DNA of 64,000 bases. Source: Urechis unicinctus. Its lineage: Eukaryota; Annelida; Polychaeta; Xenopneusta; Urechidae. The stretch is taken from assembly GCA_034190875.2 (NCBI GenBank), contig CM067356.1, positions 54,154,102-54,218,101 of the forward strand, in the 5' to 3' direction. A program made the position numbers and the translations under genes. Positions 1 through 64,000 of this stretch are shown here, piece by piece. How positions within the stretch are numbered: the first letter of the stretch is position 1; each line of letters opens with the position of its first letter. Under the pieces are notes generated by a model. That model was not told the DNA's origin, ran no database searches, and worked only from the letters and a program-made list of their open reading frames with translations.

Positions 1-296
1 CAAAGGCCAATAAGTCTTTATGCTTTGCTGTTTTTGATATGACTTTCATAAGTTAGATATGACAAAATTATATGGTGGAGGTAACATTTACGGATTGATA
101 TAGTATTCAATGACACACCAGGGCTGAACAGTAACCTCACAAACCCATTGCAAGATCAGGTTAGTGGCCAGAATTGACACTTGCCTGGGACAGTATTCAC
201 TTGCCTAGTATTTATGCAAATACTTGTAATATTTTGGCAGATGTCAAAGACCATACATATCTGATTTTTAGTTTGTAAAGAAATATTGACATCAGA
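1..296. repeat. Segment X, direct repeat of 41,345-41,640
   Basis: About 300 bp that matches 41,345-41,640 in the same orientation (shared runs such as TTTTGATATGACTTTCA and GTATTCAATGACACACCAGG), whereas everything to its right (296 onward) matches 41,345 downward in inverted orientation. It begins with CAAAGGCC and its far edge carries AAGGCCTTTTGC, so short inverted GGCC-containing sequences bracket it. No coding potential was recognised. Confidence 0.75.
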
Positions 297-1166
297 AGGC
301 CTTTTGCATGATTCTAGACCACTAGCTTGCTTTACAAAATGTTTTTTATAAAAACATTTAAAATAATAACTCTCGTGTCAAAATCATGCAGGGCATATTC
401 TAAGTTTGTCAGTTGACCATCATTTTAGGTGAGGTCCATCATTAACTTTGGGCTTATAGCTTGCTTTATAACAATATTGTCATCAAATCAATTCCCCATA
501 GAGTTAACATGATACAAAGAGGTGTTCAACAATAACTTAATGTAATGTGGGGCTGCTAGCTTGCTTAATGATAAAACGTGCCACCAAACAGACAGACAGA
601 AAGTTAAACTCTTCTGAAAAGTTGAACTTATAGAATCCCTGAAATAATAAATATCTGTAATTTTATCAACTGATCACACTACCATGTCAATCAATCTCAT
701 CCTACAAAAACTGTTACAGATAACAATTTTAAAGAGTAGAAAACTACAATATATAGAACATATGAGCAAATGTAGGATGAACCTCAATGTTTGAATCCAT
801 TGTTTTTCTATGGTCTCAATGTATTCTAGTCCTGCTTATCTCGAGTAAGCATTTTCATTGTGGTAGTGAATACCTTATCCCACCCCCATAGGCGAGATAT
901 CCCTAGTTGCCATGAAATCTAAGCAAGAATTATGGTTCAGTATTACCTTCTCCATTCGGCAGCTCCAACCTGGGGAGCCTTCTGCTGCATTATTGACCAG
1001 CCATCAGTCAGTGGCCTAGCCCGAAAGAATTGATACTGAAAAAAGAAAGTCTCTTACAAGATATCAAAATACCATTTAGTAATACCCAACAAAGTGCTAA
1101 TGTATGAACCGACGCGTACTTCCTGTCTGTGCCAGCTTGCAGTGCTGAGATTGGCTAAAACAAAGG

Positions 1167-1365
<199 letters not shown>

Positions 1366-3291
1366 CGTTGTATCAGCTTCTGAAATCGATAATGTATTCC
1401 CTCAGCAATAGTTAGGCCGTTACTATTAGACCGTCTCAAAATACGGTGATATTGATATAACTGAATCATTGGGACTAAATTAACTATCTTTATTTGTAAT
1501 CCGATTCCATTATTTTCGCTTTGATGTAACAAACAGAATGCATATCCATTCATTATGTTCAAGGAGTGGATGCAACCTATACTTGATTCAATCTCCAATC
1601 TATTTAGAGAGACTTTAGAGGTTTGCCTATCATGGTTTCGCGCCTAAATCTCTTTCAATATTCACCTCATCTTTCCTCAACTGTTTTGGTGCAGTCATTA
1701 TTTCACTTAAATGTGTCCGCATCCAGTCATGCACACAAAATGAGTTCTTCAATTATCATGCTGTATCACATATCTCCTTGATATCTTTTTCCGATCCATG
1801 AGAAAACAATTAAAACCTTAATAAAGTGTGTTATGTTATCGCATACTGAGAAGTGGACTATAAGAGAATAATTTAAGGAGACAAAGGGCTGTTACATTTT
1901 CCATTCGGTCTATCATATGGCAATGGCACATTGTATGTAATGAGATTTGCAGCCAGTAAAACAGTGCAATGTTGACTTTGGTTTACTTTAACTAGCCTTC
2001 CTTTGGGTCATTTGGGTTATTTAGCTAATTAAATTCCGCTTCCTTCTTCCTGTTGGACGTGGGGTTGACCAGTTTTTATCACAACCGCATGAAAGTTATA
2101 ACTCACAAAAATATCCAGACAAAATCTCGCCATCGTGTTCCTGATGACAATAACTATTATATCACAGGTAAGTAAAATGCAGTTTTGTAGAGGCGCAATG
2201 AATTGAAATGAATCATGCTCATTTGTCAATTCGTGTTTATGTGTGTGATATGTGATCGTCATTTACACGGAGGCGCATCGACACAAATCAGTGTTCGGTG
2301 ATTGGCTTGTTATGATACCTTGTGAAAACATCCGCGTGCATAACACATTTGATCTATTGGGTAGATTGTTTATGGCTTACATACATTGGGTAACGTCATC
2401 TATCAACACCGACATTCCGGAACGCACTCTATGCTTAATTCTGCTCAAAGCGAATGACGAGAAACACAGCTGTAAATCATCCTGCTCTGATATCCATTAT
2501 ACTCTGGCTTTACCTGAATGGCAATTATGTCCTCATATAGGTTACCTTCTCTTAATGAAGCACCCATCTTCTTAGCCGGTTATTAAGTTGGGTTAGGCTG
2601 ACGGAAAGTCGCTTGTTTCTTGTATTTTTGCAATCCGCTGCAACATAGATCCATAGATTCACCAATCCCGCGAATACTCGCTTTTCTAAATCCCTTGAGC
2701 TAACGTTCACTTCTTTCCTCTTATGGCAGCTCTCTGCAATTGCCGCGAAATGGCGCAATACGGTAAAACATTGATGGCATATTTGGATGTCTTGGTTAGG
2801 ACGAAACGCAATGCAATTTCTTCAACATATTCTATGTCCCAGATACATAGCAATCACATTGAACCCATTTAATCCAGATATTGCAGGACAAAATCCAAAA
2901 ATGATGACTAAATATTGAAAATAGGATTGTCCTTAGAAAACAATAAAGACGGCATTGATCTGTCGATACAGCTGCTTTACCAGATTGCCCCCAGCAAGGA
3001 GCGACAAACAAGTACAAAATTCTTCTCAATATCACCCTCCAGTCATGCTCTGACAAGTTTCCACTACTCATTACCAATCAATGTATAATACTGCACTCTT
3101 TATCTAGGCTAACACGTCGACATTCATCGCCCCCCTTCTTTCCCCAGCTTCTCAGCTAAGCAAGCTTATTGTAAATATTAAGCCTTACAAAGAGTTTTGT
3201 CCTAGACATTACGTACAAACGAAGTTCATTATCACAATAGTACGCGATTTGTATATATGAGTCAGATGATCGAAGTGCCCGAATGGTATCG

Positions 3292-3319
3292 GGTCAATTC
3301 GCCCCCGGTCAATTCGCCA
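3292..3319. repeat. GGTCAATTCGCC short repeat, left copy
   Basis: Two adjacent copies of GGGTCAATTCGCC-like sequence. The partner arm has about four copies at 38,241-38,325. The left-only 3 kb segment begins immediately after this motif, so the motif marks a breakpoint. Confidence 0.7.
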
Positions 3320-3332
3320 ACGCAGCCATGCT

Positions 3333-6300
3333 ATCTCATCCGCAGACAAAGGATATAATAGAGTGGTGTTAAGAGTGCATATTTTCAACTTTAATTTGTT
3401 AAATTATTAATGAGAGCTTGATATTTGTAAAAAGCCAATACTTTTATTACTATTTTGACTAGTGATTGACGACACTTGTACGTGATCCTCGAGAATGATG
3501 CCAACACTACGACAATGCAGCAATGCATTACGTTGTTGTATACTCGTACCAGACATTGAACAAATTTTGCCTAATGCATGATAAATGATGTTTGTAACCA
3601 GAAGTCACCTACGTTTGTGAGCCCCTCTACAATTAGGTTCAGCATCGATCAAATATATAGTCGTGTGCAAATCCAATGTTTGCCGTATACTTTATGAAAA
3701 ATGCGATAACAATGGGTGGAGCCTGGCTTTATCGATAAGCTCGTGAAGCCCATTGTAACATGCGATAAATTAATTTAACATTCTCCGTCCTCTTTTTGAT
3801 ACAGTCCGCATTACCTACATTGTTTTGCTTCATTACTGATGTATAATGTCACAATTTGTATTTTTCGTATAACCTTTATCTTTGCATTTTTGGCCCTTGT
3901 CTTGTTTTTTTTCTTTTAACCTATGGAACAAGTCACATGCAACAAGAAAAAACCGGACATTTTTTGAAAGACGCTGTTCGGCGTCAGGCTTGTGAAAATC
4001 ATACGATAGCTTGATTAACAAGTTGCAAAGGAACAGATGTGCTTCTGCCTGGGTCTTGCAAATCTGTCGACTACATCACTGCCCCACGGGCTATACAGCC
4101 AACAATCACACTGTGGTTTTATTTAAATCCAATTCCGAATGCTTTTTTATTGTGCCGATTTACAATTTCGGTTATGCGCCCGCAATATTTGAATAAACTG
4201 GCTTTGAATACGTTTATAGTGAAGTCTTCCAAAAACTGTGACTGTGCTGTGAAATTCGATCCATGAGAGAAATGGTGACATTTCTCATCGCAACTGGCTC
4301 CGTGCATCCGAATTTATTGACATTGTTTGACCGTCATTGCCTTCTACAGACGACTGATGTCATTTTGGCATAGTGTGATATAGCAATAAAGGAAAGATAG
4401 GTCGAACGCTGACGAATGGCTCCCTATACGCTTTGACAAACTGTGCTTGATCTGTATTGATATTATTACGCCCGGCCATTGTTATTGCCTATGCAATGTC
4501 AAATTGCTTTTTTTTGATGGGACATGTATTATACATCATATTGGGCACGTGTTTGACGCTACTAGACATTCTGAGCTTAAAATGGGCCAGATAAGGGCGA
4601 TAATGTATTAACAAGATGCAATTGCGTATGTATTTTACTCAACCTATCGCTTCTCATTTGCATACATGTGGTAACAAAGATCCGAGGCTATTTTCAAGGC
4701 GCCGGAATCGATAAATAATCGTTGACTACCTGTTTCCAATATCTGAAACGATTTGTGTCAGTTTAGAAGTACACATCACCGAAAATAATAGAATAATTGC
4801 TTCGAAAACAGCATCGTGAATGTCTTGCTGCCGAATTCACCCATCCAGTTTGTTGTCACACCATAACTCTTTCGGGACCTTGTTTCGCAACAACAGATTG
4901 ATTAATCTGGTATTGCAAGGTGTCACAGATATCTAGTTGTGATTGGCTAGATATTGAATCATTTGATGGAATACACTTTGTTTTAAGCTGTATCTGAAAG
5001 ATGCAGTATATAAAGTCGTTGAGCCATGATACATGAATAAATACACTAATTCTGAGGTCCATTTATCGCTGTAAGGGAGCATATTAATCTAAATTGATTA
5101 ACAGCAATGCCATTGTGCTGAAGTGATGAATGTCTTTATCAGCTGTTACTCAACGAGCTCCTGTATTGTTAAGCTGTATTAATCAGAGGCTAGTACATTC
5201 GATACTCAACGTAATTAAAATCCACAATCCTAGTTCTATCTATCATCACTGGGAAGTGTCATTTACTGTGTGTTATTGCATCGTGATTCATTTATTAAGT
5301 GTACAATATAGTGAGTTGACAGAGAAGAGCTGTATGCAGATTCATAAACAAGCGTTGTGCTCTTAATGCGATGAACATAATTGCGATCTTTATAATAACA
5401 CGTTTTGTTCTTTGTCTGAGTGTTTCTCACTTTCCCCGCCAACTATACATGTGCTTGATACAGTACATCATCTAGGAAGTGGAAAAAGGTATATGTTAAC
5501 GTAATGTAATGCGTCTGCCTCACTTTAATTTATCTCTGCAAAATGAATCATTAAGGAGGTCGTATATCCTGGTCAAATATCCTTAACCGGCTCAGATTGC
5601 GCACAAACCTGCTATGTAGTTACATAAATACCTAAAGGGAGTCTTTTAGTAACATCTTGATGATGGCAAATGATCATGTCACTCATAGATACATTGGAAT
5701 CATTGAGGAATAACCGTCGCATCTTTGTGATCGATTTTGTTATGTACGTGTTGTTAATGCCTGAAGACGACTGCAAATTATTATTTTCGTAGACAGTCAA
5801 AAGAACTTGTTAGATCGATGTTTTTCGATAAATGGGAACTAATTGTATTCCATTTAATTAATAAAACACTTCCATTGTTCCTCGGGGCAATTCCTTCATC
5901 AAGTGGTTTATTGATAATCATACAAAGCCTAATGAGAAAAAGAGTCAGATATTGCTTTTATGTGTTTCGAACTAAGAACAACGAGTTAATAGCTCTGCTA
6001 AGAGAGCTCACTCGAGGCTTCCGCCCGAGGAAATATGCGAAGACGCATCCTCTAAGCCGAAGCGTTATTGTCATAGCGTCTTGTCATAGCGTCTCTTAAA
6101 ACTACGTGGAACGGCTCTGTTTACTTTGGAGCTGTAGTCGCCTCGACGAATCAGATGACTCCATATCTCTAACAGCCTCCGAGCCTCGAACCGTTGGATC
6201 AATAGTCCCATGTGCTTTTGTTGATTTCATGGTATCGTCGCCTGATGTCGGGGGAGTCTTTCGAGTTATTTCATAATCGTCACGCAGCTCAGCGTAGCTA

Positions 6301-6355
6301 TAAACTCTTCGCTCGAAACCTTCAGATTCCCCTGACATGCCAAAAATGTTAATGT
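3333..6355. other. Left-arm-only segment, no gene recognised
   Basis: About 3.0 kb present between two blocks that are almost adjacent in the partner arm (38,170 and 38,290). It is either an insertion in the left arm or a deletion in the right. I found no convincing terminal repeats or target duplication, and no open frame with recognisable protein similarity. Its last 250 bp belong to repeat family R, annotated separately. Confidence 0.7.
6100..6350. repeat. Repeat family R, copy 1
   Basis: Contains AGCGTAGCTATAAACTCT and a CATGTGCTTTTGTTGAT stretch. It is related to 6,545-6,800 about 445 bp downstream, and in reverse complement to 60,905-61,110. No gene. Confidence 0.7.
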
Positions 6356-8690
6356 CGACCCCAGGTCAGTTCCCTCGCTTCAGACATTTATTGACAATCT
6401 AAAACCATCCGCAGTGCAAACATAGGACGGACATGAAAGATCGAGGATCGTAAACTGCGCGGACGCTGTTAGAGGCGAACTGTTTTCCATAATTTATCAA
6501 GTTGACATTTCTTTAGTAGAGTACTTGCTATTTTCGCTATTCATAAACCGAATTTGCGACGTGTTTTGGCAGTGGCATCACTCTGTGAAAAGACATTTTT
6601 CCCGCTCTCAACAATCGTATTGACGTCAGCCCAGTATTCTCATGTGCTTTTGATTGTGTCACGGTAGCGCCACGATTGTAGTGTATTATAATTAGGGAAG
6701 CGTTCACCACAGAGCCACTCCAACTGAGCCCTCTTAGCGTAGCTATAAACTCTATGCTAAGAATACAAATGCCAGTAGTGTGAACAGATCCATGGCTCAA
6801 GGAATAACTTGCCCTGCAGAATAGAACAGTCATAGATATAGATTCATAATTTTGGGTAGCAAAGTATGCTAGTCATTTGAAGGTCTGTAGTCTGATGTAA
6901 AATATATATCATGTGTCTGTGGTGTCGAAATCATTCAGAGGAATAGATGTGATACTTTTGAGCGCTTTGTATGTTATTGGACAATTTGACCAGTTTGGCG
7001 GTATTTGAATTGGTTGAAAATCACACCCCCTTTCCCTAACCACCCTCCACCCTTTTTCCCAGTATGTGAAATGCGACTAGTGTCTATGAAGATTGTTTGC
7101 AGTGCATTTTGTTCGACTAAACAACAATTTTCGATGCTACCGGTTATATATTTGCCAAAATGTGGAATTTTATGGTAGCAACGCTTCTTGCAATAACCAG
7201 CCTAAGGCTGGCACATAAATGTCACGTCGGTAGTGCAATACGGCCTTTATTTAAGATGAAGAGCTGAATTTATTGGATACTTTGCTGGTTGAAATTGGAT
7301 GAACCACAAAGCGACAAACTCTATGAGGATCCCATATGATGCTGCAAACAATTATGCGCTTTGTATTAATGGTTATATGGTGGTACTAAATTGTGCACTG
7401 CTAATTGCATTCGGCTGCAGGTGAGGCAAACTCAGCAAACTGAGAGCATAAGCAATACTGATCAATGATGAGGTAGTTCTCCGATCCAATTCCTATATGC
7501 GGGCCACAAACTTGGTGGTTTAATTTCCTGAGGCGTAGAAATCGGACGGCAAGCACATTGTACAGGTATTACGGGATGAGCAAATGATTTGTAAGCAATC
7601 TTAAATGATTGATGACAGCATCGTCTATCATCAAGGTCTGAGTTAATGCTAGTATCGTAATGAGGCATAAAAGTCATTTATAATGACAACATTTCGATGG
7701 CGGGTTTACCTGAAGAAGCTCAGCATGTTGATAGGTTTGTAATGCAAATATATCTACATTAAACTTATCACAGTCATCCTATGCAACTTCTATGGCTGTG
7801 GTCTCATTCTCACACATCACCACAGAAAAGTTGATGTGCTTTGTCGTTAGGTTAGTTTTCGCTTCACTCAACAAGGAGGGAGCTCAGCCCTCGTTGGGCT
7901 GCATAAAATTAGCCATAAACAACAACCGCCATGCTGCAATATTGTTCGTTTCGGGTTCAACAAGTCGTCTTAACAGCAGCGCATAACATGGCTGTTGTTA
8001 TCCTTGATGCTATATGGTGGTCATACTTACGCGGAACCAGATAACAGTAAATGTACTGAGCTGTCATATCAATGTGGCCTCCTGTTACATGGAATATATT
8101 CCGTAAGTGTTATGAGGCTGTTAACAACGAGATGATGGTGCATCTGTATTGCCGTATCTCACACAGGGTGTTCTGCTGCGTGTACAATTTCTATACCACG
8201 CTGGAAGCCTATTGTTTAAGAAATAAACCGCAAACATCTAATGACAGTGCCGCTTGAAATGCTCCGTCATTGTTTAAATATTATAAGAAGTGCTCATCGA
8301 TTCATAGAATTATTCCCATAAGAGCAACTTTAAACATACATTTCGTTATCATGAATCAAACTGCCACTTAACATCTGGGTTTGGCTTGCCGTACCTTGTA
8401 TGATGTTTACACTGAAGCAGAGCTTATAAAATCAAGCATCCTGCAAAATGGTTTCAGGATGGTATTATTATATGATACGATTTGATTTGACAAGCGATTA
8501 ATCAACTTATATCTGTATATAGTACGTACAATATATTTACAGCTCCATGGCAACCATAGCACCCTAATCGATAGGGATGCAAGCATAAAATGCAGCGTAC
8601 GTATGATAGAAGTACATAATCTCAAGCAACATCATCAAGGAGCCATGGATGTTCGCGACTGATACCCGCCTCTGCTGCCGCCACGCACTT
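6355..8690. repeat. Inverted-repeat arm A, left copy, part 2
   Basis: Matches 36,020-38,170 in reverse complement. This is the best-preserved part of the duplication: 7,150-7,620 against 37,190-37,640 is nearly identical, with one uninterrupted identical run of roughly 100 bp, while the remainder shows roughly one difference per 15-20 bases. Short frames in the conserved stretch are broken by a one-base indel between copies, so coding is not supported. Confidence 0.88.
6545..6800. repeat. Repeat family R, copy 2
   Basis: Degenerate relative of 6,100-6,350 with the core TTAGCGTAGCTATAAACTCT. Its inverted partner in arm A is 37,735-37,990, and a third copy lies at 60,590-60,770. Confidence 0.75.
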
Positions 8691-9495
8691 CCTGCTATGA
8701 CAGCCATACATTATTTATTCAAATGATTAATCGTGCTTCCGCGATCACGGACGCTGCCGTAAAGTTGCAATCTGACATAAATATATACCGATAAGATTAT
8801 TATTATATATTGCGCCTCATATGCTGTCTTCCGAAAACCAAGGGCTAACTATTTAGGTATGAGAACATGGCAAATGGGAGTCACTGTTTATCAGAAAATC
8901 ATCCCTTCTGCACTCATTTGGACTTCTATGGAATTCTACGCTGACTTATCTACGACCCTGTTGGTGTGAGTCTTTTTGTGTCATCTGCGTATACACGGAC
9001 CAGTATGCAGTAAAAGAACAAACCAGACTGCTCGCTGGTCTCTCGACTGGCCTACATCTTTAGTAATGAATTATGTCCGTAACAAATGGCGTGACAGATT
9101 ATAAACTCGACAGACATGCTTATTAAGGGATAAGATGTAAGAGGGGGCATATAGTTGGGAACAAATATTTGCAACTTCTGCATGCAGCTATCCATGTGAA
9201 GGCTCGAATTTGCCCGTTGCGATTACGACGGCGTCACCCAGGAAGAGCATCAAAGCAAACCCAATGGTAGTATATTGATATTCTAGCAAACGGATCGGGG
9301 ATCACCATTTATACCCCAGTACGTAGATTATGATCTTAGTGAGAAGACTTAATGAGACAAAGACGCAAGTTAAAGAACCTTTTCATGTGCGACTATCACT
9401 ATGACGGTGTCAGTCGAGGTTGAATATACGTACCATAGAGTATGCTGGTGATGATTATATCACAGAAGCAGATAAATGGTATCATGTAATACGCA
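8690..9495. repeat. Left-arm-only block with degenerate tandem copy of 10,120-10,450
   Basis: No counterpart at the matching place in the right arm, which has an unrelated 0.9 kb at 35,100-36,020. Bases 8,990-9,440 are a diverged direct copy of 10,120-10,450 (shared pieces: ACCAGACTGC, ACAAATATTT, TTAGTGAGAAG versus CTCGGAGGGG context, CATATGACTG-like end). The right arm has only one copy (34,100-34,440). No gene seen. Confidence 0.6.
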
Positions 9496-9799
<304 letters not shown>

Positions 9800-10975
9800 T
9801 CCTATCTATGTTGTGTAAATTCATAACATTACCTCAAACAATAACTCCATGGATCCATTTATTTCCTAACCTAAACACCGATGATTGAAGTCTTTGCGCC
9901 TTTCGCAATCTACCAATTGTGATATCAGTTATCTGATATCAGCAATCGTAGTAGAATCTTACGACTGTTCATGCAAACTTAGGCGTAGCCATACAGTGGT
10001 AGACCGCCGTAAATACACGCATAACCATCCTTTAAATGCTATATAACGGGCCTTATCTGCTATCTACCGGTGTCCAGGAACTAATCTGTGAGATTTATTA
10101 AGTAGTAACGTATTGCCACAAGTAGCTTTTGTACTGCCTGCGCATGCAGTCTACAAACGTACCAGACTGCCCATGTGGATTTTGATGTGCTGGCAACATC
10201 AATAATTAATTTCTACTGACTCTCATACTGAATATGGCAAGATAAAGGATTGCATAAATGGAAGACAAATATTTCGCTTTATGGTTTTTCCATTCTACCA
10301 AACACACCGGGCATCACTATCTCAGATTTTTGATGTTGATTACGATCTCGGAGGGGTGCCTAAATGGGACACAAACGCCAGTTAAATAACCGAGTCATAT
10401 ATGACTGTGATAATGGTTGTGCTCCACCAAGAATCGAATCGCCGGGATAACGATTAAATCAGCGTGCCTAAGGCAGGATGATGGTCGTTAATTCACAGGT
10501 CAAGATTACGGATAATGAAAGCACTTGGAGGTTTTGTTTCCCCACTAGGAAACTAAAATCAGCTATCAACATTGGGTCCTTTCTGTAGCTCATTGCCACT
10601 TCGTGCAATGAAGGCATCGTGATATCATTTTGCCATGGGCGGTCAGCGCCGTTAAGAAGCATGCTTTTACATTAACGCAGCTATAACACGATAACCATTG
10701 ACCTTCGTCCGCGTAGTCAGAATCGCAGACTATCATCTCCTAGTACCATCTATTCGAATTTATTTGTTTAAATGCCAACATTGGACCTCGACACGAATGG
10801 TAGCTATGCAATACACAACATTGACTATGGTGATCGACGGCTTTTGATGATTTCTTGTTCTTGTTCGGTTCGCTTCTGTTGCCGTTGAGAGCAAAGGCAG
10901 TTTGCCGATTATATTGCCGGAATTCAAACGAATCCTTGCTGATATGTCTTAAATATTCCAAGAGAGACATACAAT
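9800..10975. repeat. Inverted-repeat arm A, left copy, part 3
   Basis: Matches 33,600-34,800 in reverse complement. Anchors include the stretch around 9,840-9,950 (partner 34,600-34,740) and 10,190-10,400 (partner 34,140-34,340). No conserved open frame. Confidence 0.85.
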
Positions 10976-11642
<667 letters not shown>

Positions 11643-11643
<1 letters not shown>

Positions 11644-12560
11644 GCCGCCTACAAAAGAATCGTCACCCACAAAATGATTGCAGATATAACGATACTCACC
11701 TTAGGTCAAAAGGCAATGGTTGATGCTTACTTGTGATGTCAGCGTCATTTCTGTGTGAGGTCAGAAAATTGACACTTCACTTCAGGTGCAGACATTACAG
11801 TGTCAGCATGAAATTGTTTGAGCCATTTCATTGTGCTCAGTGGACTCACTCAAGACCATAGGTGACTTTGTGCGTATCAATAAGAGCCAACATTGTCTAA
11901 TCGCACGTTGGTGTTGCATGAAAGAACTGAGATGGCACAACTGGGTTCGGTTCCATTTGTATGAGTGCCAGACAATAAATATTAGTTTTTGGTGCGAGAC
12001 ATAGATGGTGTCACCGCTAAATAAGAATGTATAACCAAACCACTCAGCGCAATTACGGTCAATGCAAAACACCACCACTGTAAGAGCAATTTGCTCGGGT
12101 TGACTCCAGGGAATGAATGGTTTGAGGTTGTCAGAGGGATAAAAATTAAAATTGGAGCGCAAGACTTGACCGCATAATTCTGTAGAATAAGTCTTCTGGG
12201 ACATGAGAAAGATTGCTGGCAATATTTGGACTCATGTGTTTATACGTTTCATACAGCAAAACGGCCGCTTTAGCGGCATACGTGATAGAGATCGAAGATG
12301 CTGCTTTCCGGTACACAGTTAATGACATCCTCTTATTCATAGGACATACATTTGCCAATAGTTCTTCCATAAAGTATTTGTAGAAAGCAGTGTTTGTATA
12401 TATATTGTAACATGAGATCACTGCAATCGACCAAAAACCACATTCGTCACAGGCTAAGAAGTGCACTATAATATCCCATGCTATGAAACCCCAAGCATTA
12501 TGATACAGAAGCTTAATTAATGGACCAATTTGTATTCGCCAGATCATGCCTCACGGTTCA
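11643..12560. repeat. Inverted-repeat arm A, left copy, part 4
   Basis: Bases 11,643-12,420 match 33,060-33,570 in reverse complement. Bases 12,440-12,560 match 27,640-27,740, next to the BEL/Pao copy. The right side is therefore interrupted here by 5.3 kb including a transposon. A minus-strand frame of 133 codons (12,146-12,547) is not preserved in the right copy and shows no family I know. Confidence 0.8.
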
Positions 12561-12599
12561 AATCAGCAGTTTACTTCATCTCTAGTGCGCCCGGTACGT

Positions 12600-14340
12600 A
12601 AACAGCATTGACCGTTGGATCAGTTAGCTCGCGGTAAATGCATTGGTCTTATTGGCAAACGCAATTGAATAAAGACAGCTTAGCGGTCATATTCTGTAGT
12701 AACATTCTCCATCCAATAAGCAACAGTGATGAGCAGATATTCACATAATCAACCATCGATATATACAACATAAATTAATGATAAATGTGTTCAGAGATTA
12801 CTGACACGATCCCGGTTGTTCTTCTACTGGGATAAAAAAACTGGCTGGCGAAGGGTGGAATGCGTCGTCTTCAAAATGATGCTTCTTACAAGACCCTTTC
12901 AATCCGCTTCTGTACCATTTTCTATCGATAAGTCATCATCTGTCAGCAGTACGAGTCTCCTGGCTGCATATTCCGTTTTGGGCGAATCCATTTTGGACGT
13001 TTCTGTAATTTATATAGATATTCTTTTCTCCATCTGATCCAAAGAGAATAAGGCTATGTTTGAACCCTATGCCAGCGCTTGCGCATGTACACATCCGTGG
13101 GAAGAATATTCGTGTTTCAAGGTGAAGATATAATTTGGTGTCTAGGTTGATTATCATCTGAAATGTTTGACAAGCTTGTAAGTGGTCTAGAATTGACGAT
13201 ACCCTGAACTTCACTCAAAACTATGCGGAATAAGCGTCTCTTAGAAATGGGTGTAGACACTGAGTTATCATATTTTTATGTCTCTTGTTGCATTGGAGTA
13301 GGTCTTCAATGTCTTGACTGAAGTGCCCTCCTTGTGCAATAATATAGTCCTTGTTTTCGGCATGCATTCGTTTTTTCAGTTTTGTAGCTAGTCTTGTGTA
13401 GACAATGAATGCCTTCTTTCAGGCGTAGCTAGTCTTTTATGCATGATGTAATGCATGAGGTTGTGAAAATCCCGTCTGCATATTTGCTGTACTGTATTTC
13501 TGCAATAATATGTCCGTAATTTTTCAGGTAGTTCATTATCCCATCCTACACCCTCTATTTGGCAGATCTGTTGCCTTCATCAGCTTCTTGAAAGTAGTGT
13601 GAGTCACGAATCCGAGTGGGTCAAATATACGGTTGGATATGCGCCTCTTCTTGCTGGCGTTGCTTTACTGGATTTGAGCATAATGGAGAATCCAAATTCG
13701 TCAATTTCGATGCACCACTGTATGCCCAGGGCATGTCTCTCAATAGGAAAATGGTCATAGTGTTCACGTCTAGTGTTGTTTACTTCCTTGCAGTGCTCTT
13801 TTCGTTTTGGAATAGCTTCCAATACGCACTTTCTGCTGCTGGTGGAACTGTTGTGAGAGGTAAACCAAGGTAATGACATGGATCGTAAGGCTTTGATGAG
13901 TTCAGAAAGCTGTAGTGTAATTTCCTTTGGTAGATCTCAAGCTACAAATCATCCGCATAGAAAGTTACCCTTTATTGTGTTGCTAACTTTTCATTTGCTG
14001 GAGGGTAGAACGTCAGATTGCGGTAGTCTACATCTGTTACAAAGGAAAAGTTTCAAATACTCGGTAATATTATACGATGCACCTGTGGGTTTGTGTTTCC
14101 GTTTGGCCAACAGAGAAACTTTAAGAACTCTCGCTGATCCGTTGGGACGTGTACTTGGTGGAACATTGACTCATTGTCTCCAATGAATGCAACTGGTTCC
14201 TCATGAAACCTTGTCAACACTCATACCAAATGTGGCTATCATAAACTAAGCAAAACCTCATGGGAATGTTGATCCAATGTCTTGGGTCTCGGTGCCTGTC
14301 GGTTACTGCTGAAGATATCAAGTATTCTGATTGATCGTGG
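12600..14340 (-). pseudogene. BEL/Pao retrotransposon pol fragment, left copy
   Basis: Remnant of the polyprotein of a BEL/Pao LTR retrotransposon, read on the minus strand. Visible in order: reverse-transcriptase start near 14,215-14,100 (a FHEEP..FIGD.ESMFHQV motif); the catalytic motif at 13,959-13,948 reading YADD with a nearby frameshift; the Pao-specific ALGIQW...ARRGAYP region within 13,879-13,604; and the integrase C-terminal (DUF5641-type) block near 13,060-12,920. The RNase H to integrase-core interval is shortened. It is an inverted duplicate of 25,450-27,640. Many stops and frameshifts make it non-functional, and no LTRs were recognised. The minisatellite m abuts its 5' end. Confidence 0.85.
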
Positions 14341-14361
14341 TGACCCGGTTACCTGATTCCA

Positions 14362-14590
14362 GAACCACCTAACCCAAGCCGCTTCTTCAACCACCTAACC
14401 CAAGCCACTGCTGCACACCGGCCTAACTCCCATTGTCACCACTGCTACAAATGTTAAAACCCCGGCTAACCCATGCCACATTTCAACGCGGACACCAGCT
14501 AACCCATGCCACATCTACAACAGGCTAACCAAAGCCGTTTATACGACCAGCTAACCCAAGCTGCTATTACAACCAGCTAACCCAAGATAA
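14362..14590. repeat. 26-bp minisatellite m, left copy
   Basis: About nine degenerate units of CCAGCTAACCCAAGCCGCTT-type sequence (reverse complement contains TTGGGTTAGCTGG). The same minisatellite is at 25,330-25,446 and 61,745-61,848. It sits exactly at the junction between block B (partner at 25,450) and block C (partner at 61,383). Confidence 0.9.
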
Positions 14591-14994
14591 CTTAAAATTG
14601 GAGAGCGAGGAGTTGAGCTCGGAGGGAAGAACAGAATGTAAAATGTACAAGTCAACGTCCCAGCTACGTGATTGTAATTATCATGGTCACATGGGGAAAG
14701 GTAGTTGCCCGGGCCACTGATCGTTGCTAAGCAAGGACGGGCATGGGGAGGAGAGGGTAAGTGGTGTACATAAGGGGGTGGCGGGACACACGAGAAGCTA
14801 AGGCTCACAGTATATATCGGCTTTCGGGGACAACCCCCCAATGGTGCACATCGTTCTCTTGCAGAGATATGATAAGCTAAGCGATAGGATATGGACTTGA
14901 ACATAACGGTAATTCGGCAATGATAACAAAGAGTGCATAGCTTCGTTAAGATCCCTCACTCTCAATAAATCTAGCATGTTCAAGATCGTTATTT

Positions 14995-15430
14995 GTCAGA
15001 TAATTACATTGGTTTGAGAGACGTAGTAGTCTATCGCGAAAATACATCGCTGTCGAACAATGACACGTTTTATCCTCATAACTCAAGGCCGGACTTAACT
15101 AACAGACGCATGCGAGTTATCATCAATTGGATGGCATCAGTTGCAGTACATCGTGGGGCTCGGTTTAGATACTGTGTGATGTTTAACATAAATAATTCTT
15201 ATGCGGAAGGTGAAACTATGCGTGTCAGATAATTACATTTGTTTGAGAGAATAGTCTATCGCTGTCGAACAATGACAACGTTTTAATCCTCATAACTCCA
15301 GGCTGGACTAACTAGCAGATGAAGACAACAACAAAAGCATTTGTGGGTTCGGTTTATATACTGTGTGATGTTTAACACTCTAATCACGTTTCGAATAATA
15401 TTGAGTTTTGCATATCTCTCGGTCCGGGTT
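14995..15430. repeat. Tandem duplication, unit about 230 bp
   Basis: GTCAGATAATTACATT.GTTTG followed by a CGCTGTCGAACAATGACA stretch and ending in ACTGTGTGATGTTTAACA occurs twice (from about 14,997 and from about 15,228). The right arm has a single copy at about 58,370-58,600, so the tandem duplication is private to the left arm. Confidence 0.85.
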
Positions 15431-16596
15431 TGGCATGGTGTATTCTGGGGATTGCTGCTAGGTTGAACTGTTGAATTTAATCAGACAGACTATCACATGG
15501 GTTTTTTTTTGGCCATAGCCTTAGTCGGAACCTCAAGGCTCCTAACAAAGTTCTAAGTAAATATTGGAACTAGTCTTGAACTGACATAGCGTCTTGTTAT
15601 CTGTTTACGCTTGCTCTGTCACATTCTTCACGTAGTTCAAATGAATTTGTTTTTTAACGTTGTAGGTCCTTTCTGGTTTCTGGGCAAACAACCAGCGACT
15701 CCACAACAGATCTCATGCAAGTGCGGCTTTGTTTCCGTGAAACGCCAGGTATGCGTTGAATGGATCATTAATGATGGCACCCGCTGCTTCACACAAGATG
15801 CTGAATGCCTTGATCACCAAAATCTATGTTTACCCTTAATCACCGAAATGTGTGTTAAGATTTACAAAACCAGCTTAACTGGATTTCGCATGACTACAAT
15901 GGATAATAATGCTCTCATAACACCATATCTCCGGTGTCACTCCAATGACTTTGGCCTTTGCCGTGACGAGGAGACCATCCTAATGACACTGACTGCAAGT
16001 TAATCATAAGCTCTTTTTTTAATAAATGGACTATATCAAGCCCTTTGTGCCAAATCTTATCAATGCCTGTATCAGTAAGACTCATTTTAGTTCGATTTGC
16101 GTCGTTGGCATCATCACTTGGCAAGCAACTTTTAAACGCTCACCAAACCAATTTGAGAAAAAAATGCAACACATATATCTTGTACACATGCTAACTGATG
16201 TCTCACGTGGGACGTTGCTGGTATCTAAGGTTGTGTCTCGTTAAAACTTACTCAATCATTGAGAAGTATTTTATTTTGCATATGAACACTGAATCAGTTA
16301 TAATTATGGTAATTTGTGCCATTCGATGCATCAACTCAACTTTTCAGCCGTCTTTGAAATTGTCAAGGAAATTTCACGCATATATTTAACGTACCACTCA
16401 ACGTTCATCCTTTATTTTCTCAGTCAAACTGGCTTGGTTAGAACTTTCACTCGCCCCTTTTAACTTGTCTTCTCAAAACTGCATCATTCTCCGATTCACT
16501 AGAATGAATTGCATATATGATTGCCAAAATATACATAAGGGTCTAAGAAGGGTTGATCGTTGTTTGCATTTATGTACATACACTCTCTCTCTGACG

Positions 16597-16620
16597 CACG
16601 CACGCACGCACACACGCACG

Positions 16621-16713
<93 letters not shown>

Positions 16714-16741
16714 GCACGCACGCACACACGCACGCACACAA
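16597..16741. repeat. (CA)n/(CACG)n microsatellite
   Basis: A central pure CA run flanked on both sides by GCACGCAC-type units. The partner site (57,127-57,172) has only a short TGCG run plus a TG stub, which shows large length divergence between the arms. Open frames rich in Thr/His or Cys/Val through this tract are artefacts. Confidence 0.97.
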
Positions 16742-18003
16742 AGGTGTATGTGTTTTATTCTCGTTTGAAGAACTTGAACATATTTATTGACGGCGGAGAT
16801 GATGTTTGTTCAATAGCTCATATTATTTGAGGACAAACCGAAAAATTCCTGGAAAGAGAAATTTCCGGAAAACGAAACTATCAGTCATCTGCCGATATCT
16901 ATTCAATTTTCACAAATACGTCTATACATAATGGTGTTTGTGTTGTTGTTTGCTCACATAATACTTTTTTTCGATTCCATTGAGGTTTTCTTTAACCACC
17001 CATTTAATATATCAGCAGGTGTTTCTATGTCATTACCTTCAGCTCCAACAAAATATCGATAGTTGATACACTGGACTGTAAGGCATACTTGCTTAATGGG
17101 ATAATGGTAGGGGGGGGGGAGTAACATAATGGGGCTAGTTACGTCCTTCAACGCCCCAAACCAACTTCCTGTTGGCTGTTGCTATGTATGTCTGTAGTTA
17201 GACAGAGTTCACAGTTGTTTTGGAACATGTGTTTATTTACAAGATGGCTACTTACTAACACAAACTCTCTGTGAACCTAGCGGCGCTTATCAACATCAAT
17301 ATACAATAGAATATTATGATATGCATATGTAACATCTCTTGGTGTAATAAACGTTATAAATATTATTCTAATGAGTCCTTGTAGATCAGTCGCCCTTGCT
17401 CAATAACAATGCACTTGGAATAGTCTATATCTAGTTGGTATGTTGCTGTGGCTTGACAGATTCTAGACATTATTTCCTTCGTTTTACGGGTGGTTGACTG
17501 GTAGGCTCTTGGACATTGGGTACCTCAAATGGTTTTGCTTTCTTTCTGTTCTACTTCTTCGCCATGTTCCTTCTTCAGTGTCTTCAATATAAGACCTATT
17601 TCCTACGTCGCCAGCAACACTTGCTTCGTTTCTTCACTTCTTGTCTTGATCAGTCCTCATCATGACACGATCACTTGACTTTCTCTGTGGTTGAACACTA
17701 TGACACGGTTGCAGTGATCTGCTACTGAGTGTGAATTTTCCTCTTCAATGCTCTTCGTGTACTTCTTATTGTCTACGTTATTCAGGTTTTAGCTTAAAGA
17801 TCAAAACTAACGTTTTTTGGCATATCCGATTTGTATGTTTCAAAATGTAGGAAAATATCTTTTAATCTGACCACGGTAGATAATTTTACATTCTCTCAAG
17901 TACTGTGGACATAAATCCGCTGAGAATGTGGTGCTCGGGTTTAATTCCGATTGAATTCCCAGAGTCCATTTTGCACCAGTTGGTCGCTAGGAGGCAGGAC
18001 GCG

Positions 18004-18011
18004 TGACGTCA
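18004..18011. promoter_or_regulatory. CRE-like palindrome TGACGTCA upstream of P2RX7_C gene 1
   Basis: Perfect 8-bp CRE/ATF-type palindrome about 118-125 bp before the ATG at 18,129, in a locally G+C-rich patch. The opposing THAP gene has the same palindrome at a nearly equal distance. A promoter role is inference. Confidence 0.55.
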
Positions 18012-18128
18012 CGTTTGCGGCTCGTCCCAAAGCAAATTCGAAGGCGGTATTTCGGAAGCTGAGAAAAATTATACGATCCGCGATTTTTTCCCTGCAACTT
18101 TCCTTTCTACTGATTGGTATATATTAAC

Positions 18129-19330
18129 ATGTCGTCATCAGATGAAGATTATGAAGCCTCATTAGATGAAATGAGGACTTATGATGTCCGTTGATATTTA
18201 TTTGAGCCCACACGATTGCGAATAACAACCGAGTCAGATAATGATGTTGGGAGCTCAGAAACGGATTCCGATTCGGAAAATGAATGCAGCAAAGACGCTT
18301 TGACTTTCTGGCCAGTGGAAGTGTGGTAGGTAGAAATTTTTCGTCTCTATTAGTCTAAATGGATTAGCACCGGTACAATTCCGTGTAATGGGGTCTATCT
18401 GGCCTACACACCCAAGTCAATAAATTCACCCAGCGCGTTCCCCGAGCGATAGTGACATGTATGATAATATACATAATTGACTTGGGTGCCTGTGAACTGG
18501 CCCCTTTCAGAATTTAGACGTCCTGTTAATATATCTCTCATCAGTGTATATTTAAAAGACTAAGTCTACTCTTTTGCTCACAGATAAAGTCAGAATGCTC
18601 GGAAGAATTTGTGAATCATGGACAAACATGCACTGCTGGGTCAGCTTTTGTTATGTGAATGATCTAACTTGGAGTTCAAAATGGCTAAAGCTTGATTTGG
18701 GCAACCTTTTAGGTGTAGCTGTAACAACTGCGATCAGATGACCACATTGCGGGAATGTGTTTGTTGTCGAAATTACCTGAAGTCTCTGGCAACAATAGAA
18801 GAGTGGCCATGTATGACCGAACATCCAGGGTTCAAGTCAAACTGCTTGGACCGTAATGTCCTGCTTGCATCGAAATTCTAGTACATACAGATAGATGGAC
18901 ATATAGGGGATGAAGTTAACACAAATCAGTTAGTTATGCCTTTATTGAAGCACATATAAGACACACAGCCACTTCTGGACATGGACAATGTGTATCCCAA
19001 GTGTCCATGTTGTGCAATAGATTTGGTAATCAAGTTCAGTGCTACATGACAACAAACAGCAAAACCAGCAATACATTTATATCTGGAGTACATAGTTGAC
19101 AAAAAAATTAGAGTTAAAAAACATTATTTTCATATTTCCCTAAGAAATAATTAATTCTTTTTTGCTCCAGGTTATTCAGATATTTGGCCTATTGCCATTT
19201 CATCTACTGGGTGTGGCACAGATTAGGTAGACATAACAGAAAAGTATTGCCATCATGTGTCGTAAACAAAATAAGATCTACATTCCCAGATCCAGAGGGC
19301 ATTTACAGAGGATACCTAGAAAGTAGCTGA
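18129..19330 (+). pseudogene. P2RX7_C-domain protein of transposon 1, three exons
   Basis: Exons 18,129-18,325, 18,713-18,928 and 19,171-19,330 have GT/AG borders and add to 573 nt, exactly 191 codons including the stop, which supports the model. Exon 1 is acidic (MSSSDEDYEASLDEM start, YLFEPTR motif). Exon 2 has the cysteine signature W|CSCNNC...RECVCC followed by CMTEHPGF...CLDR. Exon 3 carries RYLAYCHFIYWVW and VLPSCVVNKIRSTFP. These match the intracellular C-terminal domain of P2X7 receptors, which occurs alone in many invertebrate proteins; in the receptor it binds zinc. Two in-frame stops (TGA 18,192-18,194, TAG 18,879-18,881) break it. Its stop overlaps the end of the opposing transposase gene by about 15 bp. 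Its role in the transposon is unknown. Confidence 0.82.
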
Positions 19331-21257
19331 GGAGATTTTGTTTGCATGATTGACGCGGCATAGGTGTGCTCCCACAAGGATGTCCTTTGCTGGCTTTTCA
19401 AATTGAACAGCAATAGGGGGCGGAACACTCCTTTCCGCCGAAAGAACTTTCGCCAGTCTGTAACTGGGATATTTCTCACGAAGCACAAACACTTCAGTAA
19501 TGAGGTTGTCAACATAATCTGAAGCATAACCAGTTAATAAAAGATTAGTAATAAATTGTCTTTGAATCATTAAATGGAATGTTTGGTCTTTTGTGCCAGT
19601 ATAATTACCCTATGGGCACGGCAGGAAACTCATAATAAATTTATCTTAATAAATGCCATTATTGTTGAACTCATATTTATATATATTGAACAACAAATCC
19701 TGTGATATATACCAACCAAAACAGGCTTCACCACTGGATCACCCTGTCTGGACTTTGGAAAGGACACTCCCCATTGTGCCTGGCCTTGTTGAGTGACTGC
19801 CTGAGCTCTATTGGAGTTTTCATTAAAATGCAAAACTGCAAGGAGTAATCTGGAAGTAAAGCACCAACAGTAGCAGATATAGCCTGGTGGTCTGGCATGC
19901 CTATGTGAGCTCACAATACACCAGCATGTCATAACTTTACAAGCACCAACATAAACCCATGTTTTACATCAGGTATTTGCAATATATACCACACTACAGT
20001 CACAGCAAAGCTCAATTAAATCACCTTGCTTCCATAGTGGCAAAGGGAAAGTGTACACTCTTGGGCGCGAAGAAGATCACCACCTTGTGGAAAGATTCTA
20101 AGCTGGATGTCTGCTCAGACAGAGATAATCTGCCAATGTCTTTCAGAAGGTGTTTGCTGTTTACGACCAGGGCCATCCTCTAGCTCAATGCCACTATAAA
20201 ACCAAAGTTGTAGGTGCTTTATTAGGCTTATGAGAGAGCACTGATTTTTATAAGCATGCAATACAATTCCACTGTTTACAGGGATTTTCAAAGTAAACTA
20301 TCACTTACATGTTCATCCATAACATCCTTGTCACTTTCCATGTCGAATATAGACATCCAGGTGACTCAATATACTTACAAGCAAACATGTTTGTGGGAGC
20401 CCTCTACCGGTTCAGTTGAGCTGGCCTCTATCTCGGGCACACCTGTCATCTCGTTTTCACTTTCACTGGAGGCATCAAGCATCTCAGCTCCAGTTAACAT
20501 TTCATGCAGCACCTACAAACAGAGGCATCATGTGTTTCAGTGTCGACCAGTTGTACACCAATGATATTTCCCAAAATAGGGATCAAAATCACCTATATCA
20601 ATATACTTCTATATACAAACTGTCTAATTTGTCCTATGACATCAGTAGTACTCATGTAAATGGACCAATTAAACACAGTATGTAGTGTATCCAAATCCCT
20701 AAACAAAAACAGGCAATGTAATGCAAGTATTTTGAGATCACATTGAAACACCAGTTATTGAGCCATGCCCATGGGGCCTTTCTTTACCAGTGATGCCTTA
20801 GCCTTAACACGGCCATGTCATTTGGGTCGTATGATTATTCATATAAGAAATAAATTTTGCTGTCAATCAAACACTAAGGCACAACCACGACTGGGAATGA
20901 AAATTGAATGGTCCTAGCTATCTTACCTGTTGACGTCGTCTTTTCTCAAAGGCACCTCGACGTCTTACTCGATCCTGGTTCACACCCATGTAATTGAAAA
21001 TCGTTGGCATGGTACCTTGGCGAAGCCTAGTTTGTTTAGAAAAGCCCAGACTTATGAGCAGCTCTGGGTCCGTTTCATAGGCGTCTCTCTCAAAGTGGTC
21101 GGAGCAAAGGACAGGAGTTGTTTTGGTCGGCTTCCAATCCTTCCTCTTCACCTTTACAATCGAATTCTTGTGCATGTTTCGGTCTTTCGGGAACCGAAAG
21201 AAACTCTTACCCGACCTCTCGTCGTTTCTTCTCCCAACCGACACAACAATAAGGCAT
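19316..21257 (-). pseudogene. THAP-domain transposase of Kolobok-like transposon 1, broken
   Basis: Exon 1 (21,257-20,927) begins MPYCCV, the first zinc ligands. A frameshift near 21,235 then separates these from the rest of the THAP domain: SFFRFPKD, DWKPTK, CSDHF (21,106-21,092) and MPTIF (about 21,000). Exon 2 (20,512-20,379) is an acidic Ser/Glu-rich linker joined in phase 0. Later exons keep the conserved C-terminal region: LLKDI...EQTSSLESFHKVV..FAPKSVHF (20,179-20,025), LLLAVLHFNENSNRAQA (from 19,849) and YVDNL...SVPPPIAVQFEKP (19,518-19,316). THAP domains bind DNA at transposon ends. The DDE catalytic middle expected between exon 2 and 20,180 is not visible, so the gene is internally deleted as well as frameshifted. 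It converges on the P2RX7_C gene. Confidence 0.85.
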
Positions 21258-21372
21258 AATCCAAACTGTGAGTGTAACAAACCGTGAAGACTTTCATAAA
21301 CCATCAACGAGCCGCGACAACAATGGCGAAGTTTGTTGACATTCGTGATCAGCGAGCGCAGAGCAGCGAACG

Positions 21373-21380
21373 TGACGTCA
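21373..21380. promoter_or_regulatory. CRE-like palindrome TGACGTCA upstream of THAP gene 1
   Basis: Lies 116-123 bp upstream of the transposase ATG (21,257) on the minus strand, a near mirror image of the site at 18,004. Promoter function is inferred from recurrence at all four transposon genes. Confidence 0.55.
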
Positions 21381-21584
21381 CGTGCCAAATAATTCCGAAC
21401 GTTGCCGAGCGGGATGTTCAACGAGTGGAAGAAGAAAACATACACTTTAAAATCCTTTTTTAAAGGAATAGGGTGCTCCAAAGTAACCGCTATCGATATG
21501 AATACAATTATTGAAGTTTATTCTTTCGAATTTCGATTTTAAAAAAAATTGTGTTTAAGATCTTTAAGGCTGTGAATAGTTCAG

Positions 21585-21876
21585 TAGCGGCGATATGTGT
21601 TATTATGCAGCCTAATAGTGCAAGGTAAGTAGATAGGAACAGCTTCCAATTGCCTCAGAAACTTTAATTACATGAACACATGTACTATATTGCAATGATA
21701 AATGAGTTGGCAGCCATATTGTATAGACACGTTATGTCAGCGCCTGTAGGCGGCAGTGTTATAATATGGCAGCATCATAATGTTTTATTTCCCCACAAGT
21801 CTTTAGCAACTTCGGAGCAAGGTAAAGGCTGATAATACACATTAAAGGAACACAACGAGACTAAAGTAAGGCTAGT
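21585..21876. other. Left-arm-only tail of the Gypsy fragment region
   Basis: Lies between the transposon's right flank and the last recognisable integrase sequence. It is absent from the right arm, where the sequence jumps from the flank (about 56,213) directly to the Gypsy linker. It could be the 3' part of the Gypsy element, but no LTR features were recognised. Confidence 0.4.
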
Positions 21877-23471
21877 TTGGCAGATGTTACCGGCACATTG
21901 CTCACCGTTGGAGTCTTTACCACCAGCTCAAATAACACATATGCAGAAGTGTTATCTCGGCAACCAAGGTATCTAGAAGATTTCGTTGTCAGAGTGCCGT
22001 TCAGGGACTCTAGGGATCGACCACTACGTCACTACCACTTGACATCCGGGTTGTTGGTTATGAGGCGTTTGACCGTCGTGACCCTAATCTCTGCTCTGTA
22101 GTTGCTGGGGGGCAATGCCACTGACGTGAGGTGTTGCTGGACACCCCATTTGGATAAGAATGAGCGGGAAGCTGTGGCAGTGAATTCTGGGCCACCATCC
22201 TAGGAAAGTGCATCGGGGATACCGTATGTGGCAACGCAGCGGCTCGAGCTATTGATTATTCCCTCTTGTTCTCTCAAGGGTTTGCCAAATGGAGTATCTC
22301 TTCATCATGACAGGGTAGGTTACACCCTTGAAACTGATGAAGTCTGCACATATGCATTGAAATGGGTATACTGGTAGAATGAGAGGCGTTGGAGGGGCAC
22401 TCGGATGGGACGGAGCCATTCGATTGCAGTGTGTGCAGTTAGCAAGTATGAGGTTCATATATGATGTGATTCCAGGCCAGAAGACGTACGACGTAGTGCC
22501 TTAGTGGGCAGAGTGAATGGCAGAGAGAATGTCCTTACGGAGGCTATGGGGGATCACAACTCTACCTTTATAGAGGATCGCGCCGTCTGAAGTGAGTAGG
22601 TGCTCCCGGAATCAGTGACAGGACTTTAGCGGGGACAGAGTGTGGCTGGCTGGTGGCGTGGGCGTTGAGTGTTTGAAAGTCAACTGTGCATTTCGGCTTG
22701 CCTGTTTTCTTTGCACAGACCGGTGGCACCAGATGAACGGTGTCACCATAAGGACGGATACGATCATACCCAGTCGAACGTCTTGGTATCATCCTTATTT
22801 GACCTTATCCTGCCATGGAGTGGCACCGGTATCGGTGTGTAGAAGGCCACAAGTACAGCATCGGGGTTAATCATGAGTCTGATAGGGGACACTGTCATCA
22901 TGGGTTTAGGTTGGTGCTCACATGTGTTGGATGTGCTGTCCTGTTAATGGTCGATGATGAATGCTTGCATCTTCCCCTCTTTTTTTGCAGACACAGCCGG
23001 GAATGGTAGCTTGGTCGGCATTAGCGATGGCAGTTGTCGCTTGTGGCAGTCACATAGTGGCCTGTGCCTGGCAATCGCACAGTGACTGCCCCGAGCATGT
23101 TGATGCTCTTCCCGTTTGCTGCTTGACAGGTATGAGGTCATCTAGCTTCAGGTCAAGTCGGTTGACTACCTGTAACCTAATAAGGCAGTTTTGGCACCCA
23201 GTGTCAGCCATCGCATGTGTAGATAGTGATTTCGTTGAGGACGGCAACCAAAACCCAGGCCTATGTAGTCCTGCCTGTTGACTGTGAGGGTCAAGCGAAT
23301 GCAGGCCTGTGACGGTCCAGTCATCCAAACATCACGCAAATTACTGAATAGGTGGTGGTCCAATATCTTGGAACCTCCGTCACGATGACCAGCGACTCGT
23401 GTGGCGCAAAGTAACTCTTTCCCTTCGTAAGTAAATGATATTTTTCTGTTCCCAGCTGTGTAGCTATACAT
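21877..23471 (-). pseudogene. Gypsy retrotransposon pol fragment, left copy
   Basis: Minus-strand remnant of a Gypsy/Ty3 polyprotein. In order: aspartic-protease motif ADTGCQNCL (DTG at 23,205-23,197); a linker around 22,870-22,790; reverse-transcriptase start with KKTGKPKCTVDFQTLNA (22,792-22,568); then integrase, with the CTHC zinc pair, a YPFQ.ICADF stretch (first catalytic Asp near 22,344), DGGPEF (22,199-22,182) and PSNYRAE (catalytic Glu). The RT palm and RNase H are deleted between RT start and integrase, and stops are present (one directly before DGGPEF). A shorter inverted copy lies at 55,736-56,229. No functional protein is possible. Confidence 0.87.
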
Positions 23472-24045
23472 CCCGTGGAAACCAAGTCGATGCTAACGGA
23501 TTAAAACATATAATTTAAACATTTATCAAATCTTCATTTCGCTATTGCAATTATATTCAAAACCTAGTTTTCCTTCAAACTCATTTCATTGGTATTTAAA
23601 TTAGTATTGTGATCGCACAAAGTAATAGCGACACCTACAGGTAATTGTCTCACATTCATGTTAATTTCCTGCCTCTCATATCCTAAAGACAGCTCCGTGA
23701 AGCATTCACAATAGTCGAACTCATTTGTGTACTGATGTTGATAGCCTTAAGAATTATGATAAGCCAATCAATGCATCGTGGAATGTGAATTACAAAACAA
23801 CTACAAATATGTTTGCATTGTTCACAATTCTACTGTTAAAAATGTTTTGTCATAAATAACAATAACCATCTATTATTCGAATTGCCATGGAAACAGCCAG
23901 GCGTTCTAATCCTTAATTTGGAGTAGTCTAGCTCTTTATTCTAGTAGTTTAACTATTCTTCTACTTGTCTACTGCCCCGCCCCTCTATTATATTCATTAA
24001 TCGTCTGCAACCAGGTAGTCCAGAGTGTTGAAATTAGGATAAGAA
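23471..24045. repeat. Inverted-repeat arm D, left copy
   Basis: Matches 54,860-55,390 in reverse complement. Anchors are GAAACCAAGTCG at the inner edge and CTGCAACCAGGTAGTC...AATTAGGATAAGAAAC at the outer edge. No gene recognised. This is the last block of the left copy. Confidence 0.85.
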
Positions 24046-25329
24046 ACCTGAATTGGACGGCGTTTGAGGAAACAAGATTGATGGAGTAGTTTTTGAGGTA
24101 ACATTTATGAAGCAGGGTTTTGAGGAAGCCGTAATAATAGTCCCAATATGAGGCGTGGTTGGCTATATAGTCTATGTTTTTCATGTATTGTTCATATTTA
24201 ACTGAAAATGGTTAAATCATCTTAGCAAATGTCATAGTAGCATACTAATGTGTGTTAAGTTTCTGTCCTGTCCATTTTGTCAGCGTAGGAGACTGTGGAT
24301 GAATGCCAAAGCAAAAAAAGATTCAGTGAAGCATCCTTCAACTGGAGGAGGGAAGGAGACAAAGCAGGCTGATACCTCATGACGTCCGGTTTATAAATGA
24401 CGGAATGAAGTGTCGACTAGTTCTCTTTAATATTTAGCAGGCACTATACTGGAGAACGATATTTTCTGCCTAAATTGTTCATAAACAGATTAATTACACA
24501 AACATGAGTTTAAATGTTATTACCAATAAAACCTCGCAATTATTTAATTAAGCATTGGAGTGAGCTGTCATTGCATAAGTTATTAATAAAGTATGATTAG
24601 AGGAAATTTGTTTCATATAAAACAAACATGATCCTTATTGGTTCACCATTTTATTCAATGCTACACTCAGACAATCAATGAAACAACCATGTTTCAACTT
24701 GTCAATAATATGACAACTTGTCTAACTTGAACAATAAGGATATCTAGTATAACATTGTGATATTCAGCATTATATACCATTAATGCCTCCTCTCTTTGAA
24801 TGTTTGTTCTTTGCAAATTGTTTCAGTTGACCAAATGGCATGGATATCACAGGGTAAACAATACAAAAAGGAGCCTAAAGTTTGATTGGGGGAAAAAAAT
24901 ATGGATGTACCATATTAAGTGAATTTTCTATTATCATCATTTAACAATAATATGTAAAATCAGGTCTACTCTACAATGGAACACGTTCATGTACTGTTTG
25001 TTGAATGTGTGTCAACATATTTTCAAGTATTACTTGTTGCACAGTGATACATTCAGATCATTCTGATTTAGCTGTTTTGTTATTGTATGAATCAAAGATT
25101 TGTTATGAATGTCACTACTTTTCCACTCATTACAGCATCCAAAGAGAATGTAGTCTTACCAACCCCAATCTATTTTCAAAGAGGACAACTTTTCCAGCTG
25201 GGGTCAATAAATCATGGGTACTTAAGGCCATGATTGAATGTCCTTCCTGCCATAAACCCCCTCCATGGCAATATGTGTCACATGAATACTCTACTAGACA
25301 AAACTCTGCAATGTTACACATATATTGTA
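24046..25329. other. Spacer between left copy and first inverted piece
   Basis: About 1.28 kb with no match elsewhere in the window that I could find, no recognised gene and no mobile element. It is the loop of the B-A inverted pair and the natural place to test whether the structure is real. Confidence 0.6.
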
Positions 25330-25446
25330 GAAGCAGCTTGGGTTAGCTGGTTGTAGAAGGGGCTTGGATTAGCTGGTTGTAGAAGTGGATTGGGTTAACT
25401 GGTTGTAGAAGTGGCTTGGGTTAGCTGGTTGAAGAACCAGCTTGAG
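25330..25446. repeat. 26-bp minisatellite m, middle copy
   Basis: About 4.5 units of GGCTTGGGTTAGCTGGTTGT plus AGAAGT, in opposite orientation to 14,362-14,590. It abuts the BEL/Pao copy at 25,450, as the left copy does. Confidence 0.93.
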
Positions 25447-25449
25447 TTA

Positions 25450-27640
25450 TGAATACTTCAGCAGTAGCCGACAACCACCGAGACCCAAGACAATGGATCA
25501 ACAGTCCTGTGAGGTTTTGCTGGGTTTACGATAGCTCCATTTGCTATGAGAGTTGACAAGGTTTCATGAGGAACCAATTGCATTCATTAAAGACATAGAG
25601 TCGATGTACACGTCCAAACGGATCAGCAGGAGTTCTTAAGGTTTCTCTGTTTGCCAAACGGAAACAAAAACCCACAGGAATATCGTATAAAATTACCGAG
25701 TATTTGAAACTTTGCCTTTAGAACAGTTGTAGATGACCGCAATCTGACGTACTATCCTCAGGTTAGCAACACCATTAAGAGTAACTTTTATGTGGATGAT
25801 TTCTTGAGATCTATACAGGACGACATTACAGCTTCTGAACTCATCCGGGCCTTAAGATCCTCGTGCTCTGGTGGTGGTTTACCTCTCACAAAGTTCACCA
25901 GCAGCAGAAAGTGCGTATTGGAAACTATTCCAAAGGAAGAGCACTGCTAGGGAGTGCAAGCACTGGACGTAAACTATGACCATTTTCCTATTGAACACGC
26001 CCTGGGCATACCGTGGTTCATCGAAATGGACGAGTTGGGACTCTCGATTATGCTCAAACCCACGCCGCCAGCAAGAAGAGGCACATATTTGTCGTATATT
26101 TGACCCACTCGGATTCGTGGCTCCCTCTACCAGTCTAGAAGCTGATGCAACAGATCTGCCAAATAGAGGGTGTAGGATGTGATAATGAACTACCTGAAAA
26201 GTACCAAACCCAATGGCTGGCTTGGATTCGTGAGTTTCTGCTACTCCAGAAAATGAAAGTTAAGCAATGTTTGAAACCAGACAACTTCACCCCTGTCATT
26301 AACAGACCGATAAATGTCCTATTGGATGCTTTTACTGACGAATACGGCTGTGTAGCCTGCATCAGACAAACTGATACCAAAGGAAATTATTACTGCACCT
26401 TTCTGATGGGAAAAACCCATATCAATACGATCAAGGTCATTACCTTCCCACGAATGGAACTGACAGCTGCCATAATAGCTGAATAGTTCTCAACCGATCT
26501 CTTACACGAAAAAGATACAATCAAATCAAGCGGTTCTCCAACTTTGTATCAAATCGTATTCAGATGATACACGACTTCTCTAAACCACAAACGTGGAGAT
26601 ATGTTGATACTGCCAGTAACCCGGCAGATGAAGCCCCCAAAGGCTTGAATGGGGAGAAATTCAGCGGACAATCATTCCTATGGAAACCAGAGAACCGATG
26701 GATAGACCATAAAACTCTCAACATATAAAGTAAAGCAACAAAATGTAGTGGACGCGAGAACAACCACAACAGACGAGTCCATTCACACAACGATGAGATT
26801 GATCGAACAATGCTCCGACTGGCTACGCCTGAAGAAGGCATTCATTGTCTACATAATACTAGCTACAAAACTGAACAAACGAATGCATGCCAAAAACCCG
26901 GACTATATTATTTCAGAAAATTGACATACACATGCAGACGGGCATTTCACAGCTCATGCATTACATCATGCAGAGACAGCAATATTGAAACTTCCACTGG
27001 GTCAGGAGCTTAGTCCAGACATTGAGGACCTACATAAACGCCAACAAGAGACACCAAACCGTGATAACCCTGTGTCTACACCCAATTGTAAGAGAATAGT
27101 TTTGTGTAGGCTCATTGGATCGTCAACTCCAGACCATAGGGTTCAAAGCTTGGCCAATCTCTTTTGGATCAGATTGAGAAAAGAACATCTATTCAAATTA
27201 CAGAAACGTCAAAAATGGAATCGCCCAAAACGGAATATGCAACCAGGGGAGCCGTATTGCTGACAGACGATGACTTATCGCTAGAAAATGGCCCGAGTCA
27301 CGGGTACAGAACTGGATTTGAAGGGTCTTGTAAAACGACGACGCATTCTACCCTTCGCCGGCCCATACATAACACAGATCTTCTCCTCCCAATAGAAGAA
27401 CATCCGGGATCGCGTCAGTAATCTCGGTGCACATTAATCATTAATGTATGGTGTATATATCGACGGTTGATTATATGGATATCTGCAGTAGAAAGTTATG
27501 TATAATATGCTCATCACTGTTGCTTATTGGATGAGAAATGTTACTGCAGAATATTACCACTAAGCTGTCTTTATTCAATTGTTATTGCCAATAAAACCAA
27601 TTCATTTACCGCAAGCTAACTGATCCAACGGTCAAGACTA
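25450..27640 (+). pseudogene. BEL/Pao retrotransposon pol fragment, right copy
   Basis: Plus-strand remnant, inverted partner of 12,600-14,340. Visible: reverse-transcriptase start FHEEPIAFIKDIESM (about 25,560-25,615); catalytic YVDD at 25,789-25,800 within FYVDDFLRS; GGGLPLTKF; the Pao ALGIPW block (about 25,990); DPLGFVAP at 26,102-26,125; an RNase H-like segment LLDAFTDEYGC...FPRMELTAA (26,310-26,480); WRYVDTASNPADEAPKGLN (about 26,590-26,650); and the integrase C-terminal LANLFW.R.RKEHLF...KRQKW with VLLTDDDLSLENG (27,150-27,300). The integrase core is missing, and stops and frameshifts interrupt all parts. No LTRs or gag were recognised. Confidence 0.88.
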
Positions 27641-27783
27641 AGTCAAGGCTAAGTCAAGATGTGGCGAAAACACGTTGGTCCATTAATTTTAACGCATAAA
27701 TGTATAAGCTTCTGTATTACATTGCTTGAACTTTCATAGCAACTGAGCTAATCAATAGCCTTCAACCAATTAAGCAGTGTACT
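27641..27783. repeat. Short inverted-repeat piece next to BEL/Pao copy
   Basis: Matches the reverse complement of 12,440-12,560 (TTGGTCCATTAATT and AAGCTTCTGTAT in common). This shows blocks B and A were contiguous before transposon 2 and its 2.3 kb companion segment separated them here. Confidence 0.75.
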
Positions 27784-27969
27784 TTAAAGTGCCTATCGCA
27801 CGAAAAATCATGTCATTTTTTTCGCCAAATAACGGAAATATAACCCAGAAGTAACCATTTTGTCTATGTGTCAATTGTCAAAGTACGCGCTTTCTGATCG
27901 AAATTCGACTTTAAAGATGAATTCGGCGTATCGAGCCGACAAGCTCATGAATAATTCATCGCCTCCGCG

Positions 27970-27977
27970 TGACGTCA
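27970..27977. promoter_or_regulatory. CRE-like palindrome TGACGTCA upstream of P2RX7_C gene 2
   Basis: Lies 54-61 bp upstream of the ATG at 28,031. Same palindrome as at the other three transposon genes. Function inferred. Confidence 0.5.
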
Positions 27978-28030
27978 GGTCCGGGAATGTTTTTGTTGCG
28001 AGGCGCAATCTGCACTACAACTAGCGAGAA

Positions 28031-29398
28031 ATGGCTGCTGGAAATTTCGTTATTTCATCACTTCAGGAGAGCGACGAAGAGACATGGTATGGCACAGGTC
28101 ATTCACAAACTATCGTTGCTTCGGCGGAGCAAGTTTTGCCTTACAGATTCGAACCAGAAATGAGCGAATTCGACGTCTCCGATGAGAGAAAAAAGACACT
28201 GGCGATGTCACTGCTGCGTCTGTGTCTCACGCGGGTCATCCTGCCCAGGACATAGGGCTGCTACAGAACAATGCTTGGTAAGCTATGTCTGATTCTGCTT
28301 GTGCACCAGATGTAACGAAGTTAATCCATAAATTTCACTAACATAATATATAAGCTCTATTCCTAACAGTAGACTATACAACAGAGCTTTGCAGCAAATA
28401 ATTCTTCCATATCAGAAAGCAGACATGAGATACCACAAAGTTTTTTTCAAATCAAGTGGTTGCAAGGGTTCATGTTTACAAATTGTACCATGTAAATGTA
28501 AATGCTACTCCACACGAATTGCAAACAAACTAATTTCGGACTGCTATTAATAAATAGAGATCCTCTTTTATTTAAAGTAGGCCTTATCAAAGGCTGATTA
28601 CAATATTTTTAAAAGTTGATGTAGATTGATTCTGAGGTAGAATATATATAGGAGAGCAAGTACCACAGCTGTTTTCTCATAGGATTGTCAGTTAGCCCAT
28701 AAATGAATGTATAACTGGACTTTAGGAGGTGAAGATTATGGTATTATATTATCATCTGGTTAGTGGTACATCAGAGTTTCTATGAATGCAGAGGCTTAAA
28801 CATATTTGCCATACAATATGTCATCCTTTATTACATATATTCATATTCCCATCATTACATCATGTTACAGGTGTTTGTGTGGCTACTGTCAACCAATGGC
28901 AGAGGTGGAAGAATCTGCGTGCTATGTGGAAATTCCTTGAGTCATGACCTCAATAGAGAACAGCCCCATTCCCATTGGTGGCATAACCCAGCATCCTGGT
29001 TTCAGCCAAATCTGTTTGAACCCTTGGGCCTTGCAAGTGGGATATTTCTCCTACAGACAACAGCACGGGCACATGTCAGATAATGATATACAAAGGTGAC
29101 AATGTTTTCTATTATTTACACATAAATCTGTACGAAGGCTAGCAGTCATTATTTACCATTTAATTATACTTATTGATACTGGTATGACAAAAAATATTTG
29201 AGCATGGTTAAATCAACAATGTCACATGGTTATTTTACAGGCGTTACAGGTATACTGCATACAGGCAGTTTGTTGCTGGTGCTGGGGACATCATGGACAA
29301 AAGATAGAGTTCCGTTGCCAGCCTGCGCTGTTACAACAATACGAGATAACTTCCCAGTACCAGACTATAAAGGATTCCTCTACCCTCCACTCACCTAG
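28031..29398 (+). pseudogene. P2RX7_C-domain protein of transposon 2, three exons
   Basis: Exons 28,031-28,277, 28,871-29,095 and about 29,241-29,398, with both intron positions in the same codon phase as transposon 1. The first intron splits a Trp codon directly before the cysteine cluster in both. Exon 1 has an acidic N-terminus with LPYRFEPEMSEFD and then a frameshift in an A run (about 28,190). Exon 2 reads WCLCGYCQPM..VEESACY.EIP, TQHPGFSQICLN and YFSYRQQHGHM, with an in-frame TGA after EIP. Exon 3 has YRYTAYRQFV, then CWCWGHHG and RVPLPACAVTTIRDNFP, spread over shifted frames. Family match is to the P2X7 C-terminal domain. Its 3' end faces, and nearly meets, the transposase remnant. Confidence 0.8.
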
Positions 29399-29404
29399 GA
29401 CTTG

Positions 29405-30421
29405 TCTTGATACATGCAGAACCTACTCTGGTGTGCGTCAATGGCTTGTCATGGATCTGGTCTCATCGCATCTGCACACATTGGAGGTGGTGCTTCTGTC
29501 TTGGGCAGGGTTGGCTCATAGCAAACCAGCAAGAACTCAGCCATCAGGCACTTGACATACTTTGAAATATAACAGGAATCAAGTCACAGCTTGCACACCA
29601 GACTGTTGCTTATAACCTTATAGTTATACCTCCATGGTAATTGAATTTGTTGTTGTTTACATTTTATATATCAGTAAAAATATTCACCAAATGTTGCCTT
29701 TGTTGCTACTTCAGTGACAACATGCCCCTGCTTAAACTTGGGGTATCTTAGCTTGAAGACTGGATCCCCAGCTTATGTTGTCGCCTGTTCTCTGATATCT
29801 GTGATACAATGAACCAATTAAACGTGACCTACATATATTTGGCATATCAGCACATGTAAACAAATTTAATGACTCCCAAATTTAAAAACAAACACCACCA
29901 TGAAGGAGCACTGTAAAAAGCAACATATTATATCATAACAATGATACTTGCCTGGCAACCATATCATCAACTTAACAAGATAATTGACTATTTATTCGAT
30001 ACTAATACAACAAGAAAGTCATCAAATCTCACCCTGTGCTTCTCTATCTTGATAAAGGCAGGTCAGCTTTTCTTGGGCTCGGGTGGGAGGGGTTCACTTG
30101 CCTCACCATCCTTTCTTGATTGCTTGACAGCAGAGGCCTTCGCAAAAAAAAAAGGAAAAGCAGCTTCTTTCATAACCCGCCTACATCGTGGTATCCAACC
30201 AAGCTCTTCTCTGAGTTTCAGTGCCTCCTCAAAACATTCCTCGGTGAAATGAGCCGAGCACACAAACAAGGACTTGCCCGGGCCCGGCCATTTGTCTCGC
30301 GATCGTAGTACCTGGCCAATCCATTGTTTTTTTTAAATCGTCTTTACCAGTAAAACCTGAACAAGCTCACGCCGTCCCGACTGGTACGCGAGCAGCCCCC
30401 AACACAACAACCATTAACCAT
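29405..30421 (-). pseudogene. THAP transposase remnant of transposon 2
   Basis: It starts at 30,421 with MVNGCCVGGCSRTSRDGVSL (first zinc ligands). Two frameshifts follow (around 30,350 and in the A8 run near 30,330). The second half of the THAP domain then reads WIGQVLRSRDKW and FVCSAHFTEECFEE (Cys codon 30,260-30,258, His codon 30,251-30,249) and continues to about 30,063. Near 29,500-29,410 is the tail motif PPPMCADAMRPDP, then a stop, then AIDAHQSRF, equivalent to VPPPIAVQFEKP..AHLCR in transposon 1. The FHKVV/FAPKS and HFNEN blocks and the catalytic core were not found, so most of the protein is deleted. Confidence 0.8.
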
Positions 30422-30540
30422 CGTGTTCAGGCGGTCACAAGATGACTAAAAACGATCCTAAATCCCAAAAACGAGAGACGAACTCCGACAATGTAAACAA
30501 CGGGGAACTCCGTGCGTCTCTGAGAACGGCTTCCCTTACC

Positions 30541-30548
30541 TGACGTCA
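30541..30548. promoter_or_regulatory. CRE-like palindrome TGACGTCA upstream of THAP gene 2
   Basis: Lies 120-127 bp upstream of the THAP ATG (30,421) on the minus strand, almost the same distance as in transposon 1 (116-123 bp). Function inferred. Confidence 0.55.
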
Positions 30549-30735
30549 CACGCATGGTTGACCTTGATAATGGCTGCCGCAACGTTTTGTCGGGCGCGCT
30601 AATTTGAACTGACATTTTATCAAATTTTGGCCTTAATTGATCAGATGCGACGGTTATTCGACCGGTTTGAGTTTATTGATCACATTGTGAATTGATTTCA
30701 GCAAAGTACCTATAACCCTGCGATAGGCACTTTAA

Positions 30736-33059
30736 GGCCAATAGGGCCAGTGTTAATTTCATGTAATCATAGATTTTACACCTGGTTGACAAAAAAACAA
30801 CTGAATGGTAGAAGAAAAATTGTCCAAGGCATACTAGCAAACATATATCATATCAGCAATAATGCAAATAGTTGGTTTTTTTAATTATAAACTGTCAAGT
30901 TCTAAATGACGTTTACCGCTAAAATTTGCTAATACTGCTTCAGCAGATGTTTTTCAGCATTACATGTACATACCCAAGTTCATATGACTGTCCAGAAGTG
31001 CTCAATATCAACCACAATCCTCACCAAGTCTCGGAACACAAGCTCCGTGAGGCTTAATTCAAATGTTGCGCTCGAATTTTATTTTTCCATGCCTCTGAAA
31101 CATTGAACCTTTCATTCACTGGCGTAAACCCGACGCCAATTGCGCTTGTGGTCGTCTTATTTTGCATTTAACGTAATAGTGGTTTGGCGTTACTTTTGTT
31201 ATTTTGTGGAGCCACTGTATATTCCTCACACAAATAGCCATTATGGCTCATTGTCTCACACTTTAACAATTGGAAACAACCTATAGCGGTTCTATCTCTA
31301 CTTAAGGGCTATTTCAATGCGTGATTGAGCGATATTGGCTCTTATTGTTACGCATTATGCCAGTGATGAGTTTGATTGCGTCCATTTAGCGACAGGAAAT
31401 CGCTCAAACAGCTCTGCACTGACTCGAAGTAAGTCAATATGTTGGCTGGGGCACTTTTGTGTAACTGCAAACATTTTTGCTGCGACTTAACGTTAAACGT
31501 CCCTGTAAGGGATAAACCATTTTCATGATAAATATTCCTGACCATAATAATTTTTAGGCAGGGTGCGACATTTTATTGTGTATGATACTGCGTACATTAC
31601 TCTATTAACATTCGGTATTGACAATATGAATTACATTCAAGCCTTTTGACCATCGTCAATTTGCCAGCTTAGGTTGGGATTGCGAGCCTTCCTCTCAACT
31701 TATAGCAGTATATCCAAGTCATCTCTATACCTTGTAATTATCATAGCTGTCAATGATTCACGTTTCTTTTGTCCCAAAACGACACAAAAGTGTTTAAGTT
31801 GCTTATCAAAGCAGCTAGCTCATTGTGAGTTACAGATCGCCTTGTCTCGCCTTTTCCCTATGTTTGTACACTCCTCTTCTCAAATGAGCTCTTCGCGCAT
31901 GTTACCTTGATTATATGCTGCCATTTATACACACTGCGTAATTGCTGTAAGCCGATGCTAAGCCATCAGAGATTATATCATCATTCCTACCACAGGTAAA
32001 GGCCTACCACACACCTTAGATGATCAAGGACAATGAGATAACCACATAGCGTTCAAAGCAATTGCGACGCTTAAGCTGCCTGTGCATATACCACCGCGAG
32101 CTCATCTTGCCAACTGCATGTACCCACATTACAATGCAAAGATAACAACCCATAGACATTGCTAATGGTATGACAATTGCCTAGGTGTTAACGATAAACG
32201 TCGTTGGCCCAAATATTGTACAATTGGTAATAACTTTCATTTATACAGATAGATTTACATTTGTATGAGTATGAAATTGTAATCGCATAGACATGTTGCT
32301 GATACACAGCGGACCGTGATGCATTGACAGTCGTCTTGGTATTGAGAGTCGACATAACTTAATGTGGCTAATTTACGTTATACAGAGAGAAAAAACACTA
32401 ACAAAACCGTTATGGGTGCATGTCCTTCGATCTTTCTAAATAGAATTACTTCCTAATGGATGCAATTATTGTGAAATTATTCATAAGTGAATAGCCGTGC
32501 ATTTTTTGGGCGCCAAGTTTATTAGTCAGAGGCGGTTCGGAAAGTAAAGCCACATAGAGGTTGTAACAGAAAGACAAAATGTCGAACGTAATTGCATGGA
32601 CTAAGGGCATACACTTTGTCCATGCTTATGTATGAATCCTTCTGGTGTTTAAAGATAGCTATTAAACCACATTCTAACCGGCACTAGTTGCATTTAATAA
32701 ATCAAATATATAGAAGTGCAAAGTACATGAGCACCTACCAATATACATCTTAGTACAGTGACAATATATTAGGCTCCAAAAACGAAAATGGCCGCATACT
32801 TGGTTTCGTCAGCCATTAAGGCAGCAAGCCTCAAAAAAATATCTCATTAACTGTTTATTACCAGAGGTTTTGTCACGCTGATTTCATTATGCATAAGATA
32901 TGAACAGCATAATGTTTTACCGGACCAAAATATTTCTAGTTGCGCCAATGCCTTTTATCGAATTTCATAAGCCATGCATTTACCGAACGCGATGACTCTA
33001 GCTCGGCCATATTCTGTCAGACAGTTACTGTCCAGGAAACCTAACAGTGCTACAGTGCA
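30736..33059. other. Right-side-only segment, no gene recognised
   Basis: About 2.3 kb between transposon 2 and block A of the right copy, with no counterpart in the left arm. Bases 31,250-31,440 are a degraded direct copy of 33,190-33,390. The rest is AT-rich with only short frames. Confidence 0.55.
31250..31440. repeat. Degenerate extra copy of arm A end
   Basis: Resembles 33,190-33,390 (pattern: tgtctcacac..taacaa.tggaa..cc, then gattgagcgatattggctctta versus gattagacaatattgtctctta). It is older than the main inverted duplication, judging by divergence. Confidence 0.6.
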
Positions 33060-34825
33060 TTGTTCACATCACGAAGCCATAACACAGCTATGATTTGTAC
33101 CGTGATATTCAAACGGCGACATATTTGGCAATTATTACGACAAACACTGCCTTCTACAAATACTTTATGGAAGATCTATTGTCTCACACAAAAAACTAAT
33201 GTTGCTTATTGTCTGGCACTCTAACAAATGGAAGCGATCCCAGTTGTGCCATCTCAGTGCTTTCAGGCAACTCCAACGTGTGATTAGACAATATTGTCTC
33301 TTATTGATACGCGCAAAGTCACCTATGGTCTTGAGTGAATCCACTGAGCAGCATGAAATGACTCAATCAACTCCACGCTGACTGTCTGCACCGGAAGTGA
33401 AGTGTCAATCATCTGTATTGTCGTGGCAATTACCTCACACAGAAATGACGCTGACATCATAAGTAAGCATCAACCATTGTCTTATGACCTGTTGGCCACC
33501 TCAGGTGAGTATCGTTATATCTGCAATCCTGTTGTGGGATACGATTCTTTTCTAGGCAATTTTATTTTATGTCTCTCTCGGAATATTTAAGACATATCAG
33601 CAGTGATTCCTTCGAATTCCGGGAAAACAATCGGCAACCTGCCTTTTAACTGAACGGCAACAGAAACTAACCGAACAAGAGCAAGAAATCATCGAAAGCC
33701 GTTGATCACCATAGTCGATGTTGTTTATTTCATAGCTACAATTTGTGTCAAGGTCCAATGTTGGCAATTAAAACAATAAATTCAAATAGATAGTACTAAG
33801 AGAGCTGATAGTCTACAATTCTTACTCCGCGGACGTTGGTTATCCTGTTATTGCTGCGTTAATGTAACGGCATGCTTCCTAACGGCTGGCCGTCCATGGC
33901 AAAATGATAACACGATGCCTTCATTGCACGAAGTAGCAATGAGCTACAGAAAGGACCCAATGTTGATAGCTGATTTTAGTTTCCTAGTATTTATTTGCAA
34001 ATAAAACCTCCAAGGGCTTTCATTATCCGTAATCTTGACCTGTGATTTATCGACCATCATTCTGCCTTAGGCAAGCTGATTTAATCGTTAACGAGGCCAG
34101 TAAATTCTTCGATTCTCAGAGGAGCACAACTTTTATCACAGTTATCTATGAATCGGTTTTTTAACTGGCGTTTGTGTCCCATTTAGGCACCCCTCCGAGA
34201 TCGTAATCGACATGGAAAGTTCGAGATAGTGATGCCCAGTGCGTTTAGGTGAATGGAAAAACCATCAAGCGAAATATTTATCTTCAATCTTGCCATATTC
34301 AGTATGAGAGTCAGTAGGAATTAATTAATGATGTTGCCAGCACATCGAAAGCCAGAGGAGCAGTCTGGTACGTTTGTGGACTGCATTGTGCACCGTGTAT
34401 GCGCAGGCAATACAAAATGTACTTGTGACAATACGTTACGGCTTAATAAATACATAGAGATAAGCAATGACCAATTTTCAGCCTTTAATACCTCACAGAT
34501 TAGATCCTGGACTCCGCTGGATAGTTATATAACATTTACCGGATGACTATGTGTGTATTTATGGCGGATTGCTACTGTATGGCTACGCCTAAGGTTGCGT
34601 GAACAGTCGTTAGATTCAATTGCGATTGCTGATATCAGATAACTGGCACAATTGGTAGGTTGCGAGAGGCGCAAAGACTAGTATCATTGGTGTTTAGGTT
34701 AGGAAATACATGGAACCATGGAGCTGAATTCGTATGAACGCTGGGTTTGTCCCGAAAGCGGGATAATACTACTCTGTGTTATACTTAGAAATGATAATGT
34801 ACGGGCTATAAATAGAGAGGGGGGG
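33060..34825. repeat. Inverted-repeat arm A, right copy, inner part
   Basis: Reverse-complement partner of 9,800-10,975 and 11,643-12,420. It lacks the 670 bp insertion of the left arm (uninterrupted around 33,560-33,585). No gene recognised. Confidence 0.85.
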
Positions 34826-34844
34826 GATATATATATATATATAT

Positions 34845-34888
<44 letters not shown>

Positions 34889-34906
34889 ATATATATATAT
34901 ATAGTA

Positions 34907-34943
<37 letters not shown>

Positions 34944-35092
34944 ATAGATATATATATCTATATATATATATATATATATCTATATATAATATATATATAT
35001 CTATATATATATCTCTCTATATATATCTATATATATATATATATCTCTATCTCTATATATATATATATATCTCTCTCTATATATATATATAT
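34826..35092. repeat. Interrupted (AT)n/(TCTA)n microsatellite
   Basis: AT tract with many TCTA, GATA and TCTC interruptions, homologous to 9,499-9,799. A G8 run precedes it. Confidence 0.96.
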
Positions 35093-36020
35093 AAACATGA
35101 AAGCCTATGTAAGAACTGCATTGGTATCCTAATGCAGGTTAAGGTGGAGCGTGGAAGTTTGAACTAGTCAATTAAAAATATAAGAGTTATCCTATGTCAT
35201 TCCTCTCTCTGCTCAATCAAGCAAGAAATCGGCTTTGTTATATGATAACCACGATTGTTAATTATGTAAACTAACAGTCGCAAAGACGAATGATTAGCTG
35301 GCCACGATTTTTACCTTTTACGAGATAATTTGACGTTATTATAATCTATTCCACTAGTTTCTGTATTAGAATGAACTGTTTTTTCAATTGTCAACGGGCG
35401 CTCTTTGGTCGACCAAGCAATAATTTCACTACATTTGCTGTCATGTTTAACGGTTGGAATTGTGTTAATCATATATTGATAATATTATTTTAATTATTGG
35501 CATATCTATGTACACGGACAATCAACTTCTGTTTCTTAAAGTTCTTGTGTAAATTGTTACTAATACATGATCATGTCCATCATATGAATAAATGACAAGG
35601 GTTCTCGGTCCTCTGTGGCTTCTGGGGGATTATAGCCCTTAAACGACAAATTCGCCAGTCGTGATGTCGATATTGCATGCAAACTCAAGGTACTAGTAGT
35701 GTCTGAACATGACGTGAAATGATGTTTTGTTAACTTTAGTCTCGATGGAGGTACTAGAAGTTGTTGTGTGATACAATATCTAAGTATCACAATCAATCGG
35801 ATATAGGTATAAGGTTACCTAGATTAGAGCAGACCATTCACATAATATTGAAGACATACAATCATAAAATCAACCTCGTCATTGCATGCTATTAGGATAA
35901 CAATTTTTAGATTCACGAAGAAAATGAACACACATACAACGGCATGAATAATTAGCGTTTGATAATATTGCTCCGGTGTCTCTTTGAACGCATACCATGT
36001 GGTCAGCCAATGTAAAAATA
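35093..36020. other. Right-arm-only segment
   Basis: Occupies the place of 8,690-9,495 but is unrelated to it. A 69-codon minus-strand frame (35,824-36,033) is rich in hydrophobic residues (VVCVFIFFVNLKIVILIA), but nothing else supports a gene. No repeats or element ends recognised. Confidence 0.5.
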
Positions 36021-38170
36021 TCGTTTTGCTCATCGTGGCGGTAACAACTGCGGTTATCAGTCGCGAACATCCATGGCTCCTTGATGATGTTGCTTGAGAT
36101 TATGTACTTCTATCATACGTACGCTGCATTTTATACTTGCATCCCTATCGATAAGGGTGTTATGGTTGCCATTGTAAATATATTGTACGTGCTATAAACA
36201 TATACAAATAGATTGATCGCTTGTCAAATCAAGTCGTTTCATATGATAATACCTTTCTGTAACCATTTTGTAGGATGCTTGCTTTTATAAGCTCTGCTTT
36301 AGTGTAAACATCACACAAGGTACGCGAGCCAAACCCAGATGTTAAGTGGCAGTTTGATTCATGATAACGAAATGTATGTTTAAAGTTGCTCTTATGGGAA
36401 TAATTTTATGAATCGATGAGCACTTCTTGTAATATTCAAACAAAGACGGAGCATTTTAAGCGGCACTGTCATTAGATGTTTGCGTGTGATTTCTTAAACA
36501 ATAGGCTTCAGGCGTGAAATTGTACACGCAGCGGAACACCGTGTGTGGGATACGGCGATACAGATGCACCATCATCTCGTTGTTAACAGCCTCATAACAC
36601 TTACGGAATATATTCCATGTAACAGGAGGCCACATTGATATGACAGCTCAGTACATTCACTGTTATCTGGTTCGCGTTAGTATGACCACCATTTTGCATC
36701 AAGGGTAAAAACAGCCACGTTATACGTTGCTCCTAAGACGACTTGTTGAACCCGAAACGAACAATATTGCAGCATGGCGGTTGCTGTTTATGGCTAATTT
36801 TATGTAGCCCAACGAGGGCTGAGCTCCCTCCTTGTTGAGTGAAGCGAAATCTTACTAAACGACAAAGCACATCAACTTTTGTGTGGCGATGTGTGAGAAT
36901 GAGACCACAGCCATAGAAGTTGCATAGGTTGACTGTGATAAGTTTAATGTAGATATGTTTGCATTACAAACATATCCCCATGCTGAGCTTCTCCAGGTAA
37001 ACCCGCCATCGAAATGTTGTCATTATTAATGAAGTTTATGCCTCATTACGATACTAGCATTCGCCGGTCAGAAAGGTGGAGTTAAGCTCTGCAGATATAT
37101 TTCACCTTTAAAACCATTTACAGACGGCTTATTTACTTCTTGCTGTTTGTTAATTTATCTCGGACCTTCATGATAGACGATGCTGCCATCAATCATTTCA
37201 GATTGCTTATATATCAGTTGCTAATCCCGTAATACCTGTACAATGTGCTTGCCGTCCGATTTCTACGCCTCAGGAAATTAAACCACCAAGTTTGTGGCCC
37301 GCATATAGGAATTGGATCGGAGAACTACACTCATCATTGATCAGTATTGCTTATGCTCTCAGTTTGCTGAGTTTGCCTCACCTGCAGCCGAATGCAATTT
37401 GCAGTGCACAATTTAGTATAACCATACAACCATTAATACAAAGCGCATAATTGTTTGCAACATCATATGGGATCCTCATAGAGTTTGTCGCTTTGTGGTT
37501 CAACCAATTTCAACAAGCAAAGTATCCAATAAATTCAGCTGTTCATCATAAATAAAGGCTGTATTGCACTACCGACGTGACATTTATGTGCCAGCCTTAG
37601 GCTGGTTGTTGCAAGAAGCGTTGCTACCATAACATTCCAGATAAAGACATTTTGGTTGCATCGAAAATTGTTACTTGGTCGGACAAAATGCACTGCAAAC
37701 AATAGATGAATGTTCTATTCTGCTGGCAAGTCATTGATTGAGCCATGGATCTGTTCACACTACTGGTATTTGTATTCTTAGCGTAGAGTTTATAGCTACG
37801 CTAAGAGGGCTCAGTTCGAGTGGCTCTGCGATGATCGCTTCCCTAATTATAATACACTGCAATCGTGAGGCTACCGTGACACGAACAAAAGCACATGGGA
37901 ATACTGAGCTGACGTCAATGCGATTGTTGAGAGCGGGAAAAATGCATTTTCACAGAGCCTTGCCACTGCCAAATCACGTCGCACATTCGGCTTAAGAACA
38001 GCGAAAATAGCAAGTACTCTACTAAATAATATCAACTTGATAAATTGGAAAACAGTTCGTCTCTAACAACGTCCGCGCATCTCCTCGATCTTTCATGTCC
38101 GCCCTATGCTTGCACTGCGGATGGTGTTAGATTGTCAATAAATGTCTGAAGTGCAGGTAGGGAACGAGAA
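36020..38170. repeat. Inverted-repeat arm A, right copy, middle part
   Basis: Partner of 6,355-8,690, with the most conserved stretch at 37,190-37,640. An extra roughly 100 bp at about 37,065-37,170 is absent from the left copy. It includes repeat R at 37,735-37,990. Confidence 0.88.
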
Positions 38171-38240
38171 CGAGTAATCGGGCATTTGGTTAATACATAT
38201 ATTCAGATGAGTATTCTGGCACTTCAATTGGCTTATTCCA

Positions 38241-38325
38241 GTGGGCAAACTGACGCGGGGGCGAACTGACCCTGGGATATATCGTCCCGGCGAGGGCAAA
38301 TCGACCCGGGGGCGAATTGACCCGA
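38241..38325. repeat. GGGGGCGAACTGACCC short repeat cluster, right copy
   Basis: Four variants of a roughly 17-bp unit (GTGGGCAAACTGACGCG, GGGGCGAACTGACCCTG, GAGGGCAAATCGACCCG, GGGGCGAATTGACCCG). The left arm has two at 3,292-3,319, directly at the edge of its private 3 kb segment. Confidence 0.85.
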
Positions 38326-41344
<3,019 letters not shown>

Positions 41345-41345
<1 letters not shown>

Positions 41346-41640
41346 GCCAACATATCTTTATGCTTTTCTGCTTTTGATATGACTTTCAATAGTACGATAT
41401 GACAAAATTATATCGTGGGGGTAAAATTTACGGATTGATATTGTATTCAATGACACACCAGGGATTAACAGTATCCCCCAAAACCCATTGTGAGATCAGG
41501 TAAGTGGCCAGAATTGTCACTTGCCTGGCGACAGTATTCACTTGTCTAGTATTTATGCAAATACTTGTAATATTTTGGCACATTTCAAAGACCATACATA
41601 TCTGATTTGTAGTTTGCAAAAGTAATTGACATCATCGGTT
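41345..41640. repeat. Segment X, second copy, same orientation as 1-296
   Basis: Direct match to 1-296, although the adjoining arm is inverted relative to the left copy. GCATAGGGCCAAC lies at the switch point. Beyond 41,640 no further match to the left copy is seen. Confidence 0.78.
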
Positions 41641-42199
41641 ATATTGAGTAAAGCTCATAAGTTTATTTGTTTTTGTTTTTGTTATTTCAGAATTTCACTG
41701 AATAATCTATAATGGAAAGTCAAACTATGGTTGTTATTACTCAGCAAATTATTATCACTTGAAGATCAAGGTATGTTAAATGCAATTTCCTTATTTGTTA
41801 CAGAAATGACAGAGACTGTACACGTAGTGGCATAAACTTGTAATAACTGCAGTGAGCGACATGTGGCCTTCCCATGCAATGTGAATCATATGAAGCTAAG
41901 TATTATCAAGCCATATCGTTAGGTTAACTTTATGTCGCCAATTGGATGAATTCCGTGAACTTGCATCATTGGTTGCAATGGTTGAAGTACGTTGGATAAT
42001 ATGGCTTCAATATATTAATTCGGGCTATTTCGAATAAATGATCGACAGCGAGACAAGATAATAACAAGGGGCCCATGAATACATCGGGGAACTTGGCGAA
42101 CTATATCAAGAAGTTCAAAAAATTTCAGAATCGGGCCATAATTAACCAAGTTTTTACAGGATTTTAAATATTTGGCAACTACAATTCAACTATTTTTCA

Positions 42200-43330
42200 T
42201 AACCATCGCATGTATATTGATGATTTTATGAGGGATCAAATTTATTAAAGGAATTATGTTTTCCGCAGAAATGACACTCACTGTGCTTCAAACTTACTTT
42301 GTGAGAAAACTGTCGGTTATTTACATCAGACATTATTTGGTCATAAGTTCAGAATTAGATGGGCATCCTTTAACAGTAAACTAATTCACAATACGACCAT
42401 TCACGACGGATAAACGATGCGATAACTTCAGATTTCAGTCCCATTTTAACTTTGATTCGTTCGTGACGGGAAATGACGCCAGCGACTACCCCAAAAGAAT
42501 TATAATTCGGTTGACGCTCTCCATGATAACATTTGACCCACGTTTTATGAGGGTCGAACGCATATTTTCGATGTTATAGGCAATCGAAAAGTGAAATTTG
42601 TTTTTCAACTCAACATGCTTTGAAAACGACGAATATTTTAAAAGCATATGTCAATAATCAAAGTTTGGTAATAGTATCAGCTTTTGTAAAATGTTAATTT
42701 TGTTACGATCGGATGATACTTAGTGAATAAAATGTGAAATTAAAAAGTTTAGAAATTTTGGTTACCAGAAATTTTCAACCTGCTACAATTGTTTTAACAA
42801 TGCATTATTTACAACTAAGTATATTTAGAAAAAGTTTACAATAACATTACACTTTCAGAATATTTAACTTGTTTTAGAATGGATTTCTAAAGCATGGACA
42901 TATTGAACAGTGAAAACTTTGATGCTTTTGTAACCGGAAGTGACGTCATCGACATCCATGATATTTAAGATACGTCTTAGTATGTCGCGGAGAACGTGTG
43001 AACCAATTTTTATTACCATCGGACATGTATTGACGGTTCGAAATATTCATGAAACATTTGTTGACATTTGGACTGATACCACGATTTTTTGACCTTACGC
43101 GCTTGGAAAAACTATTGGTTCGATGGCCACATAAGTATGAGAAAAAGTTTGCGATTAGAAAGAGCTACACAATGATGTAAATTATGTAACCATCCGACCG
43201 TTATTAACGGAGATACTAGTTTCGAGATACTAGTTTTTCACTTATTCGATGACCTTCACCTCAGTTTTAAGTCAAGGTCAAAACAAAACCTCTCGGTTCT
43301 GCGCATTATTGACGCCTAACGATTAAAAAA
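42200..43330. repeat. Dispersed repeat with GACCTT/AAGGTCAA block
   Basis: Two related sub-blocks: CGGGAAATGACGCCAGCGACTA near 42,467 resembles CCGGAAGTGACGTCATCGAC near 42,935, and ACCATCG.ATGTATTGA occurs near 42,205 and 43,015. The end (43,240-43,310, GATGACCTTCACCT... AAGGTCAAAACAAAACCTC) recurs inverted at 62,490-62,570. Such GACCTTGACC blocks are common in molluscan intergenic repeats (general knowledge; not tested here). Confidence 0.55.
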
Positions 43331-45589
43331 ACATACAAACATACATAGCCACAAACGCGACTATCGCATTCGCCAAGTTAATCAGAATTAGTTATTCTTA
43401 GTCTTTAACTAAATGTGGAGATTGGTGGTCGGACGAGTCATCTAATCACGGATTTCAAAAAGTCTTAAATATAAAGGATATATTGAATGCCTTAAATAAG
43501 TACCTCACTATCATCCTGCCATCTGGACCCTCACTCTTCTCTGCAACAGTTTATCGCCCGATTATTTACCTATTTAGTTAATCTTATCGTCTATCCACGC
43601 AAAAGACACTCACCATTTCAGTTGTTAAGCCGGGGAATGAGTAATTTCTAGATATACGTAAGCATCGAGCCGTACAGGACTCCATTGTCGGTCTAAAAGG
43701 GCTTATTGCCTAGTTTGTTATCCATCACTCTCTGCCCACCGCTAAATAGCACTTAATACCGAATAGAAAGAACCTATCTAGCATTGGCAACGGTTAAAAA
43801 TGATAAACGACGAGTGGGAACTGAATGTTATCGGATAGCTGCTTTAGTATGCAATATGGGACGAAAACAAGGGTGAGTGACCGTGGGACTAACATTGCGA
43901 AATCAGGAAGCCATTGTTAAGTTGGCATATCTTGAAGTAAAGCCTGGAAAGTAAATACAAGTAATGCATCTGAATTTGAGTGGATCAGCATGGTGCCAAG
44001 GTGGCTGCTGTTTTACAGTAGTGGTGAATTGCGGATAGAATACTCATGGATAGAATACTCCTGCTACGAAAACTTACAGTAATGACAAAAGCTTTTTATC
44101 TTTGAAAAAAAAGAATCCGTCTATAAAATCTTACGATTTCATTGGAGGCTTTCAGGATTGAACAGTGCTGTAGTGGTTTTTAACGGAATGTCATTGACTT
44201 TGGCTGATCCCAGACAGACCTTTGAATACAAGGACTAAATCATTTGCTGATATCGTCGTTTCATTCAAACTTTGTTATCATTTGTGGGCAATACTCCCCC
44301 CGCTTATCAATTTATACACGGTATGGTGATGTGTGATGGCATAAACTATTGATATACCAGCAAGTAGACTGAAATGAGTGAGTGTAAGATAACCTAACAT
44401 GTATATTGCATTATATTAGCTACATTCCCGGACTTCAACAATGCTTAAGCACATGTATACAACTTGCCGTGGGATATATTTGTAAACCAAGCTCCAAAAG
44501 ATTAATTACTCCAAGCAATCTCCGGCATTATGCAGTTACATCTGAACGTGTTTGTTATCATTGTGCTTACTCTATAAATGAACAATGGAGAAAATACGCC
44601 CATACAATTTGAGAACCATTTGCGTCGTGTGTGCGTCATGTGAGTTAAGCTATGGAAGGGTCATAAGAAATGCTCCAAGTAACAGCCAGTGAGCATCACC
44701 GAAAAAACGTCATTGGGTTTGTTTCTATATAGACGCCTTGGGAAGACACGGAAAAGGATGTAATATGTTTGTCAGCGCACATTATAGGAAGATAGATCAA
44801 ATGGTTGTTCCGCGAGTTCAGCTCAGAACGATGTGACTGTTCAGCCGTGACATATCTGTATGATTGTTCTCATGAGTCTTGTTTCCCTAACGTATGTTGC
44901 CGTTATGGTATCAACTGGCCATTTCAACATCCCGGCTTTAAATAAATCGACTACACCCTATTCAAATCCATATCATGCATCAGCATTCTTCCTTACTACA
45001 GCCTTGTGGGAGATATGATAAGCACCTAGCTGCAGACATAGGCGCATCAACTGCGCTTTTATTCTATATTGGTGCGGCGTGATTCAGCTTGTCTATATTG
45101 GAAGTCAGTGGTTTTGTTGCGTCGAATCATCTCCGTTGCCTTTTGCACTTCTGGAGTATATTGTCTGCTGTGCATCGGGTTTTGCCATCCAGGTTGTCAT
45201 TGCAAAAGAGCCAGCGGAGAAATGCATGTTTTCCCTAATGTTCTCTCAGAGGACAACAATATGACTGTGCGTTACAAATCTTTGATACATTTGCAAAGAG
45301 CACACAAATCATTCATTCAGGCTAAGTGGTGCCTGATAAGCACTACCGAATATGCTTGATATCTGGTTGTTCTAATCAGCTACATGCATTCTACCTTCAG
45401 GGCATGGCATTTTAACGAGTGATTATTGAACTGCAATGTTCAGTTTATGTTTCGCAATGTGGTATTAATGTTACCCTCTTGGTCGGGTTCTTTAATTTCA
45501 TTACATACATTGTCTTATACTACTATAAGTCTTGCGTAGCCTGATTTACTGTCAAAATAACCCTGGAAATAAATGATTGATGTCCATAG

Positions 45590-45770
45590 ACGCGACGCTC
45601 TGTCTGTATCATCAGGACCCATCCCTTACCTAAGTAATAAATCACTTCTTGTCCACGTTAAAAAATCCGAAACATCTGGCGTGGCTTTACTGCATTGGAA
45701 GAGCATACGTCCAGGCGGCGACATGGGAAGCTTGTGTCGGTAATGAGTCCAGCAAATGGCTGGGAAACAT
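45590..45770. repeat. Old direct repeat of 47,660-47,850
   Basis: Shares GCTCTGTCTG.ATC.TC.G, AATAAATCACT and CACCTGACGTGG-like / CATCTGGCGTGGCTTTA in the same order, offset about 2.07 kb. Strongly diverged. Confidence 0.55.
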
Positions 45771-47659
45771 CAGTGCATTTGAGAGGATACCATACTAACT
45801 CCACAATTTCATAAATGAACATGTAACACGCTTATTGCTACCTTTGCGCGAGTAATAAAGTGTTTTGGTTCTAGTTATAGTGTTTTAATTTTTCAAATGA
45901 AAGAAGCCGGAGCTAAAGAGTATACTTCAAGGAAGGCGTAAATCAAATGGTCGATAAATTTCACTTGTAGATAACTTGCGTTAAAATAACCAGAACATCT
46001 GAACTTATAAACGATTACTTCGCAACTAGCTTTCAAGTATTGCAATTAAGTATTGCTCATGAGCTATGGACCCATGCGTAAATGACAAGTACTTATAGCT
46101 TATAGTGTAACCAGAAACCATCGTCGTGGGAATTGCGGGTTGAACATTCCACATTACATCAATGGAAATCTCATGGTTATAACATTCTACACACACCCGA
46201 ATACCTCATAGATTTATTTACACCATTATAGATGCAATGAACTGTGTACCCAACAATCACGTGCTCGTGTTTTGCACCTACCTCATTTGTGTCAACTAGA
46301 GTCCCATATGCAACCTCTGGTGCTAATGATAAAGTAACGGCTGTGTTTAATTCTTAAAATGCAACAACACAGAAGAGAGCTATACTTATCAATGAGACCG
46401 AGAATGTGGTCCGATAAAAGTGTTTGAGTGTTTCGATTGCATAGACACGGCATACATTAAATAACATTAACCATGGCTTGTCACTCCCTTTCATGTCACC
46501 CAATTATAGCCTTCTAGTATATATAATAGGGTGTGTATGTAATGTTCGGATGATCTTATATTTCATTGATAAAACATCACCTTTATTCCCTATCGATAAA
46601 GTGGCGTTACCATTAACCTGGGTGATATAAGATTGTGCAGACTATGGGTAATAATTGCGGCTTCAGCGGATTGATACCGGGAATGAAATAACTAGCATCA
46701 CGAAGGACGATGTAAGGGTAGAGATAACTTGCAATGATTTAACCTTTAACTTAAAAAAGATCGCATAGAAACACGTTTTCAAGCGTTGAAACTATGTAGC
46801 GCTCATTGTGTTTGCACTCGTACGAAAATGAACAGTAATTAAATAATATATTAAAACCAGAAACGATCGTACTGGGTATGGCATGACACCTACAGAAACC
46901 ACGTTTTAATGGCATGATGCACATACCCGAACAGGGAGAGCAATCTGCTGTTTTTCTATGCTAGGTGACAATGGTGCTGTTCACAGGTTCAAATTTCCGT
47001 GATATGATTAATTATCAGCTCTATCAGATAATAGCCGTAAGAAGGACAGGACTCATACATCAAACGGTGACCGTCCATGGAATATCGACCATGGTCAAAT
47101 GGTCTGCCTAATGTGCTGTTTGTCCACTCGAATTGATCTAAAGCTGCTGGCACGAAGACAGTTGGATCCTGCCAGGGAGATGCAAGAACGGTACGTCACT
47201 TTTCAATAGGTTGAAATAAAAGTCATTGGTGCCATGGTTCATTACCTATGCCACCTGGAGTGTATGTTTGTCTCAAGGAGCATATAGCTGATGTATCATA
47301 TGAGTTGACCATAAGGTGATAGCATGAAAACATTCCGATATTTGTAGGATGTTTTACGAACTGTCAGCTGACTATCAGTTGTAACAAAACCATTGGTCTT
47401 GTTATGTCCTCGCAAGTGTAATTCTTAACTTATCGTTTGGCTGTCGGGTATCTTATCTGATGGCTCAGTTGGGTTGGATGCAACTTATAGCTGCATGGCC
47501 GATTGAGGGGATCACCAAACTTTTTAAATAGACATCTAGTTGTTTTGTAACGCACACTACATAAATATGTCATGTCTTACATGCGACATTAAACATCATA
47601 TCTAGCACTTTTCAATTACTGTGAGTAAAACTCAGGATTGGAGTGTTTTATGTGCTCAC

Positions 47660-47850
47660 ACGCGTTGCTCTGTCTGCATCGTCGGTAAACAACCATTACT
47701 AATTCCGTTAACCAAGATAATAAATCACTGTATGTTGTGCCCACGTCATTCTGAAACACCTGACGTGGTTTTATTGATATTATTATTGTTCGGCAGAGTT
47801 ATAGTTAGATATGTGTTGGCAATAATTGCAGCCGATAAATGGGAAGAACC
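47660..47850. repeat. Old direct repeat of 45,590-45,770
   Basis: Partner of the previous repeat. A 112-codon frame overlaps it (47,621-47,959), but the partner copy has no equivalent frame, so coding is unlikely. Confidence 0.5.
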
Positions 47851-50800
47851 AAGGAAATCATTTTCAAAGCTCGATGTAGTCAAAAAGGCGGGCTCGGGTT
47901 GTTCTACAGTATACAGCTACAAGTGCGGGCAATATTGTCATTTCTGTGAACAGATCTAATTCGTCCTCCCGGTGACCTTCTGATAAACGCAAGAGGGCAA
48001 CTGCACCCCCTGATATAATGTTTAATGGAGGCGCCATGCGATGATATGCTGTATAGTCCCCGCTGTGAAGTACATGTCATGATAAATGCCTCGATTCCAA
48101 GGATGCTAGTCGGTGCGATTGGTAAGACAAAACATTAATAGGACTTTTTGAGTTGGTATGTATCTTACATTCGTTTACCAGCTGATTTATCCATGATTGA
48201 TGACAAGATTACTTAACTTATTTGGCGGACAATGAACCACCTGGATAAGGTAGCCGTAGACGGTACAAATATATTTACAGCCCTTTTGCCAATAAACCCT
48301 ACCGACAACGCACAATTGTGATACTTAAATATAAACAAAGCTGTACTCGGATATTCAAAGCACCCACATTATATGTGTGCTCAACTCCACACTATTTGTT
48401 CAGTGTTGCAATAATTGACTTATTTGTTCGCACTAGCATTTCTATCATGTATCGTCAACCAACTGTTTGATGATTAATAATTGATTTAAGTATGTAACAT
48501 AAATTAATGAATATTTTTTTCCGTGTCTTATTATGTACAATAACATACATGAAGCCCAGCATTGTCCAAAAGTGTCAGATGTCTTTTCATATATAGAAAA
48601 CAGCAAAAGAGCAAAAGTTCCTACTGAAGTTTTTGTTGATGTGTTTATCCCCATCGATAAGCCCCAGTGCCTTTTGATTGCCAGTCGTACAATTCAATTT
48701 AAACTGAAACAAAGTTCCATGAATTTAGTTACGTGCATAACGACGGTGGGTCGGTATTGATAGAGTACGGAGTTATCCATCACTCATCCATCACAAATAT
48801 GCAGTTTTTGTCACTGAAATTCAAGCATAATATAGTCATTGAAACTAAAAACCGGCGCAACATGATCACAATTTTACTGTTTTTGCAATAATTTGCAATG
48901 TTGAATCATAAACGTATCGATAATGAAGAATATCAAACAACAATAACCTCGTGCAGCTGAATGCAGCAAATAACCAGACCCACACAATTTCTGGCATAAT
49001 TTTATTCCGTTTGATGATAAGACATCGTAAAACTGCCAGAGATTGAAAATTACAATAGGCGCATGCTTAATCAGCAGGCTAGATCCAATTAATCGGATTG
49101 TTAATGATAGCTTTGTCCAGGGCAAACCCGGCCAAGTTATTTGGTGATGGTACATTTCATGTATTATTTACCTGTGTTCATGCAAAATGTCATATCATAG
49201 ATAGTTAATCGTTCTTAGCTGGGAATCTACGTATATACCGGGGACGACGGCCTCCGCCGATATAATTTGTTTTATTACGTAAAAGTCCAATAATTAAAAA
49301 AATCATAACAGTGAAATGTAATTGTAAGGCTCGGCTTCATTCAGATAGCGGTACATTATAGAAAGGATGTTCATTCATTTGAAATGCAAATATATTTCGA
49401 TACGAAGTCATTCCGTACAAGTTCTACATACACCAAAATCGCAGTTATCAGTAGATCATGTCAGTCAGATCATGAAGCTATATAGGTAGGGGTAATGTCT
49501 TAATGCATTACTTAATGTTGTACCATCAGAAAATGTAAAACCTGCCATTATATCTGGGTGTCTGTGATAGAGATTGTGTCAAATCAGACCACGTCATTAC
49601 TACTATCAAACGATGACAAGGACTTGCCCAATGAGCCGAAGAATAACTTGGCCACATACTCATTTTTATTAAGTAGTGTAGCAGACAAAACTTGATATCA
49701 GGCAGCTGCACGTTAGTTTGTACGATAATATGTGTTCCATATCACGCTACCCACCGTTATATTCAATCTTTGCTGTAGTTGCGCATTGTGCGTAAAGCAA
49801 TGAAACTACTATCGTTTGTGTCGGACGTTTGTACACAACTTATCAGCAATATAACCCAATGCAAAACGACAGAGGTATTGATTGTATTGATATATATAGT
49901 GCATATATATCCGAGTGAATTATTTATTCAATGCAAATTACAATACATTAGGTACCATACAAAGCGTTTCCTTGAATGAGGTGAAGTACCATTTAATGTG
50001 CGATCACGAAGATATATTGAAAAGGCCAAGGCGACTTAATCAAAATGCGAGAAACTATCATTTACCAGTGGAACAATAAAATGCAGTTGGATAATTTGAC
50101 AACTTCGTCACTACACAAAAGCCCAAAATGATGCCGAATCTTTTCATGTCATCATCCATCATTTCACATTTCACATTGTACCGCCTTATCTCAGAAATAT
50201 CACCACTGTGTCGGATATGTCGCATCTCTATTCACATTAAATTTCTTCCTAGCTCACTGACCTTACGCTAAAGAGAGTTAATTGGTTAGATGCATGCCTT
50301 GCAGTTGAAACAAAGCGAAATCACCCACCCCGTTTGTCATGTTTATAGCATCGCAGATGCAATATATATTCCCGTTCACCATACTCTAACGTTTGAGATG
50401 TCACTGTTACGGTTGTCAGGCAATATAATTCAATATACAATGATTCGTATAATAAGAGAGGCATGCGCTATTATATCAATGAGTGGTGGGTATTTTGCAC
50501 AAAGCTGCATGTCAACGCGGCATTGTAACGGGTAGGCGAGCTGTGATAGCCAATTGACTGTAATAATCCCAAGGTCTTGATAATAAAAAAAAAAGGAAGA
50601 CCCCATTGTGATCGATTCTAAAGCATGCGTTGTGATATCTATGCTGATGTGCCAACTGCCGAGTGAGAAACGTTTGCTGTTCGGCTACAGAGCACTTCTA
50701 CATCACTGGGTGGTGTTGGATTTGCATACAGCATACACGTGACACCCGCATTGTGCTGGTTTAATGGACCGTGCTACCTGAATCGATGGAAGTATTCAGA

Positions 50801-52689
50801 TATGATCTTGCTCAAAACAAACAACGTCGCTATTCTAGTTGATAAAAAACTGTGCATATTGATAACAACGTGGATGAGGCATGGTTATTTAGAAGCCGGT
50901 GCGTCAGCTATGTCGCTTGCCTATTTTGTATTAATTTCCCAGTTTAAATAAAAATACATTGTGATAAATATAGTTGCGAAGGAACTTAATGAGTTACTCT
51001 AATAATAGGTATATCTCTTCAATGCAAGTTAGAACCACCAAGTCTTAACAACAACAAAGATAGTTTGTTTTGCATTTTATTGATATGTGCAGAGCATTCG
51101 ATAATTTATCATTATTTCAAAACTGCTATTGTTGTTTGCTGTCCAGGAACTACCTGAATCTTTAGTCACGTGGAGTATGCGCTGTATCTGAGAGCTATAT
51201 TAGCACAATGAATGTCACATCACCAGGAATTAAGCACAATAATTATATTAGGTAATACAGGGAATACTTTCCATTCGCAGATTCTGCATTCTTTGGTCAC
51301 GACATGGCACAAACCGAACCATCAATGCGTGCTGTTCAAATGTCCGCTTCACTGAAGGGTTCATTTACCACACCAATCCTAGTAAGCAAATGCGATGATG
51401 TTAAAGTAACCCTCCAGCCTGTCAGCTGTTATGATAGGGTAGTAGGATGGAGGTGAGCTTTGTGTGAGGTCATATCGAGGTCATATTGATTCGTTACATC
51501 AATTCCATGCTATTGTACGTTTACTTTTCCGAAATAAGACAATGGAACAGTAAGGCCCCATGCTACAGGTTTATAGTCACGTATCATTCGTGTGTAATAT
51601 GTGCCCACGATTCAATTGCAACAGAACAGTGGTACTTATCATCGCCATTACCCGTCTGACGTTACTGTTGTTTGATAATAGCGAAGGTGTAATAAACGCA
51701 CATATATAACGTTATGCATTCACAAAATTTCAGCGAAATTATACTGCTACAATGATGACAATTATACGTTTGGTGTCGTCTATTTATAATGAACGTAGTA
51801 AAGGGTTATCATGTTATTCAGATTAACATTATGATACGATAGATAAGGCATAGCCGCCAAAAGCTAGCATCGAACAATATCCCCACACAATTCGAACAAT
51901 GGGTTCTATTGTGAGCTAACATATCCCTGATGTCTGCTTGGGTCCATCATGCTTCACAAACCACCGAGTCTTTGTAGTACATTATTTTATGACTGATATT
52001 CCAATGAAAGAAAGCAGTCTTGCGCGGTTGATTGTTCTATGCCCGACTCAACACACTTGGAATCATTTAAATATAAACTGATATAAGCCTGCTTGGTGTT
52101 TCTGTTTATGAATTGTGAGGACATTTGAGAACAAGACTCGATTGTTTGAACTTAAAGAGAAATTTAAAGCATATAGTCACGCCAGATATTAATGGGCAAA
52201 ATCTGAAAATATTTGCCTTATAGGAGTTCGTGTTGGGTAATTACTGAGTCAACGTTGCTCTTCAGTTGCAACATTGGTAAAACTAACTACGAATACGCAT
52301 TTGCTATGAGTAATTGCGAAGCCAATGGTGCTAGTGCTATAATGGCCTTATAAATGCAGTCTACTTATTTCTCGTCCGCCATAGGCCATACCACCAAATC
52401 GACACAAAGGCTGGCTGCGATCTGTCAGATTCTTTTACCTATTGTACTCGTTTTGTCACTGCTATGGCGGATCACGTGCTGTCAACTTATGTGGAGGAAG
52501 CCCGTATTGATGATGCATCGATGGAGAGTCAACTGTGTGGAGATTGCAATGCTATCTGTCAAATAAACAGTTTTTAGTCAGTGCAGCGATTGATATTCTC
52601 CCGGGCGAACATTCGGAGAAGAAAATATACCACATCAACCACGTCAAGCATCCATCGGAATTTCCATTCTATCAGATAACAGAAACAAC

Positions 52690-53760
52690 TTGGTAAGTTG
52701 TATTTTACGGATAGAATGATGCATTTTCTTATACGACTATTCCGTGATAGCGCAATAATCTTTGAACGGGCCTCGTCCTAAGTCCTTATTTAAGCAAGGA
52801 ATACGAACTTTCAATAGATATGCTGGCACTATTTGCTATCCGTAAGATGGCCTTTCCAGCATTGGCTCAGTTTAATTTGTGAGCAAATTATATTCGACCA
52901 TGGGGAAGGAAACGCATTTTCCCTGCGATAAGAACACAAATGCATGGACACAGCTTAATCATAATAGTAATTAAGTGCCTAATATACACAGTCGGCAAAA
53001 CTAAGCACAAACAAATGCGAAAACTGTCCATATAACAATTGAGGAGGAATGAGGACTGCAGGTTTGAGGTGGACGAGTTTATCACTCCAAAGTATTCTTA
53101 CATTATAAATGATAATTGTTATGCTTTCATTCGTAATTTCATGCACTTTGTCAAGATTTAATGTTTAATCTTTTGTATGCGTGCAGGTGTTTCATTGATT
53201 GCACGATGTAGATACAGGAGGTGTCCACTGTACCACAAATTTAATTCTATCCATGACTTCCAGCAGATATTCTGCAAAATATTTACCATCCGATACAAGA
53301 GTCTATGTTTATGATACTTCACGTTGCACGTTAAACATTGAAGCTTCGCCTCACTGATCAATATTGGCCAATGCTGTCAAAAGCCCGAGCCGTCACCAAA
53401 GACAAGAGCTTGTACTAAAGCTTGCCATTGTAGTTGCATATTTTGCATCATTCGTGTGATGTATTTCGAAACACCTTGTTCTGCATTACAATCGTGTACA
53501 CCACAATATGTTGTAACCTTGCTGTGGTTTTACAAATTAAATGTTTATTCCGAAAAAGACATTAGTTAGATAGCAGTCGCGACACCTAAGCTTGCACTTT
53601 GCTGTCTACGTGCATCATGAACAGAATTTATGGGGGCACCGGAGTAACTACTGTCTATGGATATCGCACTAGGATTAAGCCATAGAGCCACGAATTACAG
53701 TATTATCAAAATTACAGTGATAAGTAGCGACACGACCCTTATTCTTGTTTTTCTTAAGGA
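52690..53760. repeat. Tandem duplication, first copy
   Basis: Direct copy at 54,340-54,860 with internal deletion. Shared anchors in order: CGTGATAGCGCAATAATCTTTGAACG, TTTAGGCAAG/TTTAAGCAAG, ATGGACACAGCTT, ATGTTTATTCCGAA, ACTACTGTCT.TGGA. No gene. Confidence 0.75.
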
Positions 53761-54339
53761 TACAATCAATCTTTCATAAAACTAGCACGGAAGGGGAATT
53801 GCTTGTGTGTAAATACACAATGACAATGATTGTTATCCATGACTGTCTCAACGATGAGCTATGGGCCAGCCATTAGATTGCAGATTATATCTTTTTTATG
53901 TCCTGAAAATGACCAGAGAGCAATCACAATGCACTAAACCGGATGTTTATGCTGGGTCAGTGTTTCGTTGCGAAGCTCCAAAATGATTAAGTTAGACAAT
54001 AAAATTTCGGATGATGCTATCAGTCGATATCCGTAATAGGCTATCTAGGAGGAATACAAGGACAGAGCCCCGTAGAACCATTGTTATAACAATCAATCAA
54101 TTCATATTCAATGGTCCAATATAAAATACAATGCTATTGGTGTGGCATTTAAGGTGGAATCGATATCGGTGGCACGTTCTCCAATAGATTTATATCAGAC
54201 AAAATCGCAGCGTAGTTATAAGATGATGGCATATGCTATCTGCAATTTAACTCAATTGATATTTCCCTGGCAAACATCCGGTTATGAAAGTACTGCATAT
54301 CAACCGCAAAAACCGGAACTCACATTGGAATTTCTATTT

Positions 54340-54860
54340 GGTAGGGAAATCAATAACGCATTTTCTATTTTTAACAATTCCGTGTTAGCGTATTAATCTT
54401 TGAACGTATACCCTCTCATCAAAAAGCCACTATTTAGGCAAGTCAATACGAACTTACAATACGTTTGCTAGCACTGATTGCTATCGTAAGATATAGTTTT
54501 CAGTATAGGCTGAACTTAATTTGTACAAGTTGAATCAAAGAGAGCAGCATCTGATATCACAAGGCAGGTAGTGCATATAATCTGCGCTAAGAATACAAAT
54601 TATGGACACAGCTTCATAATAATATCAATAAGGAGCCTTATTAAATACAAATGTGTACTACACAATATGGTGTAGCCCGTGATGTGATTTTACATTTGGA
54701 ATGTTTATTCCGAATATCACATAACGTAGACGGAAGTCCTTACACTACATCCAGCATTATTATCATCTTTGTACGTGCGGCTTTATATGTGCGGCTGCCT
54801 GGATGACTACTGTCTGTGGAAAACGCACTATTATAAGCCGTATTGCGATCTTGTTTCTTA
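54340..54860. repeat. Tandem duplication, second, shortened copy
   Basis: Offset about 1.1-1.65 kb from the first copy because of internal deletions. It abuts block D of the right copy at about 54,860. Confidence 0.72.
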
Positions 54861-55390
54861 TCCTAATTTCCTGAGAACCTGTGACTACCTGGTTGCAGAT
54901 GACTAATGATTATAAGAGAGGGGCGGGGCAGCAGACAGGTGCTAGAATGAAAAGCTACACTACTCTGAATTAAGGTTAGACCACCTGGTTGTTTCCATGG
55001 CAATTCGAATAACAGATGGTGATTGTTTTTCACGACAAAACGTTTTAAACAGTAGAATTGTGAACAATGCAAACATCTGTGTAGTTGTCTTGTAATTCAT
55101 ATTCAACGATGCACTGATTGGCTTATCGTAATCCTTAAGGCTATCATCATTAGTACACAAATGAGTTTGACTATTATGAATGCTTCACGGGACTGTCTTA
55201 CGGAAATGAGAGGCAGGAAATTACCATGAAGGTGAGACAATAACCGGTAGGTGTCGCTATAACATTGTGTGATCCCAATACTAATAAGGATACCAATGAA
55301 ATGAGTATGAAGGAAAACTAGTTTTTGAATATTATATCCGAAATGAAGATTTGATAAATGTTCAAATTATATATTATAATCCGTTTGCAG
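54860..55390. repeat. Inverted-repeat arm D, right copy
   Basis: Reverse-complement partner of 23,471-24,045. No gene. Confidence 0.85.
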
Positions 55391-55735
55391 CGACTTGGTT
55401 TCAATTTGGTATCCGCGGGTGATTATGAAAATAAATTCAGACCACGAATAAGCATGCATACGTTTGATCACATTGTATGATTACGCCAGAAGCACATCGG
55501 ATGATTGTGAATTCAGTGAAAACACACGAAACCGCTAAATATTGTGTGAATCTATGCGTGGGCTTGGTCGCAACAGAATATGGACAATTAGTTGGACCAT
55601 TGTTATGCAGCAATGCATGCCATTCGGACCTCTAAACACGAGTCATTGTCTAATTCACCTGCCAGTGAGGATGGGCCACTGCCCCGTCAAAAATCTAACG
55701 ACACGGGGATGTATAGTTTCACAGCTTGGAACACA
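55391..55735. other. Right-arm-only 350 bp between D and Gypsy fragment
   Basis: Mostly without left-arm match; similarity resumes at ATATCATTTA.TTAC.AAGGGAAA. Relative to the left copy, about 250 bp holding the protease active site is deleted just after this point. Nothing else recognised. Confidence 0.5.
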
Positions 55736-56229
55736 ACAATATCATTTATTTACAAAGGGAAACAGTAACTTGACTTGACCTGAAGCATAGATGACCTCAT
55801 ACCTGTCAAGCAGCTAACGGGAAGGGCATCAACATCCTCGGGGCAGTCACTGTGCGGATTGTCAGGCACAGGCCAGCCTGGCCAAGTAATGGAGCACCAC
55901 AACACTATGCGACTGCCACAAGCGCCAACTGCCATCGCCAATGCCGACTAAGCTACCATTCCCGGCTGTGTCTGCAAAAAGAGAGGACAGATGCAAGCAT
56001 TCCTCTTCGACCATTACAAGGACAGCACATTCAACACATGTGAGCACCAACCCAAACCCATGATGACAGGGTCCCCTATCAGACTCATGATTAGCCCCGA
56101 TGCTGTATTTGTGGCCTACCACACACCGATACCGGTGCAACTCCATTGGCAGGATAAAGTCAAATCAGGACGATACCAAGACGCACGACTGGATGTGATC
56201 GAACCCGTCCACCTGAACTATTCACAGCC
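55736..56229 (+). pseudogene. Gypsy retrotransposon fragment, right copy
   Basis: Plus-strand partner of the left Gypsy fragment, shortened at both ends. It keeps the region after the protease and the lead-in to reverse transcriptase (SPIRLMISPDA, HTPIPVQLHWQDKVKSG, DVIEPV, about 56,065-56,205). The reverse transcriptase and integrase present in the left copy are absent: the sequence passes straight to the flank that in the left arm borders transposon 1. Frames are interrupted; non-functional. Confidence 0.8.
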
Positions 56230-56233
56230 TTAA
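56230..56233. other. Unoccupied TTAA target site of transposon 1
   Basis: On the minus strand GGTTTTAGC-TTAA-GGCTGTGAATAGTTCAG is continuous. In the left arm the same sequence is split by the 3.77 kb element with TTAA on each side. Confidence 0.93.
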
Positions 56234-57132
56234 GCTAAAACCTGAATTACGTAGCCAATAAGAAGTTCACGAAAGAGCATTGAAGAGGAATGTTCACACA
56301 CAGTAGCACACCACTACAACCGCCGTCATAGTGTTCCACCACAGAGAAAGTCAAGTGATCGTGTCATGATGAGGACTGATCAAGACAACAAGTGAAGCAA
56401 CGAAGCAAGTGTTGCTGGCGAAGTTAGAAATAGGACTTATATTGCAGACAATGAAGAAGGAACATGGCGAAGAAGAAGCAGAACAGATTTCTTGAAAACA
56501 ATCAGAAAGCAAAACCAAGTGCATTGTTATTGAGCAAAGTTGACTGATCTACAAGGACTTATTAGAATAATATTTCATAACGTTTATTACACCAAGAGAT
56601 GTTACATATGCATATCATAATGTCCTATTGTATATTGATGTTGATGATCGCCGCTAGGTACACGAGAGTTTGTGTTAGTAAGTAGCCATCTTGTAAATAA
56701 ACACATGTTCCAAGACAACTGTTAACTCTGTCTTACGACGATATTATGTTACTTGTTTCCCAGCCATTATCCAATAAAGCAAGTAAGCCTTACACTGTTA
56801 CAGTCCAGTGTTTGATCAACTATCAATATTTTGTTGGAGCCAAAGGTAATGGCATAGAAACACCTGCTGATATATAACATTGTGTCTATTAAAGAAAGGA
56901 ATTGAAAAAAGTGCTATTTGAGCGAGCAAAAACACAAACGCCATCATATATAGATGTATACGTGAAACTCGAAGAGATATCAGCAGATGACTCCGTTTCG
57001 TGGGAATTTCTCTTTTAGTTTTTCCTCGAACGAGTAAAGTTATTGAACAAACATCATCTCCGCCAAAAGGGTTAAAGTCGTCAATAAATATGTTCATGTG
57101 CTTCAAACGAGAATAAAACACATGCACCTATG

Positions 57133-57172
57133 TGTGCGTGCGTGCGTGCGTGCGTGCGTGAAAAAAAGTGTG
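57133..57172. repeat. (TGCG)n short microsatellite
   Basis: Homologous, on the opposite strand, to the 145-bp CA/CACG tract at 16,597-16,741, but without the long pure CA core. Confidence 0.93.
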
Positions 57173-58618
57173 TGTACATAAATGCGAACAACGATCAACC
57201 CTTCTTTGACGACGCTTATGTATTATTAGCTATCATACATGCAGCGCATTCTAGTTAGTCCGGGAAAGATGAAAATAAACTGGACGCAATTGCCGCCATT
57301 GTTCGGGGATGAACTCAAGTTTATTGCCGTGCGATTTTGAGAAGACAAGGTAAAAGAGAGTAATTAAGTTTTAACAAAGCCAGTTTTATTTAGCAAATGA
57401 ATAGTGAACGTCGAGGGTTTAGTTAAATATATGCGTGAAGTTTTCTTAACAATTTCCACAACAGCTCAAAAGTTTATTTGATGAGTTAAATGGGAAAAAT
57501 TACCATGAATATAACTGATTCATTGCTTATATGCAAACTAAAATACTTCTTAATTATTGAGTAGGTTATAACGAGACACAACCTTATATACTAGCAACGT
57601 ACCACGTGGGACATCAGTTAGCATGTGTAAAAGATATCTGAGTAGCATTTTTTTCTCAAATGGGTTAGGTGAGCGTTAAGAGGTTGCTTGCCAAGTTGTG
57701 ATGTCAACGACTAAAATCGGGTTATAATGAGTCTGAATGATACATGCATTGATAAAATTTGGGCTTGATATAGTCCATCGATGTCGTTGTATTTTCAGTG
57801 GAATTTTCAACATTAAAAAAGAGCATACGATTAATGTGCAACGGAGATATGTTGTTATGAGTGTTTGCCTAGAGTTGCGCTCGATATATCCCGCTTAAAC
57901 TTGCCAATCAATAACCTCCCTCTCTAGAGGGGCCATTCATTTTTACCTGTGTGTGCGTTGATCTGTGTTTGCATTGGCAGGGCGTTATGGTGGAAAACGA
58001 TAAAACAAAATCTCACTTGGGCGAGATCTGTTGTGGAGCCGCTGGTTGTTTGCACATAAACCAGGAAGGACTTGCCACGATAAGTCGTCAAAAGAAAATT
58101 TCACGTGAACTACGTGAAGAATCTGACTGAGCAAGCATAAACAGATAGCTAGTCGCTATGACAGTCCAAGACTAGTTCCAATATTTACTTAGAGCTTTGT
58201 TAGGAGCCTTGAGGTTCCGTCTAAGGCTACGCCACACCCCGCCCCATGTGATAGGCTGTCTGATTGAATTAAACCGTTCAACCTAGCAGCTATCCCCAGA
58301 ATACACCATGCCAAACCCATACCAAGAGATATGCGACACTCCATGATATACGAAATGTGACTTGTGTAACGCATAGTTTCGCCATCCACTGAGTGTTATT
58401 TATGTTAAACATCACACAGTATCTTAGCCGACCCCCACGATGAACTGCAACTGATGCCATCCAATTCATGATAACTTACATACGTCTGTTAGATAAGTCC
58501 AGCCGTGACTTATGAAAATGAAACGCGTCATTGTTCGACAACGATGTACTTTCGCGATAGACGCTACGTCTCTCAAACCAATGTAATTATCTGACATAAT
58601 GATCTTGAACATGCTAGA

Positions 58619-58624
58619 TTTATT
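58619..58624 (-). terminator. Poly(A) signal AATAAA of the secreted-protein gene
   Basis: Canonical hexamer on the minus strand about 80 nt after the stop codon at 58,704. The same CTCAATAAATCTAGC sequence persists in the left arm (about 14,963-14,977), where the coding sequence is missing. Confidence 0.6.
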
Positions 58625-58703
58625 GAGCGAAAAAAAGCTGTTGTTGTAGGCATCATATGTTTTATGTAAGACAAATATTTGCAATGCCATTGATACGTTA
58701 CCT

Positions 58704-59369
58704 TCAATCCAATAAGCATTGTCTCATCGTCACAAAAATTGCTAAAGCTACAGCAGTGACGTCATTAGTGACGTAGTGAGCCATGTCACTGGCCTTGTTC
58801 TCTTCCAACAGTCCAGTAGTATAGCAGCCAGGACGGTTACCGCGTACATCGCAGTCTTTGTAAAAACCTTCAGCAAGCAATGTGCTAAGTTCATAGTAAT
58901 AACATCCTGCCTCTTCTCCGCATTCGTCCACAACAAACAGACGAATGCAGTGAAAGTAGTTGCCTACGGCCGGACAAAGGCCGATGGAAGATTTGTGCGG
59001 TGTCCGGTTTTCTCTACATGAACTTATTGCGGCTCTGGGTTCGTGCTTCAATTCTCTTAGGCAAGCCCCATGCGCCGATGCTAGCTTGAGACCGTCCTCG
59101 GAACACTGAAATCGGTACATGGCTTTTGTACCGTCGACGATTGATGTTAAAGAGCCACAGCTCGTCTGTACCAGATTGAGGCAGTTTTCAAAGTCGCTTA
59201 AACCATCACATGTTGCGTTTAGCTCCTCTCTTGTGTAGAACGGCACTTCAGCTCCCGCCGAGGTCGTATATAGTTTTTTGCAGTCCGTAAAGTCTTGAGT
59301 GCAGGTTTCGTCATCCGCTCGTATAAGCACAATTATGCCCAGCAGTAAACAGCCTGTTATTGCCTTCAT
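58704..59369 (-). CDS. Secreted cysteine-rich protein, 221 residues, family uncertain
   Basis: The only long intact frame that looks like a host gene. The first in-frame ATG is at 59,369; the open frame extends further upstream but without another ATG. The N-terminus MKAITGCLLLGIIVLIRA is a typical signal peptide, with cleavage likely before DDETC. The mature part has about 14 cysteines plus one near the end, in blocks such as CTQDFTDC, ATCDGLSDFENCLNLVQTSC, FQCSEDG and LCPAVGNYFHC...DECGEEAGC. The spacing recalls nematode and lophotrochozoan DUF19-like extracellular domains, but this is only a resemblance. Asn-Ala-Thr and Asn-Arg-Thr are possible glycosylation sites. The C-terminus has a moderately hydrophobic stretch (AVALAIFV) with charge after it, so a GPI anchor is doubtful. 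A TATA-like and an inverted CCAAT site lie upstream and AATAAA downstream. It lies in a segment missing from the left arm. Confidence 0.8.
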   Translation of the reverse strand: MKAITGCLLLGIIVLIRADDETCTQDFTDCKKLYTTSAGAEVPFYTREELNATCDGLSDFENCLNLVQTSCGSLTSIVDGTKAMYRFQCSEDGLKLASAHGACLRELKHEPRAAISSCRENRTPHKSSIGLCPAVGNYFHCIRLFVVDECGEEAGCYYYELSTLLAEGFYKDCDVRGNRPGCYTTGLLEENKASDMAHYVTNDVTAVALAIFVTMRQCLLD

Positions 59370-59427
59370 GGTGAGACATGTACAACATGCTGTGCAACCA
59401 GTACAAAGTAGCCACCTGCTGGGCTTT

Positions 59428-59459
59428 AGATATAGCCCGTACAATCTTAAACAACCAAT
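59428..59459 (-). promoter_or_regulatory. Possible TATA and CCAAT boxes of the secreted-protein gene
   Basis: On the minus strand CTATATCT (59,435-59,428) lies about 60 nt before the ATG, with ATTGG (59,459-59,455, an inverted CCAAT) about 20 nt further upstream. Plausible core promoter by position only. Confidence 0.4.
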
Positions 59460-60440
59460 CAGGTCTCCAGTGGGCGGGTTGTGTAAGTTTGCTTCCTGGT
59501 GCTCAATGTGTCATGAAGTGTTGTATGAGCGTAGGCAGGGAATATCGAGGGGGGAGGGTTCCTCAGTGATCTTTGTATCCAAACTAACCCATGAACGCGA
59601 ATCAATATCATGTTATTCAGTGCAGGTTTTATGAATCGCTCAGGCCATGTGATTCTTACTCTTGTCAGTTGGCAGTGCAATGAGTGATCGTGAATTTGAT
59701 GTGTTTACCAATAAATCCAACATTCACCCTGCAAAATTTATCCGATGACGGTAAACCGTCTACAAGATTAGAATGAGAAATATTGCCGTATTCGCTATGG
59801 CCGAATTCTGCCAGTGACGTCTGCCCCTTGATATCAAATGGTTATCTACGCAGATTTCCTCCTCCCGTATTACACTTGTTTTTGCTATGAAAGCGGTTGT
59901 CACGAATAAGTTATCTGCCATGGAGTTTGATTCTCATCTCCCGCCAGTCATGCAAGATATTTGGTCGTTTAAAGCCTCTGTATGAGGTATCTTCCATCGC
60001 GCAATAACAGCTCGCAGATTTTCACAAACAGCTGGTTGGAGATGGATACGATCAGTTGGCAGGTTGGATCATTTGGATCCTGAATCAGAGCGACTTGATC
60101 AATCATGTCCACGGATAAATTGCCCAGTACATGGGACTTACTTTTGAAGTGGAAATCCAGACGTAATTCGTGACTTTATTCGCTTTTATGTGAATGCAAA
60201 ACCACAAACAAAACATGTGCCATCTCAAATACAGACAGGCTTACCTTTTTGTGATGTCAAATAAATTTTAAATATCAGACAAATGTAGACAACAAAGTAA
60301 TAATTAAAAACAAAGTAATTACGAAAGAAATCAATCAAAATTAGATTCAATTTAGTAGACAATTCGGTTAGCCTGTTTGATAGCATCATGTACCTTCCAA
60401 TATTAATTTTCAGTCATAACTCTCTGTTTGATAGTGCTTC
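59460..60440. other. Upstream region of the secreted-protein gene, nothing recognised
   Basis: No gene, repeat partner or element end seen. It is part of the 2.5 kb right-arm-only segment. Confidence 0.5.
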
Positions 60441-60444
60441 CCTC

Positions 60445-60565
60445 TAAGATTATTCAGCTGTTAGTGTCTCATGTGCTCCTCACTATGATTATTCAGTTAT
60501 TAGTGTATCTTTGATTGTCTCATGCGCACCATACTGTGATTATTTAGTTCTTAGCATCTCTTCGA
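60445..60565. repeat. Three degenerate GATTATTCAG(C/T) units
   Basis: GATTATTCAGCTGTTAGTGT, GATTATTCAGTTATTAGTGT and GATTATTTAGTTCTTAGCAT begin at about 60,448, 60,487 and 60,538, with CTCATG between them. Confidence 0.75.
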
Positions 60566-60589
60566 TGTTATCATCAAAGAGAGCTTCGC

Positions 60590-61110
60590 TAAGAGGGTTC
60601 ACTTTGAGTGGCTCTGTGGTGATCGCTTCCCCAAGTTTAATACACTGCAATCGTTAGGTGGCGCTGTCATGATATTAACAAAAGCACATGGGAATACTGG
60701 GCGTTTCGCAGAGCCTAAACGCTGCCAAAACACCTCAGACACAGGTTAAAAAAATAGCAAAAATAACAACTATACTATGAAAAAAATGTCAGTTTGATCA
60801 TTTGCGTGTAGACCTATCGAAAACTGTTCGCAATCTTCGATGTCCGCGTTGTAAATGGTTTTATTAGATTGTCAACAACCATCTTGAGCGAGGGAACTGG
60901 CCGGGGTAGAATTTAACATTTGGTGACTTGCCAGGGACACGTGACGATCTCGAGCATAGAGTTTATGGCTTTGCTAAGCTGTGTAGGGTTTATGGGGCGG
61001 CGATATGAAATCAACAAAAGCACATGGGTTTGTTGATCCGACATCTGGGGGTCGGCGTCTGTTAACGACGTAGAGTAAACAGATTAGCCGAGGCTTCCAC
61101 GGCACCATAT
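60590..61110. repeat. Repeat family R pair, third locus
   Basis: Bases 60,590-60,770 match the reverse complement of 6,545-6,800, and 60,905-61,110 match that of 6,100-6,350, in the same mutual order. The whole R pair was therefore copied here as a unit. The main right arm (37,735-37,990) keeps only one R copy. Confidence 0.75.
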
Positions 61111-61119
61111 TTATCGGAG

Positions 61120-61383
61120 AATTCATGGGGGGTTGTCCCCGAAAGCCGATATATACTGTGAGCCTTAGCTTCTCATGTGTCCCGCCACCCCCTTATGTAC
61201 ACCTCTTACCCTCTCCTCCCCATGCCCGTCATTGCTTAGCAACGACCAGTGGCCCGGGCAACTACCTTTCCCCATGTGACCATGATAATTACAATCACGT
61301 AGCTGGGACGTTGACTTCTGCATTTTAAATTCTGTTCTTCCCTCCGAGCTCAACTCCTCGCTCTCCAACCTTATGTTATCATA
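61120..61383. repeat. Inverted-repeat arm C, right copy, outer end
   Basis: Close reverse-complement match to 14,590-14,843 (for example GGGGTTGTCCCCGAAAGCCG and GTGGCCCGGGCAACTACC). Few differences, so one of the best-preserved parts. Confidence 0.92.
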
Positions 61384-61744
61384 ATTCAAGTATATCACAA
61401 AGTTATGCATCCTTAGTATCTCCTAAAACCTCTTCTCGAGTTTGAGTTACTTATGGTGTCTGTCATTTTTCATCTGATCACTTTAAAAAACCAAGTATTG
61501 ATTAATTATTATCGTATTGTTTATATAAGGATAAGTTATATCTTTCACGGCTTGATCTTCAATACTGCTTTAGCGAACTACCCTACCCACGGGCAGGAAA
61601 AGGCGAAAGTTGAGACCAGCGTGGACGCTGTAGGTGGCAAAGATTGGATTTCATTTGATTATACGGATGATAAATGTTTTCCGACCTCGGGACTTGATTG
61701 GGAAAGTTAGTCAATGGTGTTTTTAGGCTGCACCTTCTGCTCTG
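61384..61744. other. Right-only 360 bp between arm C and minisatellite
   Basis: Absent from the left copy, where arm C touches the minisatellite directly. A frame ending GKDWISFDYTDDKCFPTSGL (to 61,710) looks protein-like at its end, but there is no supporting start, splice site or partner. Confidence 0.45.
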
Positions 61745-61848
61745 TGCCTTGGGTTAGCTGGTTGTAGAAGCGGCTTCGGTGAGCCAGTTGTAGAAATGGC
61801 TTGGGTTAGCCCGTTGTAGAAGCAGCTTCGGTTAGCCTGTTGATGAGA
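61745..61848. repeat. 26-bp minisatellite m, right copy
   Basis: Four units of GCCTTGGGTTAGCTGGTTGT plus AGAAGC type, same orientation as 25,330-25,446. It marks the end of detectable inverted duplication. Confidence 0.92.
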
Positions 61849-62136
61849 TTAATTTTAATTTGTCGATACAATTATGACTTAATTTCTGTGCAGTTGACGT
61901 TTGACATATCGCCTCTCGGTACTTTATGATAGCCGGGTTATAAATCGTCATAATGACATTTTATCGTTGTAACGGGCGAAGCTTTTGTTATACCAAACAG
62001 TATCGCCATCTTCTGAATGAATAACTATTTTCCTTTGATATTTATCTCTCATTTAACATTGTTATGAGCTATAATCAAATAATAACTCTTGAAATCACCG
62101 AAAACAATGAAGCGGTATGTTGATGTTAACTGTGTC

Positions 62137-62298
62137 GGCCATATTCAAGTCATTATTAAGAAATTACTCAACGTTGATTGTGTCTCAGCATTGAGCACGT
62201 TTTGAGTCAGAACTAAAACTCAAGCTCGTTTGTGAATACCGCTGAGCCATGCCTCAGCGTTTTTAGACAGAACTTAGACTTAAGTGAATACGGCCCCA
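62137..62298. mobile_element. Possible short inverted-repeat element (MITE-like)
   Basis: Begins GGCCATATTCA and ends with the reverse complement of GGCCGTATTCA (10 of 11 matching), about 160 bp apart, with internal CAGAACTTAGACTTAAG-type sequence. Short elements with GGCCGTATTCA ends are frequent in lophotrochozoan DNA, from memory. No target duplication seen. Confidence 0.4.
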
Positions 62299-62489
62299 TC
62301 AATTTACATGCGATGATCATGAAAATAAGTTGAATTGTGGCTGCAAAAAAGTTAAAATCCATAATAAATTGGTCAATTTTGGACCGATTCTGAAATTTTT
62401 CGTTTAACGTTGGTCTGCTTCAAATTAAATGTCTGTTTACTTTTTTTTGTCTAGCGATACAGGTCGCAATTTTATCATAGTTTCGAAAT

Positions 62490-62570
62490 TGTTTTTTAAA
62501 TGTAAGGCGCAAAACCCCGAGGTTTTGTTTTGACCCTGACCTCTAATCAAGGTCAATGTCATGGGATGAA
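62490..62570. repeat. GACCTTGATT/AAAACAAAACCTC repeat, inverted copy
   Basis: The reverse complement shares ATGACATTGACCTTGATTAG..AGGTCA..GTCAAAACAAAACCTC (split by small gaps) with 43,240-43,310. Confidence 0.6.
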
Positions 62571-64000
62571 ATTTTAAATTATCCATGTCTCTATGGAAAA
62601 TGATTCGATCATCAAAACAATTACCGATTATCGTAGTGTAATTAAATTGTAAGTTTTTGTTCTAAATGTAAATAATCGTATGATTTCCCTGACATAGTTA
62701 TTACGATAATCATGATGCCAATAACGTCTTTTGTGATGAAGATGATTCTGAAGATAACCTAGATGAATTTAATGATGATAACGATGAAGTGCATGCAGTG
62801 TGATAAAATCAATGTCATCAAAAGACGCCGAGTTCTCTCATGCAACGATGGTCCTCTTGTTTATAACGTAATCGCAAGAGGGCATGGTGAAAGATGAACA
62901 TGCATCTAACAAGTTTGTATTGCTGTTATATGACCTGCACAGTATTTTGCATATAAAACATATGATGCCATTATAGGGACTGCGGTCGATGATCATGAAA
63001 ATGGGGCATTTAAATCAATTAACCACCAGGCTACAGCGAATATTTGTGGCAGCCGATGATGGCGGAGGACTGCAAGTGTAATCATAGCAGTGTGGTCTAT
63101 TTGCGGCAACGAATGTTTAGTGTGGTTTCTATGTGGAAAGTTGATTATTTAATGCTGGAAGTACTAGAGTATATTGCAACGGATGAAAATAGTCTGAAGA
63201 TAAATATATGAGTCCCAATGCTTCCAGTCTTCATATCATGGCAGATTATGAACGGTATTGATTCTACAAACGCAACTATACTCTTGTCATTACTCTGTGT
63301 AATTGAATAGTTGTCAGTAGGGGCGGTTGGCAATTGAATTGATCTATGCGTGCCAGAGTTTGACTTCTCATTCGTATATATAGAATAAATGTGTTATTGT
63401 CTTCTGTTGTTGGCTGCCTCGCTTCAGGACCGTACAAGCAAAACATCACTGCAATATTATAAGTATGTTCTTTGACATAACGATTGATAGACCCCAGTGC
63501 TTCAAAGCCATGTATCATCGCTTTCAGCCGTAGAGAATTATTGTTCTTATGGCGTAGCTATATCAGCAGAGCAAACTGCACATGACTGCATTGAGGTTGC
63601 TATTTAAGTTGAAGCATAATGACCAGATGACAAAGATGATCGTCGCAGGACAATGTGATATGCCATTGATTTTATCGAGATAATGCACGTTAGTAATAGT
63701 GGGTTAGATAGTGCCGTATACAAGTGAAATTCCAAGCACATTACTTCTTGCTTTAACTCTCCTTAACTCTCCTTATACCAGTCGGGCGTGTAATATGGAA
63801 TAAAAAAACACAACGGTATGTTTTCATTGATTTTGTCCCGGAAATGAGAAGAGATTGGATCCCTGGGCCACCATTATTGTCTTACTGTACAGCTTACTAT
63901 AACAGGTGTGCTTCATAACCATCTATTGTTGTGGAGCACCATGGAGGGACATAAGCGATCAATGGAGTTGTATCGATCGCATCTCTCACGCCGACGTATT

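Follow-up and report, generated by a model that had tools for sequence, protein, structure and literature searches.

Introduction

The closest described systems are the transposons of the Kol0 group of Kolobok. According to the available text of Kojima & Bao (2022; PMC9587614), these elements encode a transposase and a second protein, KolX, which has clear similarity to residues 476-595 of human P2X7, the C-terminal ballast domain. In the same source, P2X7 is said to have arisen when KolX became fused to a P2X4-like gene, so that the P2X7 tail derives from KolX, and Nanor is considered a likely domesticated KolX. Ballast-like proteins of diverse animals were previously unrecognised as part of Kolobok families (PMC9587614). 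Stand-alone ballast proteins had been found earlier by Rump et al. (2020; PMC7016195), in the main text of which the strings "transpos" and "thap" do not occur.

Duplication of TTAA upon insertion is common to Kolobok and piggyBac, and 5'-RR/YY-3' termini distinguish the former from the latter (PMC9587614, available text). A KolX-like protein is also encoded by a few piggyBac families, in a form without most of the seven ballast cysteines (PMC9587614). On the transposase side, THAP, DDE and H2CH zinc-finger motifs are described as usual for the Kolobok superfamily in the available text of PMC6004289, on the Kolobok transposases of Xenopus. In the main text of that paper there is no occurrence of KolX, ORF2, second ORF or P2X.

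Here we describe two elements, E1 and E2, in a 64,000-nucleotide stretch of the genome of the annelid Urechis unicinctus (the window; GCA_034190875.2, contig CM067356.1, positions 54,154,102 to 54,218,101, forward strand). We conclude, with a probability of about 0.88, that each is a decayed copy with an internal deletion, and that the two belong to different families of Kolobok DNA transposons that carry KolX (the Kol0 type). Coordinates within the window are given in Table 1.

Table 1. Features of the two elements, by position in the window.
Feature	Positions	Strand	Remarks
Element E1 with TTAA duplications	17794..21567		Element proper 17798-21563; TTAA at both ends, termini AG...CT
E1 left TGACGTCA	18004..18011		206 bases from end
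E1 KolX exon 1	18129..18325	+	One in-frame stop
E1 KolX exon 2, Cys cluster	18713..18928	+	One in-frame stop; tblastn match with relatives
E1 KolX exon 3	19171..19330	+	Open up to its own stop
E1 transposase, last piece	19316..19525	-	Stop at 19316-19318; tblastn 41% to P0032; profile E 6.8e-9
E1 transposase, C-terminal piece (LHFNENS...FPK)	19711..19857	-	tblastn 68% to P0032; profile E 2.4e-21
E1 transposase, C-terminal piece with conserved Glu motif (SSLESFH)	20024..20179	-	tblastn 71% to P0032; profile E 2.4e-23
E1 THAP domain remnant	20996..21223	-	Pfam THAP E 1.8e-11; profile positions 13-87 of 87, first 12 unmatched
E1 right TGACGTCA	21373..21380		183 bases from end
Element E2 with TTAA duplications	27784..30735		Element proper 27788-30731; termini AG...CT; 17-base end identity
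E2 left TGACGTCA	27970..27977		182 bases from end
E2 KolX exon 1	28031..28277	+	Frame broken
E2 KolX exon 2	28871..29095	+	Interrupted by one in-frame stop; two of the eight conserved Cys replaced; tblastn match with relatives
E2 KolX exon 3	29241..29398	+	Frame broken; tblastn match with relatives
E2 transposase, C-terminal tail	29395..29448	-	Frame read by eye; stop common with KolX stop in CTAG
E2 transposase, C-terminal piece	29674..29772	-	Weak: profile E 0.0038; overlapping tblastn matches P0042 (E 9e-5) and P0044 (E 0.001)
E2 THAP domain remnant, frame broken	30066..30421	-	Pfam THAP E 5.2e-9 (X at frame break); tblastn match with P0039
E2 right TGACGTCA	30541..30548		183 bases from end

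Borders and termini

Both elements are bounded by copies of TTAA (17794-17797 and 21564-21567 for E1, 27784-27787 and 30732-30735 for E2), as expected of the 4-bp target duplication of Kolobok, and their AG...CT termini follow the 5'-RR/YY-3' rule. TTAA is frequent, with 418 sites in the window. The ends of E2 form a strong terminal repeat, with 17 identical bases including the TTAA, and this repeat ranks first among the 11,426 TTAA pairs spaced 1.5-6 kb in the window. The terminal repeat of E1 is weak (9 identical bases including the TTAA) and, when gaps are allowed, 22 of the 11,426 pairs score at least as high, E1 itself counted in. Because of this weakness, the borders of E1 rest mainly on content. 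The 21 other pairs that equal or exceed it leave some room for a reading in which E1 is not one transposon and its two TTAA sites flank a nested set of repeats by chance. We consider this improbable, however, as the two genes of E1 are arranged between its ends as they are in E2, and as E1 has a subterminal inverted repeat of 22 bases whose arms lie 206 and 183 bases from its ends, at nearly the spacing seen in E2. E1 is better read, like E2, as a single decayed transposon.

The best mutual blastn match of E1 and E2 has an E-value of 0.11. A second copy of either element was not found in the window (blastn, E <= 1e-3). Long terminal direct repeats like those of KolobokP (about 450 or 660 bp) are also absent, as each element, compared with the window at this threshold, gave only its own full-length self-match.

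The KolX gene

Encoded on the plus strand of each element is a three-exon gene with a match to the Pfam family P2RX7_C (PF20478). The E-values are 6.4e-19 for E1 and 8.6e-12 for E2, obtained with the spliced genes and with X written at stops and frame breaks. Each element thus has remains of the second gene that characterizes Kol0. Both introns are in phase 2 in E2 and likewise in E1, where the donor of the second intron was chosen so that the junction stays open. In E1 and E2 alike, intron 1 splits the same Trp codon (TG|G), located ahead of the Cys cluster. The two predicted proteins are 32% identical.

Neither gene has an intact frame. There are two in-frame stops in the KolX gene of E1; in that of E2, exon 2 is interrupted by a stop, and the reading frame is broken in exons 1 and 3. 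Of eight cysteines that are invariant in 10 aligned relatives (out of 31), E1 keeps all eight and E2 keeps six. Over exons 2-3, the two genes agree at 59% of first and second codon positions (140/236) and at 42% of third positions (50/118; Fisher p 0.003). For all 181 aligned codons, identity is 51, 52 and 34% at positions 1, 2 and 3. The pattern agrees with past coding constraint on KolX, an outcome that is itself favoured by the protein-based alignment.

The KolX and transposase genes are joined tail to tail. In E1, KolX ends at 19330 and the transposase stop lies at 19316-19318, an overlap of 15 bases. In E2, both stops fall within one CTAG at 29395-29398 (the last transposase frame was read by eye).

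Transposase remnants

The minus strand of each element encodes a THAP domain, as is typical of Kolobok, although both remnants are damaged, followed by pieces of the C-terminal part of a transposase. We identified 16 related transposases (E <= 0.001) among 2,556 candidate proteins. One of these, P0032 (634 aa), is 41-71% identical to the C-terminal pieces of E1 (tblastn). The core of the relatives includes GDxR, TDxH and FDxWH, and later LExxH, all invariant in the seven proteins aligned (7/7). By comparison with the motif order in the available text of PMC9587614 (D, D, C/DxxH, E), these motifs probably hold the catalytic residues.

This core was found in neither element. In tblastn alignments the E1 transposase skips from residue 124 to residue 601 of the 759-aa relative P0039, and in E2 the tblastn matches stop at residue 115 of P0039 and resume only at the C-terminal piece. 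The 16 relatives gave no tblastn match for the core in E1 or E2 (E <= 1e-3), and a profile of the core (both Asp motifs and DxWH) had no hit better than E 6.4 in the six-frame translation of the window. With the same profile, eight of eight left-out relatives scored E <= 3e-26. This control is favourable, because several of the eight are isoforms or same-species kin of the profile members, which makes it partly dependent, and because it used whole proteins and the window was searched as fragments of at least 12 residues. Given that the core is absent while left-out relatives score, E1 and E2 are most likely internally deleted. Lacking the core, neither is an autonomous Kolobok, and we file them under Kolobok only as internally deleted derivatives.

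A few piggyBac families carry a KolX-like protein and piggyBac also duplicates TTAA (PMC9587614, available text), so E1 and E2 could in principle be piggyBac transposons of this kind. This is very hard to reconcile with the transposase pieces, which match THAP proteins having a DxWH-type core, or with the RR/YY termini, the stated difference from piggyBac. Nor does it suit the cysteines, eight of eight in E1 and six of eight in E2, as the piggyBac proteins are without most of the seven (PMC9587614). Pfam scans of the pieces, which covered some of the frames, with cores missing, turned up neither a piggyBac family nor a nuclease family (such as the His-Me finger nuclease of KolobokP).

A first-pass annotation, made from the letters of the window, had described two diverged TTAA-flanked elements, each with a plus-strand three-exon P2RX7_C gene and a minus-strand THAP transposase, with 3' ends that meet or overlap and with identical intron phases, the first intron splitting the Trp codon before the Cys cluster. 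We recovered the elements, the TTAA copies, the gene pair, the introns and the joins. The description holds in large part, except that the terminal repeat of E1 is weak, the transposases consist of THAP and C-terminal remnants without a catalytic core, and the genes, which had been treated as working, are broken: the KolX frames contain stops or frame breaks and the transposase core was found in neither element.

Relatives of KolX and likeness to P2X7

Searches with KolX retrieved 31 relatives (E <= 0.001) among 227 candidate proteins. Those with a named source come from molluscs, ticks, echinoderms, a coral and a fish. PF20478 is present in 30 of the 31, and one relative, P0008, has the name "Kolobok-2 xt" in its source. 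The 10 relatives aligned have an eighth invariant cysteine, C128 in P0001, beyond the seven reported for the P2X7 ballast in the available text of PMC9587614.

Among solved structures, E1 KolX matches P2X7 chains (four distinct sequences, best E 9.2e-6). Its Cys cluster and C-terminal part align with residues 474-591 of P2X7, in the cytoplasmic ballast domain encoded by exon 13 (PMC7016195, available text). Unlike P2X7, KolX is without a channel part. With E2 KolX as the query by itself, no PDB chain reached E <= 0.001. A profile built from 10 of the 31 relatives detected only P2X7 among the solved chains (E <= 0.1; four sequences, best E 5.3e-15). A structural model of relative P0001, of moderate quality (mean pLDDT 62.7), likewise gave only P2X7 with E < 1, in all 14 rows; the TM-scores over the query ranged from 0.39 to 0.45, the best match having 0.45. 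As the model matches only P2X7, the fold provides no hint of DNA binding or of an enzyme activity for KolX.

Profiles for KolX (A1, A2) and the transposase (A3) gave no confirmed loci in viral contigs in any of three scans (3/3), and the KolX profile gave none in genome contigs. These results say little, because the collections hold viruses and prokaryotes.

Placement and proposed function

E1 and E2 share with the Kol0 lineage the TTAA duplications, the RR/YY termini, relatives among Kolobok-type transposases, and a cysteine-bearing second gene that resembles the C-terminus of P2X7 (PMC9587614, available text). They differ in being broken and in that no catalytic core was found in them. The latter counts against the Kol0 placement, in that the core underlies the published Kolobok tree. 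Also to be set against it are the weak terminal repeat of E1, the lack of a PDB match for E2 KolX, the weak E-value of 0.0038 for the C-terminal piece of the E2 transposase, the failure to find a second copy of either element in the window, and the moderate quality of the fold model.

Animal gene sets often include stand-alone P2RX7_C proteins, as the 31 matches illustrate, and a passenger would look alike in nonautonomous copies. It could thus be proposed that the P2RX7_C gene is a host gene or passenger captured by each element independently. This would require that two elements with a mutual blastn E-value of 0.11 had arrived separately at the same gene order, orientation, tail-to-tail join and phase of both introns, and the same pair is encoded by the published Kol0 group (PMC9587614, available text); we regard independent capture as highly unlikely. 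The first-pass proposal that the P2RX7_C protein is an inherited component of the transposon fits the shared pair and introns at 32% protein identity, with the qualification that both copies are broken. This central idea agrees with Kojima & Bao (2022) and is therefore already known. The further suggestion, that Kolobok is a source of stand-alone P2RX7_C genes, fits our observations and has also been published (PMC9587614, available text).

In the intact ancestor of each element, KolX and the gene for a THAP-DDE transposase would have been encoded convergently, on opposite strands. By analogy with the family, the transposase would bind the ends, cut out the element and paste it into TTAA. KolX is predicted to be a small zinc protein with the fold of the P2X7 ballast, and would most likely serve as an accessory factor in transposition. 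If E1 and E2 themselves moved, the transposase was probably supplied by other copies.

The derivation of the P2X7 tail from a transposon protein illustrates well how a host gene can be assembled with part of a transposon, and has been in print since 2022. What the present elements add is small: KolX introns that are common to two diverged families, and a candidate site at the element ends. The available text of the Kol0 description (PMC9587614) gives no intron positions for KolX, no orientation of the two genes and no subterminal TGACGTCA repeats. Intron positions in KolX could help to test the capture of P2X7 exon 13.

Subterminal repeats

Near each end of both elements is a copy of the palindrome TGACGTCA, which we take to be CRE-like. 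Each of the four copies belongs to a subterminal inverted repeat 22 bases long, with 20 of 22 bases identical in E1 and 19 of 22 in E2. The repeat of E1 scores 34, compared with a maximum of 30 in 200 shuffles. The motif was chosen after looking at the data, and occurs eight times in the window vs. 0.87 expected from dinucleotide composition; the other four copies lie outside the four element ends. The only 8-mers common to all four 250-base ends are TGACGTCA and its shifted form GACGTCAC. Among 5,000 random sets of four stretches, six share an 8-mer with at least three letters, and two share one with at least four G+C.

Inverted subterminal TGACGTCA repeats in Kolobok were not found in a literature search. 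Tentatively, we suggest that KolX-bearing Kolobok may carry a conserved, inward-facing pair of TGACGTCA about 183 bp from the ends. Such a pair might serve as a docking site for the THAP transposase (or for KolX), or as a pair of promoters for joint expression of the two convergent genes. As a candidate binding or promoter site, it would be a small addition to the published picture.

Other features of the window

The longest open frame of the window is at 58707-59510 (minus strand; 268 residues). By eye it is Cys-rich, with a possible signal peptide. It has no Pfam match at E <= 0.1, and the 221 residues from its Met, used as a query, matched none of 465 candidates at E <= 0.001. Two other long open frames (1155-1643 and 10834-11598) include long Ile-Tyr runs and are simple TA-rich repeats, not genes. 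A BEL/Pao-type retrotransposon has left a fragment at 26139-26483 on the plus strand, about 1.3 kb to the left of E2 (Pfam Peptidase_A17, E 2.9e-14).
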